A DNA stretch of 64,000 nt from Staphylospora marina (GTDB lineage Bacteria > Bacillota > Bacilli > Thermoactinomycetales > Thermoactinomycetaceae): positions 2,206,182-2,270,181 of the forward strand of contig NZ_CP034118.1 of the NCBI RefSeq assembly GCF_003856495.1, read 5' to 3'. The position numbers and the translations under genes are program-made. A model generated the notes under the pieces. The model had not been told where the DNA came from and did no database searches. It worked only from the letters and a program-made list of their open reading frames with translations. Of this stretch, positions 1 to 64,000 are shown in pieces. The first letter of the stretch is position 1. Each line of letters opens with the position of its first letter.

Positions 1-575
1 ACCGGCTCGCCGAACACTTCGACACCTGGACGGCCGAGTGGTCCGTTCCCTATGATGATGCGCTGGACCGCGTGGTGGAGACGGTGATGCCCCTGCCCGG
101 CGAAACCGGTCTGGAAATCGGCACGGGCACCGGAAATCTGGCCGGGCGCTTTCTCGACCGGGGCATCCGGATGTGTGCCATTGATCAATCCCGGGAAATG
201 CTGCGTGTCTGCCGGCGCAAATTCCCGGATCTGACCGCCCTGCCCGGCAACTTTCTGGCCATCCCGTGGCCGGACGGTGTCTTTGATTTCGCGGTCAGCA
301 GCTTCACGCTGCATTGGCTGACCGACGACCAGAAAGAACTGGGCCTGGATGAAATCCGACGCGTATTGAAACCGGGAGGCCGGATCTGCCTGCTGGATGT
401 GATGGAAACGGAGGAGACACCGTTTCCCGCGTTGTCGGGTGCCGTACGGTTCCCCGCACGCATCTCCCGGTTGACGGCTGCGTTGAAAAGGCGGGGATTT
501 GAGGTGACGGCGTTCCGGCTGGTCAACGACTTGCACGTGGTCTTTGCCCGGGACGCATCCGTCCGCCGGCCATGA
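1..575 (+). CDS. class I SAM-dependent methyltransferase (5' end outside window)
   Basis: The reading frame is open to the left edge (first full codon at base 3), so the N-terminus is missing; about 190 residues are visible. Motif I of Rossmann methyltransferases is present (GLEIGTGTGNLAGRF), followed by an acidic residue region, then FDFAVSSFTLHWL and a post-motif III stretch RVLKPGGRICLLDV. This is the usual small-molecule methyltransferase layout. The N-terminal part (HFDTWTAEWSVPYD) resembles the YrrT-type methyltransferases of Bacillus, which transfer a methyl group from SAM, but the substrate cannot be read from the sequence. It converges on the TetR gene, with a shared hairpin terminator between them. 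Confidence 0.8.
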   Translation, partial: RLAEHFDTWTAEWSVPYDDALDRVVETVMPLPGETGLEIGTGTGNLAGRFLDRGIRMCAIDQSREMLRVCRRKFPDLTALPGNFLAIPWPDGVFDFAVSSFTLHWLTDDQKELGLDEIRRVLKPGGRICLLDVMETEETPFPALSGAVRFPARISRLTAALKRRGFEVTAFRLVNDLHVVFARDASVRRP

Positions 576-643
576 CCTTTTTCTGACGACAAAGGGACTT
601 CGGTTCTGTCCCCATCTTTCTCATTCTCAAAATGCGCCCCAAC

Positions 644-686
644 GGAAACAGGCCGCCCGACCGTAAAGGTTCGGCGGCCTGTTTCC
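644..686. terminator. bidirectional hairpin between convergent genes
   Basis: A 14-bp perfect stem (GGAAACAGGCCGCC and its complement) extends with one mismatch around a GTAAA loop. It lies between the convergent methyltransferase and TetR genes. Neither side has a long T-run, so it is a plausible but not classical terminator. Confidence 0.5.
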
Positions 687-694
687 TTCGGATT

Positions 695-1402
695 TCATCC
701 CCGGCGATCCGGTTCCTTTTCAAGGCTTCGTCCCCCGATTCCGTTCACCAACACTTCAACGATCATGCGAAGTTCGTCCCGTTCGCTGTCTTTGACAAAC
801 AGATCGGGAGCCAAACTGCGGGTGGCGACAAAGCCGAGCACGCTCGAAATCATGCCCCGAAGAAGCACGTACGGGGGCAGGTCATCCCGCAGTTTGCCTT
901 CCGCCTGCAACTGCTGAATCATCTCGAGAGCAACCGGTGCGATGTTCCCCACCAGATGTTCACGAAGCGCCTCGCGAAGTTCCGGGTGAAACAGACTTTC
1001 CACCAGCACGATGCGAATCAGCTTCCAATTCTTCTCGACCAGGTGAACCCGGTCTCTCAACAATTCGTGAAGGACTTCGTCGAACGCCTTGTCCTGCCGA
1101 AAGATCTCCATCACCGGCCGGATGATCCAAGGGCTGGCCACCCTGGCAATGGCGGGGATCACCAGCCTCAGCAGCAATCCTTTTTTCGTGCGGTAATGCT
1201 TGAAAATGGTCGCTTCGGCCACGCCGGCCCTGCCGGCGATTTCGCTGGTGGAAGCGCCGCTGTATCCTTTTTCCGCAAAAACCTGAATCGCCGCCTCCAG
1301 AATCTGCTTTTGCTTCTTCGTCTGACGTTCTTCCGGGTTCAGACTGATGTCATATTCCTCGGCGATCGAGCGGATCCATTCATCCATTTGCTTCTTGTCC
1401 AT
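695..1402 (-). CDS. TetR/AcrR family transcriptional regulator
   Basis: A 235-residue protein with a typical N-terminal TetR helix-turn-helix: ILEAAIQVFAEKGYSGASTS, then AGVAEATIFKHYRTKKGLL. A mostly helical ligand-binding half follows. The frame is open for 71 codons further upstream, but the ATG at 1402 is preceded by GGGGAGGGG at good spacing and by no protein-like sequence, so I place the start there. Unusually, about 30 residues precede the helix-turn-helix. The regulated target is not evident: the neighbours are a lipoprotein gene upstream (divergent) and a methyltransferase downstream (convergent). Confidence 0.85.
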   Translation of the reverse strand: MDKKQMDEWIRSIAEEYDISLNPEERQTKKQKQILEAAIQVFAEKGYSGASTSEIAGRAGVAEATIFKHYRTKKGLLLRLVIPAIARVASPWIIRPVMEIFRQDKAFDEVLHELLRDRVHLVEKNWKLIRIVLVESLFHPELREALREHLVGNIAPVALEMIQQLQAEGKLRDDLPPYVLLRGMISSVLGFVATRSLAPDLFVKDSERDELRMIVEVLVNGIGGRSLEKEPDRRG

Positions 1403-1712
1403 GATCCCCTCCCCGGCGAATGACACCTCAACCAGTACCTGCCCCCCATCGGCCTTCCGGTCGGCAAATCGGCACGACATCCCTTCCCGACAGGTTGCAA
1501 ACCGCCACCGGAACGGGAGACGGGGGCGTCCGGGACTCACCGTCAATGATACCTCATCCACCTCCCGGAAGAAACCGAAACGCGGCAGGCTTGAATCGCC
1601 GGCGGCTCCCGCCACCCATCACTGATTCGCAAATCGAAAAAAAAGACCGGCGCAACTTCGCGGACCGACCGTACGTCTCTGGGAATAGAATTCACCAAAG
1701 GAGAGATGAACA
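1403..1712. other. intergenic region between divergent TetR and lipoprotein genes
   Basis: About 310 bases without a convincing gene. It must hold the divergent promoters. I see a possible -10 (TAGAAT, 1685-1690) for the plus-strand gene but no good -35, and no clear palindrome that would mark a TetR operator. Confidence 0.4.
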
Positions 1713-2420
1713 GTGAATGCCCGGTTCAAACGAACGCTTCTCCGTTGGCTCTCCATGACATTGGTCCCCTTCGCCCTTTACGGATGCGGAATGGGCGGAT
1801 ACCAAGGTTCCTCCGGTTCTTCCGGAACGGCGGAAGAAACCGGTGCCGTCATTCGCCCCGACGTTGAATTCTCCCCTGATCTCGGCGATATGATCCGCAA
1901 AGCCGACCTGATCGTGATCGGCGCGTACAAGAAGCTGGAAAAGGCCGGAAACACCTTGAACCCGAAAGCTTCCTCCACGGAACATCTGGTGTACACCTTC
2001 GAAGTCGAGCGGGTTCTGAAAGGCACTGCGGACCCCACGATCCAGGTGGATCTGCTGTGGAAAATATCGCCCGAAGGCGTTCGCGACAAAAACGGCAAAC
2101 CCGTCCCCCTCAAGCTGGAGCACCCTTGGTTCCGCTCGCCGGAATTGGGCGAAAGAACCATTCTCTTTCTGGACAAAGCCCCGAACGAACAAGCATGGAC
2201 CAAAGCAACCGAACCTTTCGAAATCGGCATCACCCACGACGGAAAAGCCGAGCTCCGCAGCACCATCCTGACCGGCAAAGCGCGCAAAACCGTCATGCTG
2301 AACCAATTCTCCCTCACCATCGACTACTCCGTGAACAACTACCGTGATACCGTTTCCGGCCGTCCGGCGGAAGAAATCATCCGGGAAATCGAACAGGCCG
2401 TCAAGGAAAACAAAACCTGA
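1713..2420 (+). CDS. putative lipoprotein of unknown function
   Basis: A 235-residue protein starting at GTG 1713, with AAAGGAG nine bases upstream. The N-terminus has basic residues, a hydrophobic stretch and a lipobox-like ALYGC ending at Cys25, followed by a Gly/Ser-rich linker (GGYQGSSGSSG). It is therefore probably exported, lipidated and attached to the outer face of the membrane. The mature part contains ADLIVIGAYKKLEKAG and VYTFEVERVLKGTADPTIQV. This resembles a general extracellular beta-rich module of unknown role seen in Firmicutes lipoproteins. No catalytic motif is visible. Confidence 0.7.
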   Translation: MNARFKRTLLRWLSMTLVPFALYGCGMGGYQGSSGSSGTAEETGAVIRPDVEFSPDLGDMIRKADLIVIGAYKKLEKAGNTLNPKASSTEHLVYTFEVERVLKGTADPTIQVDLLWKISPEGVRDKNGKPVPLKLEHPWFRSPELGERTILFLDKAPNEQAWTKATEPFEIGITHDGKAELRSTILTGKARKTVMLNQFSLTIDYSVNNYRDTVSGRPAEEIIREIEQAVKENKT

Positions 2421-2537
2421 ACAATCCCTTCACGACACCGGATCTGCCGCCGAGCATCCATCTTTCCCGAGCCGGACACCCATGCCGCGTTCCGGAATCA
2501 ATCCCCAAAACGTTGCACGGGTGTTCGGCTCTCAATC

Positions 2538-2563
2538 AAAAACCCCGGGGAAAAATCCCGGGG
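2538..2563 (-). terminator. rho-independent terminator of the yusI/pduO side
   Basis: The stem CCCCGGG/CCCGGGG is followed on the minus strand by TTTTT. It lies downstream of the yusI-like gene, so it probably ends the B12 transcription unit. Confidence 0.65.
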
Positions 2564-2674
2564 AAGCCGGATGACGAACGGTTTGCGGAAAGACTCCCGT
2601 CCGCCGTTCAAATCAGCCTTCCAGTCTCCCGGGACACGTCCTTTGAAACATGCCCCGGAAAAACGGAAAACCCG

Positions 2675-3040
2675 TCACTTGCCGACCCACAGCTTCTCAA
2701 ACTCTTCCTCCCGGAAACCGACCGTCACGCGTTTCCCGTCGGTCACGATCGGGCGCTTGACCAGCATCCCGTCCGAAGCGAGAAGGTTCAGTTTTTCGTC
2801 GTCGCTCATGTCCTTGAGCTTTTTGGACAGGCCCAGCTCCCGGTATTTTTGACCGCTGGTGTTGAAAAATTTCTGCACCGGCAAACCGCTTTTTTCCACC
2901 AGGGAAACCAGTTCGTCCCGGCTGAGCGGCTCCTCCACGATGTGGCGGGTTTCAAATGCCACGCCTTTCTCCTGCAAATATTTCAGGGCCTTGCGACAGG
3001 TTCCGCACTTCGGATATTGAATCACCTTCAGTGCCATCAC
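2675..3040 (-). CDS. ArsC/Spx family thioredoxin-fold protein (YusI-like)
   Basis: A 121-residue protein of the ArsC/Spx/MgsR family. The N-terminal redox motif is YPKCGTCRK (CxxC), and the C-terminal half has KFFNTSGQKYRELGL and LLASDGMLVKRPIVTDG, which closely match B. subtilis YusI as I remember it. Family members are either arsenate reductases or RNA-polymerase-binding regulators; for YusI-type proteins the role is not settled. The start is ambiguous between GTG 3040 (eight bases from AAGGAAGG) and ATG 3037. It follows pduO by 71 bases on the same strand and may be co-transcribed. Confidence 0.85.
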   Translation of the reverse strand: MMALKVIQYPKCGTCRKALKYLQEKGVAFETRHIVEEPLSRDELVSLVEKSGLPVQKFFNTSGQKYRELGLSKKLKDMSDDEKLNLLASDGMLVKRPIVTDGKRVTVGFREEEFEKLWVGK

Positions 3041-3111
3041 GTCTCATTCCTTCCTTTTCCGATGGACCGGATTTTCCCGATATTTTACCACAGTTTGCGG
3101 GACCAACTCCG

Positions 3112-3675
3112 TCAATCGAACACCTTGCCGCCCCGTTTGTACTCCACGTCCGAAACGCCGGCGCGCACGTTGACCACCCGGGCGACCGTGAAAAAGAAAT
3201 CGGACAGCCGGTTCAGGTACCGGCGCACCTCGTCATTGGTCTCCTGATGCTTGCACAACGTCACCACGCGGCGCTCCGCACGACGGGTCAGCACCCGGCA
3301 CACGTGAAGAGCCGCGGCGCCCGGGTGACCTCCCGGGAGAATAAACCGTTGAACGGGCGGGCATTCCGCATCGTACTTGTCAATCCACTGCTCCAGCCGG
3401 GCGGTCATGTCGGCCGTGATGCGATAATCGCGCTTCTTTCCCGCCTGGGCGAGGTCACCGCCGGCATCGAACAGTTCGTGTTGGATTTCGGTCAGGTCGG
3501 CGATCAGATCGGCGAACGTTTCGGGATCGAGCCGGGTGATCGCCTCTCCGATGAAGGAATTGACTTCATCCACCGTTCCGTAAGCTTCGACGCGAATGTC
3601 ATCCTTGTCGATGCGGCCGCCGATCAAGCCCGTTTTTCCCTCGTCACCGGTCCTCGTGTAAATTTTCATTTTCAT
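3112..3675 (-). CDS. pduO: cob(I)alamin adenosyltransferase, PduO type
   Basis: A 187-residue enzyme that transfers the adenosyl group of ATP to cob(I)alamin to make coenzyme B12. Family motifs are visible in order: the N-terminal TRTGDEGKTGL, GTVDEVNSFIG, FILPGGHPGAAALHVCRVLTRRAER and YLNRLSDFFFTVAR. The frame is open upstream into the btuD end, but ATG 3675 is preceded by GGAAGGAG. It is the fourth gene after the cobalamin riboswitch, 41 bases behind btuD. The cluster thus imports corrinoid and then adenosylates it, and the riboswitch presumably shuts the unit down when adenosylcobalamin is plentiful. Confidence 0.92.
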   Translation of the reverse strand: MKMKIYTRTGDEGKTGLIGGRIDKDDIRVEAYGTVDEVNSFIGEAITRLDPETFADLIADLTEIQHELFDAGGDLAQAGKKRDYRITADMTARLEQWIDKYDAECPPVQRFILPGGHPGAAALHVCRVLTRRAERRVVTLCKHQETNDEVRRYLNRLSDFFFTVARVVNVRAGVSDVEYKRGGKVFD

Positions 3676-3716
3676 CGCTCCTTCCGGGTGATCCACATTT
3701 GCAACCGGACAAACGT

Positions 3717-4511
3717 TCAGCACGACACCCCTTCTCCGCTCCCGGCCGTCAGCACCACCTGCGGAACCGGGATGGAAGGATGGGACACCAGCAAGGGTTT
3801 CACTCCGTAGACTTCTTCCAGCAGCCCGGTCTTCATCACTTCATGGGGCGTGCCCGCGGCATGGATCCGTCCGTCCTTCAGCAGCACCAACCGGTCGCAG
3901 TATTGTGCGGCCAGATTGAGATCATGCAGCACCATCACCACCGTCATCGTCTGTTCCCGTTGCAGGCGCCGAACCAGATCGAGCAACCGGATCTGGTGAC
4001 ACACATCGAGATAGGTGGTCGGCTCATCCAGGAAGAGGATTTCCGGCTCCTGCGCCAACGCGCGGGCCAAGGCGACCCGCTGTTTCTCCCCGCCGCTCAG
4101 TTCGGGAAACCAGCGGTGTCGAAGACCTTCCGTCCCCGTTTTCCGCAGCACTTCCTCCACGATTTCCCGGTCTTTTTGGCGCAACCACGGCCACCGGCCG
4201 AGGTGGGGATGGCGTCCCATGGCGACCAACTCTTCCACGGTGAAGGGAACATCTCCCGTCAATTCCTGCGTCAGCACCGCCCATGTCCGGGCCCGGAGCA
4301 GCGGATCGAGGTCTCGGAGCTGTTGTCCGTTCAACAGAACTTCCCCTTCGTCCGCTTCCCATTCTCCGGTCAGCACCCGGATCAGCGTGCTTTTGCCGCT
4401 TCCGTTGGGCCCCAGGATCCCCAGGCACTCCCCCCGGCGCACTTCCAGACGGATCCCGTGCAAAACGGTACGTCCGCCGATCTTCTTGACCAATTGATTC
4501 GCCCGGATCAC
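3717..4511 (-). CDS. btuD: cobalamin/iron-siderophore type ABC transporter ATPase (BtuD-like)
   Basis: A 264-residue ABC ATPase. The Walker A motif is GPNGSGKST, the signature LSGGEKQRVALARALAQ, Walker B ILFLDEPTTYLD, and the switch histidine lies in VLHDLNLAAQYCD. The sequence belongs to the FepC/BtuD class. The start is GTG 4511 with GGGAGGG eight bases upstream; an overlapping ATG is out of frame. Position behind a B12 riboswitch, next to a FecCD permease and a BtuF-like binding protein, makes vitamin B12 the likely cargo. The last 30 or so residues are a short C-terminal extension typical of the family. Confidence 0.9.
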   Translation of the reverse strand: MIRANQLVKKIGGRTVLHGIRLEVRRGECLGILGPNGSGKSTLIRVLTGEWEADEGEVLLNGQQLRDLDPLLRARTWAVLTQELTGDVPFTVEELVAMGRHPHLGRWPWLRQKDREIVEEVLRKTGTEGLRHRWFPELSGGEKQRVALARALAQEPEILFLDEPTTYLDVCHQIRLLDLVRRLQREQTMTVVMVLHDLNLAAQYCDRLVLLKDGRIHAAGTPHEVMKTGLLEEVYGVKPLLVSHPSIPVPQVVLTAGSGEGVSC

Positions 4512-4526
4512 GGATTCATCCCTCCC

Positions 4527-5567
4527 TCACCCGCCGTATCTCCGGAGATGTTTGCGCAGGATGCCCGCAAAAAACGGTGCCCCCGCCAAAGCCGTGATCA
4601 CTCCGATCGGAAGTTCCGCCGGATTGAGGATCACCCTTGCCAACACATCCGCCCACACGAGAAACACTCCGCCGACCAGTGCCGACGCGGGAAGGAGCAC
4701 GCGATGATCCCCCCCGATCAGCATGCGAACCGCATGAGGAACGACCAGCCCCACAAATCCGATCATTCCGGCGAGGGCCACCGCCGCCGCCGTCAGCAGG
4801 GAGGCACAGACGAGCAGGATGAGACGCACGGCCCTCACCCGAACCCCCAGATGAAGAGCCGGACGATCCCCCAGCGAAAACAGATTGAGCTCCCTGGCAA
4901 AAAAACAGCACACCGCCAGTCCGACGAGCATCAACGGGAAGGCCACTTCCACGTGTTCCCACTGCCTGAGCGCGAAGCTGCCCAACATCCACAAATGAAT
5001 CCGGGGCATCTCCTGGGGGACCAGGCTCAGGATGAACGACAGGGCCGCCGCAAAGAAAGCCTGCACGACCACGCCGGACAAAATCAGCGATTCCGGCAAC
5101 ATCCCCGCTTTCGTGCTGCCCAGGCGAATCACCAGCGAAAACGCGAGGATGGCCCCGAAAAAAGCAAACACCGGCATGCCCCAGACCTGGGAAACCGTCG
5201 TCTCCAGTCCGGTGAGGAGAAACAGAGCGGCCCCCATGGCGGAACCGGACGAGACCCCGAGAATGAACGGGTCGGCAAGCGGGTTCCTGAGCACGCCCTG
5301 GTACACCGTTCCGGCCGCCGCCAACATCGCTCCCACCAATGCGGCCAGCAGCACCCTGGGCAAACGCAGTTCCCAAACGATGGCCACGGTGGATTCATCC
5401 GGGCCTTCCGCCCCTCCCCATCCGAGTTTGGCGATCAATACCTTCCACACCTGAAACCCCGTCACATCCGCACTGCCGACCGAAACGGCGGCACAAACCG
5501 TAAAAAGGAGGCAGAGGATCGCACCTCCGCCCATCAACCACCCATGCATCTTCTTTGTCCGTTTCAA
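4527..5567 (-). CDS. btuC: cobalamin ABC transporter permease (FecCD family, BtuC-like)
   Basis: A 346-residue polytopic membrane protein of the FecCD family. It carries the characteristic RLPRVLLAALVGAMLAAAG and NPLADPFILGVSSGSAMGAA segments and a C-terminal GLVVPHAVRMLIGGDHR loop, which contacts the ATPase. About ten hydrophobic segments are visible. The start codon is TTG 5567, just after the btuF stop (5574); an in-frame ATG at 5549 has a weaker ribosome site. It forms the membrane channel of the B12 importer with the flanking btuF and btuD. Confidence 0.9.
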   Translation of the reverse strand: MKRTKKMHGWLMGGGAILCLLFTVCAAVSVGSADVTGFQVWKVLIAKLGWGGAEGPDESTVAIVWELRLPRVLLAALVGAMLAAAGTVYQGVLRNPLADPFILGVSSGSAMGAALFLLTGLETTVSQVWGMPVFAFFGAILAFSLVIRLGSTKAGMLPESLILSGVVVQAFFAAALSFILSLVPQEMPRIHLWMLGSFALRQWEHVEVAFPLMLVGLAVCCFFARELNLFSLGDRPALHLGVRVRAVRLILLVCASLLTAAAVALAGMIGFVGLVVPHAVRMLIGGDHRVLLPASALVGGVFLVWADVLARVILNPAELPIGVITALAGAPFFAGILRKHLRRYGG

Positions 5568-5573
5568 CGCCGC

Positions 5574-6521
5574 TCACTTCTCTCCAGCCGTTTGTTCCGG
5601 ATACAGGAAAGCGGCGATTTGTTCCACCGCTTCGGGAATGCGCGGCCCCGGGCGGCTCGTCAGATCGGGGTCCAGGTTGTACACCCGCTTGTTCTTGACC
5701 GCGCTCACCGTTTCCCAACCCTTGCGGGTGAGAATCTGCTTGTCGCCTCCCCAAGTGTTCAGAATCACGTCGGGATTCCACTTGATCACCTGTTCGGCGG
5801 ACACCTGCGGCCATCCTTTCATGCCGGCCGCCACGTTCTCCCCGCCGGCCAGCTTGACCAGTTCATTCATGAACGAGTCCTCGCCGCAGGTGAACAACAT
5901 CGGATCCAGCTCGATCCATACCTTGACCTTTTCCTCTTTCGGCAGGTGAGCCGTCTTGGCAAACACCCGGCGAATCTTCTCCTGCATGTCGGCCACCATC
6001 TCATCGGCCTCACGAGCCCGGTTGGTGGCCACCCCCACGATCGAGATCGCCCGGTAGACTTCTTTCACGTTTTTGCCGTCCAGCACCAGTACATTCAGTC
6101 CCAATTTCTCCAGGTTCCGGATCGTTGCCGGATCATTGGCGGTATTCGCCAGCACGAGATCCGGCTTCAGGGCCACCACTTGTTCCACATTGACGGTGAG
6201 CCCGCCCACTTTGGGGAGTGATTTCACCTCGGCGGGATAATCGTCATTGTCGGTGACTCCGACGACCCTGTCTCCCAGCCCCAGGGCAAACACGATTTCC
6301 GTGTTGCTCGGAATCAGCGAGATGATCCGCTGCGGTTCCTTTTCAATCTTGACGATCCGACCCGTCTGATCTTTCACGTCCACCGGATACTTGATCCCCT
6401 GCGGTTTTTTCGGCGACATCAAGTTCACGGAACCTTCCTCTTGCGCCGCACAACCGGCCACGAGCGAAAGAATGAGCAACAGGGACAAGAGCATGGACCA
6501 AACACGTTTGACTGACAACAT
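5574..6521 (-). CDS. btuF: cobalamin-binding lipoprotein (BtuF-like substrate-binding protein)
   Basis: A 315-residue periplasmic-binding-protein-like domain (PF01497 type). The N-terminus is a lipoprotein signal ending in LVAGC, so the protein is tethered outside the membrane. The body has the family's QRIISLIPSNTEIVFALGL start and GLTVNVEQVVALKPDLVLA, and the Trp-rich NTWGGD region near the end. The frame is open for 90 codons upstream through the riboswitch, but ATG 6521 follows GGAGAGGAGAAG and starts the signal peptide, so it is the real start. It is the first gene of the B12 operon. Confidence 0.9.
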   Translation of the reverse strand: MLSVKRVWSMLLSLLLILSLVAGCAAQEEGSVNLMSPKKPQGIKYPVDVKDQTGRIVKIEKEPQRIISLIPSNTEIVFALGLGDRVVGVTDNDDYPAEVKSLPKVGGLTVNVEQVVALKPDLVLANTANDPATIRNLEKLGLNVLVLDGKNVKEVYRAISIVGVATNRAREADEMVADMQEKIRRVFAKTAHLPKEEKVKVWIELDPMLFTCGEDSFMNELVKLAGGENVAAGMKGWPQVSAEQVIKWNPDVILNTWGGDKQILTRKGWETVSAVKNKRVYNLDPDLTSRPGPRIPEAVEQIAAFLYPEQTAGEK

Positions 6522-6570
6522 CTTTCTCTTCTTCTCCTCTCCATGATGTGGATACAGAAATTTCTGCCGC

Positions 6571-6598
6571 GCCGGGCACAAAAAAATCCCGTGCCGGC
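6571..6598 (-). promoter_or_regulatory. hairpin between B12 riboswitch and btuF
   Basis: GCCGGGCAC pairs with GTGCCGGC (one bulge). The loop carries a run of seven T on the minus strand. It sits between the aptamer and btuF. It could be part of the expression platform, but the T-run is inside the loop rather than after the stem, so I do not call it an intrinsic terminator. Confidence 0.35.
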
Positions 6599-6702
6599 GA
6601 GACACAGGAAGGAGAAGAGCATGCAAAACCGAGCGGACGCCCATGCGTGACCGCGGCATGCGTCTCTCCTTTGCCTCGAAGGAGATCGCCGTGTCGGAGA
6701 AA

Positions 6703-6882
6703 GGCAGGTCTCCTGGCTCATGGATCACCGAACCGGCCGCGCCTTCCCGTCTCTTTTCGCGACAGTGGCCCGATGCGACCGTTCTCCCCATTCACAGTGG
6801 CGGGACCGCGCCGGATTTTCACCGGTCTTCCCTCTTCGCTCTCCGCTTTCGCGGAAAGACCTTTCCCCCAGTTCCGATCCTT
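6703..6882 (-). ncRNA. cobalamin riboswitch
   Basis: Read on the minus strand, the region contains the conserved core GACCGGTGAAAATCCGG followed by CCCGCCACTGTGA and, at the 3' end (6703-6720), the B12 box TGAGCCAGGAGACCTGCC. These are the hallmark elements of adenosylcobalamin aptamers. A sigma-A promoter lies directly upstream, and the btuF-btuC-btuD-pduO genes lie downstream, which fits control of B12 import and adenosylation. Confidence 0.95.
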
Positions 6883-6889
6883 CGCTATC

Positions 6890-6918
6890 ATTATATCTGA
6901 CAGAGAATGCGGTTTCAA
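6890..6918 (-). promoter_or_regulatory. sigma-A promoter of the B12 operon
   Basis: On the minus strand the -35 is TTGAAA (6913-6918), the spacer 17 bases, and the -10 a perfect TATAAT (6890-6895). The predicted start is near 6883, just ahead of the cobalamin aptamer. Confidence 0.85.
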
Positions 6919-6986
6919 TTTTGCCAACAGTCGGGAATGACTTCAAAATCGGCATGTCCCTGGAACACATGCAAGGAGGAACACGG

Positions 6987-7826
6987 ATGAACACAGCGTC
7001 GTTTCTGATCGATCTCGGCAAGGAACACCGCGTCATTCGCGGAAACGTCACCCTGCCCGCCGGAGACGGTCCCCATCCGGTGGTGATCCTGTGTCACGGA
7101 TTCAAAGGATTCAAGGACTGGGGGTTTTTCCCGCCACTCGCCGACAAGCTGGCCCGGGAAGGGTACGCCGCCATTCGCTTCAATTTCTCGATGAACGGTA
7201 TGGGAGAAAACCCCGAATCCTTCGATGAGCTGGACAAATTCGCCCGCAATACCTTCAGCCGCGAACAGGAGGATCTGGCCGTGCTCCTGCGGGAACTCCG
7301 CCATGGGAGACTGCCGTTTTCCGGACGATTGGATGCGGATCGGGTCTCGCTCCTCGGGCACAGCCGCGGCGGAGGAAACAGCCTGATCTTTGCCCTGGAT
7401 CATCCGGAGATCCGGTCGGTGGTCGTCTGGAACAGCATCCACCGGGCCGACTTTTTCGATCCGTCCTTCATCGCCGAGATTCGCGAAAAGGGAACGGCCC
7501 ATGTGACCAACGCCCGAACCGGGCAGAACATGCCCGTTTCCCGGGAAGTGTTGGACGACATCAACGCCAACCGGGAGCGGTTCGACATCCTCGGCCGTCT
7601 GCCCAAGCTCGCCTGCCCTCTTCTCGTGGTGCAGGGAGACGCCGACGCTCCCCGTTTGAGGGAAGGCGCACCGAAATTGGCGGCCGCGGCTCCCCGGGGA
7701 CGGCTTCACGTCATTCCGGAAACCGGCCACACGTTCGGGGCCGTCCACCCGTTTGCCGGGATGACTCCGGAACTGGAACAAGCGATGAAGGTCACGGTGG
7801 ACTTTTTGAAGGAATCTCTTAATTGA
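6987..7826 (+). CDS. alpha/beta hydrolase family protein
   Basis: A 279-residue cytoplasmic alpha/beta hydrolase of the dienelactone-hydrolase/prolyl-oligopeptidase-like group. The oxyanion region is VVILCHGFKGFKDWGFF. The nucleophile elbow is GHSRGGG (Ser126), the acid is probably Asp218 or Asp220 in VVQGDAD, and the histidine is His248 in ETGHTFG. The substrate is unknown. ATG 6987 has AAGGAGG seven bases upstream. A longer in-frame extension to 6720 would run through the B12 riboswitch and is rejected. The gene stands alone, divergent from the B12 operon. Confidence 0.88.
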   Translation: MNTASFLIDLGKEHRVIRGNVTLPAGDGPHPVVILCHGFKGFKDWGFFPPLADKLAREGYAAIRFNFSMNGMGENPESFDELDKFARNTFSREQEDLAVLLRELRHGRLPFSGRLDADRVSLLGHSRGGGNSLIFALDHPEIRSVVVWNSIHRADFFDPSFIAEIREKGTAHVTNARTGQNMPVSREVLDDINANRERFDILGRLPKLACPLLVVQGDADAPRLREGAPKLAAAAPRGRLHVIPETGHTFGAVHPFAGMTPELEQAMKVTVDFLKESLN

Positions 7827-7963
7827 GCGCGTGCGGAACGTCGTGAGGAATCGTTCCGCACGACCGGGTCCCGGGCTTCCGAGTTTGTCCGCATGACTCC
7901 GGAACGGACGGGCATCATAAGACGGAAGCATCCCGTCGATGCAAACCGTTCGTTCCCCCATCC

Positions 7964-7993
7964 TTTACATACGGTAGGGGGGTATTGTATAAT
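7964..7993 (+). promoter_or_regulatory. copZA promoter with CsoR-type operator in the spacer
   Basis: The -35 is TTTACA (7964-7969) and the -10 TATAAT (7988-7993), with an 18-base spacer. The spacer is filled by ATACGGTAGGGGGGTAT (7969-7985), which on the other strand reads ATACCCCCCTACCGTAT. This fits the GC-tract flanked by ATAC/GTAT seen in CsoR operators. CsoR bound here would block RNA polymerase until copper releases it. The downstream csoR gene supports this. Confidence 0.8.
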
Positions 7994-8056
7994 GAGGTCA
8001 AAACGGAACTTCCGATGGATGATCCCGTCCATCGGGACACAAGGAGCGATGCAAGG

Positions 8057-8260
8057 ATGAAAACCGTGGAACTGAAGGTTGAAGGCATGTCTTGCGGTCA
8101 TTGCGTCAAAGCGGTGGAAAGCGCTCTCGAGCGCATCGGTGCCGAAGGAACGGTCGATCTGGCCGGCAAAACCGTGACCGTCCGCTTTGACGAGAACCGG
8201 CTCTCTCTCGAAAAGATCCGCGAAGCCATCGAGGACCAAGGGTATGATGTCACAACCTGA
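8057..8260 (+). CDS. copZ: copper chaperone CopZ
   Basis: A 67-residue heavy-metal-associated domain with the copper-binding motif GMSCGHC (Cys13 and Cys16) and the full ferredoxin-like length of about 67 residues. CopZ carries Cu(I) in the cytosol and passes it to CopA. ATG 8057 follows AAGGAG; the upstream in-frame extension covers the promoter and is not coding. It is the first gene of the copZ-copA-csoR unit. Confidence 0.93.
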   Translation: MKTVELKVEGMSCGHCVKAVESALERIGAEGTVDLAGKTVTVRFDENRLSLEKIREAIEDQGYDVTT

Positions 8261-8293
8261 ACCGAACCGGCCTGACGGTTGCCGGGACGCGAA

Positions 8294-8316
8294 CGGCCCG
8301 CCTTTGCCGCGGGCCG
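8294..8316 (+). promoter_or_regulatory. hairpin between copZ and copA
   Basis: CGGCCCGC and GCGGGCCG form an 8-bp perfect stem with a 7-base loop, followed by ATTT only. It may attenuate transcription so that copZ is made in excess over copA, or protect the copZ message end. Confidence 0.35.
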
Positions 8317-8428
8317 ATTTCCGCCGGAATGATTTCCCGGCATGTTTCCGTCACCCGGCGGGAGCATGCCGGTTCCTGTTTGAAACGTCGGTCCACGCTC
8401 ATGAACATGACGCAGGGAGGTGAACCCC

Positions 8429-10831
8429 GTGACGATTCGCGACATCACCTTGCCGATCGAGGGCATGACGTGTGCAGCCTGTGCCGCCCGCATCGAAAAA
8501 GGTCTGAAACGACTCGACGGCGTGGAGGATGCACGGGTCAATTTCGCGCTCGAACAGGCCACCGTCAGGTGGAATCCGGGGAAAATCTCCGTGAAGGAAC
8601 TGGAAGCCAAAGTCCGCGATCTGGGCTACGCGGTACGCACGGAAACGGTGGAGCTGGAGATCGGCGGCATGACATGTGCGGCCTGCGCCGCCCGCATTGA
8701 AAAGGGACTTCGCCGCATGGACGGGGTTGTGGAAGCGACCGTCAACCTGGCTCTGGAACGCGCCACGGTGGAGCTGCTGCCCGGGACGGTCTCCCCGGAC
8801 CGGCTGATCGCCAAAGTGGAACGGCTCGGATACACCGCACGCCTGAAAACCGGGGAAACTCCCCGGGACAGCCGCACGGAAGAAGCGGGAAAGCGGCGAC
8901 GGCGTCTGCTCATTTCGGTGCTGCTCTCCATCCCTCTCCTTTGGACGATGGTATCCCACTTCACCTTCACCTCATGGATGTGGGTGCCCGAATTCCTCAT
9001 GAATCCGTGGGTGCAGCTTCTTCTGGCCACGCCCGTTCAGTTCTGGATCGGAGGCCCGTTTTACGTCGGCGCTTACAAAGCGCTCAAAAACCGGAGCGCC
9101 AACATGGACGTGCTGGTGGCCTTGGGGACTTCGGCCGCGTATTTCTACAGCCTGTTTCTGATCCTGACCCGGCCGCCGGATCACCACATGCCCGAACTGT
9201 ACTTTGAAACGAGCGCCATCCTGATCACGTTGATCCTTCTGGGCAAATGGCTGGAGTTCCGGGCCAAAGGACGTGCCTCCGATGCAATCCGCAGGCTGAT
9301 GGGGCTTCGTGCCCGCTCGGCCACCGTTCTTCGTGACGGAAAAGAAGTGCGGATCCCCGTGGAAGAAGTGATCCCCGGCGACCTTCTCATCGTCCGACCC
9401 GGCGAGAAAATCCCGGTGGACGGCACGGTCACGGACGGCCGATCCGCCGTGGACGAGTCGATGCTCACCGGCGAAAGCATCCCCGTGGACAAAAAACCCG
9501 GAGATCCGGTGACGGGCGCCACCGTCAACGGCCACGGAGCGCTCACCGTTCGTGCCGAACGGGTGGGCAAAGACACCGTGCTGGCCCAGATCATCCGGGT
9601 CGTGGAAGAAGCCCAGGGATCCAAGGCTCCCATCCAGCGCATCGCCGATCGCATCTCCGGCATTTTCGTCCCGGTGGTTGTGGCGATCGCCGTCGCCGTC
9701 TTCTGCCTGTGGCTGTTCATCCTTTCCCCCGGACAGTTTTCCACCGCGCTGGAGAACGCCATCGCCGTGCTGGTGATCGCTTGTCCCTGCGCACTCGGCT
9801 TGGCCACCCCCACCTCGATCATGGCGGGTTCGGGGCGGGCGGCCGAAGCGGGCATCCTGTTCAAAGGCGGAGAACATCTGGAGATCGCCCACCGGATCGA
9901 TACGGTCGTCCTGGACAAAACCGGAACCGTCACCCGCGGGGAACCGGTACTGACCGACGTGATATCGGCCGGCAACCTGGAGGAACGCGAGTGGCTCCGG
10001 CTCGCCGCCGGAGCGGAGATCCGCTCGGAACATCCGTTGGCCCGGGCCGTGGTGGAGGGCATTCGCGCCCGGAACATTGAAGCGGGAGAGCCCGAGCGGT
10101 TTGACGCCGTTCCCGGTCACGGCATCCGGGCCGTGGTGGACGGCCGGGAAGTGTTGGCCGGGAACCGGCGCTGGATGACGGAAAACGGCATCGACATCCG
10201 CGAAGCTCTTCCCCGGCTCGAGGAGCTGGAATCCGCCGGGAAAACCGCCATGATGTTTGCCGTGGACGGCGCTTGGTCGGGCATCGTCGCGGTGGCCGAT
10301 CCGGTGAAGGAAACCTCCCGGGAAGCGATCGGGCAGCTGCATGAGCTGGGCATCGAGGTGATCATGATCACCGGTGACAACCGGCGGACGGCAAAAGCCG
10401 TGGCCGATCAGGCCGGCATCGGCAAAGTGATGGCCGAAGTGCTGCCGGAAGGAAAAGCTTCCGCCGTCAAAGAGCTGCAACGCCAAGGGCGCAAGGTGGC
10501 GATGGTGGGTGACGGAATCAATGACGCTCCCGCCCTGGCTGTGGCCGATCTGGGCATGGCGATGGGCACCGGCACCGACGTGGCCATGGAAACCGCCGAC
10601 ATCACCCTGATGCGCGGAGATCTTCGGGCCATTGCCGGCGCGATGCGAATCAGCCGGCTCACCATGCGCAACATCCGGCAAAATCTCTTCTGGGCGCTGT
10701 TTTACAACTCGCTCGGCATCCCCGTCGCCGCCGCCGGCCTGCTGAAACCGTGGGTGGCGGGAGCCGCGATGGCCTTCAGCTCGGTATCCGTCGTGCTGAA
10801 TGCCCTGCGTCTGCAACGGGTGAAGCTCTGA
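8429..10831 (+). CDS. copA: Cu(I)-exporting P1B-type ATPase CopA
   Basis: An 800-residue copper pump. Two N-terminal metal-binding domains each carry GMTCAAC (about residues 13-18 and 81-86). Eight transmembrane helices are expected, with the metal-site CPC motif at about residues 452-454. The phosphorylation motif DKTGT starts near residue 496, and the hinge [10 protein letters not shown] near 694. It pumps Cu(I) out of the cytoplasm. The start is GTG 8429, eight bases after AGGGAGG; a GTG at 8420 overlaps that ribosome site and is rejected. It lies 168 bases behind copZ. Confidence 0.96.
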
Positions 10832-11054
10832 AAACCGAACACATGACATCCCGGGAAGCCGCAGCGGGGCCTTCAGCAAAACCGGCGGGCCGCCCCCCGG
10901 GATGCACAACGTTCAAACATTTTTCAGCAACTTCCCGCCCGTTTCATCCGTCATGGAGATACCCGAAACCGGGACGGAGGAAGTCGCATTCCGTCCGCCG
11001 CTTTTTCCCCGCGGCAGGCGTGCGTTCGCATCGCCGGTGGAAGGAGGCAAACCG

Positions 11055-11381
11055 TTGGAACACACCCGCTTGAACCATGACGCAAACCACGAAGACGCAT
11101 GCGCCCGGAAAAGCCATCATCCGGAAAAGGTGAAAACCAACCTGATCACCCGTCTCAACCGGATCGAAGGCCAGATCCGCGGCGTGAAAAAAATGATCGA
11201 AAACGACACGTACTGCGATGACGTGCTCAACCAGATCGCCGCCGTCCAAGCGGCGCTGAACGGCGTCGGGAAAATGCTTCTGGAAAATCACCTCAAAAGC
11301 TGCGTCGTGGAGCGTCTGCAAGAGGGGGATCTGGAAGTGGTGGACGAGCTGATGACCACCATGAAGAAACTGCTCAAATGA
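11055..11381 (+). CDS. csoR: copper-sensing repressor CsoR
   Basis: A 108-residue all-helical repressor of the CsoR/RcnR family (DUF156). The Cu(I) ligands are in the expected pattern: Cys54 (TYCDDV), His79 and Cys83 (ENHLKSC). The fold signature RLNRIEGQIRGVKKMI is intact. The N-terminal tail is His-rich (NHDANHEDACARKSHH). The start is TTG 11055, with AAGGAGG seven bases upstream; upstream in-frame codons are not protein-like. It lies 223 bases behind copA, and its likely target is the operator in front of copZ. Confidence 0.93.
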   Translation: MEHTRLNHDANHEDACARKSHHPEKVKTNLITRLNRIEGQIRGVKKMIENDTYCDDVLNQIAAVQAALNGVGKMLLENHLKSCVVERLQEGDLEVVDELMTTMKKLLK

Positions 11382-11418
11382 GGGGCACAACCCGACGGAA
11401 AGGGTCCGGTCCCATGAA

Positions 11419-11449
11419 AAAATCCGCCGGGCGCATGCCGGCGGATTTT
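11419..11449 (+). terminator. terminator of the copper operon
   Basis: A 12-bp stem AAAATCCGCCGG / CCGGCGGATTTT with a 7-base loop just after csoR. The TTTT of the 3' arm serves as the U-tract. Confidence 0.75.
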
Positions 11450-11772
11450 CCGGGCCGTATCGGGATCACGTTTCATCCCAGCAAAAAGACTGGCGGGAAA
11501 TGCCAGCCCTTTTGCCCAAGGGGGTCAAACAAGATGTGATTAGGTGTTCGCACATTTAGTATATCAAATATTTCGACGCAGTGTAAACCCTTTTTTTACG
11601 GAAATCGTGAACTTTTTTATTTCCGGAAATGCCTTCGATTGGATGTTTCCCACTTGATGAGAGGAAATCCTTGAAATTTACAGATCAATCATTGACATTT
11701 TCAGAAATCGCCGGTTGTCTCCGGTTCATCCTGCATCATCCGGCCTTCTCCGGTATTCCGGTTCCGAACATG
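11450..11772. other. intergenic region with no gene seen
   Basis: About 320 bases between the copper operon terminator and the ClpP-like gene terminator. A second small hairpin (CTGGC / GCCAG followed by CCCTTTT) lies near 11489-11510. The rest is AT-rich with stop codons in all frames, and I see no RNA gene. Confidence 0.45.
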
Positions 11773-11802
11773 AAAAACCCGGCCGGGTCATGCCCGACCG
11801 GG
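11773..11802 (-). terminator. terminator of the ClpP-like protease gene
   Basis: An imperfect 11-bp GC-rich hairpin (CCCGGCCGGGTC with GCCCGACCGGG), followed on the minus strand by TTTTT. Confidence 0.65.
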
Positions 11803-11812
11803 AGTCGAACGC

Positions 11813-12691
11813 TCAAATCATGATGGACGAAGTACTGCTTTCAAAGATTTTGATTCCAGCCTTCTCGCGCATCATGACCAGATATTTGGTATACAGCCGC
11901 CAATAGGCCTGCCACAGAGGATCGGCGAACGACCGGTAATGGATCTTCAGCCCGAGACGGGTGGCTTCCTGGTGATCGATCACCGTTCCGTGATTGGGAT
12001 ACTTTTCGATGTTGCTGAGCTGCTCCGCCACTTTCCGTGCCGCCCGGACGTCATTTTTGAACATGGAACGGCTCAACCACTTGACAGCCAAACGTTTCGA
12101 ATGTTCGATCGATTTGTGACAAAAATCGATCAATGCGGCATCCACCCCTTGCAAGAAGGGCAAATACGCAGGGTTGAGCGGCTGTCCGCCGGCATGCTCC
12201 CGCTTGATCAGCTCGAGCCCGTTGAGAAACGCCTGTGCCGGACGATATTGATACCCGAACGTCGTGGGAATGGACACCTGGGGATCAATCGGTCCGAGTT
12301 CCGATGTATCGCTCATCATGATCTCATCCGCCGCCAGCGAAATCAGCGTCGCTGCGCTTTTGGCCGCCTGGGGAACGACGACGCGCAAGTGCCTGGTTCT
12401 GGACAACAGCGTGTGCACCAGCGTTTCCGCCGCATTGGGGTCACCGCCGGGGCTTTCGAGGAGCAGATCCACGTCACTGTTTTCATCCAGCGAGGCCACG
12501 ATTTCACAGAAGGGGGCGATATCCTCACGCAAAATGGCGCTCTCGGGATGGGACAGATTGGCGATATACACCAAAATCCTTCGCCCGGTCGCCTTCTCCA
12601 TTTCGCGGATGAACTCCTGGCGTTCATATCGGTCACGGTGAATCGCATGGTACAGCGGTGTCTGATTGGGCATGGGCATTTTAAAGCTCAT
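11813..12691 (-). CDS. ClpP-like serine protease, SDH_sah family
   Basis: A 292-residue protein of the serine dehydrogenase proteinase family (PF01972), a ClpP/crotonase-fold group. Visible conserved blocks are LLLESPGGDPNAAETL (substrate cleft, about residue 80) and VPQAAKSAATLISLAADEIMM, with the probable nucleophile Ser112, then SELGPIDPQ. No transmembrane helix is evident, so it is presumably soluble or peripheral. ATG 12691 is preceded by a G-rich ribosome site; GTG 12706 is a weaker alternative. The cellular substrate is unknown. A 55-residue gene lies 33 bases upstream on the same strand and may be co-transcribed. Confidence 0.85.
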   Translation of the reverse strand: MSFKMPMPNQTPLYHAIHRDRYERQEFIREMEKATGRRILVYIANLSHPESAILREDIAPFCEIVASLDENSDVDLLLESPGGDPNAAETLVHTLLSRTRHLRVVVPQAAKSAATLISLAADEIMMSDTSELGPIDPQVSIPTTFGYQYRPAQAFLNGLELIKREHAGGQPLNPAYLPFLQGVDAALIDFCHKSIEHSKRLAVKWLSRSMFKNDVRAARKVAEQLSNIEKYPNHGTVIDHQEATRLGLKIHYRSFADPLWQAYWRLYTKYLVMMREKAGIKIFESSTSSIMI

Positions 12692-12724
12692 CGTGCCCGC
12701 ACTCACCCCCGTGGGATCTTTGGT

Positions 12725-12892
12725 TTAGTCCCGGTACGGTCGGCCGTACAGCTTTTCTTTTTTCGGTCTCATCCCCAACAATTCCATATCCTGCTTGAGC
12801 TTCTGCATGTTGCGGGCAAGTTCCTCGTATTCGTTCTTCTTGTTCCAGCGTGCCAGGAGTTCCTCCTTGGCCGCGATCAGCGCGTGAAGCAT
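12725..12892 (-). CDS. small hypothetical protein (55 aa)
   Basis: A 55-residue, charge-rich, probably helical protein starting MLHALIAAKEELLARWNKK, with AAGGAGG eight bases before ATG 12892. I do not recognise the family. The in-frame extension upstream to 12967 is AT-rich and has no ribosome site. On the same strand, 33 bases after its stop, begins the ClpP-like protease, so the two may form one unit. A partner or substrate role is speculation. A possible -10 TATACT lies at 12927-12932. Confidence 0.6.
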   Translation of the reverse strand: MLHALIAAKEELLARWNKKNEYEELARNMQKLKQDMELLGMRPKKEKLYGRPYRD

Positions 12893-12994
12893 GTACGTTC
12901 CTCCTTGAAAACCGCAGGATATCTTAAGTATACTATATGTTTTCATCTTCAGGAAGGTCTCATGCATCCGACCCTGGTCACAAAAAAACGAAAC

Positions 12995-13792
12995 TCACCC
13001 GTCCAGCGCCAGATTCACCTTGTACCCCGAGTGCTTGCGCACATTGAGCACCCCGACATCGAGCACCAGATACTGCCCCTTGATCCCCATGAGACGGCCG
13101 TTGATCTCCGGTTGCTTGTCGAGACTGATCGACTTGACGGTTTTCGGCGGTTCCACTTCCGGGTAGCGGATCTCGGTCACCTCCACCTCTTCCAGCCACC
13201 AGGTCCGGTACTCCTCCGGCAGAAGGGCCCGCACCTCTTCCCGAACGTCAAACAGATCACGATCGGCCACTTCGTTTTTCAGCATTTTGCGCCAATCGGT
13301 CCGATCGGACAAAAAACCGGCCAAATGCGCTTCGATGACGCCGGCCAGGTGGCGGGTGGGGACTTCGAGAATGGGCATGGCCCGCACCGCTCCCTGGTCG
13401 ATCCACCGTTCCACCATGCGCCGCTTGCGGGTGATGCCCACTTTCACGTCACTGCTCAGGGCCAGATAGACAATGTGCGGCTGCATGCAGTGCTCTTCCC
13501 CGAACTTCGGATCCCGGCACGTTCCCCTCTCAAAATGGCACATCGACGGTTTCACGATGCACAGGTCGTTTTCCGCCAGTTTGGTGAAGCACGGCCAGCA
13601 TGAACCGCAGTTGTAGGTTTTCTTCACTTTCCTTCCGCAATGGATGCAATGAATCTCACCGAGGAACGAAATCCGCACCGTGCGGCCCAGCCACTCATCC
13701 AGCGGTATCTCTTCGCCTCCCACTCTCGCGAAGAACGAGACCGGTTCCCCGTATTGATGCGAAAGCGGCAGGAGATGTCCCGTCCGGTCCAA
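12995..13792 (-). CDS. DUF2797 family zinc-ribbon protein
   Basis: A 265-residue protein of the uncharacterised DUF2797 family. The N-terminal third has a cysteine-rich block: HCIHCGRK, YNCGSCWPCF, then CIVKPSMC and GTCRDP, in a pattern suggesting zinc binding. A later segment, VYLALSSDVKVGITRKRRM, resembles a GIY-YIG-like core (Y...VGITR), as noted for this family. The start is TTG 13792, with AAAGGA nine bases before it. The reaction is unknown; nucleic-acid binding or cleavage is an inference from the fold resemblance. It follows the PlsY-like gene by 68 bases on the same strand. Confidence 0.8.
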   Translation of the reverse strand: MDRTGHLLPLSHQYGEPVSFFARVGGEEIPLDEWLGRTVRISFLGEIHCIHCGRKVKKTYNCGSCWPCFTKLAENDLCIVKPSMCHFERGTCRDPKFGEEHCMQPHIVYLALSSDVKVGITRKRRMVERWIDQGAVRAMPILEVPTRHLAGVIEAHLAGFLSDRTDWRKMLKNEVADRDLFDVREEVRALLPEEYRTWWLEEVEVTEIRYPEVEPPKTVKSISLDKQPEINGRLMGIKGQYLVLDVGVLNVRKHSGYKVNLALDG

Positions 13793-13860
13793 GGCAGGTC
13801 ATCCTTTCTTTCCGTGGACTTCCTCTTCCCACTCCCTGCCATTGTACCATCTCCGGAAGA

Positions 13861-14427
13861 TCAGCGAAACGGATTTTTGAAGCGGTACGGAGGCTCCAGC
13901 CCCCGCCGGAACCGTTTCCACCCCGGTCTGAGCCGGAGAAGGATCAGGACGCCCAACACCAGCACCACAAACCAGACCGTCATTTGGGAGATGAACACCA
14001 GCCCCAGCAAAATGACGCCCACCGTGGTGAAAAACGAGGCCAGGAACAGGTAACGGGTGGCCGCCAGAGACAGCAACCAGATGATGACTCCGATGAACAT
14101 CAGCACCGGGCTGAGGATGAGCAGCGCCCCGGCCGCCACCGCCAACCCCCGGCCGCCCCTGAATCCGAGAAAGACCGAATACATCGATCCGAGCGTCACC
14201 GTGACGGCCGCGAAACAAGCCCCCGCCCAACCGGCGACGCCGAAGGCCAACAAGGTGGCGGCCATGCCCTTCACCACGTCGATCAAGACCAGCAAAAACG
14301 CTTCCCGGGGATACAGCGCGTGCGGCGGAGGAATCCGCCCGGCCACGGACAAACGGGGAACCGCCCACAGATGCAGCGGAAACGCCCCGATCAGATAGGC
14401 GATGATCACCGCGAGAAGCCATTTCAT
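13861..14427 (-). CDS. degenerate PlsY-like membrane protein
   Basis: A 188-residue membrane protein with the overall layout of the glycerol-3-phosphate acyltransferase PlsY: N-terminal hydrophobic segment, DVVKG (PlsY DxxKG), and VFLGFRGGRGLAVAAGALL (PlsY FxxFKGGKGVAT). However, the first catalytic block (GSGNxGxTNxxR) is absent, and the motif-2 histidine (GHxxPxF) is replaced by Ser (LGSMYSVF). It is therefore probably not a standard acyltransferase. ATG 14427 follows AAAGGAGGGG and overlaps the YkvI-type gene stop by ATGA, so translation is coupled. A canonical plsY presumably lies elsewhere in the genome. Confidence 0.75.
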   Translation of the reverse strand: MKWLLAVIIAYLIGAFPLHLWAVPRLSVAGRIPPPHALYPREAFLLVLIDVVKGMAATLLAFGVAGWAGACFAAVTVTLGSMYSVFLGFRGGRGLAVAAGALLILSPVLMFIGVIIWLLSLAATRYLFLASFFTTVGVILLGLVFISQMTVWFVVLVLGVLILLRLRPGWKRFRRGLEPPYRFKNPFR

Positions 14428-15494
14428 CCGGACCCCTCCTTTCCGACCGGTTTCCAGGGAGGCGGCAGCCGCCGGAAGATCAGCATCATCAACAGAACGA
14501 GACCGAAATAGCCGAAGAGCGGGTACAGAAACCTGACCAGCACCGGAAATCCGATCAGGGACAACAGGTATCCCGCCGCGAACACCGCGATCGCCGACGC
14601 CTGCCGGCTCCAGCCCGCCATCCCGGACAAGCCGGCCGTCAGACCGTACACATTGCCCACCAGCGTGGTGAAAATTTCCGCCCACAGCACGCCCAGAAAG
14701 AACAGGCGAATCCCTTCGCCCAGCGCCCGGATCACCCGTGCCATCGGGATCTCCATCACCGACGCCTCGGCAAAATACAGCCCCAGGGCAAAATGGGACG
14801 CCAGCAACATGGCGCCCAGCCCCAATCCGCCGAGCCAGCCCCCGAGCCGCAACGTCCGCTCGTCCTTGATCTGCGCGCCCAGCGGCACCAACACGGCCTG
14901 GGCGGAAGCCAGATTGAACGCCACGTACGCCGTGGCGGACAGCAGCCAGTGTCCCCCCGTTCGCACGGGATCGGCGACGCCGGCGAACGCTTCGCCGTCC
15001 GCCGTCCACGCATGAACCGCGGCGAGGACCGTGAACAGAATCATCGCGGGCACCACGATCGAATTGACCGCCAGGATGCCGCTCATTCCCCGGACGATCA
15101 CCCAGAAGGCCAGGAGCGCCGTTCCCGCCACCCCGAGATGAAACGGGAGTCCCAGCTGCTCCCGGAACAAAGAGCCCGTTCCGGACATCATCGCGGTGGT
15201 CACGCCGAACAGCATCACGCCGGTCCAGACCGTCATCCACCCGCCGAGCCGCCCTCCGAACAAGTAGTCGTTGAATTCCTCGTAGGATTGCGCGTCCAAT
15301 CGGGCCCCCATGCGCATCATCCGCGTTCCCAGCCAGCCGAACAGCAGCGAAGCGATGACGATGCCCCACGCCCCGGCCGGTCCGAAGCCGGTGAAAAACG
15401 TCAAGATCTCCTGTCCGGATGCAAATCCCGCGCCCACCACCGTCCCCATGAAGGTGAACCCGATCCGGACGGCCGCCGACCAGCTCCCCTTCAC
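14424..15494 (-). CDS. YkvI-type transporter (APC-fold membrane protein)
   Basis: A 356-residue polytopic membrane protein with about ten hydrophobic helices. The N-terminal FTFMGTVVGAGFASGQEIL is the broken-helix motif typical of the YkvI group of LeuT/APC-fold transporters. The substrate is unknown. The start is GTG 15494, with AAGGAGGG upstream; in-frame codons before it include the preceding terminator and are rejected. The 3' end overlaps the PlsY-like gene by four bases (ATGA), suggesting that the two proteins work together or are made in fixed ratio. Confidence 0.85.
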   Translation of the reverse strand: MKGSWSAAVRIGFTFMGTVVGAGFASGQEILTFFTGFGPAGAWGIVIASLLFGWLGTRMMRMGARLDAQSYEEFNDYLFGGRLGGWMTVWTGVMLFGVTTAMMSGTGSLFREQLGLPFHLGVAGTALLAFWVIVRGMSGILAVNSIVVPAMILFTVLAAVHAWTADGEAFAGVADPVRTGGHWLLSATAYVAFNLASAQAVLVPLGAQIKDERTLRLGGWLGGLGLGAMLLASHFALGLYFAEASVMEIPMARVIRALGEGIRLFFLGVLWAEIFTTLVGNVYGLTAGLSGMAGWSRQASAIAVFAAGYLLSLIGFPVLVRFLYPLFGYFGLVLLMMLIFRRLPPPWKPVGKEGSG

Positions 15495-15580
15495 CCCTGC
15501 TTCCCTCCTTGTCCTCTCCCCATCAGTGTATGGGACGGGAAAAGCAGGTAGAACCCCGATCGGAACCGGCAGGCGGACAC

Positions 15581-15611
15581 AAAAAAAGACCAGCGAGTTT
15601 TCGCTGGTCTC
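15581..15611 (-). terminator. terminator of the penicillin-binding protein gene
   Basis: A 10-bp stem AGACCAGCGA / TCGCTGGTCT followed on the minus strand by TTTTTTT. It lies 24 bases after the PBP stop and before the YkvI-type gene. Confidence 0.88.
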
Positions 15612-15634
15612 ATCCGGCCTTCCACCGGGATTGA

Positions 15635-18208
15635 TCAGTTCCTTCCGAAGGGCCAAGTACCCGGACCCGGATTTTTTCTGTCACCGTCCCCGCCCGGCGG
15701 TTCAGTGCCGGGGTCGTCATCTTTTCTGCCCGGACGACCGTCATCATGGCCGCCTCTGCCATCCCCGTCCTTGCCGTCATCGTTTCCGTCGCCCGGTTTC
15801 TCTTCCTTTTTCTCCGGTTTCAGCTTCACCGTTGCGGGATCGGAAGCCATTTCGGCGTTTTCGGGATCATCGGCTTCGGTGTCGATGGCCACCACACGAT
15901 AGGTGTAGACTTTTTCGCCACCGCCTCCGCCACCGAGCCAGTCGAGGAAGCCTCCGCCACCGTCATTCGGCGGCTGGACGGATGTGTCTTCAAATTGGGT
16001 CGAACCCGGTCCGGCTTCGCCCACCACCTGGAAGTCTCCGCCTTCGGAACGCTCGATGCGGAACTTCACGCGGGAGCTCATCCGTTTCCAACGAACGATG
16101 ACCTTGTTCTCTTTGGCGTTGTACTTCGCTTCGATGATTCTGGGCGGCTCAAGCTTGAACGGCGGCTCCGGTTCCGGAACGCCCGGGTTCTTGAATTTCT
16201 TCTTGGGCGTATCCTTCAGCGTTTCCGACATCACATAGCTGAAGATCTTGGCCGGCGCGCTGCCACCGGTCATCTCTGGGCCTTTTTCTTTCTCGTAGAA
16301 GAGCATGACCGCTCCCACGAGATCCGGCGTGTACCCGACGAACCAGGCCGATTCTCCTTTTTGGGTCGTTCCCGTCTTGCCGGCCACGTCCCGACCGTCC
16401 TTCAGCCGGGCTTTTTTACCGGTTCCGTCCTCGACGACCTGTTTCAGCATCCGGGTCATGTAATACGTGGATTTTTTGTCAAACACCTGTTTCTCTTCCA
16501 GATCATCCGGCTTCTTTGTATCGCCGTTCGGTAATCTCACTTCCTTGATGGTATGAGCCGGAATGTAGGAGCCGAAGTTGGGATACACCGAATACGCCTG
16601 AGCCATCTGGACGGTGTTCACACCTTTGCTCATTCCGCCCAAGGCCAACGGGGCCCATCCCTTGTCCGCCTGTTCCATCGGCAACCCCAACTCTTGGGCG
16701 TACCGGAAGGCACGTTCCAGTCCCATCTCTTGCAACAGGTGAATGGTGGACAGGTTGAGCGACTGTTTCACCATTTCCTGCATCTCGACGTCCCCTTTGG
16801 CATCGCCGCTGTAGTTTTTCGGTTCCCATTCGCCGATTTTGATCTTTTCATCTTTCACTATACTGTATTCATTGTAGTCCTTGTCCTTGATGGCCGGCGT
16901 GTAGACGGTGAGCGGCTTGATCGTCGAGCCCGGCTGAATCAGCTGGGTGGCGCGGTTCATGAAGCCCGGCGCGAACTCGCGTCCTCCGCCCACGGCGGCG
17001 ATCAGACCCGTTTTCGGATCCAGCAGGGTGATCCCCGCATCGGCTCCCGTCAGGGGTTTGCCATCGTTGTTGGTGAACAGCTCATCCTTTTTCAGAGCCT
17101 CTTCCACCGCTTTTTGCGCCTTCGTGTTGAGTCCGGTGAAAATGTGGTATCCGCCTCTTTCCAGTTCTTCCCGGTCGATGTTGTATTTCTCTTTCAGTTC
17201 CTTGGCCACCAGATCCTTGTAGGCGGCATACCCGGACTTGACTGCATACCTTTTGTAGCAATCCTCGCAGACTTCCAGCGGTTTTTTCGCCAGTTGTTCC
17301 GCTTCTTCCTGGGAAATCAGCGGCGGCATCACGTCATCCACCGGCAAGACCAGCTTCAGCACGACGTTGCGCCGTTCGATGGCCTTTTCTTTTTTCCGCA
17401 GCGGGTTGTAGGTGGTGGGTGCCTTGGGCATGCCGGCCAGCATGGCCGCTTCTTCCTTTTTCAAGCTTTTTTGGGTCAAATCCACATCGAAATAAACCTT
17501 GGCCGCCATTTGCACCCCGGCAATCTCCCCGCCGAAGTTGATGTAGTTCAGGTACGCTTCGAGGATCTTGTCTTTCGAATAATCCTTCTCCAGCAGGAGG
17601 GCGCATCCCAGCTCGCGGATTTTCCGGGTCATCGTCTTGCTGTCGTCCTGCAGGACGATGTTTTTGCACACCTGCTGGGTGATGGTGCTGGCTCCTTGCG
17701 CCGCACCGAAGGAAACAATGTTTTTGATGACCGCGCGTCCCAGCCCCTCAAAGTCGATGCCGTTGTGTTCGTAGAAGCGGCGGTCCTCCACCTTCACGAA
17801 AGCATCCACCATCAAATTGTTGTGCTTACGCAATTCTTCGATTTTCACATGCTCCCGCAATGCCGCTCCGAACTGGGCCACGACTTGCTTATTACTATCA
17901 TAGATTTTGGAGACCTGCGGCATGTTTTCCGCCTCAATGCTCTCCAGGTCGTAGAAATCGGCGGACAGCATGATGGCGGAACAACCGCCCACGGTCAGCA
18001 GGAGCACGGTGAGCAGGACCAGCAGGATCCACTTCATGTTGAAGAAGCGTCGCCAGCCCGTTTTCACGCTCACTTTGCCTGCGCCTCTCGCGGAGCGGGC
18101 GCTGCGGGACGTGGGTCCCACCCGCTGGCTGCGGGACCGGGGAGGCATCGGGGTGTAGCTGCTGCGCAGCTGATCCCGGCGATCATTGTTCCTGCGGAAA
18201 TCGTCCAT
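15635..18208 (-). CDS. class A penicillin-binding protein (bifunctional transglycosylase/transpeptidase)
   Basis: An 857-residue type II membrane protein that polymerises and cross-links peptidoglycan. A basic cytoplasmic tail is followed by one membrane helix at about residues 59-76. The GT51 domain has EDRRFYEHNGID (catalytic Glu near 131) and GASTITQQ. The transpeptidase has STIK (Ser near 427), SLN and KTGTT (near 610). A fibronectin-III-like domain and a Gly/Asp/Lys-rich low-complexity tail of about 80 residues follow. The linker between domains carries a CEDC pair, not usual for the family. ATG 18208 follows AGGAGGG; the 11 in-frame codons before it are rejected. Confidence 0.93.
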   Translation of the reverse strand: MDDFRRNNDRRDQLRSSYTPMPPRSRSQRVGPTSRSARSARGAGKVSVKTGWRRFFNMKWILLVLLTVLLLTVGGCSAIMLSADFYDLESIEAENMPQVSKIYDSNKQVVAQFGAALREHVKIEELRKHNNLMVDAFVKVEDRRFYEHNGIDFEGLGRAVIKNIVSFGAAQGASTITQQVCKNIVLQDDSKTMTRKIRELGCALLLEKDYSKDKILEAYLNYINFGGEIAGVQMAAKVYFDVDLTQKSLKKEEAAMLAGMPKAPTTYNPLRKKEKAIERRNVVLKLVLPVDDVMPPLISQEEAEQLAKKPLEVCEDCYKRYAVKSGYAAYKDLVAKELKEKYNIDREELERGGYHIFTGLNTKAQKAVEEALKKDELFTNNDGKPLTGADAGITLLDPKTGLIAAVGGGREFAPGFMNRATQLIQPGSTIKPLTVYTPAIKDKDYNEYSIVKDEKIKIGEWEPKNYSGDAKGDVEMQEMVKQSLNLSTIHLLQEMGLERAFRYAQELGLPMEQADKGWAPLALGGMSKGVNTVQMAQAYSVYPNFGSYIPAHTIKEVRLPNGDTKKPDDLEEKQVFDKKSTYYMTRMLKQVVEDGTGKKARLKDGRDVAGKTGTTQKGESAWFVGYTPDLVGAVMLFYEKEKGPEMTGGSAPAKIFSYVMSETLKDTPKKKFKNPGVPEPEPPFKLEPPRIIEAKYNAKENKVIVRWKRMSSRVKFRIERSEGGDFQVVGEAGPGSTQFEDTSVQPPNDGGGGFLDWLGGGGGGEKVYTYRVVAIDTEADDPENAEMASDPATVKLKPEKKEEKPGDGNDDGKDGDGRGGHDDGRPGRKDDDPGTEPPGGDGDRKNPGPGTWPFGRN

Positions 18209-18335
18209 CGCGCCTTCCCTCCTGTTTTTTCTTCTCGTCACTCGCGTCTCTATCCAACTGACTGCTTATTCAAGAAAGATCCCATCCATGATTGCGCGGG
18301 CGGCATTCCGCTTCCCCGACAATGAGATTCTGTGG

Positions 18336-18341
18336 TATAGT
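18336..18341 (+). promoter_or_regulatory. possible extended -10 promoter
   Basis: TATAGT with an upstream TG (TGGTATAGT), lying just ahead of a small membrane-protein ORF. No convincing -35 is present. Confidence 0.4.
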
Positions 18342-18350
18342 GAGGCGGGG

Positions 18351-18530
18351 GTGAACGCTTTGAACCGGGATGCCGCAATATTCGCCTGTCGTTTCACCGG
18401 ATTTGCCGGACTGGCCGCCAGCCTGTTCTTGTGGAAGGTGGCGGGGACCGGTTCGTTTCTCGCCGGTCTCGTCGGATCGGCCTGTTGGTTCGTGCTCGGC
18501 GAAACGGTCCGAAGGCGCCGGGGGCAATAA
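18351..18530 (+). CDS. small membrane protein (about 59 aa)
   Basis: A short ORF ending RRRRGQ with two hydrophobic segments (FTGFAGLAASLFLWKVAG and SFLAGLVGSACWFVLG). It looks like a two-helix membrane protein with a basic C-terminus inside. The start is uncertain. GTG 18351 would be nearly leaderless relative to the -10 at 18336, whereas TTG 18360 has a G-rich ribosome site (GAGGCGGGGG) at workable spacing. The gene is divergent from the PBP gene. No family is recognised. Confidence 0.5.
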   Translation: MNALNRDAAIFACRFTGFAGLAASLFLWKVAGTGSFLAGLVGSACWFVLGETVRRRRGQ

Positions 18531-18638
18531 AAAGCCCGGCCCCTCCGGTTGAGGGACTCTCCCATTATAGCGCAAAATTGGTTCAGAAGGTTTGTCTGTT
18601 TTAAAAAATATTACAGTAGTATTACGTGAATCTTATTG

Positions 18639-19406
18639 CTATTTTACATGATACAGCCAATGGGTGAAACCCCCCGTCACCGGGATCACCGCGCCCGTGA
18701 TCAGGTCCGAGTCGGGGTGGGCCAAAAACCGCACGACGCGGGCGATGTCTTCGCCGGTTCCCGGCCGGCCCGCCGGCGTGCGCGGATCGGTGTGCCCGCG
18801 GACATCGGCGATTTGTGCTTCCTTGAACGGATCCCGAATGTCGCCGGGCACCACCATGTTGACCGTGATGCCGTGCGGTGCCTCTTCCCGGGCCAGCGTC
18901 CGCGTCAACGACAAGAGTCCCGTTTTGGCCGCCGCATACGGGCCGTATCCTTCCCACCCCCCCATCTGCTCCACCTCGGCGTACCCGAACGTGATGATCC
19001 GCCCGAACCGCCTCTCGCGCATGCCCGGCACCACTTCGCGGATCAGCCGGAACACGCCGGACAGATTGCCGTCCACCATTTCCCGCCAGGTGTCGTCATC
19101 AAACTCCGTCAGCCGCTTCGGCCGGAACGTGAACGGTCCCGCCGCGCATACCAGAACGTCGACCCGTCCCCATGCGGACATCACTTCGTTCGCCATTCGC
19201 CGGACATCTTCCCCGTCGGCCACGTCTCCCTGCAACAGAAGACATTCCCCATGTATTTTTTCGATCCGTTCCTTCCATTTGTGTCCCGCTTCGACACTTT
19301 TCCGGTAATTGAGCACGATGCGAAATCCGTCTTCCGCCAGGGCACGTGCCACCTGCACCCCCAGCCCTTTCACTCCTCCGACGATCCATGCCACGCGAGT
19401 TTCCAT
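18639..19406 (-). CDS. short-chain dehydrogenase/reductase (YtkK-like)
   Basis: A 255-residue SDR enzyme. The cofactor motif is VGGVKGLG near the N-terminus, CAAGPF takes the place of NNAG, the catalytic pair is YAAAK, and the C-terminus is ITGAVIPVTGG. The usual catalytic Ser ahead of the Tyr is not obvious (IITFGYAEVEQMGG); the same is true of B. subtilis YtkK, which it resembles across its length. The likely reaction is NAD(P)-linked oxidoreduction of an unknown carbonyl substrate. ATG 19406 follows AGGAGGG. It stands alone after the lipase terminator. Confidence 0.85.
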   Translation of the reverse strand: METRVAWIVGGVKGLGVQVARALAEDGFRIVLNYRKSVEAGHKWKERIEKIHGECLLLQGDVADGEDVRRMANEVMSAWGRVDVLVCAAGPFTFRPKRLTEFDDDTWREMVDGNLSGVFRLIREVVPGMRERRFGRIITFGYAEVEQMGGWEGYGPYAAAKTGLLSLTRTLAREEAPHGITVNMVVPGDIRDPFKEAQIADVRGHTDPRTPAGRPGTGEDIARVVRFLAHPDSDLITGAVIPVTGGFTHWLYHVK

Positions 19407-19451
19407 TTCCGATCCCTCCTTGCTCCATTGTAACGGAAGGGGGAACGACTG

Positions 19452-19484
19452 CAAAAAAATTCCCGCCCTGAAACAGGGCGGGAA
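19452..19484 (-). terminator. terminator of the lipase gene
   Basis: A perfect 11-bp stem TTCCCGCCCTG / CAGGGCGGGAA with a 3-base loop, followed on the minus strand by a run of T. Confidence 0.9.
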
Positions 19485-19547
19485 GATATGGACGATCTCC
19501 GGACCGCTTTTCAAACAGCTTTCACATGGGGCCTGCGGAAAACGTTC

Positions 19548-21179
19548 TCATTTCGAAACGCTTGCCGATTTCACGAACGTCCGGGTGAACGGCTGTCCGT
19601 CCACGGTTTTTCCGGTGATCTCCACCGTGATGTTGTACACCCCGGGGGTGCTCACCGCCAATTTGCCGGCATGGAGGTTCCGGCCGCTTGCGGGATTCAG
19701 GCGGAGATGCAGGGCCGAATCGGATTTCGTTTCACCCTGGACGGTGCGGACGGCTTTCACGTCCACCTTGACGGAGTTCGGGTCAATGCGTCCGTTCGTC
19801 AGTTTCACCTCGACCGGGACGCTTCCCTTGCCCAGCGCCGGCAGCTTCACCGTCACGGGCGACGTGCCGCCGCGCCATCCGGCCAACAGGAAGTAGGCAT
19901 CCCGTTTGGGCGATTGAATGGTCAAGGTCCAGGAACCGCTTTCAGGTGCGGAGATCTTGAAGCCCTGGACGGACGCTCCGCGGAAAAACGCCTCGTCGGT
20001 CGAGGAACCCCACTCCCGGCTGGTGCGGTCATACGTTTTTCCGGAGGGAGACACCAGTTTCACTTGGACGTCCGGAGATTTGGTCAGCACGTGGAACAAG
20101 GCTTCCTTGGCCCCTTCATCCACGTGAATCGTCCGGGAAACGGCCGCTCCGGCGGCAAGGGGGCCTCCGTGCATGTACTGATTGACCGGCTCCGCGGATG
20201 CTTCCGTGCTCTCCAGTCCCTTCGCCGATGCGGCATTGGCGGTCACCGCGGACGATCTCAGCACCGATTCGATCCGTCCGAACACCGCGGACCCGGTGCG
20301 GATTTTGTCATGGTCCAGATCGGCGGTGAACAGATGGTTTCCGTACGGCAGGTAGGTGCTCCAGACATTGACCAGACCGTCATTGTCACCGTATTGGGAC
20401 AGGTAGAGTCCCCCCATTTGCAGGGCGGAGAACAGCGGACCCCAGTTTGTCCCGGCTGCGGTGTAATACGTGTTTTTGGTGGCGTTTGCATGGCCGTCCG
20501 TCTGTTGACGGTACTGGGCCATTTGACCGGTTTGCAGGGAATAGGTGGCATCGGTTTTCTGCCCCAGCAGATCGGCCAGCCAACCGGCCCACCAGCTGTA
20601 GGCGAGATCCGCCAGATGCGACCCGTGGTGCGGAGATCCCAGGGTCACCACGCGTCCCACATAGGGGTGCGCTCCGTAGTGGATCAAGGCGGCCTGGGTG
20701 TCGGGACCTCCCTTGCTGTGGGCGACGATGTTCACCTTCTGACCGAAGTGATTGTAGATGCTCTGCAGCATGGATGCCAACAATTGGCCGTTGTCCCACT
20801 GGCTCTTGGGCGTTCCTCCGGCATCATACAACTGGACGAATGCAGTGCGATATCCTGCCTGATACGCCTTCTCGTACATGTCGTTCAGTCCGTGGTACTC
20901 CGTTTCATCCCACCAATCCTGGGCACGGCCGTTCATCCCCTGAACAAAGACGATCGGAGGCTTGGAAGGATCGGCGTTGGGCGGAGTGGCTCCGAGAAAC
21001 CAAGTGCCCGGCGTCGTCACATTGGACGGAGGCGGAAGCTGGAGTGCGGACACCTCACCGTTTGCATTCACGATCCCCATCGGGGTCGGAGCGGGCGGCT
21101 TCCCGGGAGCTGCGGGGGCAAAACCGGTTGGCGCCAGCAGCAGTACCAAACACAGGAAGAAAGCCAACCATTTGCGCAT
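19548..21179 (-). CDS. secreted lipase/esterase with C-terminal beta-rich domains
   Basis: A 543-residue secreted protein. A signal peptide (WLAFFLCLVLLLAPTGFAPA) is followed by an alpha/beta hydrolase domain. The oxyanion loop is FVQGMNG, and the nucleophile sits in AHSKGG (Ser155), the AHSxG variant typical of Bacillus family I lipases; SPHHGSHLAD is also lipase-like. After about residue 345 come two beta-rich modules. The first resembles a pre-peptidase C-terminal (PPC) domain (VKLVSPSGKTYDR, SGSWTLTI), the second a bacterial Ig-like fold; both may aid stability or surface binding. ATG 21179 has GGAGGGG upstream. Spo0A-box-like sites lie upstream. Confidence 0.85.
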   Translation of the reverse strand: MRKWLAFFLCLVLLLAPTGFAPAAPGKPPAPTPMGIVNANGEVSALQLPPPSNVTTPGTWFLGATPPNADPSKPPIVFVQGMNGRAQDWWDETEYHGLNDMYEKAYQAGYRTAFVQLYDAGGTPKSQWDNGQLLASMLQSIYNHFGQKVNIVAHSKGGPDTQAALIHYGAHPYVGRVVTLGSPHHGSHLADLAYSWWAGWLADLLGQKTDATYSLQTGQMAQYRQQTDGHANATKNTYYTAAGTNWGPLFSALQMGGLYLSQYGDNDGLVNVWSTYLPYGNHLFTADLDHDKIRTGSAVFGRIESVLRSSAVTANAASAKGLESTEASAEPVNQYMHGGPLAAGAAVSRTIHVDEGAKEALFHVLTKSPDVQVKLVSPSGKTYDRTSREWGSSTDEAFFRGASVQGFKISAPESGSWTLTIQSPKRDAYFLLAGWRGGTSPVTVKLPALGKGSVPVEVKLTNGRIDPNSVKVDVKAVRTVQGETKSDSALHLRLNPASGRNLHAGKLAVSTPGVYNITVEITGKTVDGQPFTRTFVKSASVSK

Positions 21180-21241
21180 GCTGTCAACTCCCCTCCAGAG
21201 ATTGAAATATTTGGTTTGAATCTTTTTTCTCTTTTGTTTAT

Positions 21242-21259
21242 TTCGACAATAATCGACAT
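21242..21259 (-). promoter_or_regulatory. tandem Spo0A-box-like sites upstream of the lipase gene
   Basis: On the minus strand the sequence reads TATGTCGATTATTGTCGAAA. TTGTCGAA matches the 0A-box core TTTGTCGAA, and ATGTCGAT is a one-mismatch second copy 11 bases away. Two adjacent boxes 60-80 bases ahead of a start codon fit control by the sporulation regulator Spo0A. Confidence 0.45.
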
Positions 21260-21341
21260 AAATCCTTTTATCCGTGAAATTTTTTTTCGGATCCGGAAAC
21301 AACGGTGGCCGGGAGTGTCCGGAAGCTTCGGGACCCCGCCG

Positions 21342-21376
21342 GGCGCCGGTTCCGCCGATGAATGGCAACCGGCGCC
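21342..21376. promoter_or_regulatory. strong GC-rich hairpin
   Basis: A perfect 10-bp inverted repeat GGCGCCGGTT / AACCGGCGCC lies between the pseudouridine synthase stop and the lipase start. It has no U-tract, so it may be a weak terminator or an mRNA-stabilising hairpin. Confidence 0.4.
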
Positions 21377-21420
21377 GCGGACGTGAGAACTCCGGAACCC
21401 TGTCCGTGCCCGAACCGGGC

Positions 21421-22347
21421 TTACGTATCCGATTCCGACAATCGCTCCATCAATCGCCGCATGTCTGCCGGCAAAGGAGATTCCCACTCCATCCATTCCC
21501 GATGCCGGGGATGGAGCAAGCGAAGTCTGGCCGCGTGCAAGGCCTGCCGGCCGATCCATCCCTCCTCCTCTCCGCGACCGTAGAGCGGATCGCCGATCAG
21601 CGGGTGGCCGATGGACGACAGGTGCACCCGGATCTGGTGCGTGCGGCCCGTTTCCAGACGCAAGCGCAGCAGGGCAGCCCGTTCCCAAGCGTTCAGCACC
21701 CGGTACCGAGTGACGGACGGATATCCCCCCTCTTTTTCGGTCATCACCCGGTACAGCCCGGCCTCCGGGTCATGACCGATCGGGGCGTCGATCGTCCCTT
21801 CCGGCGGCTCCGGAATGCCGTGGCAAATGGCCTGGTATTCGCGCTCATATCGCTTGTGGATCATTTGCTCGGCCAGAAACCAGTGAGCCTGGGCATGTTT
21901 GGCAACCGCCATCAATCCCGACGTGTCCCGGTCGAGCCGGGTGACGGGCCGCATGGTGTGATGCTCCCCGCGCTGCTGCCAGTAATGCATCAGTCCGTTG
22001 GCCAAGGTGCCTTCCTTGTATCCGCGGGTCGGATGGACCACCAAACCGGGCGGCTTGTCGATGATGATCAAATCGGCATCCTCATAGACCACCCGAAATT
22101 CAACCGGTTGCGGCGGAAGATGTTCGGTCCGGTCTTCCGGCATGCGGATTTCCACCAAATCCCCTTTCTTCACCCGGGCCGTGAACCAGATCACTTCCCC
22201 GTTCACCGTCACCAACCGGTTCATCTTCAATTTGTTCATCAGCCTCCGGGAGAACCGGAAGCGGTTTCTCAGCACCTGTTTCAGCATCAAGCCGTCCTCT
22301 TCCGCCGTCACCCGATGGCTGAAGACGGGCGTTTCTTTTTGTTCCAT
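21421..22347 (-). CDS. RluD-family pseudouridine synthase
   Basis: A 308-residue enzyme that isomerises uridine to pseudouridine in RNA. An N-terminal S4-like RNA-binding part (SRRLMNKLKMNRLVTVNG) precedes the catalytic domain. That domain has the active-site motif RLDRDTSG, IIDKPPGLVVHP and the C-terminal GRTHQIRVHLSSIGHPLIGD. It belongs to the RluA/RluD group; the target base (23S rRNA or another RNA) cannot be assigned. ATG 22347 follows AGAGGTG; GTG 22353 is an alternative. It is divergent from the thiamine operon. Confidence 0.9.
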   Translation of the reverse strand: MEQKETPVFSHRVTAEEDGLMLKQVLRNRFRFSRRLMNKLKMNRLVTVNGEVIWFTARVKKGDLVEIRMPEDRTEHLPPQPVEFRVVYEDADLIIIDKPPGLVVHPTRGYKEGTLANGLMHYWQQRGEHHTMRPVTRLDRDTSGLMAVAKHAQAHWFLAEQMIHKRYEREYQAICHGIPEPPEGTIDAPIGHDPEAGLYRVMTEKEGGYPSVTRYRVLNAWERAALLRLRLETGRTHQIRVHLSSIGHPLIGDPLYGRGEEEGWIGRQALHAARLRLLHPRHREWMEWESPLPADMRRLMERLSESDT

Positions 22348-22468
22348 TCCCACACCTCTGATGCCCCTTGTGAAATCACACGCCCCAGTATATCACACCC
22401 GGCAGACGTCGGGAGCGCATCTCCCGGTTCGCTTCCGCTTCCGTCCGCCGCTTCCCTCGTTCAATACA

Positions 22469-22497
22469 TGGACAAACCCATGCAGTTTCCGTATAAT
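22469..22497 (+). promoter_or_regulatory. sigma-A promoter of the thiamine-precursor transport operon
   Basis: A -35 TGGACA (22469-22474), a 17-base spacer and a perfect -10 TATAAT (22492-22497), ending about 25 bases before the TPP aptamer. Confidence 0.8.
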
Positions 22498-22521
22498 GGT
22501 TTCATTGAAAACGCATACTTC

Positions 22522-22609
22522 TCGCAGGGGAGCTGGAGAATGGCCGGCTGAGAGTGTGCACCGATGCACAGACCCTTGTACCTGATCCGGGTAATACCGG
22601 CGAAGGGAG
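22522..22609 (+). ncRNA. TPP riboswitch (THI element)
   Basis: The conserved elements are all present: GGGGAGC near the 5' end, GGCTGAGAGTG (22546-22556), GACCCTT, and ACCTGATCCGGGTAATACC followed by GGCGAAGGGA. This is the standard thiamine pyrophosphate aptamer. A terminator hairpin follows, so TPP binding should stop transcription before thiY. Confidence 0.97.
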
Positions 22610-22673
22610 ATGTGGAACCGGCTTCACGGAAACCGGCTTCATACTTGTCCGTTTGTGCCAGGCAAGCGATTGG

Positions 22674-22700
22674 CGCCTCCCGGATCGGGGAGGCGTTTTT
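22674..22700 (+). terminator. TPP-riboswitch-controlled terminator
   Basis: The stem CGCCTCCC / GGGAGGCG is followed by TTTTT. It sits between the TPP aptamer and the thiY ribosome site, so it is the likely expression platform. Confidence 0.88.
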
Positions 22701-22730
22701 GATTTGCATGCGCAAAAGGAGGAACATCAG

Positions 22731-23735
22731 ATGCGATTCGGAAAATGGTGGGCGTTCGCATTGGCGGCGCTGCTTCTGCCGATGACGGCCTGTGCGGGCG
22801 AACCGGCCGGCAAAACCGGCGAGCAGGGGCTGAAAAAAGTGACCCTCGTCCTGGACTGGACGCCCAACACCAACCACACCGGTCTGTACGTCGCCCGTGA
22901 CAAAGGATATTTCAAGGCGGAAGGACTGGACGTGACCATCATCCAGCCCGGGGAAACGGGCGCGGAGCAGATGGTGGCCACGGGCAATGCGGATTTCGGC
23001 GTCAGCTACCAGGAAGGGGTGACCCAGGCACGGACGCAACAGGTGCCCATCGTGTCGATCGCGGCGGTGCTGCAGCACAACACGTCCGGATTTGCCTCCC
23101 CGGCAGCCAAAAACATCACCCGCCCGAAGGATTTTGAAGGAAAAACCTACGGCGGCTGGGGTTCCCCGGTGGAGAAACAAATGATTTCCTCGCTCATGGA
23201 AGCGGATCAGGCCGATCCGAACAAGGTGAAAATCGTCAATACCGGAAACGTGGACTTCTTCACCGCCACGAAGAGAGACATCGATTTCATGTGGATTTAC
23301 TACGGATGGACCGGCATCGAAGCCGAGCTGCGCGGCGAGAAGCTGAACATGGTCTGGATCACGGATTACGGCAAGCAGCTGGATTATTACACCCCGGTCC
23401 TGATCACCGGCGAGAAAACCGTCAAGGAGGATCCCGACACGGTTCGCGCGTTTCTGAAGGCCGCGGCCCAAGGATATGAATTTGCGGCCCAACACCCGCA
23501 AGAAGCGGCGGATATTCTCGTCAAAGCCGTCCCCGATCTGGATGAGAAACTGGTCCACAAGAGCCAGGAATGGCTGAGTCCCCGCTACAAGGCGGACGCC
23601 CCCGCCTGGGGCATCCAGAAACGGGAAGTATGGGAGAACTACGCCGCCTGGATGAAACAGCACCAACTGCTGGAAGGTGAATTTGACGCAGCAAAAGCAT
23701 TCACCAACGAATTTCTGCCCCAAGGAGGAAAATGA
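22731..23735 (+). CDS. thiY: thiamine-pyrimidine-precursor-binding lipoprotein ThiY
   Basis: A 334-residue substrate-binding protein of the NMT1/THI5-like fold. The N-terminal lipoprotein signal ends LLPMTACAG. The body begins VTLVLDWTPNTNHTGLYVAR and has GETGAEQMVATGNADFG and the family's FMWIYYGWTGIEAE. ThiY binds formylaminopyrimidine or a related thiamine pyrimidine precursor outside the cell. ATG 22731 has AAAAGGAGG eight bases upstream. It is the first gene under the TPP riboswitch and is followed by a thiamine-binding protein, permease and ATPase genes. Confidence 0.92.
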   Translation: MRFGKWWAFALAALLLPMTACAGEPAGKTGEQGLKKVTLVLDWTPNTNHTGLYVARDKGYFKAEGLDVTIIQPGETGAEQMVATGNADFGVSYQEGVTQARTQQVPIVSIAAVLQHNTSGFASPAAKNITRPKDFEGKTYGGWGSPVEKQMISSLMEADQADPNKVKIVNTGNVDFFTATKRDIDFMWIYYGWTGIEAELRGEKLNMVWITDYGKQLDYYTPVLITGEKTVKEDPDTVRAFLKAAAQGYEFAAQHPQEAADILVKAVPDLDEKLVHKSQEWLSPRYKADAPAWGIQKREVWENYAAWMKQHQLLEGEFDAAKAFTNEFLPQGGK

Positions 23736-23737
23736 CC

Positions 23738-24055
23738 GTGGCGCGCACGCTGCTGAGCGTACAAATCCTGCCTCGCACCCCGGACGGCGGGGACGTGATT
23801 CCGTATGTGGACCGGGCCATCGAAGTGATCCAGGCGTCGGGGCTGCCCTTCCGGGTGGGACCGCTGGAAACGACCATGGAAGGAGAACTGGATGAACTGC
23901 TGGCCGTGGTGGCCCGGATGAACGAAGAAATGGTCCGGATGGGTTGTCCGAGCGTGATTCATCAGATCAAGATCTACCACAACACGGAAGGGGCCTCGAT
24001 GAACGAGCTGACCCGCAAGTACGATCCGCCCGCCGGAGGCGGTGAATCGAAATGA
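23738..24055 (+). CDS. MTH1187/YkoF-like thiamine-binding protein
   Basis: A 105-residue protein of the thiamine_BP (PF01910, MTH1187/YqgV) family, starting ARTLLSVQILPRTPDGGDVIPYVDRAIEVI and containing GPLETTMEGELDELL. Family members form ferredoxin-like tetramers that bind thiamine or its pyrimidine moiety in the cytoplasm. GTG 23738 is nine bases from AAGGAGG; ATG 23732 is too close to the ribosome site, although it overlaps the thiY stop as ATGA. Its own stop overlaps thiX (ATGA at 24052). An insert between thiY and thiX suggests that it receives or buffers the imported precursor. Confidence 0.85.
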   Translation: MARTLLSVQILPRTPDGGDVIPYVDRAIEVIQASGLPFRVGPLETTMEGELDELLAVVARMNEEMVRMGCPSVIHQIKIYHNTEGASMNELTRKYDPPAGGGESK

Positions 24056-24861
24056 ATGCGGACAAACAGGGACGGCGATCACGGGCGAATGCCCGTTTTC
24101 GCCGGTATTGGCAGGGGGGATGGCCCCCTTTTCTCTTGGGAATGATCCTGCTCACGGTCTGGGAGACGGCCGTCCGGAAAGGCTGGGTGGAAGCATGGCT
24201 CCTGCCCGCTCCCTCGACGGTCGGGAAGGAATTCATCGCATCGGCGGAACGCATGTGGCCCGATCTTCTCTCCACCGCCACCGTCGCCCTGACGGGTCTC
24301 GCCGCCGGGGTGGCTGCCGGAGCGGTGTTCGCCTCGCTCCTTCATCTGTCCCGGCTGCTCCGCGCGGCACTCTACCCGCTCATCGTGCTGTCGCAAAACA
24401 TTCCGCTCATCGTTCTGGCTCCCCTGTTGGTGATGTGGATGGGATTCGGCGATGAACCGAAAGCGCTGATCGCCGCCCTGGTCTGCTTTTTTCCGGTCAC
24501 CGTGGCCGTGCTGGACGGATTCCGCCGCACGGATCCGGTGTTGATCTCATACATGCGAATGGCGGGCGCTTCCCGGTGGCAGCTCTTTTTCCTTTTGGAA
24601 TGGCCTTCCGCCCTGCCTTCCTTCTTTTCCGGAGCAAAACTGTCGGCCGCCTACAGCGTGATGGGCGCCGTCATCGCCGAGTGGCTCGGCGCCGAGCGGG
24701 GACTGGGCATGATCATGCAACTGGCCGCTTCCTCGTTCCGCACCGACCGGGTCTTCGTCGCCACCTTGTGGGTGATTCTGCTGAGCTTGCTGCTCTTCTT
24801 CGCCATGGGATGGCTGGAGCGTCTGGCCGTTCGGGGAAAAGCGGGAGGTGATGCAGGATGA
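24052..24861 (+). CDS. thiX: thiamine-precursor ABC transporter permease ThiX
   Basis: A 269-residue permease of the nitrate/taurine/ThiX branch of binding-protein-dependent transporters. About six hydrophobic helices are visible, and the ATPase-contact loop is YMRMAGASRWQLFFLLEWPSALP, with AAYSVMGAVIAEWLGAERGLG. It overlaps the preceding stop by ATGA and the thiZ start by four bases, so translation is tightly coupled. It forms the membrane channel for the ThiY substrate. Confidence 0.92.
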   Translation: MNADKQGRRSRANARFRRYWQGGWPPFLLGMILLTVWETAVRKGWVEAWLLPAPSTVGKEFIASAERMWPDLLSTATVALTGLAAGVAAGAVFASLLHLSRLLRAALYPLIVLSQNIPLIVLAPLLVMWMGFGDEPKALIAALVCFFPVTVAVLDGFRRTDPVLISYMRMAGASRWQLFFLLEWPSALPSFFSGAKLSAAYSVMGAVIAEWLGAERGLGMIMQLAASSFRTDRVFVATLWVILLSLLLFFAMGWLERLAVRGKAGGDAG

Positions 24862-25613
24862 AACTGGAAGTGAACAGCCTCTCCTTTTCCTACGGAAACG
24901 AACCGGTGATCCGCGATTTGTCGTTCGGCGTGAAGGAAGGAGAGTTCGTCGCCCTGATCGGTCCGTCCGGCAGCGGCAAGAGCACGCTGTTTCAACTGAT
25001 CGGCGGCCTCCTGAAGCCCGCCTCGGGCGACATCCGGCTGAACGGCCGACCGGTCACGGGCCCCCGCGGACACGTGGCCTACATGCCGCAGCAGCCCTCC
25101 CTGCTTCCCTGGCGAACGGTGGAGGCCAACGTCCGACTGGGCCAGCAGCTGGGAGGGGGCACGCCCGACCGGGAGGAGGTCAAACGGCTTCTCCGCGGAG
25201 CCGGACTGGAGGATGCCGCGGGCAAGTACCCGCATGAACTGAGCGGCGGCATGCAGCAGCGGGTGGCCTTCATCCGTGCGCTCGCCGGCCGGAAGGATCC
25301 TCTCCTGCTGGACGAGCCGTTCGGGGCCCTTGACGCGCTCACCCGTACCCGGATGCAGCAATGGCTGCTGTCGATGCTGCAAGCGGAACGCCGCACCGTG
25401 CTGTTCATCACTCACAGCATCGACGAAGCGCTGCTCCTGGCCGACCGCATCCTGGTCCTTTCGCACCGGCCCATGAGCCTGGTGCGGGAGATTTCCGTTC
25501 CGTTCCCCCGATCCGACCGGTTCCGGTTGCGCGGCAGCGCCGACTGGTTCGGGCTGCATCGGGAGATCGAAAACTTGCTCCTCCCGGAGCCGCCGGACAT
25601 GCCATCCCCTTGA
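24858..25613 (+). CDS. thiZ: thiamine-precursor ABC transporter ATPase ThiZ
   Basis: A 251-residue ABC ATPase. Walker A is GPSGSGKST, the Q-loop VAYMPQQPSLLPWRTV, the signature LSGGMQQRVAFIRAL, Walker B LLLDEPFGALDALTR, and the switch His is in ITHSIDEALLLAD. It is of the SsuB/ThiZ subgroup and overlaps thiX by ATGA. It powers uptake of the ThiY-bound precursor. The operon ends at a strong hairpin 75 bases downstream. Confidence 0.92.
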   Translation: MKLEVNSLSFSYGNEPVIRDLSFGVKEGEFVALIGPSGSGKSTLFQLIGGLLKPASGDIRLNGRPVTGPRGHVAYMPQQPSLLPWRTVEANVRLGQQLGGGTPDREEVKRLLRGAGLEDAAGKYPHELSGGMQQRVAFIRALAGRKDPLLLDEPFGALDALTRTRMQQWLLSMLQAERRTVLFITHSIDEALLLADRILVLSHRPMSLVREISVPFPRSDRFRLRGSADWFGLHREIENLLLPEPPDMPSP

Positions 25614-25687
25614 TGCGGACTCGCACTTCCCCGCATCCCACATTTGCAAGGGGTTTCCGGGGAAAACCGCATTTGGTTCCGAAACGA

Positions 25688-25726
25688 ACACCCCCCGCAT
25701 GGATGGGATCCATGTCCGGGGGGTGT
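25688..25726. terminator. bidirectional terminator between thiZ and the transglutaminase gene
   Basis: A long hairpin, ACACCCCCCG...CGGGGGGTGT, with an inner CATGGAT/ATCCATG stem. It lies between the convergent genes and is followed by CGACTTTTC on the plus strand. Confidence 0.75.
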
Positions 25727-25771
25727 CGACTTTTCTTCCGGTCATCCCGCTTCCGGGAAGAACGACTTCCT

Positions 25772-27475
25772 TCAGTACGAGACACCGGTTCGGTGATGGG
25801 TTTTCGCAAACTCTTCGGGGTCGGGGTCAAACCAGCGTTCGTCATATTTCTTTACGTAACGTCCCTCCGGAGTGATGTACCCCGAACCCCAGGTGGGATC
25901 CATGATGATCCATCTGCCGTCGGCATAGGCTTCCACCCAGGCATGCCTCTGGTCTCCCGCTTCCCCCTCCACGAACCGGGACGGGATGCCGGAAGCCCTC
26001 AGCAGAGCCAGCGTGAGAAACGCGTAATCCTGGCAGACGCCGGACTTGGTCCGGAGGGATTTCAAGGCGCTGTCGTCCCAGGCAAAGGTGTTGTTCCGGA
26101 ATTTGTCCATGTCATAGCTCATCGTTTGAGCCACGTACCGATAAATCGCCTTGGCCTTGGAACGGTTCCCTTTCACTCCCCGGGTGAGGGAAGCGGCCAG
26201 CTGTCGGATCTCCGGGTGATCCGACTCGATCCCCCTGGACGGGAGCAAGTGGCGCATGTCTTCCTTGACCGTGCTCTCCATGCGGAACCCGGCCACGGTG
26301 AAAAAGCGGAAGTAATCGCGGTTTTCCTTGGTGATTTCCGGAACGTACAGGGTGACTTCGTACGTGCCGGGTCCGAAGCGGAACCACACGTTTCCGTCAA
26401 AGCGGTGGTTGCGGATCGGAAGGAAGTAGGTCGCCTGATCGTTCCCCTTCTTGGTCTGCACGATCAGGTGGGTGGTCTGGGAGGCAAACTTGGCCTTCGG
26501 ATCCACCGTTCCCGCGATGTTCATCGTCATGCCGGCCACGTCTCCGCCCGCCGTCGGAGAGATGAGCCGGATGCCCCGTTCCTCGTACAGCCGGGTGTAG
26601 GAAATCGGCTCAAGCACGCGCTCCGACAAATTTTCGGCGTAGAGGGTGGCTCCTTCCACAAACGTCCCCTTCTGTTTTTCCTCGGGAACCATCACCTGCA
26701 CTTCATGTATTCCCCGGCCGTACAACAGGGGAATCCGTTCGTCAAACCGTCCGGCGCGAACGGGGATCACTTTTTTCCAGGATTGTCCGTCTTTTTTCAC
26801 CCGGACCAGGAGTTCCCGCCAGGACGAAGCGACGGTTCCCTTGATGCGAAGCTCTTTCCAACCGGAAACGAGACCCGTGGTCGGCTCCTCCAGTTTGAGT
26901 CCTCCGTTGACTCCGGAGACGGAGTACGCGATGTCCCGTCCTTGGGAAGAATCCGTGTTGACCGCTTCGAAGGTGGTCATCGGATAAAAATAGGAATCGT
27001 TTCCCTGCCCGGGCAGCCGGACCTCCACCCGGTACGTGCCGGCTCCCTGAAACAGGCGAATCTTCGATCCGAATGTCCCGTCATTCAGCGGGAGATAGTA
27101 ATCCATCCGGTCGGGAAGCGGATTGTCGGTCCGTCCCAACAACTGCACCCGGACCCAGACCAACTTCCGGGAAAGGTTGTGATGGTCGCCCACCGTTCCG
27201 GCGATTTCCAACGTTCCGTGTACCTCCACCCGTTTATCCTTGGGCGCGGACAACGACGCCTTCACCTTCTCGGCATACGGCTTCAGCACCGTTTTCGTCT
27301 GTGCGGTGTCTTTGTCTTTTGCCGAAAGGGAGCCGGGAATGGTCAGACCGGTCGTCTTTTCCCCGGGGGTTTTGCTCTCTTCAAGGATCGTCACGGCTTT
27401 TTCCCCGGCGAAGGCCAGCCCGGCGGCCGATGCCACCAGCAACATGGATCCCGCCAGTATCCATTTCCATTTCAT
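25772..27475 (-). CDS. secreted transglutaminase-like protein with three repeated beta modules
   Basis: A 567-residue protein with a signal peptide (WILAGSMLLVASAAGLAFA, cut before GEK). Three related modules of about 110 residues follow, each with a YYLP/YFLP-type strand, a F/RLF..G..GTYEV-like strand and a closing FxxV segment. The C-terminal transglutaminase-like core has SGVCQDYA (Cys near 482), QRHAWVEAY (His near 511) and IIMDPTWGSGY (Asp), giving an intact Cys-His-Asp triad. It could be an extracellular protease or cross-linking enzyme. ATG 27475 has only a weak AAAGG ribosome site; the 17 codons before it do not look like a protein. Confidence 0.78.
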   Translation of the reverse strand: MKWKWILAGSMLLVASAAGLAFAGEKAVTILEESKTPGEKTTGLTIPGSLSAKDKDTAQTKTVLKPYAEKVKASLSAPKDKRVEVHGTLEIAGTVGDHHNLSRKLVWVRVQLLGRTDNPLPDRMDYYLPLNDGTFGSKIRLFQGAGTYRVEVRLPGQGNDSYFYPMTTFEAVNTDSSQGRDIAYSVSGVNGGLKLEEPTTGLVSGWKELRIKGTVASSWRELLVRVKKDGQSWKKVIPVRAGRFDERIPLLYGRGIHEVQVMVPEEKQKGTFVEGATLYAENLSERVLEPISYTRLYEERGIRLISPTAGGDVAGMTMNIAGTVDPKAKFASQTTHLIVQTKKGNDQATYFLPIRNHRFDGNVWFRFGPGTYEVTLYVPEITKENRDYFRFFTVAGFRMESTVKEDMRHLLPSRGIESDHPEIRQLAASLTRGVKGNRSKAKAIYRYVAQTMSYDMDKFRNNTFAWDDSALKSLRTKSGVCQDYAFLTLALLRASGIPSRFVEGEAGDQRHAWVEAYADGRWIIMDPTWGSGYITPEGRYVKKYDERWFDPDPEEFAKTHHRTGVSY

Positions 27476-27578
27476 GTGCAATCCGGCCTTTCGTGTCAAA
27501 GCTTCATCGCCTGCCGAAAAATACAATTTTTTCTACTTTTGGACATATCGACCACAAAATCCTTTTTTCACAAAGAAA

Positions 27579-27602
27579 CCCCCTGCCCAACCGGGCAAGG
27601 GG
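27579..27602 (-). terminator. probable terminator of the pcrA-ligA unit
   Basis: An imperfect hairpin (CCCCCTGCCC / GGGCAAGGGG) about 50 bases after ligA. It is followed on the minus strand by a T-rich stretch (TTTCTTT). Confidence 0.5.
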
Positions 27603-27650
27603 TGGATGATGCGGCCTGCAGCCTGCAGGCTTTCGCTTTGAAGAAAGGGC

Positions 27651-29693
<2,043 letters not shown>

Positions 29694-31895
29694 TCACGCC
29701 TTTTGGATCGGGGCATACTTGGCCAGCAACTTCTTGACGCCGGTCGGGCTGGGAAACGCGATGACCAACTCCATGTTCTCTCCTTCGCCTTGCGTCTGCA
29801 CCACCGTTCCGATGCCCCACTTTCCGTGTCGGACCCGGTCGCCCGCTTTCCAACCGAATTCGGTGTTTTCCGTCCGGACCGCCGTACGGGCCGTCCGTCC
29901 GGCAAACGGAGCTTCCTGCCGTCTTTCCGCCGCTCCCGTCCGCTCCAGCACGCCGGGCGGCAACTCCTGCAGGAACCTGGACGGCGGATTCATGCCGGTC
30001 TGCCCGAAGATGGTGCGCGTGCGTGCGTAAGACAGGTGCAGTTCCCGTTCCGCCCGGGTGATGCCCACATATGCGAGCCGCCGCTCTTCCTCCAGTTCCG
30101 ACTCGTCGTCCAGGGTGCGGCTGTGCGGGAAAATCCCTTCCTCCATGCCGATGAGGAACACCACGGGAAATTCCAGCCCCTTGGCACTGTGCAGGGTCAT
30201 CAAAGCCACGGCATCCCCGGGTTTGTCCGTACCGGCCGGCTCGTCCAGCATGTCGATGTCGGCGATCAGGGCCAGGTCGGTGAGGAACGCCACCAGCGAC
30301 TTGTCGTCGCTCCGCTTTTCGAATTCCTGGGCCACGGAAATCAGCTCATCGATGTTCTCCAGCCGGCTCTCGGCCTCGATCGTGTTTTCTTTCTTCAGCT
30401 CCTCGCGGTAACCGCTTCTCGCCAGCACTTCTTCCGTCAGTTCCGACGCGGACAGATACTCGATCATGTTGTGCAGTTCACGGATCAGGCGAACAAATCC
30501 GGCGAGGGCCGTTTCCGCCCGTTTGCCGAGACCGATCTCTTCCAGCTCCAGAAGGGCTCCGAACAGGGAAAGCCCGTGTTCCTGCGCATACCGGGAGATC
30601 TTGTCCATCGTGGCCGCACCGATTCCCCGTTTGGGCACGTTGATCACCCGCCCCAGGCTGAGATCGTCGTGCGGATTGACGATCAGGCGCAGGTAAGCCA
30701 GCACGTCCTTGATCTCCTTGCGCTCGTAGAACTTGATGCCCCCCACGACGGTGTAGGGAATGCCGCTCTTCAGCATCACGTCCTCGATCACGCGCGACTG
30801 GGCGTTGGTCCGGTAAAGCACGGCAAAATCCTTGTAACTCCGTCCTTCGCGAACGCCGTCGAGAATGTGCTCCGCCACGTAGTGCGCTTCCTCGATCTCA
30901 CTGCCCGCCTCGAACAAACGGATCGGCGATCCTTCTTCGTTTTCCGTCCAAAGATTCTTCGGCTTCCGCTCCGTGTTGTGTGCAATGAGATGGTTGGCAG
31001 CCTCAAGAATCCGCTTGGTGGAACGGTAGTTTTGTTCCAGTTTGATCACTTCGGCATCGGGCCAGTCCTTCTCGAAGTTGAGAATGTTGGAGATGTCGGC
31101 GCCGCGGAACCGGTAAATCGACTGGTCCGAATCCCCCACCACGCAGATGTTGCGGTGCTTTTCCGCCAGCGTGCGGATCAGCGCGTACTGGGCGTGGTTG
31201 GTGTCCTGGTACTCATCCACGTGGATGTATTGGAATTTCCGCTGGTAATAATCCTTCACTTCCGGAGCGACGTCAAACAGGCGAATCGTTTCCACCAGCA
31301 GGTCATCGAAATCGAGCGACTCGTTGGCATGCAGTTTTTGCTGATATTTCTCGTACACGTCCGCGGCCACTTCCTCCAACAGGTTGCGGGCGCGCATCCT
31401 CATCGCCGAAGGACCGGCCAGCACGTTCTTGGCCGCGCTGATCCTTCCCAGAATCGCTCTCGGTTCGAACTTTTTCGGGTCCAGGTTTTCCTCTTTCAGG
31501 ATTTGTTTGATCACCGTGAGCTGGTCGGAGGTGTCCAAAATCGTGAAATTGCGGGACCGGCCCATCCGGTCGATGTCCCGCCGCAGGATGCGCACGCACA
31601 TGGAGTGGAACGTCGAAATCCAGATTTCCTCCGCTTGCGGTCCGACGAGACGGATGATCCGTTCCTTCATCTCACGGGCCGCTTTGTTCGTGAACGTGAT
31701 GGCCAGGATATTCCAGGGATGAATGCCCTTCTCCGCGAGCAGATACGCCACCCGGTGCGTCAACACCCGTGTCTTGCCGCTTCCGGCGCCCGCCAGGATT
31801 TGCACCGGGCCTTCCGTGTGCAGAACCGCCCGCCGTTGCATCGGATTGAGTCCGGCGATCAGTTGTTCCGCCGGTTTTGCCGGTTGATTCAGCAT
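29694..31895 (-). CDS. pcrA: ATP-dependent DNA helicase PcrA (UvrD/Rep family)
   Basis: A 733-residue superfamily 1A helicase. The Q-motif region is [15 protein letters not shown], Walker [21 protein letters not shown] motif [16 protein letters not shown] motif III, and [18 protein letters not shown] motif V. Motif VI is [18 protein letters not shown]. The C-terminal Tudor-like part ([16 protein letters not shown]) binds RNA polymerase in homologues. PcrA is essential in Gram-positives for repair and for clearing replication conflicts. ATG 31895 follows AAAGGGTG by seven bases; GTG 31904 overlaps that site. Confidence 0.96.
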
Positions 31896-32012
31896 GTCCG
31901 TCACCCTTTCCCGTCAACATGTAATCCGTCCCCTTTTTCCAGCACCGGGACTCCCGAAGCCCGGCGGACGCGATTTCCCGCTCCGTTTCCGCCATTTGCC
32001 GGTCCTGCCCCG

Positions 32013-32720
32013 CTACTTCCGACGGGTCTCTTTCACCCATCCGACGGTTCGCACCGCTTCCTCCGGCCGCGCATACACGAGGTTGCCCACCACCACGGTG
32101 TCCGCCAGCGCGGCCATCTCCCTCGCCCGCCGTTCATCCGTGATTCCCCCGCCGTAAAACAACCTGGCATCCGAAAGCGACCTTCGGGCTTCCCTCACCC
32201 ATTCGGGGTCACCGTAACGGCCGCTGTACTCCACATACAGCACCGGCCAGCGGAACAGCCGGTCCACCAGCCGCGCGTAAGCAGACGCCCCTTCCGGCGG
32301 AATGTCCGTCCGCGCCCGGGTCAGACGGCCCACCTTGGAATCCGGATTGAGCACCACGTAGGCCAACAGGAGCAGGCGATTCCACGGGATCAGATCTCCG
32401 TACCGGCCGATCGCATCCAGGTGTTCCCCGATGATCCATCCCGGGTCGCCCGCGTTCAGCACGGAGGGGATCAGCCACCCGTCAAAACCGGGAACCACCG
32501 CCGACGCGTCCGACACTTCCTGCACCACGGTGACCGGTTGTTCGGCGCGGATCCTCGAAAGCAGTTGCCAGGTGTTTTCAAAGGTGACTCCGTCCGTCCC
32601 GCCCACGATGATCGCATCCGTTCCCGACCGGATGATCATGCGAAGCGCTTCATCCGACAGGGGACGGGCGGGATCCAGTTTGAACACATGCCGCCAACCG
32701 GCCGCCAGCTCTCTGAGCAT
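32013..32720 (-). CDS. pcrB: heptaprenylglyceryl phosphate synthase PcrB
   Basis: A 235-residue TIM-barrel enzyme of the PcrB/GGGP synthase family. It joins heptaprenyl diphosphate to sn-glycerol-1-phosphate to make an archaeal-type ether lipid in Bacillales. Motifs are KLDPARPLSDEAL, SGTDAIIVGGTDGVT, YVEYSGRYGD (substrate site) and LFYGGGITDERRA with VVGNLVYA near the phosphate site. It lies upstream of pcrA, as in B. subtilis, with about 115 bases between. ATG 32720 has GGAGGG at a rather long distance (about 11 bases). Confidence 0.94.
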   Translation of the reverse strand: MLRELAAGWRHVFKLDPARPLSDEALRMIIRSGTDAIIVGGTDGVTFENTWQLLSRIRAEQPVTVVQEVSDASAVVPGFDGWLIPSVLNAGDPGWIIGEHLDAIGRYGDLIPWNRLLLLAYVVLNPDSKVGRLTRARTDIPPEGASAYARLVDRLFRWPVLYVEYSGRYGDPEWVREARRSLSDARLFYGGGITDERRAREMAALADTVVVGNLVYARPEEAVRTVGWVKETRRK

Positions 32721-32761
32721 CGGTTTGTCGTCCCTCCGAACCTTGGAAAAACTGCAATCCC

Positions 32762-32791
32762 ATTATATCACCGAAAACACGTTCGCCACAA
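32762..32791 (-). promoter_or_regulatory. promoter of the pcrB-pcrA-ligA unit
   Basis: On the minus strand, TTGTGG (32786-32791), an 18-base spacer and a perfect TATAAT (32762-32767), about 40 bases before the pcrB start and just after the yerC terminator. Confidence 0.7.
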
Positions 32792-32797
32792 AAGAAA

Positions 32798-32820
32798 ACT
32801 CCGCATCAGGGTTGCGGAGT
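32798..32820 (-). terminator. terminator of yerC
   Basis: An 8-bp stem ACTCCGCA / TGCGGAGT with a 7-base loop, followed on the minus strand by TTTCTTTT. It separates yerC from pcrB. Confidence 0.75.
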
Positions 32821-32851
32821 GTGAATGCCTGTTCGCCGGACACGGACGGCA

Positions 32852-33163
32852 TTACGATGCGGAGTCGCCGTTGTCATGGCCGAGCCTCTCCAGGACCAGT
32901 TTGTAGCCGTCCGTTCCGTAATGCAGGCAACGCTTGACGCGTGAAATGGTGGCCGTGCTGGCGCCGGTTTCCGATTCGATCTGGTTGTAGGTCGAACCGT
33001 CCATCAGCATGCGGGCCACTTCGAGGCGCTGTGCCATCGATTTGATTTCCCCGACGGTGCACAGGTCGTCAAAAAAACGGTAACATTCCTCGATCGTATT
33101 GAGCTTCAGGATGGCGGAAAAGAGTTGCTCCACTTCCCGCCGGTTGAGTTTGTCCAATTGCAT
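32852..33163 (-). CDS. yerC: YerC/YecD family TrpR-like DNA-binding protein
   Basis: A 103-residue protein of the TrpR-related YerC/YecD family. Near the C-terminus is a helix-turn-helix: EVARMLMDGSTYNQIESETG then ASTATISRVKRCLHYG. The N-terminal half (YRFFDDLCTVGEIKSMAQRL) is also typical. The family is conserved in Firmicutes, and its regulon is not well defined. ATG 33163 follows GAGGAGG. As in B. subtilis it lies just upstream of pcrB, but here with its own terminator. A Spo0A-box-like site lies 56 bases upstream. Confidence 0.92.
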   Translation of the reverse strand: MQLDKLNRREVEQLFSAILKLNTIEECYRFFDDLCTVGEIKSMAQRLEVARMLMDGSTYNQIESETGASTATISRVKRCLHYGTDGYKLVLERLGHDNGDSAS

Positions 33164-33438
33164 CCGTCCATCCTCCTCGTGGAAGGAAAAACCCTTTCAT
33201 CCTTTAACGCTGCACATTTTCGACAGAAAACATTTCAGATCCTGTCCCATTTGCCAAGATGATTCCACATCTTATTGTAATCCCCGTGAGGATTCCTTCA
33301 ATGATCATTCTTTTCCACGGTGAAGCAAAAAACAATCATCGCGCATCCGCCCAACAGCGACGATTCGCCCCCTATTATAACGGATCCCCCGTCTTTTCGC
33401 ATGTCCGGGGCGGCCCGAATCAGGCGGACAACTTCCGT
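33164..33438. other. intergenic region between divergent yerC and cyclophilin genes
   Basis: About 275 bases without a gene. TTCGACA at 33219-33225 (TGTCGAA on the minus strand) matches the Spo0A-box core, 56 bases from the yerC start. The rest shows stop codons in all frames and no RNA gene that I can recognise. Confidence 0.4.
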
Positions 33439-33468
33439 TTGAACCGCGAAGTTCCCGTCTGATATGAT
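33439..33468 (+). promoter_or_regulatory. promoter of the cyclophilin gene
   Basis: TTGAAC (33439-33444), an 18-base spacer and TATGAT (33463-33468), 35 bases before the start codon. Confidence 0.65.
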
Positions 33469-33502
33469 GGGAAGAGCATGTCCTTGGAGAGGAGAGACGC
33501 AC

Positions 33503-33940
33503 ATGGCCATCAAAGGAAGCATCGAACTGGAAAACGGCGGCAAGATCCTGATCGACTTTTTCCCCGAAGCGGCTCCCGTGACGGTGGAAAATTTCCGCAA
33601 GCTGGCAACCCAGGGATTCTACAACGGCTTGATCTTCCACCGCGTCATTCCCGGATTCGTCAGCCAAGGCGGCTGTCCGCACGGGCTGGGCACGGGAGAT
33701 GCCGGATACACCATTCCGTGCGAAACCGAAGGAAATCCGCACAAACACGTGCCGGGTGCGGTTTCGATGGCGCATCGCGGCCCGAACACCGGCTCTTGCC
33801 AATTTTTCATCGTGCATGAACCCCAACCCCATCTGGACGGTGTCCACACGGTGTTCGGCCAGGTGACCGAAGGCTTGGAACACGTCCTGAACATGAAGCC
33901 GGGATGTGTCATGAAAGAAGTGAAAGTCTGGGAAGAGTGA
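33503..33940 (+). CDS. ppiB: cyclophilin-type peptidyl-prolyl cis-trans isomerase
   Basis: A 145-residue cytoplasmic cyclophilin. Conserved active-site blocks are [41 protein letters not shown] and [11 protein letters not shown]. These include the catalytic Arg in FHRV and the hydrophobic pocket. The enzyme speeds isomerisation of proline peptide bonds during folding. It is close to B. subtilis PpiB in length. ATG 33503 follows GGAGAGGAG; the 13 in-frame codons before it overlap the promoter. Confidence 0.93.
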
Positions 33941-33946
33941 TGAAAA

Positions 33947-33984
33947 AAAGACTGCTGTCCGTTCTTTTTCGGGCAGCAGTCTTT
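33947..33984. terminator. bidirectional terminator between cyclophilin and amidase genes
   Basis: An 11-bp perfect stem AAAGACTGCTG / CAGCAGTCTTT, with T-rich flanks in both directions, between convergent genes. Confidence 0.88.
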
Positions 33985-34002
33985 CGTTTGCAAGCACGCA
34001 TG

Positions 34003-34590
34003 TCACACACTCGCCTCTTCCCTTTTCCGGCATTGGTAGATATGGGCGATGCCGTCGGCAATGCATTCCGCATATTGCTCCAAAAACGCCTCATCAGACA
34101 AAATTCCCTGTTCCCGTTCCCGGGTCAACCACAGAGACGCCAGGGCGATGGCCGGCATTCGGGCCCGTCTCAGTTCGGGCAATTGCCCGCACTCGGTTTC
34201 TGTGTCATTCTTTTTCCCGAGATCACACACACCGTATTTCCTCAGGAAAGAAGCCACCCTGTTGTGAAGCCAACACTGGATTCGCCTTGTCTCGGATCCG
34301 GCGATCACGCTCACATACGTGGCAAAGCCGGATCGTCCGGGACGATCGGAAAAATGGGTATGCAGACTGATGAACAGGTCCGCATTGCGGTCGTTGGCGT
34401 GACGACCGCGCTCTTCCGGGGTCACGTCCGCGTCGCGGGAGCGGGTCATGGTCACCCGGATCCCCTCGTAATTCAACAACTTGCGTCTCAAACGAAACGC
34501 CAGATCCAGGCAAACGTCCTTTTCGGTCAAATATTGCCCGACCGCACCGGTGTCGGACCCGCCGTGTCCCGGATCCAGACAGATCAGCAT
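34003..34590 (-). CDS. N-acetylmuramoyl-L-alanine amidase homologue lacking the catalytic glutamate
   Basis: A 195-residue Amidase_3 domain. The zinc-ligand motifs are present: DPGHGG, LTEKDV and SLHTHF. However, the second glutamate block (VLVExGFLSN in active enzymes) reads PAIALASLWLTRERE, so the catalytic Glu is replaced by Ala. There is also no signal peptide; the protein starts MLICLDPGHGG, so it is cytoplasmic unless released by lysis, as with CwlC-type spore mother-cell enzymes. It could be an inactive binding protein or use another residue. ATG 34590 follows GAGGTG. Confidence 0.8.
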   Translation of the reverse strand: MLICLDPGHGGSDTGAVGQYLTEKDVCLDLAFRLRRKLLNYEGIRVTMTRSRDADVTPEERGRHANDRNADLFISLHTHFSDRPGRSGFATYVSVIAGSETRRIQCWLHNRVASFLRKYGVCDLGKKNDTETECGQLPELRRARMPAIALASLWLTREREQGILSDEAFLEQYAECIADGIAHIYQCRKREEASV

Positions 34591-34887
34591 GGAGATGTCA
34601 CCTCGCGCGTCTCATGATGGCAAACCAGACGGATCGAGACAATGATTCCTGTTTTCAGCGTTTCCCGTCAATCACTATACCAAAACCTTCGGTGAGGAAA
34701 AAGGGAGATCCCGTGACATCGCACCAAACAGTTTCCGACATTGTTATTTGCCGTCAAGGGACTTCTTCCTTCCGACACAATGCCCATTTCCGCTCCTCCT
34801 TCCGCATGCAGGGGAATTCTTCCTTCCCGCGATGAACCTCCCACTTACTGGTTACCCTTCTTTCGCTTGTCCAAAAGTCATTTGCAC
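34591..34887. other. intergenic region between amidase and nitroreductase genes
   Basis: About 300 bases. A minus-strand extended -10 (TTGGTATAGT, 34674-34683), about 85 bases before the amidase start, is the only clear signal. I see no gene or structured RNA. Confidence 0.4.
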
Positions 34888-34919
34888 AAAAAATCGGCCG
34901 CCCATTTTTCGGGCGGCCG
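34888..34919 (-). terminator. terminator of the nitroreductase gene
   Basis: A 9-bp stem CGGCCGCCC / GGGCGGCCG, followed on the minus strand by ATTTTTTG. Confidence 0.85.
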
Positions 34920-34943
34920 CCACCTGCACAACTGCCGGATCGC

Positions 34944-35573
34944 TCAGAAGCTTTCGCGGATGATCAGTTTGTCGACCGGAATGCGGGAGGACGGGCGAGC
35001 CGGAGCCGCCGGCTTGCCGATGACGATCAGCATCACGGGAATGTAACGCGGCGGAATGTTCAGGACTTCCGTCAGTTTCTTTTTGTCGAATCCGCCCATC
35101 GGGCAGGTATCCCAGCCTTTGGCCTTGGCCGCGAGCATCAGCTGCATGGCGGAGAGAGAAGCGTTCAGAATCGCTTCATCCCGGGCCAATTGCGGATTTT
35201 GGTAAGCGGCTTCCACCTGTCCGTGCAGGGCATCATACACGTTTTGCGGCAAGGTGCCGTTGTCCACGGCGGGTTTGTACACGGTTTCGAAATTCTTGTC
35301 CGCTTCCAGGTCCCCCAGGATGACCACCGTGGCCGACGAATCCACCACCTGCTGCTGATTGTAGGCGATGGGCAGGACTTTCTCTTTCATTTCCCGGGAG
35401 GTGATCACGAGATACTTCCAGTGTTGCAGGTTCCACGAGGAAGGAGCGCGCCCGGCCAGCTCCAGGATCTCACGCAGCTCTTCTTCGGGAATCTCCACGC
35501 CGGGTTCGTATTTTTTCACGCTGCCGCGTGCTTTCATCACGTCGATGGCAGATTGTTCGGTCCGTACGCTCAT
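34944..35573 (-). CDS. nitroreductase family protein (YodC-like)
   Basis: A 209-residue FMN-dependent nitroreductase-family protein, close to B. subtilis YodC. Characteristic stretches are AIDVMKARGSVKKYEPG, APSSWNLQHWKYLVI (FMN contact), ILGDLEADKNF, NASLSAMQLMLAAKAKGWDTC and the C-terminal IPVMLIVIGKP. It likely reduces nitro or quinone compounds with NAD(P)H; the natural substrate is unknown. The start ATG 35573 is preceded by AGAGGTG at long spacing; the 33 codons upstream do not fit the family. Confidence 0.9.
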   Translation of the reverse strand: MSVRTEQSAIDVMKARGSVKKYEPGVEIPEEELREILELAGRAPSSWNLQHWKYLVITSREMKEKVLPIAYNQQQVVDSSATVVILGDLEADKNFETVYKPAVDNGTLPQNVYDALHGQVEAAYQNPQLARDEAILNASLSAMQLMLAAKAKGWDTCPMGGFDKKKLTEVLNIPPRYIPVMLIVIGKPAAPARPSSRIPVDKLIIRESF

Positions 35574-35673
35574 CGGGTCAACACCTCTCGACTGGAGAAA
35601 TGAATGGTCTGAATCATGAAGGATGTTCACTCTGACCATTATACTGCAAAAACGCACGCATGAGAAAACCAAA

Positions 35674-35695
35674 ACCCCCGGAAATCTCCGGGGGT
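35674..35695 (-). terminator. terminator of the dedA gene
   Basis: A 9-bp stem ACCCCCGGA / TCCGGGGGT with a 4-base loop, followed on the minus strand by TTTGGTTTT. Confidence 0.75.
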
Positions 35696-35718
35696 GAGAA
35701 GTCGGTGCCCGGCGCGGG

Positions 35719-36333
35719 TCAAGCCCGGCGGGAGCGAAGACGTCGCATGTACCAAAAGGCTCCGATCACGACCAATGCACCGACCACGACAATCACGATA
35801 TCCTGGTACACGCTCATGTATTCCAGCACGCTGTCCCAATTCTCGCCCAATGCCGCACCCAGATTGACCAGAACCACGTTCCAGATCAGGGAGCCGACGG
35901 TGGTGAACACGAGGAACAAGGCGAAATTCATGCGGGCCATTCCGGCGGGAATGGAGATCATGCTGCGGAGAATCGGGACCATCCGGCAGAAGAACACCGT
36001 CCAGATGCCGTACCGGTGAAACCAGGCATTTGCCTTGTGAATGTCTTCTTTTTCCGTTCTCAGCACATGCCCCCACCGTTCCACGATCTTCTCCAACCGG
36101 TTCACGTCCAGAATCATGCCGATCAGGTACAGCATGATGGCACCGACGACCGAACCGAGCGTCGAAGCGATCACCACGCCCGTGACGGTCAAATCGGACT
36201 TGGTGGTCATGAACCCGCCGAACGAGAGCACGATTTCCGAAGGAATGGGGGGAAACAGGTTTTCAAGCGCGATCATCAGAAAAATGCCCAAATACCCGAA
36301 CTCTTCCATAAACTCCGTGATCCAGTTCTCCAT
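35719..36333 (-). CDS. DedA family membrane protein
   Basis: A 204-residue DedA/SNARE-associated membrane protein. The family blocks are FLMIALENLFPPIPSEIVLSFGG, GAIMLYLIGM, and FHRYGIWTVFFCRMVPILRSMISIPAGMARM (the F/G-R-x-x-P-x-x-R region), with a basic C-terminus MRRLRSRRA. DedA proteins move lipids between membrane leaflets; the UptA branch recycles undecaprenyl phosphate. Which lipid is used here is not shown. ATG 36333 follows GGAGG by six bases. Confidence 0.9.
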   Translation of the reverse strand: MENWITEFMEEFGYLGIFLMIALENLFPPIPSEIVLSFGGFMTTKSDLTVTGVVIASTLGSVVGAIMLYLIGMILDVNRLEKIVERWGHVLRTEKEDIHKANAWFHRYGIWTVFFCRMVPILRSMISIPAGMARMNFALFLVFTTVGSLIWNVVLVNLGAALGENWDSVLEYMSVYQDIVIVVVGALVVIGAFWYMRRLRSRRA

Positions 36334-36390
36334 GACAAGCCTCCGATTTTCCACATATGATCCAGGACTGAGAAGGCTCCCGAACAAGCA

Positions 36391-36412
36391 TCCGCCCCCG
36401 GTCGGGGGCGGA
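36391..36412. terminator. strong GC hairpin near the dedA start
   Basis: A perfect 10-bp stem TCCGCCCCCG / CGGGGGCGGA with a 2-base loop, but no U-tract on either side. It lies between the end of the ABC exporter operon and dedA and probably separates their transcription. Confidence 0.4.
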
Positions 36413-36582
36413 GAAACAACCCCTGGCTCCGCGCGGCGTCACCGGCGCGGACCGAAATATTTCACTCGGTTAATATACCAGAAAAACGGCCGGATTGAAA
36501 CCCGACCGCGCGTCCGTCGTCAGATATTCACAAATCTTTGACGGTTTCATGCGAGATTTCCGCCTCACGTATCACGTATGCA

Positions 36583-37374
36583 CTAGTACCGCGCTTTCTT
36601 CAGAAAAATCCCGTACGCGGCAATCAACAGGATCACGTTGTACACCCCGCCGATCAGCAGGTATTTTGCAAAGCTCAGATTGGCTTCGTTTTCCACCGGC
36701 AGAAATTGGAGAAGCATCCCCTTGATCGCCCAAAAATTCGGAAAGATCCCCAGCACATATTGCAGCCCCCCTTGAAAAGTCTCAAGAATCATCAGGGCAG
36801 GAACCAATGCCAGGAGACCGGATCCCTTGATGAAAGCAAATCCCTCCACTTTGTTCGCGGCAAACGCGGCCTGCAAAAGGCCCAGCGCGGGAGTGAAAAT
36901 CCCGTGAATCACGGCAAAGAAAACGATATGAGACATGTCCGTCCGTTCAAAAAGCGATGCTCCCCAAACCGTGTATTTGTCACCGGCGATCCACTTCGTC
37001 CCGGAGAGGATGACGATGATCCCGAGCACTGACATCAAGTAGATATATGTCATTTTGAATGCCAGATATCCGGAAGCCCCGACGGGAGTCACCGCAATCG
37101 TATTCAATGTATGTTCATCCTTGTGCTCCACGAGCAGAAAGGCGGCCATGGCGGCCAGGAAAAATGACCCGAAAGCCAAAATGACAACGAGCATCAACAG
37201 CATGGTCACCTGAAGCGTGGATTCCTGCACCGAATCCATCGATTCGATGATCTTCGGAAACACGAATGAGGACAGGATCAACACGATTACCGGAAACAAA
37301 CACATATAGAGATTGACGGGATCCCGAAAAATCGTTTTTGCCTCATAGGTGAATAGCGACACATATTTACGCAT
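36583..37374 (-). CDS. ABC-2 type exporter permease
   Basis: A 263-residue membrane protein of the ABC-2 class with about six hydrophobic segments. It has the YEAKTIFRDPVNLYMCLFPV start and the extracellular-loop region typical of drug/bacteriocin exporters, and LLVEHKDEHTLNTIAVTPVGAS, which resembles the ABC-2 E-loop. It is the last of three exporter genes and starts 5 bases after the preceding stop, with AAAGGGG before ATG 37374. The C-terminus is basic (LKKARY). Cargo is unknown. Confidence 0.82.
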   Translation of the reverse strand: MRKYVSLFTYEAKTIFRDPVNLYMCLFPVIVLILSSFVFPKIIESMDSVQESTLQVTMLLMLVVILAFGSFFLAAMAAFLLVEHKDEHTLNTIAVTPVGASGYLAFKMTYIYLMSVLGIIVILSGTKWIAGDKYTVWGASLFERTDMSHIVFFAVIHGIFTPALGLLQAAFAANKVEGFAFIKGSGLLALVPALMILETFQGGLQYVLGIFPNFWAIKGMLLQFLPVENEANLSFAKYLLIGGVYNVILLIAAYGIFLKKARY

Positions 37375-37379
37375 GGAAA

Positions 37380-38099
37380 TTACCCCTTTACCGCATGCCC
37401 TTTGAACTTGGGATACACGGCAAATTTGAAAAGCACGGCGGACAGAATCACCAGATACAGACACGCCGCGATCATCAACGGCGGATCGTAATCACCGCTC
37501 ACCACGGAAGTGATCAGATGGCTTGCGGCATGGGACGGCGAAATCATGAGCAGCCATTCGTACTTTGCATCGATGACACCGAAGCTGAACAAGATGCTCG
37601 GAACGGTGAACAGGAACATGTAAGCGACCAGCAGTCCGAGCATGGAGGGAAAGTCTTTGCTTTCAAGGCAAAGCACGAACCCGATGGCCGCATGGGCCGC
37701 ACCCGCAATGACCACGAACAACAGCAACACCCACCAGTTGAACCGGATTCCGTGAATGAAGAACAATGCAGCGGACGTGACAACGGCCGATTCGACGGCG
37801 AGCACCATGGCCGCAATGGTTTTGGCTGCCAGAATGTGTCCGGGAGAGACCGGCAGGACCATCATGGTCCGAATGGTTCCTTCCTGCTTTTCGAGATGAT
37901 GAAATGCCCCGAGCAGCAGGATCGACATGGCGGCGACATCCACGAAGATGAGAAGCGGAGCGATTTCACGCGCTTCGTTTTCGGTGAGGTACACGAGCAA
38001 CACCATCCATACCACCGCGGTTGCCAGACTGACGGGAAGGATCTTGTACGTCACCATCCTCTTCAATTCACCTGAGACGAGCTTGGTGAATTTGCTCAT
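37380..38099 (-). CDS. ABC-2 type exporter permease
   Basis: A 239-residue membrane protein with about six helices. It has KQEGTIRTMMVLPVSPGHIL (ABC-2 coupling region) and IGFVLCLESKDFPSMLGLLV, matching the fluoroquinolone/ABC-2 exporter half-permease type. Its start overlaps the ATPase stop by ATGA. With the next gene it forms a two-subunit permease driven by the upstream ATPase. Confidence 0.82.
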   Translation of the reverse strand: MSKFTKLVSGELKRMVTYKILPVSLATAVVWMVLLVYLTENEAREIAPLLIFVDVAAMSILLLGAFHHLEKQEGTIRTMMVLPVSPGHILAAKTIAAMVLAVESAVVTSAALFFIHGIRFNWWVLLLFVVIAGAAHAAIGFVLCLESKDFPSMLGLLVAYMFLFTVPSILFSFGVIDAKYEWLLMISPSHAASHLITSVVSGDYDPPLMIAACLYLVILSAVLFKFAVYPKFKGHAVKG

Positions 38100-38956
38100 T
38101 TCGGCTCAACTCCCGTCACGTGAATGAAAATTTCCTCCATCGACGTCTCCCCGCTGTGAATGGTCTCGATCTCCTTTGTTTTCAATAGCTGATGAAATTC
38201 TTCGTTGAACCCGATGCCGTCGAGGGGAAACCGGGCACCGGCAACGGATCCGTTCTCCCGGTATTCCACTTTCACTTCTCTTTTGCCGTATTTCAGTTTC
38301 AAATCCCGGGGTGTTGAGATCTCCATCAGCCTGCCGTTTACGCAAAATGCCACCCGGTCACACAGCTGCTCCACATCATTCATCAGATGGGTGGTCAGGA
38401 ACACCGTACCGCCACTCTCCCGGTATTCCACGATCAAGTCTTTGATGATTTTGGCGTTTTTCGGATCCAGCCCGTTGGTCACCTCGTCCAGAAACAGGAC
38501 CCGGGGATGATTGAGCATGGCGCGCACAAAGTTCAGTCGTACCTTCATCCCCTTGGAAAATTCGCCCACTTTGACATCCCGGTATTCCCAGAGGCCGACT
38601 TTCTCCATCAAATCCCGGATGTCCGCGGTCTTTGCGTAAAATTGAGAAAAAAATTTCATGTTCTCCAACGCGGTCAATTTGGAGAAATGGACGGGCATTT
38701 CGAATCCGACACCGATTTCCTCATAAAATGAGTGGTCCAGGGACTTGAGATTTTTGCCGAAATACTCGATGGTTCCCGAGTAATTCTCCAGAAGTTTCAC
38801 CAGGATTTTCTGGAGGGTGGATTTCCCCGCTCCCGAAGGGCCCAACAGCCCGAAAATTTCTCCCTCATGAACATCGAAAGTGATTCCTTTGAGGGTATCC
38901 TTCGCGGAAGACGGATATTTGAAGCACAAGTCTTTCACATGAAAAGCGATTCCCAT
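38096..38956 (-). CDS. ABC exporter ATPase
   Basis: A 286-residue ABC ATPase of the drug/lantibiotic-exporter (CcmA-like) type. Walker A is GPSGAGKST, the signature VGEFSKGMKVRLNFVRAML, Walker B VLFLDEVTNGLDP, and the switch region TTHLMNDVEQLCD. The Walker B residue pair is D-E, so it should be active. The C-terminal 60 residues are the usual regulatory extension. Start ATG 38956 follows AAAGGGG. It lies 47 bases after the TetR gene on the same strand and is likely in the same operon. Confidence 0.9.
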   Translation of the reverse strand: MGIAFHVKDLCFKYPSSAKDTLKGITFDVHEGEIFGLLGPSGAGKSTLQKILVKLLENYSGTIEYFGKNLKSLDHSFYEEIGVGFEMPVHFSKLTALENMKFFSQFYAKTADIRDLMEKVGLWEYRDVKVGEFSKGMKVRLNFVRAMLNHPRVLFLDEVTNGLDPKNAKIIKDLIVEYRESGGTVFLTTHLMNDVEQLCDRVAFCVNGRLMEISTPRDLKLKYGKREVKVEYRENGSVAGARFPLDGIGFNEEFHQLLKTKEIETIHSGETSMEEIFIHVTGVEPK

Positions 38957-39002
38957 GACGGCTCCCCTTTCCCGTTTGCTTTGCGAAAGTGATCCTGATG
39001 AT

Positions 39003-39650
39003 TCATTCGGAGTCCGGGGGTCTGTTTGCCGAAATTCCGTCCCGGATCATGTCCACCACTTGGTTGGCGGTGTTGAGAAACTCATCCGGTTCTTTGGCAG
39101 AAATCAATTTGTGCAGATTGGAAAACAGGATCTCAATCACCCCGGTAACAAATTCGGGAGAATAACGGTTGTCGATCTGCCCCGATTGCATCGCCTGACG
39201 AATATATTCATGGAAATACCGGCTGGAATCGATCGGAAAAAACGCATACAACCGGTTTCGAAATTCATCGCTTTCCTCCAGCACTCTGTTGAACAGGTGG
39301 TGGAGACGTTCATCTGCCAACATGAAATCCATGGTTCCCTTCATGATCTCTTTGAGCGAATCGAAGAAATCGCTGTTTCCGTCCGCTTTTTGGCGCATCG
39401 ATGGATAAAAGTAGGAAACCTTCTTTTTGATGATGATGTCCATCATGGCCAAATACAGCCCGAACTTGTCTCCAAAGTGATGATACAGGCTCCCTTTGCT
39501 CATCCCGGAGTGCTTCAGGATGTCATTCAGCGATGCATCCTCATACTTTTTCACGGAAAACTCATCAATCGCGGCCTCCAGAAGCCGCGGATAACGCGGC
39601 AACGGATTGCCTTCTCCCAGAATTGCACGGTAATCGAACTTCTTTCTCAC
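39003..39650 (-). CDS. TetR/AcrR family repressor of the adjacent ABC exporter
   Basis: A 215-residue TetR protein. The helix-turn-helix is LEAAIDEFSVKKYEDASLND then SGMSKGSLYHHFGDKFGLYL. A helical ligand domain follows. GTG 39650 lies six bases after AGGTG; GTG 39659 is an alternative with a poorer ribosome site. It is the first gene of a TetR-ATPase-permease-permease unit, and a 24-bp palindrome overlaps the predicted transcription start. The likely circuit is an autorepressor that releases when an exported compound binds. Confidence 0.88.
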   Translation of the reverse strand: MRKKFDYRAILGEGNPLPRYPRLLEAAIDEFSVKKYEDASLNDILKHSGMSKGSLYHHFGDKFGLYLAMMDIIIKKKVSYFYPSMRQKADGNSDFFDSLKEIMKGTMDFMLADERLHHLFNRVLEESDEFRNRLYAFFPIDSSRYFHEYIRQAMQSGQIDNRYSPEFVTGVIEILFSNLHKLISAKEPDEFLNTANQVVDMIRDGISANRPPDSE

Positions 39651-39677
39651 GGAAAACACCTGCTTCGCCCCGGTTGT

Positions 39678-39701
39678 ACCGGTTGGTCTAGACCATCTGG
39701 T
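39678..39701 (-). promoter_or_regulatory. 24-bp palindromic operator at the TetR gene
   Basis: ACCGGTTGGTCT AGACCATCTGGT is a near-perfect 24-bp palindrome: 12-base half-sites with two mismatches and a perfect central TGGTCTAGACCA. It begins within a few bases of the -10, at the transcription start, where a bound TetR dimer would block initiation. Confidence 0.75.
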
Positions 39702-39704
39702 TCA

Positions 39705-39735
39705 ATCATACCATGACGGGGGTTGTCATTGTCAA
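39705..39735 (-). promoter_or_regulatory. promoter of the TetR-ABC exporter operon
   Basis: On the minus strand, TTGACA (39730-39735), a 19-base spacer and TATGAT (39705-39710), directly upstream of the palindromic operator. Confidence 0.65.
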
Positions 39736-39784
39736 TCCACCCATTTCTTTCAGACATCGACCATGACGCCTGATCATCAAAAAA

Positions 39785-39828
39785 GGGTTTCCGACATGGT
39801 CCCCAAAGACTCTCCATGTCCGAAACCC
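39785..39828. repeat. inverted repeat A (related to 40612-40665)
   Basis: The arm GGGTTTCCGACATGG pairs with CCATGTCCGAAACCC (one mismatch) around a 14-base loop. On the minus strand it is followed by TTTTTTGATG and lies after the aminoglycoside adenylyltransferase remnant, so it can act as a terminator. The arms are clearly related in sequence to the hairpin at 40612-40665. Confidence 0.7.
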
Positions 39829-39914
39829 CTTCGTTTACAGGCTTTTCCGTCTGTAGATCGCCACGCTTCGCCAAATGTCATGCATATGACGTCGCCAAGA
39901 AAAAACATCCGGAT

Positions 39915-40383
39915 TTATGCAGACTGGCAAGAAATAACTATAAACGAACAAGTCACTCCTTTGGCCATCAGTTGCTTAACACCAGTCAACAGAATCGTCA
40001 AATCAGGATCATAAGTTGGGCCGGGAATAACACCCTTTTCAAACTGATCTCTCAGCCACTCACCATACAAAAACTCATATTTGGGAGGATATCGCCAAGG
40101 AACGACATCATTTTGATTGATGACCGTCACTTCAAGTGGTCTCATTCCTTTTTTGTTTCCCATTTTTCCAGAGATCATCATCAGCTGATCAGTGTAGTTC
40201 TTTTCGAGTTCTTTCCGATAAATCGTGATTCGTGACCACCAAAATATCCACATCGCTGTCCTTGCGCAAACCTTCCATGACAGCAGAACCGGTTAAATAC
40301 ACAGCCACCAATATCCCATCAAGCAACTCCTCCATCATTTTCAATGCTTGAATGGCTTCATGTGGTATTTCTTTGTGATCCAT
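39915..40383 (-). pseudogene. aminoglycoside adenylyltransferase (ANT(9)/AadA-like), frameshifted and truncated
   Basis: The N-terminal part (40383 down to about 40195) reads VAVYLTGSAVMEGLRKDSDV, containing GSAVxxGLRxxSDVD, the nucleotidyltransferase motif of spectinomycin/streptomycin adenylyltransferases. A one-base shift near 40194 breaks the frame: removing the G at 40194 restores RKELTDQLMMISG. The second frame continues with GKMGNKKGMRPLEVTVI, PWRYPPKYEFLYGEWLR and PTYDPDLTILL, then ends early. Roughly half of the usual 260-residue protein is missing. The region is AT-richer than its surroundings, as expected for an acquired gene that has decayed. Confidence 0.8.
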
Positions 40384-40444
40384 TTTTCAATCGCGAGTCC
40401 TTTTCATCGAAATTCGGTTCATGACACCTTTCTCCCGTATCCAA

Positions 40445-40603
40445 GGTCAGGACAAGCGATGGCTCAATCGACAGAATTCTTCTCAGCGAACAGTATATAT
40501 CCCATGATTGGTTTGGCGTAAGACCCGGTACAGAGGTAGAGCCCATATGCTCAATTTGCAAAGCTTTGCTGCCGAGTGCTGAACGGATCCGGTTCTCTCC
40601 AAG
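40445..40603 (-). pseudogene. GrpB/UPF0157 family remnant
   Basis: About 50 codons survive. One frame reads SALGSKALQIEHMGSTSVPG, the GrpB signature (IEHIGSTSVPGL). The expected continuation AKPIMxxILF appears only in another frame (AKPIMGYILFAEKNSVD and then a stop), so there is a frameshift just after VPGL. Both ends of the family domain are missing. It lies directly upstream of the broken adenylyltransferase on the same strand. Confidence 0.7.
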
Positions 40604-40611
40604 AAAAATCA

Positions 40612-40665
40612 GGGTTTCCTGACATTGTCACTTCCAACTGCCGATCGCTTAATGTCCGGAAACCC
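40612..40665. repeat. inverted repeat B (related to 39785-39828)
   Basis: GGGTTTCCTGACATT pairs with AATGTCCGGAAACCC (one mismatch) around a 24-base loop. On the minus strand it follows the RlmCD stop and is followed by TGATTTTTC, so it may serve as the rlmCD terminator. The arms share GGGTTTCC-x-GACAT with repeat A. Confidence 0.7.
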
Positions 40666-40698
40666 TTTGTTTGTCTTGCTGAATGTTCAACCCTGACG

Positions 40699-42069
40699 TC
40701 AATCCGGCCTTCTCATCCATGCGACGCACTCCACATGCCCCGTCTGCGGGAACATGTCGACCGGCTGCACTTCCACGGTCGGGTAGCCGAGTTCCAGCAG
40801 CCGCTTGGCATCTCTCGCCAGTGTGGCCGGATTGCATGAAACATAGATGATGCGCTTCGGCCGCATGTTCACCGCGGTCTCAAGCAATTTCGGATCGCAT
40901 CCCTTGCGCGGCGGGTCCACGACAATGACATCGGGGCGGATGCCTTCCTCCAGCCAGCGGGGCATGACATCTTCGGCGGCTCCCGTCTCAAACCGCACGT
41001 GCCGGATCCCGTTTCGCTCCGCGTTGCGCCGGGCGTCCCGGATCGCTTCGGGGACGATTTCCACCCCCAGGACGCGCTTGGCCCGATTCGCCAGATACAG
41101 GGCGATGGTGCCCGTGCCGCAGTAAGCGTCGATCACGGTCTCTTCTCCGGTCAACGCCGCCAGTTTGACCACCTGGTCGTAGAGGACCCGTGTCTGCATC
41201 GGGTTCACTTGGAAGAAGGAATGGGGGGAAATGGTGAACTCGACGTGGCCGATCCGGTCGATGATGCAGTCTTCTCCCCACAAGACGCGGTTTTCCGGTC
41301 CCAGAATCACGTTGGTCCGTCTTTCATTGATGTTTTGCACGAGCGACGTCAGGTCGGGCAGCCGTTTCACGAGCCCGTCCACCAGCCGGCGTTTCTTCGG
41401 CAATTCCGGACCGTTGGTGACCAGCACCACCATCAGCTGTCCCGTGGTGGCGGAACGGGCCATGACATGCCGGAGCACCCCCCTGTGCGTCTGTTCGTTG
41501 TATACGGGAATGCGCAATTCACGGACCAATTCCTTGACCGCCCGGACCACCCGGTCATTGGTCGCATGCTGGATCAGGCAGGACTCCATGTCAACGATCT
41601 CATGAGTGCCCGGGCGGTAAAATCCGGCGACCACCCGCCCTCCGCTGACGCCGAAGGGTACCTGGGATTTGTTGCGGTACCGCCACGGATCCTCCATGCC
41701 GATCACGGGATGGATCACCACATCATCCATACCCGCGATCCGCCCGAAACAATCCTTGACCTGTTTCCACTTGTGCCGGAGCTGCGCTTCGTAGGTCAGG
41801 TGCTGGGACTGACAGCCGCCGCATGCCTCAAAAACGGCGCATTTCGGTTCGGTCCGGTCCGGATGGGGTTCCAGCACCTCCAACAGTTTCCCCCGGGCCC
41901 AGGTTTTCTTCACCTGCGTGATGCGGACACGCACGAACTCCCCTGGCACGGCAAACGGAACGAACACGGCAAAATCCTCGTATTTCCCCACTCCGTTCCC
42001 GTCATGCGAAAGACCGGTGACGGAGAGAGAAATGACTTGTCCTTCTTTCACGGGAGGTTGCGATTTCAT
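40699..42069 (-). CDS. rlmCD: 23S rRNA (uracil-5-)-methyltransferase RlmCD
   Basis: A 456-residue enzyme of the RumA/TrmA family that makes 5-methyluridine in 23S rRNA; in Bacillus one enzyme (YefA/RlmCD) modifies two sites. An N-terminal TRAM domain (VISLSVTGLSHDGNGVGKYE) comes first, then Fe-S cysteines in CAVFEACGGCQ and later ESCLIQH. The SAM site is IDAYCGTGTIALYLA, and the catalytic Cys is in IYVSCNPATLARD. ATG 42069 follows AAGGAG at long spacing; the 12 codons before it are not family-like. It follows the lipid kinase gene by 51 bases, as in B. subtilis (yerQ-yefA). Confidence 0.95.
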   Translation of the reverse strand: MKSQPPVKEGQVISLSVTGLSHDGNGVGKYEDFAVFVPFAVPGEFVRVRITQVKKTWARGKLLEVLEPHPDRTEPKCAVFEACGGCQSQHLTYEAQLRHKWKQVKDCFGRIAGMDDVVIHPVIGMEDPWRYRNKSQVPFGVSGGRVVAGFYRPGTHEIVDMESCLIQHATNDRVVRAVKELVRELRIPVYNEQTHRGVLRHVMARSATTGQLMVVLVTNGPELPKKRRLVDGLVKRLPDLTSLVQNINERRTNVILGPENRVLWGEDCIIDRIGHVEFTISPHSFFQVNPMQTRVLYDQVVKLAALTGEETVIDAYCGTGTIALYLANRAKRVLGVEIVPEAIRDARRNAERNGIRHVRFETGAAEDVMPRWLEEGIRPDVIVVDPPRKGCDPKLLETAVNMRPKRIIYVSCNPATLARDAKRLLELGYPTVEVQPVDMFPQTGHVECVAWMRRPD

Positions 42070-42120
42070 GTCACGTTCGACTCCTTGAAGCGCAAAAACG
42101 TCCATCCAGGCGAATGGACG

Positions 42121-43005
42121 TCACATGCGATAAATTTCCAGCCGGCGGGGAATCATCTCGAGCTGACCCGCTCTCTCCCCGCCCCACTCTCCATCTAAAT
42201 TTAACGCCAAAGGCTCCGGCGTGTCCACCTTGAGACGGTCCGTGCGGAAGTAAATCAGTCGCGGATCGTCCAGATGTTTTCCCTGGACGGCCAGCGAAAC
42301 CAGTTGAACCAGGTCCCCGAATCGGGCGGCCGGGACCACCAGCACATCCATCAGTCCGTCATCCACTCTCGCTTCGGGGGCGAGCCGGCGAAATCCCCCG
42401 ACCGAACCGCTGTTGGCCGCCACCATCAACAGAATCTCCTCTTCCCATGTCCGGTCCCCGGTCTCGATGCGGACCGGAAACGGCCTGCTGAGCTGACCCA
42501 CTTTTTCCAACGCTTTGGCGTAATAGGCCAGCGGACCGAACCGGGCTTTCCAACGGATGGGGGCCTCATAGCTGACCTCCGCCATCCGTCCCACCGCCGC
42601 CACATTGATGAAATAGCGATCCTGGCTGCGTCCCACGTCCATTTTCACCGTTCGCCCGTTCACCACCGCCTGGCAGGCCCGGACGAGATCCCGGGGAATG
42701 CCCAGGGCACGCGCCAGGTCGTTGGTGGTTCCCGCCGGCAGGATTCCCAGTCGGGGCGGAGATTCAAAACCGGCCAGTCCGTTCACCACTTCATGGATGG
42801 TTCCGTCTCCCCCGGCGGCGATCACGGTGTCAAACCCCGCCTCCGCCGCTCTCCTCGCTTCATTCGCCGCGCTCCAATGCCCCGAGGTGGCGAAGGCGGA
42901 AGTCTCGAAGCCGGCGCGTTCCAGACAATCCAGGAGTTTCGGCAGCATCCGCACCACCAATCCCCTGCCGGCGACGGGATTGTAAATGAGCCGTGCCCGT
43001 TTCAT
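42121..43005 (-). CDS. dgkB: diacylglycerol kinase-like lipid kinase (DgkB/YerQ)
   Basis: A 294-residue lipid kinase of the DagK catalytic-domain family. It has LIYNPVAGRG at the N-terminus, AAGGDGTIHEVVNGL (the GGDGT nucleotide site), LGILPAGTTNDLARALGI, and DDGLMDVLVV near the C-terminal domain. In B. subtilis DgkB recycles diacylglycerol from lipoteichoic acid synthesis into phosphatidic acid. ATG 43005 follows AAAGGGATG. It is probably co-transcribed with rlmCD. Confidence 0.92.
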   Translation of the reverse strand: MKRARLIYNPVAGRGLVVRMLPKLLDCLERAGFETSAFATSGHWSAANEARRAAEAGFDTVIAAGGDGTIHEVVNGLAGFESPPRLGILPAGTTNDLARALGIPRDLVRACQAVVNGRTVKMDVGRSQDRYFINVAAVGRMAEVSYEAPIRWKARFGPLAYYAKALEKVGQLSRPFPVRIETGDRTWEEEILLMVAANSGSVGGFRRLAPEARVDDGLMDVLVVPAARFGDLVQLVSLAVQGKHLDDPRLIYFRTDRLKVDTPEPLALNLDGEWGGERAGQLEMIPRRLEIYRM

Positions 43006-43100
43006 GAGTTCATCCCTTTCGGTGCATGTTTGCTCCAATTTCCGGTCTGATGAGAGGTTCATCCCTATTGTGGTTCGTTTGAAGGTTGTTTATATCCTGT

Positions 43101-43132
43101 GAAAAAAAGAAAGTCCGGGGAAATCCCGGACC
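43101..43132 (-). terminator. terminator of the purine permease gene
   Basis: The stem GTCCGGG / CCCGGAC is followed on the minus strand by TTTCTTTTTTTC. Confidence 0.85.
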
Positions 43133-43178
43133 AAGGGAGAAATCATCCTCATGCGGAAAAGACTTGCGCCGCCTTCCG

Positions 43179-44480
43179 TCAGTGCGGCAGGAAAATCAGC
43201 TGGAACAGGAACAAAATGCCGAAGATGAACACCAGCGGATGAACCTCTTTCCACCGGCCACGGAACACCTTCATCAGCGGCCAGGCGACGAAACCGAGTG
43301 CAATGCCGGTGGCGATGCTGGACGTCAGCGGCATGCTCAGGATGACGAGAAACGCCGGAAACGCTTCGTCGATCTCATCCCAACGGATGCCGGTGACATG
43401 TCCCACCATGAGCGAACCCACCACGATCAGCGCGGGCGCGGTGATGGCGGCGATGCCCGAAACGGCGCCGACCAACGGCATGAAGAAGGAAGCGACGGCA
43501 AACAACACGGCCACGGTGACGGCGGTCAATCCGGTCCGGCCCCCCGTCGCCACGCCGGAAGCCGATTCGATGTACGCGGAGGTCGGGCTGGTCCCGAACA
43601 TGGAACCGGTCAAGGTGGCCACCGAGTCGGCGATCAGCGTGCGCGGTGCGCGCGGGAGTTTGTCGTCTTTCATCAGACCGGCTTGTTTCGCCACTCCCAG
43701 CACGGTGCCGGTGGTGTCGAACAGCGTCACGAGCAGGAACGAAAAGACAACGGCGTACAAGCCGAATTGCACCACATCGGAGAAGGCATCGATCGGGTTG
43801 AACACCACCAGCGAATCCGGCAGTTTGGGAACGGCGACAATTCCCTGATCAAACTTGAGCTGACCCATGAAAAACGCGACCATCCCCGTCACGATCATCC
43901 CGATGAACAGCGCACCGTGAATCCGAAGGGCCAGACAGATCAGCGTCACGGCCAGACCGATGAGCGTCAGAATCGATTGCGGCGAATGAAGATCGCCCAG
44001 CGTCACCAGGTTCGACGGATGATCCGTCACCAGCCCGGAGAGCCGGAGGCCGATGAACGCGATGAACAGCCCGATCCCGGTCGTGATTGCGTTTTTCAGG
44101 CTGCCCGGGATCACTTCGATCAGTTTGGTGCGAAGCGGCGTCAGAGACAAAATCACGAACAGAAGACCGGCCACGAAGACGGCGGAAAACGCGTTTTCAT
44201 AGCCCAGCCCTTTGTGCGCAGCCACCACGGAATACGCGAAATATGCATTCAATCCCATGGCGGGAGCGATGGCGATCGGATAATTGGCATACAGACCCAT
44301 GATCAGGCATCCCACGATGGTGGCGATGACCGTGGCCATGAAACTCAGCTCAAACGGCACCCCGGCATCCTTCAGAATCAGCGGGTTGACCACCATGATG
44401 TACGACATGGTGAAAAACGTGGTCAAACCGGCCAGAATCTCCGTCCGAACGGAAGAGCCTTGTTCACGTATTTTGAACAT
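43179..44480 (-). CDS. NCS2/AzgA-type purine (hypoxanthine/guanine/adenine) permease
   Basis: A 433-residue polytopic permease of the AzgA group (PbuG/PbuO in B. subtilis). Characteristic segments are ILAGLTTFFTMSYIMVVNPLIL, IAPAMGLNAYFAYSVV, LLVTLFDTTGTVLGVAKQAG and GTSPTSAYIESASGVATGGRTGL; the last two contain the substrate-binding helices. It should import purine bases with protons. ATG 44480 follows GAGGGA. The upstream region has no guanine riboswitch that I can see but carries a PurR-box-like inverted repeat. Confidence 0.9.
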   Translation of the reverse strand: MFKIREQGSSVRTEILAGLTTFFTMSYIMVVNPLILKDAGVPFELSFMATVIATIVGCLIMGLYANYPIAIAPAMGLNAYFAYSVVAAHKGLGYENAFSAVFVAGLLFVILSLTPLRTKLIEVIPGSLKNAITTGIGLFIAFIGLRLSGLVTDHPSNLVTLGDLHSPQSILTLIGLAVTLICLALRIHGALFIGMIVTGMVAFFMGQLKFDQGIVAVPKLPDSLVVFNPIDAFSDVVQFGLYAVVFSFLLVTLFDTTGTVLGVAKQAGLMKDDKLPRAPRTLIADSVATLTGSMFGTSPTSAYIESASGVATGGRTGLTAVTVAVLFAVASFFMPLVGAVSGIAAITAPALIVVGSLMVGHVTGIRWDEIDEAFPAFLVILSMPLTSSIATGIALGFVAWPLMKVFRGRWKEVHPLVFIFGILFLFQLIFLPH

Positions 44481-44503
44481 ACAAGATTCCCTCGCTTAAA
44501 AAA

Positions 44504-44539
44504 CCGAATATTAATCATTCACAACTATATAATATTCGT
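44504..44539. promoter_or_regulatory. PurR-box-like inverted repeat
   Basis: CGAATATT (44505-44512) and AATATTCG (44531-44538) are exact inverted copies, 18 bases apart, 24 bases upstream of the purine permease start. PurR binds pairs of inverted CGAAYATT-like boxes with 16-17 base spacing in Bacillus, so this is a candidate PurR site. Palindromic AT-rich motifs can arise by chance. Confidence 0.45.
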
Positions 44540-44776
44540 TTATGAGTCTGGCCGCAACCCTGAAATCAGTGTTTGCCGCATCCTTCCTTTTCATCCGCTG
44601 AACGTTTCTGCCCTGATCCGGTTCCTCCCCGCAACAGGCAATGAACGGAGCCCTCTTCCTCCTCTTCGTTTCGAGTGTGGTGCAGGACACGGGAACCGGC
44701 ATCGATCCGACGCAGGGAATCACCTCAGTTCCGTCAAACTCAATCTTTTGATTGCACTTCACAAGGAGGGATTCCG

Positions 44777-45589
44777 ATGGCCCTGCCCCAATTGTCGTCT
44801 TTGCCCCTGGCGCTCCCCCAATTGTCTTCTCTCCCGCAAGCCTATGCCCAAGCCGATTTCAACGAGTGGAACGAACGGGAAGACATTGTCATTCTGGATA
44901 CGGAGACAACGGGAATCCATGACGCGGAAATCTGTGAAATCGGAGTGGTGGACAGAAACGGGAACGTGCTGTTTCATTCGCTGGTCAAGCCCACCCGGCC
45001 GATCACGGAGGAAGCCGCGGCCATCCACGGAATCACGCCCGACATGCTGGCCGAAGCTCCGGGCTGGCCGGAGGTGTGGGAGCGACTTTTCCCGATCATC
45101 CGCGGGAAGTTGATTCTGATTTACAACAAAGCGTTCGAACGCCGGGTCATGATCGAAAGCTTCAAGGCCCACGGGATGTCGGAACCGATCCGGGACGTGC
45201 GGACCCTCAACATGGAATGCGTCATGGATGCCTACGCCAATCTCATCGGATCCCCCAAATGGGTGAAGCTGTCGGAGGCCGTCGGCCGGCCGGTCTCACA
45301 CCGCGCCTTGGATGACGCCCGGGCGACGGCGGAACTCGTACGCCGATGTCACGATCCCCGTTTCACCAAGGACATGCTTCGCCGTGCGGAGGACTGGAAC
45401 CGGCTTGTCCAAGTCACGAACGAACTGGAAGAGATCAGGGAGAGCATCCAATCTCTCACCCGGAGGATGAACGACCTGCTCAAAGAACAAGCCGCTTTGC
45501 ACGGGCGACTCATCCTGAATGAGGCCGAACCGGAAGCCGCCGCCGCCAAACACGACGAAGAGACCGGGCAACTACCCCCGGACCGCTGA
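44777..45589 (+). CDS. DnaQ-family 3'-5' exonuclease with N-terminal repeat
   Basis: A 270-residue DEDDh exonuclease. Exo I is ILDTETTG, Exo II NKAFERRV (the usual Asp of NxxFD is a Glu), and Exo III HRALDDARATAEL. The fold is of the DNA polymerase III epsilon/ExoX type. A short tandem repeat, ALPQLSSLP twice (about residues 2-10 and 12-20), precedes the domain, and a coiled-coil-like stretch follows (ELEEIRESIQSLTRRMNDLL). ATG 44777 follows AAGGAGGG. It is a stand-alone gene, divergent from the purine permease. Confidence 0.88.
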   Translation: MALPQLSSLPLALPQLSSLPQAYAQADFNEWNEREDIVILDTETTGIHDAEICEIGVVDRNGNVLFHSLVKPTRPITEEAAAIHGITPDMLAEAPGWPEVWERLFPIIRGKLILIYNKAFERRVMIESFKAHGMSEPIRDVRTLNMECVMDAYANLIGSPKWVKLSEAVGRPVSHRALDDARATAELVRRCHDPRFTKDMLRRAEDWNRLVQVTNELEEIRESIQSLTRRMNDLLKEQAALHGRLILNEAEPEAAAAKHDEETGQLPPDR

Positions 45590-45691
45590 CACATCGTCTC
45601 ATCGGCGAGCCCGCCCGTGCCGTGACCTTCCGCCGCCAGCCGTTCCCGGAAACATACGGCAATCCCCGATCCCCTTTCTTCGGCACCGAAT

Positions 45692-45718
45692 GCCCTCCTC
45701 ACCGGGAGGGCTTTTTTT
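45692..45718 (+). terminator. terminator of the exonuclease gene
   Basis: The stem GCCCTCC / GGAGGGC is followed by TTTTTTT. Confidence 0.9.
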
Positions 45719-45725
45719 CATGGAA

Positions 45726-45758
45726 ACAAAAACCCGTCTCCTTCACAGAGACGGGTTT
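45726..45758 (-). terminator. terminator of the 6-phosphogluconate dehydrogenase gene
   Basis: An 11-bp perfect stem AAACCCGTCTC / GAGACGGGTTT, followed on the minus strand by TTGTTTCC. It lies 115 bases after the gnd stop. Confidence 0.75.
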
Positions 45759-45873
45759 GAAGTTGATTTCATGCCGGAGAGCCCGGCCACGGTCCGCTTG
45801 CCTTCGGGACGGGAGCCATCCGGCATGCTGCTTTCGGGCCATGCCTTCTCCGGTGACATCAACGGTTCTTTTG

Positions 45874-47289
45874 TTATGCTTCCAGCCAGTTCGTGTGGAA
45901 GTCTCCGTCGCGGTCCACCCGCTTGTAGGTGTGGGCACCGAAGTAGTCGCGCTGCGCCTGCAACAGATTGGCGGGCAGGCGCTCGGAACGGTAGCTGTCG
46001 TAATACGACAGGGCGCTGGAAAAGGCAGGCACCGGAATGCCGTTCAAGACGGCGGCCGCGACGACTTCACGCCATGCTTGCTGATAATTGTCCACGATCT
46101 CCTTGAAGTACGGATCCAGCAGCAGGTTGGGCAAGTTCGGGTCGCGATCGTACGCGTCCTTGATGTTTTGCAGGAACCGGGCGCGGATGATGCAGCCGCC
46201 GCGGAAGATCATGGCGATTTCACCCGGCTTCAGGTTCCAACCGTACGCTTTGGAGGCAGCCGTCATCTGCGCGAAGCCCTGGGCATAGGAGCAGATCTTG
46301 CTGGCGTACAGGGCTTTGCGGATGGATTCGATGAATGCTTTCCGGTCCTCGATCACCACCGCGCCCGGCTTGGGACCTCCGAGCACATTGGAAGCCCGCA
46401 CGCGCTCCTCTTTCATGGCCGACAGGAAGCGGGCATAGACGGATTCCGTGATGATGGTGAGCGGAACGCCCAAGTCGAGCGAGCCTTGGCTCGTCCATTT
46501 GCCCGTTCCCTTTTGACCCGCGGAATCCAGGATCACATCCACCAGCGGTTTGCCCGTTTCCGGATCGGTCTTGGTGAAAATGTCCGCGGTGATCTGGATC
46601 AGATAGCTGTCCAATTCTCCCTTGTTCCACTCGGCAAACACTTCGGCCAATTCGGCGGCATCCATGTTCAAAAGATGCTTCATCAAGTGGTACGCTTCGC
46701 AGATGAGCTGCATGTCCCCGTACTCAATGCCGTTGTGGACCATTTTCACGTAATGACCCGCTCCGTCCGGTCCGATGTACGTGCAACAGGGGTCACCGTC
46801 CACCTTGGCTGCGATCGCGGTCAGGATCGGTTCCACGTGTTTCCAAGCTTCCGGCTGACCGCCCGGCATGATGGCCGGCCCTTTCAACGCGCCTTCCTCT
46901 CCGCCCGACACCCCGGCTCCGATGAAGTGGACGCCCATGGCGGACAGGTCCCGGCTGCGGCGGATCGTGTCCTCAAAATATGCGTTTCCGCCGTCGATCA
47001 CAATGTCCCCCGGCTCCAGGTACGGTTTCAGCTGTTCGATCGTGGCGTCGGTCGGGTCTCCCGCCTTGACCATCAGCATGATTTTGCGCGGTTTCGCCAG
47101 CGAAGCGATGAAATCCCCGATCGTTTCGGCCGGCACCAGGTTTTTGTCCGGATGTTCACGGACGAGTTCACGGACTTTGTCCGGCGTACGATTGTACACG
47201 GATACCCGGAAGCCTTTGCTTTCCATGTTGAGTGCCAGATTTTTGCCCATCACGGCCAGTCCGATGACACCGATGTCACTGCTTTTCAA
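45874..47289 (-). CDS. gndA: 6-phosphogluconate dehydrogenase (decarboxylating, NADP)
   Basis: A 471-residue enzyme of the oxidative pentose phosphate pathway that converts 6-phosphogluconate to ribulose 5-phosphate. The N-terminal cofactor site is [16 protein letters not shown]; catalytic blocks are [21 protein letters not shown] and [16 protein letters not shown] (Lys and Asn). [10 protein letters not shown] and the C-terminal tail [16 protein letters not shown] match the long dimeric form. The start is TTG 47289, with AAGGTGGAG six bases upstream; upstream in-frame GTG and TTG codons overlap that site. It stands alone. Confidence 0.97.
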
Positions 47290-47477
47290 TGTCAACTCCA
47301 CCTTTTCCGAGATGATCCTGTTTTCATATGATTCCCCAAAGACTAGTTTACTGTTTCACAAGCAAAAAGGGATAGTAATTTATGCCGATTCGTCAAAAAC
47401 ACTTTACCCATCCATTCCATTCCACGCATGAATGAAATTCTGAACATTACGACATTTACAAACATCAAAAAAATTTG

Positions 47478-47507
47478 TTGACATCAAATTATTTTGTTTG
47501 TTACAGT
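47478..47507 (+). promoter_or_regulatory. promoter of the methyltransferase-peptide-CapA-MFS operon
   Basis: TTGACA (47478-47483), an 18-base spacer and TACAGT (47502-47507) lie in an AT-rich stretch about 70 bases before the methyltransferase start. The -10 is imperfect; TATAGA two bases further is an alternative. Confidence 0.55.
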
Positions 47508-47577
47508 ATAGATGGAAGATGAAATCACTTAATGAAATGACAAAAATCGACACCTCATCACGGGAGGGAAAAACCGG

Positions 47578-48360
47578 TTGACTCAACCAAGAGATTCCGG
47601 AGTCATTTTTGATGAGGGAACCGAATATTTCGATTCGACATTCATGACATTCCACCGTAAAATACATAACATAAATTTAACATTACAAATCGACTTCCTC
47701 AAAAAAGTGATTTCCGAATTCGATCAGCCACGGATCATCGATTATTGCTGCGGCGAAGGAAGACATCTCATTCCCCTCCATGAAGAGGGTTATGACTTGA
47801 CCGGGCTGGATGTGAACGAAGAATATCTTCAATCCATCCGGGAACGGACCGGAAACAAGGTCAACGTCATTTGCGCGGACGCCCGCCACTACAAAGGAAA
47901 CGAAGATTTCGATCTCGTCCTGAACATGGAAACCTCGATCGTGTACAACACGGACGAAGAGAATTTCAGGATTCTGGATTCCATGTACAGTTGCCTGAAG
48001 CCGGGCGGCATGATGGTTCTCCATTTGGCCAATCGCGAATTTGTGGTAAACCGCTTTCAACCGCTGGTCTGGTTTGAAGACGGCAGTGACGGTCTGGTTC
48101 TCAGACTGCAGCGGTTGAATCCGCGGACCGGCACTCTGCTCATTGAGGAAAAGCGACTCAGACAGGGACACGTCGTCAAAGAGTGTCGATTGAACATGCG
48201 ATTGTATACGCTTACGGAAATCATTCAGGCGCTGGAGAGAACCGGCTTCACCGTTGAACAGGTACACGGGGATTTCAAAGGTTCACCCTATACCTTCGAC
48301 TCCATGGACATGGTGCTGGTCTGCAGGAAACCACCCTTGGAAGGAGGTGAACCGAAATGA
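47578..48360 (+). CDS. class I SAM-dependent methyltransferase, first gene of a small-peptide operon
   Basis: A 260-residue Rossmann methyltransferase. Motif I is IIDYCCGEGRHLIPL, followed by LTGLDVNEEYL, FDLVLNMETSIVYN (motif II region) and LKPGGMMVLHLANRE. The C-terminal half (RLNMRLYTLTEIIQALERTG) is of the small-molecule type. TTG 47578 follows GGGAGGG by nine bases. The stop overlaps the ATG of a 12-codon ORF. Composition is more AT-rich than the flanking housekeeping genes. The peptide of the next ORF could be the substrate, but this is inference; it could equally methylate a small metabolite. Confidence 0.85.
   Translation: MTQPRDSGVIFDEGTEYFDSTFMTFHRKIHNINLTLQIDFLKKVISEFDQPRIIDYCCGEGRHLIPLHEEGYDLTGLDVNEEYLQSIRERTGNKVNVICADARHYKGNEDFDLVLNMETSIVYNTDEENFRILDSMYSCLKPGGMMVLHLANREFVVNRFQPLVWFEDGSDGLVLRLQRLNPRTGTLLIEEKRLRQGHVVKECRLNMRLYTLTEIIQALERTGFTVEQVHGDFKGSPYTFDSMDMVLVCRKPPLEGGEPK
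48341..48350 (+). promoter_or_regulatory. perfect ten-base Shine-Dalgarno of the 12-codon ORF
   Basis: AAGGAGGTGA is fully complementary to the 3' end of Bacillus 16S rRNA and lies six bases before ATG 48357. Such a strong site in front of a tiny ORF is hard to explain unless the ORF is translated. Confidence 0.7.
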
Positions 48361-48395
48361 AACGTGACACCGTCATCATCATCGTCATCGACTGA
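48357..48395 (+). CDS. 12-codon ORF, candidate micro-peptide or leader peptide
   Basis: The ORF encodes MKRDTVIIIVID. It overlaps the methyltransferase stop as ATGA and has a perfect AAGGAGGTGA ribosome site six bases upstream. The peptide is charged at its start (K, R, D), then has six consecutive Ile/Val residues and ends in Asp. It is followed by a hairpin and then the CapA-like and MFS genes. Two readings are possible. It could be a precursor or a mature product of a peptide natural product, modified by the adjacent enzymes and exported by the MFS protein. Alternatively it could be a leader peptide whose Ile/Val codons control the downstream hairpin. I know no family that matches. Confidence 0.5.
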   Translation: MKRDTVIIIVID

Positions 48396-48436
48396 GTGAG
48401 TCCGGGTTTCGGTGTTCTCCATGAATAATTCGACGG

Positions 48437-48480
48437 AAATGCTGGTATTTCTCCGGTTCCCCTGGAGTATGCCAGCATTT
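48437..48480 (+). promoter_or_regulatory. hairpin between the 12-codon ORF and the CapA-like gene
   Basis: AAATGCTGG pairs with CCAGCATTT, extended by partial inner pairing (TCTCC / GGAG), and is followed by CCTTTCTG. It may partly terminate transcription, making the upstream genes more abundant, or stabilise the upstream mRNA. Confidence 0.5.
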
Positions 48481-48507
48481 CCTTTCTGTGTGAAGGGAGT
48501 GGAGACC

Positions 48508-49827
48508 ATGAATTCATCCCTGACGTTGATTGCCACGGGAGACAGTTTCATCAACCGTCGTTTCCCCCGGGACGCTTCCTTCGACGGACTGCGCCGCCTG
48601 TTGTCAACCGCGGATGTGCGATTCACCAATCTGGAAACCACCGTTCACCGGGACGAAGGCATTCCCTCCGCCCGCAGCGGAGGGACATGGGCAATGGCTC
48701 CCCCCCAGGTTCTTCATGACCTCAAAGAACTGGGCTTCAATCTGTACTCTCTTGCCAACAATCACATGATGGACTTCTCCGCGGAAGGCCTGCAAGCCAC
48801 CATCCGGCATCTGGACGCACACGGCCTGGTGCATGCGGGATCGGGTGAACATCTGTGGGAGGCCAATGCCCCTGCCTATCTGGAAACCTCCCGTGCCCGG
48901 GTGGCCCTGATCGCCGTCTCCACCACGTATCACGAAGAACACCGTGCCGGTGAACAACGTCCAGACATGATCGGAAGACCCGGCATCAACCCTCTCCGGC
49001 ACCACACGGTACATATTCTCCGGAAAGAACGGATGGAGTCCCTGAAACAGATCGCCGAAAGCACGGAGATCAATGCGGTCTTCAACCTGGCCAAAAAAGA
49101 GGGACGCATCCTGGGAGAACTGCCGGAGGGCGTGTTTCTGTTCGGAAACGAGGTGTTCAAGGAAGGAGAGAACGAAGGCACCTTCCGTTCGCCGGACCCC
49201 CATGACATGCAAAGGATTATGCGCAGTGTGTCGGAAGCCTCTCGTCAAGCCGATGTGGTGCTGGTCAGCGTCCACTCCCATGAGATGAAAGGCGAAGATC
49301 CGGAACGACCTCCCGACTTTCTCATCCAATTTTGCCGCAGTTGCATCGATCATGGGGCCCATGCCGTCATCGGTCACGGTCCTCACGTGGTCAGAGGGAT
49401 CGAGATTTACAAGAACAGGCCCATTTTTTACAGCTTGGGCAATTTCTTTTTTCAAAATGACACCGTAAGCAAACTTCCCGCGGAATTTTACCTTCCCCTT
49501 CGGCTGGGAGCCGACTCCACGGTGGCGGATGCGCTGGACGCCAAGAGCAAAGGAAACCGTACCGGATTTATCGTGAACCGCGACATTTGGGAATCGGTCA
49601 TCGCTCGGTGGAGCATGGTCGAAGGGGAATTGACGGAGCTGACGCTGCACCCGTTGGATTTGGGCCACGGTTTGCCCAGATACCGAATGGGGCTGCCCAA
49701 ACTGACGAACCATGAGCGGGTTCTGGAGAGAATCAGACGATTGTCACAAGCGCTTGGAACGGAGATCAGAATCGAAAACGGCTTGGGGAAATGGATGGCC
49801 GGATCTGCCGTTCCGGAGGAGAGATGA
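48508..49827 (+). CDS. CapA/PgsA-like metallophosphatase family protein, cytoplasmic
   Basis: A 439-residue protein of the bacterial capsule-synthesis CapA (PGA_cap) family, which has a calcineurin-like metal-binding fold. Motifs are LIATGDSFINRR (metal-binding Asp), FTNLETTV (Asn, Glu), YSLANNHMMDF (NNH), VSVHSHE and VIGHGPHVVRGIEIY, then FYSLGNFFF. All metal ligands expected of the fold appear present. Typical CapA proteins are membrane-anchored; this one has no signal or membrane helix. ATG 48508 follows GGGAGTGGAG. A longer in-frame start is possible but would translate the preceding hairpin. In this operon it may act on a peptide or metabolite rather than on polyglutamate. Confidence 0.85.
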   Translation: MNSSLTLIATGDSFINRRFPRDASFDGLRRLLSTADVRFTNLETTVHRDEGIPSARSGGTWAMAPPQVLHDLKELGFNLYSLANNHMMDFSAEGLQATIRHLDAHGLVHAGSGEHLWEANAPAYLETSRARVALIAVSTTYHEEHRAGEQRPDMIGRPGINPLRHHTVHILRKERMESLKQIAESTEINAVFNLAKKEGRILGELPEGVFLFGNEVFKEGENEGTFRSPDPHDMQRIMRSVSEASRQADVVLVSVHSHEMKGEDPERPPDFLIQFCRSCIDHGAHAVIGHGPHVVRGIEIYKNRPIFYSLGNFFFQNDTVSKLPAEFYLPLRLGADSTVADALDAKSKGNRTGFIVNRDIWESVIARWSMVEGELTELTLHPLDLGHGLPRYRMGLPKLTNHERVLERIRRLSQALGTEIRIENGLGKWMAGSAVPEER

Positions 49828-49829
49828 CC

Positions 49830-51059
49830 ATGCACGTGCTTCGCTCCAACCGTCCGTTTCTGTCGATCTGGATGGCACAACTGCTTTCGCGTATGGGTGA
49901 CGGCATCCTGTCCGTCACGATCATTTTTTTGATCGGGTCCGCCAGCCAGGATCCATGGTTGGTCGGCATGGTCCTGTTCGCCCAGTGGGGCCCTTCCGTG
50001 TTGTTCGGTCTCTTCGCGGGTGCGATCGCGGACCGCGTCCGAAAGCACCGGCTGATGATGGTGGCGGATGCGGTTCGTGCCGTGCTCGTGCTCGTGATGT
50101 TGGTGATGAAGGATTCCGCGGAGTGGTTGATCCTGCTTATCTTTCTGGAAGGCGCGGTGACGGCATTTTATTATCCCGCGAGACTGGCCTACATTTCGGA
50201 GATCGTGGAGCGGGAACGCATCACGGAAGCGATGGGGATCATGCAAAGCACCTACTATGTCACCATGCTGCTCGGTCCGGCCATCGGAGGGCTTCTCATC
50301 GCGTCCCACTCCGTTGCCCAAGTGTTCTGGATCGACGCGGCAAGCTATCTGGGGGCCCTTTTCTTCACCTGGCTGGCCGGTCGCATGGTGCCTTCCCGCA
50401 ATCCCGGCCGGCATGAACCGTTGACTGCGATTTTCGGCGATTTGTCCGAAGGATTTCGGGTATTCGCCCGCACGGATGTCCTGCGGGAACTGATGCTGAT
50501 TTTTTGCCCGTTCATGCTGGTGGCCGGGCTTTTCAACACCAACTACAATGCTTTGCTGCTTCAGGAATTCCGCTTGAACGGATTTGAATTCGGCATTTCG
50601 GAAGCATGTCTGGCGCTGGGAGCCGTGCTCGGGGCTCTTTCCATTTCCCGCATCCCCCGGCAAACGCCTCTCGGACGACAACTGATGTACCTGTTGTCGG
50701 CATTCAGCATGATCATGTTGCTGGTGCTTCCGCTTCAGCTTTGCAACGGCACCCCGTTCATCGTTCCGGCCGTTTGCGTCTGGAGTCTGGTGTGCGGGTG
50801 CTTCAGCGGACTGCTGAACGCGTGGGTGATGAGCCAGCTGTTGCAGTTGATTCCCTTGTCGTTCCGGGGACGAGGTGTCTCTCTGATGCAGGCGGTCGTC
50901 AATGCGGGGATGATTGTGGGGTTTTTGGCGGGAGGTTGGTTGGCGGGAACCGCCGGGATCACCCGGATTTTGGTGTGGACGGGGGGATTCAGCCTCCTCG
51001 GCTCCATCCTGTTCACAAGATCCGACATGTACCGGAAGCTGAATGCCTTATGCAGGTAG
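49830..51059 (+). CDS. MFS transporter, probable exporter
   Basis: A 409-residue major facilitator protein with 12 predicted helices. The loop 2-3 signature reads FGLFAGAIADRVRKHRLMM, and RFAxT-like and PARLAYISEIVERERITEAMG segments match the MFS_3 (enterobactin-exporter/EntS-like) group, whose members export small molecules. ATG 49830 is eight bases from GGAGGAG; ATG 49824 overlaps the CapA-like stop as ATGA. It is the last gene of the operon and ends at a terminator hairpin. Confidence 0.88.
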   Translation: MHVLRSNRPFLSIWMAQLLSRMGDGILSVTIIFLIGSASQDPWLVGMVLFAQWGPSVLFGLFAGAIADRVRKHRLMMVADAVRAVLVLVMLVMKDSAEWLILLIFLEGAVTAFYYPARLAYISEIVERERITEAMGIMQSTYYVTMLLGPAIGGLLIASHSVAQVFWIDAASYLGALFFTWLAGRMVPSRNPGRHEPLTAIFGDLSEGFRVFARTDVLRELMLIFCPFMLVAGLFNTNYNALLLQEFRLNGFEFGISEACLALGAVLGALSISRIPRQTPLGRQLMYLLSAFSMIMLLVLPLQLCNGTPFIVPAVCVWSLVCGCFSGLLNAWVMSQLLQLIPLSFRGRGVSLMQAVVNAGMIVGFLAGGWLAGTAGITRILVWTGGFSLLGSILFTRSDMYRKLNALCR

Positions 51060-51213
51060 TTGTTCCCCGCGAGTGACTTGGCGCAGCAGCGGAACGGAGC
51101 GGGGTCAACTTCCGGCGAAAGAACAGAACCGGGTGGCCGCCGGCGGATCCTGACCGGGAACACATTCCCGGCTTCGCGCAACGTCGGAGGTCATGTCCGA
51201 AGACGTGTTCACC

Positions 51214-51241
51214 GCCCGTGACTGATCGTTCACGGGCTTTT
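51214..51241 (+). terminator. terminator of the peptide/CapA/MFS operon
   Basis: An 8-bp stem GCCCGTGA / TCACGGGC, followed by TTTT. Confidence 0.8.
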
Positions 51242-51321
51242 CCATCCGGCAGAAGCGGGAGGACCCATACACGGGAGACGGCGGGCCAGCTCCACGGCCC
51301 GCTTTTCACATGGTCGGGATT

Positions 51322-51630
51322 TCATCCTTGCTGCAAGCGCCGGACGGACTGCCAAGCGAGGAATGCGAAGAAAAAGCTGATCACGCCGCTGAGCAGATTC
51401 GTGGGGAAGATGAAGAACAGATTGAGAATCCCGTCCATCACCAAAAGCGCGATCGCCAGCAAATAGACCAGGCGGGAAAACGGCTGCCCTTTCAGCTCGA
51501 AATAGGTCAGGAAAAAATACAGCGCAACGAGAAAAAAGTGCACGGCGATCACCGGCGCGTGTTCCACAAACAAGTTCCAGATGCCGAAAAGCAGGAACAA
51601 TGCCACGATGACGAGATGAAACCCAAGCAT
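51322..51630 (-). CDS. small hypothetical membrane protein (102 aa)
   Basis: A 102-residue protein made almost wholly of hydrophobic segments: about four helices, starting MLGFHLVIVALFLLFGIWNL and ending in a basic VRRLQQG. AAGGAGG precedes ATG 51630. No family is recognised. It follows gatB by about 150 bases on the same strand and may be in the same transcript. Confidence 0.7.
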   Translation of the reverse strand: MLGFHLVIVALFLLFGIWNLFVEHAPVIAVHFFLVALYFFLTYFELKGQPFSRLVYLLAIALLVMDGILNLFFIFPTNLLSGVISFFFAFLAWQSVRRLQQG

Positions 51631-51784
51631 GACGCGCCTCCTTCTCGCAAGAACGACCCCCGGCGGGAATCACCCGCGGCACCGGCTTTCCTTGCCGTTC
51701 CCCTTTTTGCGGGAGACCGCGGGGAACGCAAGGCATCCGTACCACGGGCGTTTCCGACATGTTCGCTGCGGGGTCTTCGATCGT

Positions 51785-53221
51785 TCAGCCTTGCTGCTTG
51801 ATGGTTTCGACAATCAGCTTGTTGACCAGCTGCGGGTTGGCTTTGCCGCGGGTGGCCTTCATCACCTGACCGACGAGGAAGCCGATCGCCCGGTCCTTGC
51901 CGTTCCGGTAATCTTCCACCGATTGCGGGTTGGCCGCCACAACTTCATCAACGATCGCTTTCAATTGGCCTTCGTCGCTGATTTGGACGAGGCCTTTTTC
52001 TTCGACGATTTTGGACGGAGCCTTGCCGGTGTCAAGCATTTCCTTGAAGACCGTCTTGGCGATTTTCGTGCTGATCGTGCCTTTCCGGATCAGGTCGATC
52101 ATTTCCGCCAGATGGACCGGCCGCATGTGCACGTCACCGATTTCAAGCCCTTCCGCGTTCAGGTGACCGAGCAGTTCGGTGATGATCCAGTTGGCGGCCG
52201 CTTTGGGATCCGCTCCGTGTTTGACCGTTTCCTCGAAGTAGTCGGCCACGTCGCGGGATGCCACCAGAATGCCCGCATCATACCCGGAAAGCCCCAGCTC
52301 CGACATGTACCGCTCCTTCCGGGCGTCCGGAAGCTCCGGCAGGGAACGGCGAAGTTCTTCTTTCCAGGCATCGTCGATGTGCAAGCGGACCAGATCCGGT
52401 TCGGGGAAGTAGCGGTAGTCATGCGCTTCTTCCTTCGTGCGCATCACCTTCGTGCGGTTCTCGTTCTCCAGCCAGCGCAGCGTGGCCTGGATCACCGCTT
52501 CCCCCCGATCCAGCAACTCGGCCTGACGCGCCTCTTCAAACTCAAGGGCGCGCTCCACGTTGCGGAACGAGTTCAGGTTCTTCAGCTCGGTCTTCGTGCC
52601 GAACCGGTCGGAACCCCACGGGCGGAGGGAAATGTTGGCGTCGCAACGAAGCGAACCTTCTTCCATTTTTACGTCGGACACGCCGGTGTATTGAATGATC
52701 GTCTTCAACTTTTCGAGGTAGGCCCGGGCCTCGGCCGGCGAACGGAGATCCGGTTCGGAGACGATTTCGATCAACGGCACGCCCACGCGGTTGTAGTCGA
52801 CCAGCGAGTCTTCCCCTTCGTGGTTCAGTTTGCCGGCGTCTTCCTCCAGATGGAGGCGGGTGATTCCGATCCGTTTCTTTTGACCGTCCACCTCGATTTC
52901 GATCCATCCGTTTTGTCCGATCGGCTGATCATACTGGGAAATCTGGTAAGCTTTGGGCAAATCGGGATAGAAGTAGTTTTTCCGGTCGAATTTGCTGTAT
53001 TCCGCCACTTCGCAGTTGAGGGCCATCGCCGCTTTGACGGCGAACTCCACCGCCTGCCGGTTCAGCACCGGAAGCACGCCCGGATGCCCGAGACAGATCG
53101 GACAGACGTGGGTGTTGGGCGGCGCCCCGAACTCCGTGGAACAGCCGCAGAAGATTTTGGTGCGGGTGGCCAGCTCCACGTGAACTTCCAGACCGATCAC
53201 CGTTTCATATTTCTTGGTCAT
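51785..53221 (-). CDS. gatB: aspartyl/glutamyl-tRNA amidotransferase subunit B
   Basis: A 478-residue subunit B of the GatCAB complex, which amidates Glu-tRNA(Gln) (and Asp-tRNA(Asn) where needed). Conserved blocks are [15 protein letters not shown] and TKIFCGC at the N-terminus, [48 protein letters not shown] and [10 protein letters not shown]. The C-terminal YqeY-like tail domain has [18 protein letters not shown]. It overlaps the gatA stop by ATGA; GGGAGGTG precedes the start. It kinases and amidates the tRNA-bound glutamate. Confidence 0.97.
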
Positions 53222-54684
53222 GCTTCAGCACCTCCCAGCGGCGCCTCGGGCAAACGCTCCGTGGCCTGTTCGAAGGCATGGGCGGCCCGCAAAACGGTCG
53301 CTTCGTCAAACGGTTTGCCGATGATCTGCAGCCCCGTCGGCAGACCGTCCGAAAGACCGCACGGCACGCTGATCGCCGGCAAACCGGCCAGGTTGACCGG
53401 AATGGTCAGGATGTCGTTCATGTACATGGTGAGCGGATCTTCCTTCTTCTCGCCCAGTTTGAATGCGGTGGTCGGGGTCGTCGGGCCGACGATCACGTCA
53501 AACCGTTCAAACACGCGGTCAAAATCCTGCTTGATCAGCGTGCGCACTTTTTGCGCTTTCAGGTAATAGGCGTCGTAATACCCCGAGCTGAGTGCGTACG
53601 TGCCCAGCATGATGCGCCGTTTCACCTCATCGCCGAAACCTTGGCTTCGGGTCTCCAAAAACATGTCGATGAGGTTTTTGCCCTCCTTGCGAACACCGTA
53701 CCGCACTCCGTCATAGCGGGCGAGGTTGGAAGATGCCTCGGCCGGAGCGAGCAGATAGTATGTGGCAACGGCGTACTCGCTGTGCGGCAGGGAGACTTCA
53801 TCCACGACGGCCCCCAGTTTTTCCAGCGTGCGGATGGCTTCTTCCACTTTCGCCCGCACTCCGGGTTCGACGCCCTCGCCCATCATTTCGCGGGGCACGG
53901 CGACACGCAGCCCCTTGATGTCTCCGGTCAGGGCGGACAGGAAATCGGGCGTCTCCACGTCGGCGGACGTGGAATCCATCGGATCGTGACCGGAGATGAC
54001 CTGCATCACCCACGCCGCGTCTTCCACGTTTTTGGTGAGCGGGCCGATCTGGTCGAGCGAGGAGGCAAACGCCACCAGTCCGAAGCGTGACACGCGTCCG
54101 TACGTCGGTTTCAGCCCCACCACGCCGCAAAAAGCGGCCGGTTGACGGATGGAACCGCCGGTGTCGGATCCCAGCGAAAAATACACCTCACCCGCTGCCA
54201 CCGCCGCCGCGGAACCGCCGCTGGAGCCGCCCGGCACCCGGGTCGGGTCCCAGGGATTGGCCGTCGGGAAAAAGCCGGAGTTTTCGGTGGAGGAACCCAT
54301 GGCAAATTCATCCATGTTGGTCTTGCCGACAATGATCGCTTGAGCGTCGCGCAGTTTGCGGGTCACCGTCGCGTCATACACCGGCACGTGGTTTTCCAGC
54401 AAACGGCTGGCACAAGTGGTGACGAGCCCTTCCGTGCAAATGTTGTCCTTCATGCCGACGGGAAGAGCCGACAGAAGTCCCCGGGTGGAATCGGCCGCAA
54501 GGTGCTTGTCCAGCTCTTCCGCATTCCGGAGGGCGCCTTCTTCGTCCACTTTCAGGAACGCACGCACCTGACCGTCCACTTCCCGGATGCGGTTCAGGGA
54601 TGCTTCCACCAAATCGCGGGCGGACAATTCACCGGCCGCAAGACGTTTATGTAATTCTCTCAGGGATTCTCTCAGGAGTGACAT
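53218..54684 (-). CDS. gatA: aspartyl/glutamyl-tRNA amidotransferase subunit A
   Basis: A 488-residue amidase-signature enzyme that releases ammonia from glutamine for GatB. The catalytic triad is visible: Lys in LPVGMKDNI, cis-Ser and nucleophile Ser in [16 protein letters not shown] and [17 protein letters not shown] 54684 follows GAGGAGG; the five codons upstream are rejected. It lies 11 bases after gatC and overlaps gatB by four bases. Confidence 0.97.
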
Positions 54685-54695
54685 GCTGTTCCTCC

Positions 54696-54986
54696 TCACT
54701 CTTCAAAAACTGCCGGCACCCGGAACATGCCGTCTTTTTGCCCGGGTGCGTTCAGGAGTGCTTTCTCGCGCGGAATCGACGGCTTCACTTCGTCTTCGCG
54801 AAGTTTGTTGAACATGGGAAGCACATGACTGGTCGGTTCCACATGCTCCGTGTCCAGTTCGTTCAGTTTTTCCGCGAACCGGAGAATATCGTTCAGCTGA
54901 CCGGTGAACCTCTCCGTTTCCCGTTCACTCAGTTTCAGCCGGGCCAGAAACGCCACTTTTTGCACTTCATCCTTGGAGATGGTCAT
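54696..54986 (-). CDS. gatC: aspartyl/glutamyl-tRNA amidotransferase subunit C
   Basis: A 96-residue GatC with the family layout: [36 protein letters not shown], then [19 protein letters not shown]. GatC wraps between subunits A and B and stabilises the complex. ATG 54986 lies six bases after GAGGTG; GTG 54995 overlaps that site. It is the first gene of the gatCAB operon. Confidence 0.95.
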
Positions 54987-55134
54987 CCGTTTCACCTCAT
55001 CGATCCATCATCAAGCCATGATTTCCATCCAAACCTTTTCACAGTATAGCACAAATCGCGGGAAATTCCGCACCCCGGCGAAGCGGGAACGCAAAATCGG
55101 CAGGGTTCCTCTCATCATTTGACAACCAAACAAT

Positions 55135-55169
55135 TTTATGTCGAAATTTTGAACAAGATTCAGTATAAT
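55135..55169 (+). promoter_or_regulatory. cstA promoter with Spo0A-box-like site over the -35
   Basis: The -10 is a perfect TATAAT (55164-55169). The sequence at -35 is poor (TCGAAA) but is part of TTATGTCGAAAT (55136-55147), which matches the Spo0A-box core TGTCGAA. Overlap of a 0A box with a weak -35 is the arrangement of Spo0A-controlled sigma-A promoters. Confidence 0.5.
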
Positions 55170-55218
55170 AAGACTTGCATATCGATACCCATCACGAAAT
55201 CTGAGGGGGTTGAAACGT

Positions 55219-57297
55219 TTGATCAAGAACCGTTTGCTGTCCTGGCTGATTTGGGCAGCCGTCTCCGCACTCGGCGCGGCCGGATTCGCCGTGTTGGCCC
55301 TGAGCCGCGGAGAACAGGTGAATTCCGTGTGGCTCTTGACCGCCGCCGTGTGCACCTATGCCGTCGGCTACCGTTTCTACAGCAGGTACATGGCCAGAAA
55401 AGTGTTCGAATTGGATGACAATCGGAAAACTCCCGCAGAAGTCAACGACGACGGAAAAGATTTCGTTCCCACCAACAAATGGGTACTGTTCGGCCATCAT
55501 TTCGCGGCCATCGCCGGAGCGGGTCCCCTGGTCGGTCCGATCCTTGCCGCACAGATGGGATATTTGCCGGGCACCATCTGGATCATCGTGGGTGTCGTTC
55601 TGGGCGGTGCGGTTCAGGACTTCATCATTCTTTTTGGTTCCATGCGCCGCAACGGAAAATCCCTGGGAGACATGGCCCGTGAAGAAATCGGTCCCGTCGG
55701 CGGATTCATTTCCATGTTTGCCATTTTGGGCATCATGATCATTTTGATCGCCGTCCTCGGACTCGTGGTGGTGAAAGCGCTTGCTCACAGCCCGTGGGGC
55801 ATGTTCACCATCATCATGACGATCCCGATCGCCCTGCTCATGGGGGTTTACATGCGCTTCATCCGGCCCGGACGGGTGCTTGAAACGTCTCTCATCGGGT
55901 TCGTGCTCCTCTTGCTTTCGCTGTGGGGCGGCCAAGTCGTGGCCGAGCATCCGTACTGGTCCCAGGTGTTCACCTGGGAAGGAACCGAAATCGCCTGGGC
56001 CATGATCATCTACGGTTTCGTGGCTTCGGTTTTGCCGGTCTGGCTGTTGCTGGCTCCGCGCGACTATCTGAGCACGTTCCTCAAAATCGGCGTGATCTTC
56101 GCGCTGGCCGCGGGAATCCTGATCGTCATGCCGAACCTGCAAATGCCGAACGTCACCAAATTCATCGACGGCACCGGTCCGGTCTTCGCCGGTGACCTGT
56201 TCCCGTTTGTGTTCATCACCATTGCTTGCGGAGCCATTTCCGGATTCCACGCGCTGGTTTCTTCCGGAACCACGCCGAAAATGATCGCCCGCGAATCCCA
56301 CGCCCGCATGATCGGATACGGCGGCATGATCACCGAATCGTTCGTGGCAATCATGGCCATGATTGCCGCCTGCGTGCTGACCCCGGGCGTCTATTTCGCC
56401 ATGAACAGCCCGGCGGCCGTGATCGGAACCGACGTGGCGACCGCCGCGCAGAAAATCAGCGAAATGGGCTTTGTGATCAAGCCGGAAGACTTGAGCAACC
56501 TGGCCAAGCAGATCGGAGAATCCACCATTCTGTCGCGGACCGGCGGTGCGCCCACCCTGGCCGTGGGCATGGCCTACATCTTCTCCGAAGTGATCGGCGG
56601 CGAAACACTGATGGCTTTCTGGTACCACTTCGCCATCCTGTTTGAAGCCGTGTTCATCCTGACCACCATCGATGCCGGAACCCGGGTGGGGCGCTTCATC
56701 GTGCAGGATTTGCTCGGCCGCTTCATCCCGAAGCTGGGTGACACCGAATGGTATCCGGCCAACTTGCTGGCCAGTGCCCTGATCACCGCCGGCTGGGGAT
56801 ACTTCCTCTATCAGGGCGTGGTGGATCCGCTCGGCGGCATCAACACCCTCTGGCCGCTGTTCGGCATCGCCAACCAGATGCTGGCCGTGGTCGCGCTGGT
56901 CGTCGGAACCACCATCCTGATCAAGATGGGCAAAGCCGTCCACTCCTGGATCACCTTGGTTCCGCTGGCCTGGTTGACCACCGTCACCATGACCGCAAGC
57001 TGGCAGAAGCTCTTCCATCAGGAGCCGGCGATCGGATTCCTCGCCAACGCCGGGAAATATCAGGCCGGCATCGACAAAGGCGAACTGATCGCTCCGGCCC
57101 AATCCATGGCGGAAATGAAACAGATCGTGCTCAACAACCAGATCGATGCCGTGCTGACCGCGCTTTTCATGATCTTTGTTGCCTTGATCATCATCGACGC
57201 CATGCGTGTCTGGTACAAAGTGGTGATCAAACACGAGAAGCTTCCGCTCAAAGAGTCGCCGTACGTCGCACGCGACGCGTCCGCTGTCGGAGGTTGA
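55219..57297 (+). CDS. cstA: carbon starvation protein CstA (peptide/pyruvate transporter family)
   Basis: A 692-residue polytopic membrane protein of the CstA family, with about 16-18 hydrophobic segments. Family blocks are FVPTNKWVLFGHHFAAIAGAGPLVGPILAAQMG and GAVQDFIILFGSMRRNGKSL, with GFHALVSSGTTPKMI, and TIDAGTRVGRFIVQDLLG near the C-terminal half. CstA-type carriers take up peptides, and related BtsT takes pyruvate. The start is TTG 55219, nine bases after GAGGGGG; TTG 55210 overlaps that site. A YbdD-like partner gene follows immediately. Confidence 0.94.
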   Translation: MIKNRLLSWLIWAAVSALGAAGFAVLALSRGEQVNSVWLLTAAVCTYAVGYRFYSRYMARKVFELDDNRKTPAEVNDDGKDFVPTNKWVLFGHHFAAIAGAGPLVGPILAAQMGYLPGTIWIIVGVVLGGAVQDFIILFGSMRRNGKSLGDMAREEIGPVGGFISMFAILGIMIILIAVLGLVVVKALAHSPWGMFTIIMTIPIALLMGVYMRFIRPGRVLETSLIGFVLLLLSLWGGQVVAEHPYWSQVFTWEGTEIAWAMIIYGFVASVLPVWLLLAPRDYLSTFLKIGVIFALAAGILIVMPNLQMPNVTKFIDGTGPVFAGDLFPFVFITIACGAISGFHALVSSGTTPKMIARESHARMIGYGGMITESFVAIMAMIAACVLTPGVYFAMNSPAAVIGTDVATAAQKISEMGFVIKPEDLSNLAKQIGESTILSRTGGAPTLAVGMAYIFSEVIGGETLMAFWYHFAILFEAVFILTTIDAGTRVGRFIVQDLLGRFIPKLGDTEWYPANLLASALITAGWGYFLYQGVVDPLGGINTLWPLFGIANQMLAVVALVVGTTILIKMGKAVHSWITLVPLAWLTTVTMTASWQKLFHQEPAIGFLANAGKYQAGIDKGELIAPAQSMAEMKQIVLNNQIDAVLTALFMIFVALIIIDAMRVWYKVVIKHEKLPLKESPYVARDASAVGG

Positions 57298-57302
57298 TCC
57301 CG

Positions 57303-57518
57303 TTGAACAACGATTGGAAACATTGTCCGCTCTGGCTGCGGCCGTTCAAGGCCGTGGCCTGGTACCTGAACGAAATCGCCGGAGTGCCCAACTATCAGCG
57401 GTACCTGGAGCATTTCCGCAAACACCATCCCGGTGAAGAACCGATGTCCGAAGCGGAATTCCACCGGCGCATGACCGATGAAAAATACGGAGGCGGCTCC
57501 ATCCGCCGCTGCTGCTGA
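57303..57518 (+). CDS. YbdD/YjiX family small protein, CstA partner
   Basis: A 71-residue protein with the family pattern GVPNYQRYLEHFRKHHPGEEPMSEAEF and the C-terminal KYGG...RCC. This is the DUF466 family, found next to CstA/YjiY transporters in many bacteria; its role in transport is not settled. The start is TTG 57303, with GGAGG about ten bases upstream, 5 bases behind the cstA stop. It is certainly co-transcribed with cstA and is closed by a terminator. Confidence 0.9.
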   Translation: MNNDWKHCPLWLRPFKAVAWYLNEIAGVPNYQRYLEHFRKHHPGEEPMSEAEFHRRMTDEKYGGGSIRRCC

Positions 57519-57522
57519 TCCC

Positions 57523-57549
57523 GACCGCCCGCAGCCCGGGCGGTCTTTT
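57523..57549 (+). terminator. terminator of the cstA operon
   Basis: A 9-bp stem GACCGCCCG / CGGGCGGTC, followed by TTTT. Confidence 0.85.
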
Positions 57550-57628
57550 CATTTGATAAAGGAGCACCGGCCGGGGAACACTGGAAACATGAATCGGATG
57601 AATGGATCCCCGAGGAGGAACAACGTTC

Positions 57629-57985
57629 ATGAGAGGACTCATGTTGAAACTGTTCACCGGTCCGGCGGTCGTGGTCCTGGCCGACTTGCTGTTCCGGGAC
57701 GTGCAATATCCGATGCTGTATCAGGCGCTTCTCACCGGTTGGGTGCTCGCCGTGGTCGGCCACCTGTTGGAAGTGGCCTTTCTGGAACGCGGCACCCTCT
57801 GGATGTCCAATGTCCTTGATTTCGCTTCCACCGCCGTCGTTGTCTGGTTGAGCGGGTGGCTGGCCGCCGGTGCCCGGGTCACCTGGGTGGGAGCGGCTCT
57901 CACCGGTCTGTTGGCGGCGTTCGTGGAACATTTCGTGCACCGTTGGTTGCTGGAATCGGATGAAACCACCAAAGGAGCCGCCTGA
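57629..57985 (+). CDS. DUF2512 family membrane protein (YndM-like)
   Basis: A 118-residue protein with four hydrophobic segments, PAVVVLADLLFRDVQYPMLY being followed by GWVLAVVGHLLEVAFL and DFASTAVVVWLSGWLA. This pattern fits the DUF2512 family (YndM in B. subtilis), whose role is not known. GAGGAGG lies ten bases before ATG 57629. It is a single gene between two terminators. Confidence 0.75.
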   Translation: MRGLMLKLFTGPAVVVLADLLFRDVQYPMLYQALLTGWVLAVVGHLLEVAFLERGTLWMSNVLDFASTAVVVWLSGWLAAGARVTWVGAALTGLLAAFVEHFVHRWLLESDETTKGAA

Positions 57986-58036
57986 CACCGTCCGATCCGC
58001 GGGACACCGCACCCGGACGGTTTCAGGACATGTCAA

Positions 58037-58057
58037 AGCCCGGGAATTTCCCGGGCT
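58037..58057 (+). terminator. terminator-like hairpin after the DUF2512 gene
   Basis: A 9-bp perfect stem AGCCCGGGA / TCCCGGGCT with a 3-base loop. There is no U-tract downstream. Confidence 0.5.
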
Positions 58058-58155
58058 CAATCTTCGCCGATCAACCGGAACCGCTTCCCCGTTGAACCCG
58101 TCTCCGCTCCCCACGGGCGGAATGAAGCATCATCCGGCAGGATGAAGAGCGTCTG

Positions 58156-58182
58156 GCCCGGATTTCTTCGCCGGGCTTTTTT
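58156..58182 (+). terminator. rho-independent terminator (plus strand)
   Basis: The stem GCCCGG / CCGGGC is followed by TTTTTT. It may back up the hairpin at 58037 and stop readthrough into the minus-strand tatA gene. Confidence 0.7.
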
Positions 58183-58205
58183 CGTGCAAAAACGAGGAAT
58201 CAGCC

Positions 58206-58412
58206 TCAGGGCTGATCCGTCGATTTGGTTTCCGGTTTTTTCGCGTTCTCCTGTTTTTTGTCGTCATCATCGCTCAGAATGCCGCTGGTGGCGTTTTTGA
58301 ATTCCCGGATCGATTTTCCGACCGCCCGCCCCAGTTCCGGCAGCTTTTTCGGGCCAAACAGAAGCAGGGCCACCACGAAGATCAATACCCATTCAAAACC
58401 GGAGATGCTCAT
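58206..58412 (-). CDS. tatA: Sec-independent translocase protein TatA
   Basis: A 68-residue TatA/E protein. A short N-terminus is followed by one membrane helix (FEWVLIFVVALLLFG), then the FGPKKLPELGRAVGKSIREFK amphipathic-helix signature and an acidic/lysine-rich tail (DDDDKKQENAKK). TatA forms the pore for folded protein export. No tatC is next to it, so the partner lies elsewhere. AAAGGAGGG precedes ATG 58412. Confidence 0.95.
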   Translation of the reverse strand: MSISGFEWVLIFVVALLLFGPKKLPELGRAVGKSIREFKNATSGILSDDDDKKQENAKKPETKSTDQP

Positions 58413-58601
58413 GCAGGTTCCCTCCTTTGGCGGGGGTGATCCGCATACGTTTTTTCGTCATCTATTATACACGTTTGCTCCGACGGAAAAAGCCGACAAA
58501 AAGAAACATTATTTGCCGGATTTCCAAAAACGAAAACAGCCCGTCGCGCTCCCCGGGCGGGGAAAGCGGACGGGCCGCATGAAGCGGAAATTCGGGCCGT
58601 C

Positions 58602-59255
58602 TCAGCCGGCCAGCTTTTTCTCCAGCCGGCGGCTGAACAGGGACAGGCTGTAGTTGATGACAAAATACGTGAGAGCCACCGCGATCAACAGCGGCACGGT
58701 TCCGTTGTAATATTTGTTGTAAATGATTTGCGCCTCGTGGGTGAGCTCCGCCAGGTTGATGGCGGTGGCCAGCGCCGTGTCCTTGATCAGGGAGACAAAC
58801 TGGCTCACCATCGGCGGAATCATCCGTTTCAGGGCAATCGGCATGATGATGTGTCTCATGGTTTGAAACCAGGTGAACCCTTGCGACCGGGCCGCTTCGA
58901 TCAGCCCTTTGTCCACGGAGTTGAGCCCGCTGCGCACGATCTCCGCGACCAGCGCCGACGTGAACACGGTCATGCTGATGATGACCGATGTGGTGGCGGG
59001 CATGTCAAAGCCCAGCTCTTTCAGCCCGAACCATCCGAAGAAAATGATCAGAAGCAGCGGAAGATTCCGGATGGTCTCGATGTACAGCGTCGCCAGCCAG
59101 GAGATGACCGGGATGCGGCTGTACCTCAGCGTGCCGAGGATGATCCCGAAAATGAAGCTGAGCACGATGGCCCCGGCCGCCACCTGCAGCGTGACGAGCA
59201 GCCCGGAACCCAATGTCTTCAAATGCGCCACATTGAACAATACCGAAAAATCCAC
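58602..59255 (-). CDS. polar amino acid ABC transporter permease
   Basis: A 217-residue HisM/GlnP-class permease. It has the N-terminal LGSGLLVTLQVAAGAIVLSF, the YIETIRNLPLLLIIFF helix region, and EAARSQGFTWFQTMRHIIMPIALKRMIPP (EAA motif), which docks the ATPase. The start is GTG 59255 with GGAGGG seven bases upstream. It is the second permease and last gene of the importer cluster. Confidence 0.9.
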   Translation of the reverse strand: MDFSVLFNVAHLKTLGSGLLVTLQVAAGAIVLSFIFGIILGTLRYSRIPVISWLATLYIETIRNLPLLLIIFFGWFGLKELGFDMPATTSVIISMTVFTSALVAEIVRSGLNSVDKGLIEAARSQGFTWFQTMRHIIMPIALKRMIPPMVSQFVSLIKDTALATAINLAELTHEAQIIYNKYYNGTVPLLIAVALTYFVINYSLSLFSRRLEKKLAG

Positions 59256-59269
59256 GGTTCATCCCTCCT

Positions 59270-59929
59270 TCAAGCCCCGGTCCGGGCCCATCGCCGTTCC
59301 AGGAAATTGACGAGCAGGCTGAGGGGAATCGTCATCGCCAGATACAGGAGTGCCACGAAAAGATAGACCGGTGTGATGTCGATTTCCGCACCGACCACGT
59401 CACCCACGTACATGATGTCGCCGCCCGCGATGATGGCCAGGACGGACGAGTTTTTCACCAGGTTGATGAACTGGTTTCCGAGCGGCGGGATGATCAGTTT
59501 GAATGCCTGAGGCAGAATCACGTACCACATGGCCTGCACATAACTGAGCCCCGACGAACGGGCCGCTTCCATCTGCCCTTTGGGCACCGCCTGGATGCCC
59601 GCGCGGATCACCTCGGCGATGAATGCGCTGGTATAAATGGCCAATCCCAACGATCCCACCCAAAACGTGGGCAAATTGATCCCCAGGGACGGGAGACCGG
59701 CGTAAAAGAAGAAGATCTGAATGACCAAAGGAGTGTTTCGGATGAATTCCACGTAAGCGGTTCCGAACGCTTCCAGAGTCTTCGCCCCGGAAATGCGGAA
59801 AACCGCAATCACCGTGCCCAATGCCAATGCCAGCACCAATGCGACGACACTCACCTGGAACGTGGTGAGGAAACCGTCCACGAAATCGTCACCGGAGTAT
59901 TCCAGAAAATCGAAATCCAAATCGAGCAC
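59270..59929 (-). CDS. polar amino acid ABC transporter permease
   Basis: A 219-residue HisM/GlnP-class permease paralogous to the next gene. Its landmarks are FLTTFQVSVVALVLALALG, VEFIRNTPLVIQIFFFY, and the EAA motif EAARSSGLSYVQAMWYVILPQAFKLIIPP. The start is GTG 59929, eight bases after AAAGGAG. It follows the binding-protein gene by 76 bases. The two permeases form the heterodimeric channel. Confidence 0.9.
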   Translation of the reverse strand: MLDLDFDFLEYSGDDFVDGFLTTFQVSVVALVLALALGTVIAVFRISGAKTLEAFGTAYVEFIRNTPLVIQIFFFYAGLPSLGINLPTFWVGSLGLAIYTSAFIAEVIRAGIQAVPKGQMEAARSSGLSYVQAMWYVILPQAFKLIIPPLGNQFINLVKNSSVLAIIAGGDIMYVGDVVGAEIDITPVYLFVALLYLAMTIPLSLLVNFLERRWARTGA

Positions 59930-60005
59930 TCATTCCACTCCTTTCCCGGGATGGTCGTTTGAAGAAAAGATGGGCTTTGACCCGTCAAAGCCCATCCCGC
60001 TCCGG

Positions 60006-60863
60006 TTATTTTGTTGTCGGAGACTCCTGCACGGCTTCTCGCGGCAGATCTTTCGGCGGATCTTTTTTGAACCATTTTTTGTAGAGATTGTCATAAGTGC
60101 CGTCTTGCATGATCTCGTCGAGGAACTTGTTCACGTACTCCAGGAGGTCCTTGTTTCTCTTGTCCACGCCGATTCCGTACGGCTCTTGGGTGAACTGGCC
60201 GCCGACGATCTTGAAGTTGGGATCCTGTTGCTGCATGCCCATCAGAATGCTGTCGTCGGTCGTGAGTGCATCCACGCGTCCGGCACGCAGCGCGGTGAAG
60301 GCATCCGCATAGTTGTCGAACAGTTCAATTTTCGCGTTGGGCTCAACCGCTTCCAGGTTCTTGCCGCTGGTCGCTCCCTTGGCGGTGGCCACTTTCTTGC
60401 CGGCCGTGTCTTTCACGGACTGGATCGGGCTGTTCACCGGCACCAGCAGGGACTGTCCGGCCATGAAATAGACGCGGGAGAAGTCGATCTCCTGTTTGCG
60501 CTGGTCGGTGATGGTCATGGTGGCGCAGATGAGGTCGATGTCACCGCCCTGAAGCATCTTCATGCGGGTTTTGGAGTTGACCTCTTTCAGCTCCAGCTTG
60601 TTCTCGTCACCCAGCATCCGCTTCGCCAGTTCTTTCATCAGGTCAATCTCGAATCCTTTCACCTGGCCGTCCTGCGGATCCTTGTAACCGAACAGGAACG
60701 TGTCATATTTCACTCCTGCAACCAGTTTCCCGCGCTGCTTGATGGTTTCCACATAACTGCCGGATGCCGCTTCCTTGGTCGATTCATCGCCGCCGGTGCA
60801 GGCGGTCAGTCCGAACGCGGTCACCAGAGCCAGCGCCGCGGCGAACCATTTTTTCAAGCGCAT
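60006..60863 (-). CDS. amino-acid-binding lipoprotein (family 3 substrate-binding protein)
   Basis: A 285-residue family 3 solute-binding protein. The lipoprotein signal ends in AFGLTACTGG. The domain begins KQRGKLVAGVKYDTFLFGYK and has KGFEIDLMKELAKRML, LICATMTITDQRKQEIDFSR and a C-terminal LDEIMQDGTYDNLYKKWF. These suggest a polar or charged amino acid such as glutamine, glutamate or arginine, but which one is not shown. ATG 60863 follows AAAGGGGG. The in-frame extension into glnQ-like sequence is rejected. Confidence 0.9.
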   Translation of the reverse strand: MRLKKWFAAALALVTAFGLTACTGGDESTKEAASGSYVETIKQRGKLVAGVKYDTFLFGYKDPQDGQVKGFEIDLMKELAKRMLGDENKLELKEVNSKTRMKMLQGGDIDLICATMTITDQRKQEIDFSRVYFMAGQSLLVPVNSPIQSVKDTAGKKVATAKGATSGKNLEAVEPNAKIELFDNYADAFTALRAGRVDALTTDDSILMGMQQQDPNFKIVGGQFTQEPYGIGVDKRNKDLLEYVNKFLDEIMQDGTYDNLYKKWFKKDPPKDLPREAVQESPTTK

Positions 60864-60882
60864 GAATAAAAAGCCCCCTTTG

Positions 60883-61617
60883 TCAATGTTTGAGGATCTT
60901 GCTGAGGAACAGACGGGTCCGCTCGTGCTTCGGATTTTCGAAGAATTCTTTCGGCGTCCCCTGCTCGATGATTCTTCCTTCATCCATGAAGATGATCCGG
61001 TCGGCCACTTCGCGGGCAAAGCCCATCTCGTGCGTCACCACGACCATGGTCATGCCCTCGTCGGCCAGCGTGCGCATCACATCCAGCACCTCGCCGATCA
61101 TCTCCGGATCCAGTGCGGACGTCGGTTCATCGAACAACATGATCTTCGGCTTCATCGCCAGCCCCCGGGCGATGGCCACCCTTTGTTGCTGTCCGCCGGA
61201 AAGCTGGGCAGGGTAAGCGCTTGCTTTTTCGGCGATTCCGACTTTTTCCAAAAGTTTGAGTGCGGTTTTTCTCGCTTCTTCCGGTTTGACGTTGCGCACT
61301 TTCACCGGTGCCAACATGATGTTTTCCAGCACGGTCTTGTGCGGATACAGGTGGAAGTGCTGGAACACCATGCCGATCTCCTGCCTCAGTTTGTTGATGT
61401 CCGTTTTCGGGTCGTGCACCCTGACTCCGTCCACGATCACTTCTCCGCTCGAGATCGTCTCCAACCGGTTGATGCATCGGAGGAGCGTACTCTTTCCGGA
61501 GCCGCTCGGACCGAGAATGACCACTTTCTCGCCCGCTTCAATTTTCAGGTTGATGTCCTTGAGCACCTGAAAATCTCCGAATGCTTTGTTGACATTGATG
61601 AATTGTATGATGGCCAA
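60883..61617 (-). CDS. glnQ: polar amino acid ABC transporter ATPase (GlnQ-like)
   Basis: A 244-residue ABC ATPase of the GlnQ/ArtP class. Walker A is [18 protein letters not shown], the Q-loop [18 protein letters not shown], the signature [16 protein letters not shown], Walker [16 protein letters not shown], and the switch [14 protein letters not shown]. The first gene of the ATPase-binding protein-permease-permease cluster. The start TTG 61617 is very close to GGGGGAGGG; no better start is seen. The promoter is strong, with a clear inverted repeat over the -10. Confidence 0.92.
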
Positions 61618-61671
61618 TCCCTCCCCCGTCTTGTTTCAGTGCGCAAACTCATCCGGAATGCGTCGGGTTTA

Positions 61672-61717
61672 ATTCATTCACTAAAATGAATATAATTTCC
61701 GTTAATAAAAATGTCAA
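61672..61717 (-). promoter_or_regulatory. promoter of the amino-acid importer with an inverted repeat over the -10
   Basis: On the minus strand, TTGACA (61712-61717), a 17-base spacer and TATATT (61689-61694). ATTCATT and AATGAAT (61672-61691) form an inverted repeat across the -10 and start site. AATGAAT/ATTCATT half-sites resemble arginine-box elements, so ArgR-type repression is a possibility, not a demonstration. Confidence 0.6.
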
Positions 61718-61994
61718 GATTGCGCATAATATGCATTTTAATTTTTTCAAAGAGTATAATACAATAATTTATTTAATCGACTGCATTTGATTTTTTTCGG
61801 TTCCGGGGAGACAGGAACCGGGAATCAGAAACACGGGGACAGCGGCAGGATGTCCTGCCCAACGGAACCGGCGGATGCGGAAATTTCGCGTCTTCGAAAA
61901 GCGGAAAGAACGGGGTATCATGAAAAGGGGACATACATTTCGTTTGTACGGGCATATACATCGGGTGAACAAACTTCCGAAAGGATGGGTTCAC
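61718..61994. other. AT-rich divergent intergenic region
   Basis: Between the amino-acid importer promoter and the DCC-family gene. GCATAATATGC (61724-61734) is a perfect 11-base palindrome just upstream of the importer -35. TATAAT on the plus strand (61755-61760) may serve the DCC-family gene, although its -35 is weak. In-frame codons from 61875 are not protein-like. Confidence 0.4.
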
Positions 61995-62405
61995 GTGAGC
62001 AAACAGCGGTTTTTCCGAAGAGAACGGTTTCAGGTCACCGTGTTTTACGACGGCTGGTGCCCCTTGTGTACCCGGAGCGCGGAAACGGCGAAAAAATTTG
62101 ACACCCTCCGTCTTCTTCAATTTGTCTCTTTTCGGGAGCCGGGCGTGACCGAGAAGTACGGGTTGGATTCCGCCAAGCTGGAACAGCGGCTGCACACGAC
62201 CACGGACGGACGGCATTTTCGGGAAGGCATTGATGCATTGATTCAAATGACCAGCCGGGTCATTCCGTTCTGGCCGCTCGTTCCCCTGCTGCTGTTGGCC
62301 AAAGGTCTCGGATTCGGTCAATGGGCCTATGACCAGGTGGCCAAGCGGAGAACGATCATCCCGGCCGGCGGCTGCGAAGAAAAGTGCACGATCGAGCCGC
62401 AATGA
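61995..62405 (+). CDS. thiol-disulfide oxidoreductase of the DCC family (DUF393)
   Basis: A 136-residue protein with the family motif VFYDGWCPLCTRSAETAKKF (DxxCPLC), the thioredoxin-like CxxC-containing core. The C-terminal GGCEEKCTIEP holds two further cysteines. Hydrophobic PFWPLVPLLLLAKG is typical of the DCC group. The physiological role is unknown. GTG 61995 lies about ten bases after AAAGGATG; ATG 61920 and 61875 are possible but give a basic non-family N-terminus. Confidence 0.78.
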   Translation: MSKQRFFRRERFQVTVFYDGWCPLCTRSAETAKKFDTLRLLQFVSFREPGVTEKYGLDSAKLEQRLHTTTDGRHFREGIDALIQMTSRVIPFWPLVPLLLLAKGLGFGQWAYDQVAKRRTIIPAGGCEEKCTIEPQ

Positions 62406-62457
62406 CCCGGGGAGCCCCCTCCTCCAACCGGCCGTCGGTTCATGCATCAGAAAAATC

Positions 62458-62492
62458 AAAGCTGCGGACACGTTTGTGTCCGCAGCTTTTTT
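62458..62492. terminator. bidirectional terminator between DCC and rocA genes
   Basis: A stem AAGCTGCGGACA / TGTCCGCAGCTT with TTTTTT on the plus strand and an A/T-rich run on the other side. Confidence 0.9.
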
Positions 62493-62501
62493 CGTTCCGG
62501 A

Positions 62502-64000
62502 TCAGAACGCTTCGGAAACCAGTTTGGCTTGGGTGAACAGGAGCAGGTAATCGCGACCGCCGGCTTTGGAGTCGGTACCGGACATGTTGAATCCGCCGAA
62601 CGGATGCACGCCCACCAAAGCGCCGGTGCATTTCCGGTTGAAGTAGAGGTTTCCGACATGGAACTCTTCCCGTGCTTTTTCGAGATGAGCCCGATTGCGG
62701 CTGATGACGGCACCGGTCAGACCGAATTCGGTGTTGTTGGCAAACTCGAGTGCTTCGTCAAAGGATTTGGCTTTGGTGAATGCCACCACCGGTCCGAAGA
62801 TTTCCTCCTGGGAAATCCGGGCGGTCGGAGCCACGTCGGCAAAGATGGTCGGCTGGATGAAGTAACCGTTTCCTTCCGCTTTGCCGCCGCCGGTCATCAG
62901 GCGACCTTCCCCTTTGCCGATTTCAATGTATTCGAGGATTTTGTTGTAGGCTTTGTCATCGATCACCGGACCGAGGTCGATGGTCGGGTCGGAAGCCTCG
63001 CCCACTTTCAGCTTTTTGGTTTTCTCCACGACACGGCTCAGCAGCTCATCATAGATGGCCTCATGAGCGATGACGCGGGAGCAGGCGGAACATTTCTGAC
63101 CGGAGAAGCCGAACGCGGATTTGACGATGGCGTCGGCGGCCAGATCCAGATCACAGTCGGCATCCACGACGATGGCATCCTTGCCGCCCATTTCGGCGAC
63201 CACGCGCTTGAGCCATTTTTGCCCCGGTTGCGGTTTGGCGGCCAGTTCGTTGATGCGCAGCCCCACTTCTTTGGATCCGGTGAAGGAGATGAAGCGGGTT
63301 TTCGGATGTTTGACCAGATATTCACCCACTTCGCGTCCTGGTCCCGGCACGTAGTTCACGACGCCGGCCGGCAGACCCGCTTCCATCAGGATCTCCATGA
63401 ATTTGTAAGCGATCACATTGGTCGGGCTGGCCGGTTTGACCACGACGGTGTTTCCGGCGACGATCGCGGAAGTGGTCATGCCCACCATGATCGCCAGCGG
63501 GAAGTTCCACGGCGGAATGATGGCACCCACGCCCAGCGGGATGTAATACAGGTTGTTGTCTTCACCCGGCAGCGGGGTCAACGGTTGACGCTCGCTGAGG
63601 CGGAGCATTTCACGGCCGTAAAACTCCATGAAGTCAATGGCTTCCGCGGTGTCGGCATCCGCTTCGGGCCAGCTTTTGCCTGCTTCCAGCACCATCCAGG
63701 CGGAGAACTCATGCTTCTTCCGGCGCAGGATGGCGGCAGCCTTGAAGAGCACGCGCGCACGGGCTTCCGGGCTGTACTTCTTCCAGGATTCAAACGCTTT
63801 CAAAGCCGTTTGCATGGCTTTTTCCGCGAGTTCTTCGTTCGCCTCGTTGACCACGCCGATCACTTCATCCACGTTGGACGGGTTGATCGACTTCAGCTTG
63901 CGGTCGGTTTTGATGAATTCACCGCCGATGATGATGTCATATTCCTTTCCGAGTTCGGAACGAACTTTGGCCAGAGCGGCCTCGAATGCCTTCCGGTTCT
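62502..64000 (-). CDS. rocA: L-glutamate gamma-semialdehyde (1-pyrroline-5-carboxylate) dehydrogenase, 5' end outside window
   Basis: About 498 residues of an aldehyde dehydrogenase of the RocA/PruA group are visible; the frame is open to the right edge. Motifs are [59 protein letters not shown] (catalytic Glu region), [15 protein letters not shown] (catalytic Cys) and [10 protein letters not shown]. The N-terminal PYDxxxxx region ([11 protein letters not shown]) is also as expected. It oxidises glutamate semialdehyde from proline and arginine breakdown to glutamate. A terminator separates it from the DCC-family gene. Confidence 0.95.

Follow-up and report, generated by a model that had tools for sequence, protein, structure and literature searches.

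A 12-codon minigene beside a methyltransferase gene in Staphylospora marina: a candidate minimal RiPP-like locus

Layout of the locus

The window, by which we mean the whole 64-kb stretch of Staphylospora marina DNA that was analysed (NZ_CP034118.1) and whose positions serve as coordinates throughout, carries on its plus strand four genes in the order methyltransferase, 12-codon open reading frame (ORF), "CapA" and MFS exporter, at the positions that an earlier note, made from sequence alone, had given them. The first encodes a class I SAM methyltransferase (MT) with a TTG start (47578..48360; Pfam Methyltransf_25, 8.9e-18). Its TGA stop codon (48358-48360) is overlapped, as ATGA, by the ATG at 48357 of a 12-codon minigene (48357..48395) that encodes MKRDTVIIIVID*, the proposed precursor peptide, behind the Shine-Dalgarno (SD) sequence AAGGAGGTGA (48341..48350); no other ORF in the window, on either strand, combines an ATG start, a length of 8-16 codons and a GGAGGT at suitable spacing. 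The third gene (ATG 48508; 48508..49827) encodes a PGA_cap protein (PF09587, 1.6e-58) that begins at the first strand of the domain and has no signal peptide, and the fourth (49824..51059, starting at ATG 49824 or 49830) encodes a protein matching both MFS_1 and MFS_3.

A consensus scan places at 47478..47507, where the sequence is AT-rich, a sigma-70-like promoter (TTGACA-18-TACAGT, with TG preceding the second hexamer), and at the end of the operon a terminator-like hairpin (51214..51237); GC content is 0.37 around 47250-47749 vs approximately 0.58-0.60 on either side. The features claimed by the earlier note for these genes and their flanks all held, namely the TTG start, the ATGA-overlapping 12-codon ORF with its SD, the missing signal peptide, the MFS_3-like exporter, the AT-rich promoter region and the terminator, and the 12-codon ORF is real. 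Two features had been missed. The CapA-like and MFS genes also overlap as ATGA (49824-49827), and RNA folding predicts a strong, long hairpin (48435..48482) downstream of the minigene and ahead of the CapA-like gene, followed by the short T-rich tail TTTCTGT. This hairpin is possibly a partial terminator or an RNA stabiliser acting after the minigene. The locus is flanked by gnd, permease, exonuclease and gatBAC genes; nothing at the locus points to a protease, an RRE domain or an immunity gene, and an Rfam search of the locus and its relatives gave no convincing match.

The minigene in three loci

Two further genomes carry an MT of the same clade, which is supported at 100/100 and limited to three minigene loci; the three belong to different families of distantly related bacteria. 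The first, G328, repeats the order of the window exactly, MT, short ORF, "CapA" and MFS, and its peptide is MKRDRIIIID vs MKRDTVIIIVID in the window; a hairpin of unrelated sequence occupies the equivalent position. In the second, G036, a tandem array of nine 13-codon ORFs, MERNTVIIIIIPD, comes after the MT, and every copy has its own AGGAGGTGA. The SD element of the window recurs in G328 and upstream of 9/9 G036 copies. All three loci bearing the MT clade contain a short, strongly SD-led ORF with the residues M-[KE]-R-[DN]-...-I-I-I-...-D, and the pattern across loci (10-13 codons) can be written M-[KE]-R-[DN]-(T/R)-(V)-I-I-I-...-D. Arg, Asp, Thr, Val and Ile are retained between loci through different codons. 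Among the nine G036 copies only two sites of the ORF vary, both synonymously, and the spacers are rich in indels.

The earlier note had set the recurrence of a conserved short ORF in homologous neighbourhoods as a test of its peptide idea, and the test was passed in 3/3 MT-clade loci. The MT clade and the minigene occur only together (3/3), the short ORF being absent from 33 MslH-like loci without this MT and from the ten neighbourhoods inspected among other MT matches (approximately 23-32% identity). Since G036 has neither an MslH-like protein nor an orthologous MFS, only the MT and the minigene are constant. An MFS gene that does lie at the G036 locus was rejected as a member of the system: its product is 18% identical, and it precedes two M16 peptidase genes in what is probably an ordinary neighbourhood. 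Viral contigs searched by protein, by alignment and with a DNA pattern gave no match, and one pattern match in another genome (G990) was set aside because it proved to be the beginning of a gene of the alpha/beta-hydrolase-like kind.

The known loci number only three. Sequence comparison gives good support to a translated peptide kept by selection; there are no expression data. In the general sense of the term, a RiPP requires a genetically encoded precursor under selection, and that criterion is met; enzymatic modification is inferred from the gene neighbourhood only.

The methyltransferase, the MslH-like protein and the exporter

The AlphaFold model of the MT (pLDDT 86) finds as its top PDB match by Foldseek CypM, the cypemycin N-terminal methyltransferase (7wzg, 6.3e-20; PMC11285071), with which it shares the class I fold. 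Identity to CypM is only about 21%, other N- and C-methyltransferases fit almost equally well, and linaridin genes were not found beside the window locus. VIA-align groups the model with N-methyltransferases of peptides and amino sugars, in a broad set whose members tie, and the HMM evidence on MT type is unspecific; the family is broad, and the substrate cannot be read from the sequence. Specific kinship with daptide methyltransferases was discarded, as control MTs reached equal or better scores. Relatives of the MT on plasmids are distant only, and none were found in phages.

The "CapA" label of the earlier note is corrected: the protein is a relative of MslH, the epimerase that acts on the C-terminal Trp of the lasso peptide MS-271 (PMC10406935; 8gq9, 8itg), and the modified-peptide idea is strengthened by this correction. 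The likeness runs over the full length (36% identity; PDB sequence match 1.2e-73) and through the fold, peptide-binding subdomains included (TM 0.92 to 8itg). All eight of the metal ligands and catalytic dyad residues of MslH (D11, E44, N87, H88, D91, H259, H261 and H295) are kept. The same eight are also kept in wider CapA-like relatives, including those in catabolic contexts, so their presence is no proof of peptide epimerisation. The Trp pocket of MslH (G60-62, L64, I319, Y345, L348, L355, F356) is not preserved, with L64 replaced by A, I319 by N, Y345 by L, L348 by K and L355 by G; Lys occupies the Leu348 position in both minigene loci that have an MslH-like protein. The match to the NCBIfam MslH equivalog NF038314, at 281.8 bits, lies far below the cut-off of 700. 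No lasso cyclase or leader protease is present in the operon or among its neighbours (the search being limited to these genes), and the precursor, at 12 residues, also differs from that of the MslH system. Most MslH-like relatives adjoin amidohydrolase, M20, Xaa-Pro peptidase or transporter genes, and those on plasmids lie in other gene contexts. In the literature searched, which did not include subscription papers or bioRxiv, MslH-type enzymes appeared only in lasso work. A peptide epimerase is what we propose this protein to be; the activity is inferred, without an enzyme assay.

The exporter has an ortholog in G328 (38% identity, 9.3e-74), the sole match in that genome at E 1e-15. It is Mef-like, and its relatives include drug exporters.

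A proposed peptide product and its rivals

We suggest, with a probability of roughly 0.62, that this is a minimal RiPP-like locus in which the MT acts on a leaderless peptide encoded by the minigene, a peptide that at two of the three loci is probably also epimerised at the conserved C-terminal Asp and exported; chemistry, export and role are all inferred. The peptide would be made without a leader of the usual length. By analogy with CypM, the MT would methylate it, most likely at the N-terminal amine, and the MslH-like enzyme may epimerise a residue at the C-terminus, most likely the invariant Asp, by a two-base His/Asp chemistry with one metal ion. The MFS protein would export the product, for which an antibiotic or signalling role seems most likely, and the ratio of peptide to enzyme would be raised by the hairpin downstream of the minigene or, in G036, by the tandem array. 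The earlier note's reading of a modified, exported short peptide is supported to this extent, modification and export themselves remaining inferences. The nearest precedent for so short a ribosomal precursor without a usual leader, also tied to export, is microcin C (MccA, 7 residues; PMC6495379); the peptide sequence is conserved here but is not among MccA peptides, and no ThiF-type adenylyltransferase or MccB-like gene lies in the operon or among its neighbours. In the literature searched, with the same exclusions, the peptides are unprinted and no described system matches.

Four alternatives deserve mention. (i) The minigene could be a regulatory leader, in which ribosomes stalling at the Ile/Val codons, through amino-acid shortage or an antibiotic, set termination at the 48435-48482 hairpin ahead of the MslH-like and MFS genes. 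The hairpin and T-rich tail that come after the string of Ile/Val codons in the window, the hairpin similarly placed in G328 and the Mef-like MFS downstream all speak for it. An arrangement of a single leader ORF and then a terminator suits the window and G328 but not the array of G036, where nine separate minigenes, every one with an SD of its own, have no orthologous gene downstream; moreover, conservation is as high in the charged head M-[KE]-R-[DN] and at the final Asp as in the Ile run, and the MT, lying upstream, would escape control. We consider this explanation unlikely. (ii) The peptide could be an unmodified or lightly modified signal of the SHP type, sensed intracellularly by an RRNPP regulator. 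Like Rgg-associated SHPs (PMC3679016), it is short and Ile/Val-rich with one acidic end, its Ile-rich core resembles mature SHPs such as DILIIVGG and EGIIVIVVG, and in G036 a gene for an HTH_3 plus TPR regulator lies approximately 1.4 kb from the MT. SHPs, however, are released from a longer exported precursor by cleavage ahead of the acid residue, with which they start, whereas here that residue comes last in a peptide of 12 residues in all that has no signal peptide. No such regulator gene adjoins the window or G328 loci, no Rgg gene is adjacent to the window locus, and SHPs need neither an MT nor an MslH-like gene; this, too, seems improbable. (iii) The three proteins could act on an unrelated small molecule or an imported peptide, the minigene being incidental. 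The usual gene company of MslH-like relatives and the drug exporters among those of the MFS favour this, but the exclusive pairing of MT clade and minigene and the equal gene order of the two full loci count against it, and we doubt it. (iv) That the minigene works by being translated, through ribosome or tRNA sequestration, would suit a very strong SD, a very short ORF and its multiplication in G036, but leaves the enzymes and the residues conserved at both peptide ends unexplained and is very unlikely.

The modified-peptide reading can be taken further, though we stop just short of favouring the bolder version: ribosomal natural products of a new class, whose precursors have only 10-13 residues and no leader and are multiplied through tandem minigenes rather than through core repeats within one precursor. 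The product would be a linear, Ile-rich peptide with methylation at one end and a C-terminal Asp brought into the D configuration by a non-lasso MslH-type epimerase of calcineurin fold.

Annotation pipelines overlook very short genes. For the present minigene, comparison of loci speaks for translation and for selection; it has been amplified in tandem to nine copies in one genome, and it comes with enzymes dedicated to it. If the proposal is true, MslH-type epimerases would extend past lasso peptides, and the locus would provide a 12-residue substrate within reach of chemical synthesis and of direct assays with both enzymes in purified form, as well as an entry point to the widespread MslH-like "CapA" proteins of unknown function.

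The minigene and its partners

The operon begins at a promoter-like site (47478) and comprises a TTG-started class I methyltransferase gene (MT, 47578-48360), a 12-codon minigene encoding MKRDTVIIIVID (48357-48395), and genes for a PGA_cap ("CapA") protein (48508-49827) and an MFS protein (49824-51059), ending at a terminator-like hairpin (51214-51237). One ATGA overlap joins the MT stop to the minigene start, and a second joins the PGA_cap stop to the MFS start. The minigene and the PGA_cap gene are separated by a long hairpin (48435-48482) that has a T-rich tail and is absent from the earlier note's account of these four genes. The minigene is the window's sole ATG ORF of 8-16 codons with a well-spaced GGAGGT ahead of it.

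With the CapA protein as query, about 400 class-level genomes returned one locus, in a genome of another family (G328), with the same gene order (MT, PGA_cap, MFS). Between its MT and PGA_cap genes lie GGAGGTGA, six bases, and the ORF MKRDRIIIID (ATG-AAA-AGA-GAT-CGT-ATT-ATC-ATC-ATT-GAC-TAA). MT searching found a third locus in G036, a genome of the window's own order; its MT is 50% identical, and 3′ of it a unit of 84-88 bp stands in tandem nine times, every copy made up of GGAGGTGA and a 13-codon ORF, MERNTVIIIIIPD. Among these copies only two ORF positions vary, both synonymously, and the spacers carry many insertions and deletions. Between loci, the same Arg, Asp, Thr, Val and Ile residues are written with different codons. 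The motif occurred in none of 200,000 composition-matched random sequences, for each of two compositions. The short ORF on which the earlier note rested its peptide idea is real; it is a strongly initiated gene of 10-13 codons, under selection and linked to a single MT clade; two of the loci add an MslH-like protein and an exporter of the MFS_3 type.

The three MTs form one clade (100/100 support) on a long stem, with no further members found in 399 class and 324 phylum genomes, and a minigene-type ORF is absent from 33 MslH-like loci that lack an MT of this clade. Scanning for the Shine-Dalgarno-plus-motif pattern in G328's family (327 genomes), the window's order (42, G036 included) and another family (39) recovered only the three known loci, besides a fourth match where an unrelated gene begins, which we reject as chance. 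As only part of the known genomes was sampled, there are at least three loci.

Neighbouring genes are ordinary both upstream (gnd, RNase_T exonuclease, permease) and downstream (gatB/A/C and a small ORF without Pfam match); just 3′ of the operon, on the minus strand, lies a 102-aa membrane-protein-like ORF (51322-51630) without Pfam match. GC at the operon start is 0.37 versus about 0.58-0.60 around it, and searches of 41 other genomes from the window's order turned up no MslH-like relative. Both are consistent with transfer, which the earlier note had suggested. In G036, features were noted near the MT and array (locus L112, minus strand, 1470-1336 and about 2645-2481; locus L126, 9578-10966). 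They include two small ORFs resembling secreted pro-peptides: MKHTATVLSILLAVFGMIAVTPAQSGPSDEVCDITICDPVDFIK, located between the MT gene and the array, and MYRVTHILL...SEDPGPF, upstream. Close to both ORFs are an RRNPP-type regulator gene (HTH_3 plus TPR, divergently oriented) and a protein of 211 aa that has no match in Pfam.

The predicted enzymes and exporter

MslH is a metal-dependent epimerase that acts on the Trp at the C-terminus of a lasso precursor; His88/Asp91 and His295/Asp11 act around Ca(II), with Glu44, Asn87, His259 and His261 as ligands (PMC10406935). MslH structures are the PGA_cap protein's sole solved relatives by sequence (1.2e-73), and the MslH model is its sole NCBIfam match. 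Its AlphaFold model (pLDDT 87) matches precursor-bound MslH with TM 0.92 (436 columns), the next-best fold being YmdB (TM 0.37). Although fold, 36% identity and all eight metal and catalytic residues liken it to MslH, it differs in an altered Trp-holding pocket and in scoring 281.8 bits on the NCBIfam model against that model's 700-bit cut-off. The eight residues alone do not prove peptide epimerisation, because relatives adjoining amidohydrolase, peptidase and RpiR-like regulator genes keep them too. In that pocket, the position of MslH Leu348 is Lys in both the window and G328, whose proteins group together as sisters (87/85, moderate support), and mostly Arg in other relatives, one Met-bearing clade excepted; we infer that a basic residue here would fit the C-terminal Asp, which never varies among the minigene peptides.

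MslH-like CapA proteins, about 440 aa long and complete in their catalytic residues, are encoded in 41 of the 399 class-level genomes sampled (L071-L110) and on numerous plasmids of rhizobia and haloarchaea (hits H1-H40); most of their genes adjoin one for a peptidase, an amidohydrolase or a transporter. What these proteins do is unknown; they might epimerise residues during the breakdown of peptides or D-amino acids. A 54% identical MslH-like gene (genome G349, contig C59, locus L071) has an MFS gene and transposase genes nearby but no MT or minigene.

The MT model (METHYLTRANSFERASE; pLDDT 86) has as its best Foldseek match CypM, the cypemycin N-terminal methyltransferase, and VIA-align places YunM, crocagin CgnL, CcbJ and CypM all within about two Z units. 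CypM substrates are the N-terminal amines of many short peptides, N-terminal Met included (PMC11285071). An NCBIfam daptide-MT match was rejected as specific kinship, since control MTs score equal or higher. The window's MFS protein and that of G328 are orthologs (38% identity, 9.3e-74; the sole G328 match at E 1e-15), and G036 lacks an ortholog.

Alternative explanations

An attenuator leader, in which the Ile/Val run and hairpin control the downstream genes, would account for both features, but is unlikely: it fails on the nine independent minigenes of G036, which have no orthologous downstream gene. A pheromone like the Rgg-associated short peptides (SHPs) would account for a sequence rich in Ile and for the HTH-TPR gene close to the G036 locus. 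SHPs, however, carry their acid residue first and are cut from exported precursors (PMC3679016), whereas the minigene peptide has its acid residue last and no signal peptide, and we doubt this reading as well. Less credible still is that the enzymes act on an unrelated substrate, which leaves the strict MT-minigene link unexplained.

A RiPP-like reading

Judged by the features tested, the locus does not qualify as a lasso, microcin C, SHP/Rgg or attenuator system. In the open-access literature searched, which did not cover preprints, we found neither the minigene peptide nor any MslH-type enzyme from a non-lasso pathway described. The product's biological role is unknown, and its modification and export are possibilities that we infer. 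It seems likely that the locus works like a RiPP locus, the modification again being inferred. In such a locus the entire short peptide would be the enzyme substrate: the MT would add a methyl group, probably to its N-terminus, a residue at its C-terminus would be inverted by the MslH-like enzyme, and the MFS protein would export it, with peptide output raised by the hairpin or by tandem copies. G036, which has no MslH and no MFS of this kind and whose peptide ends in Pro-Asp, may represent a variant without epimerisation.
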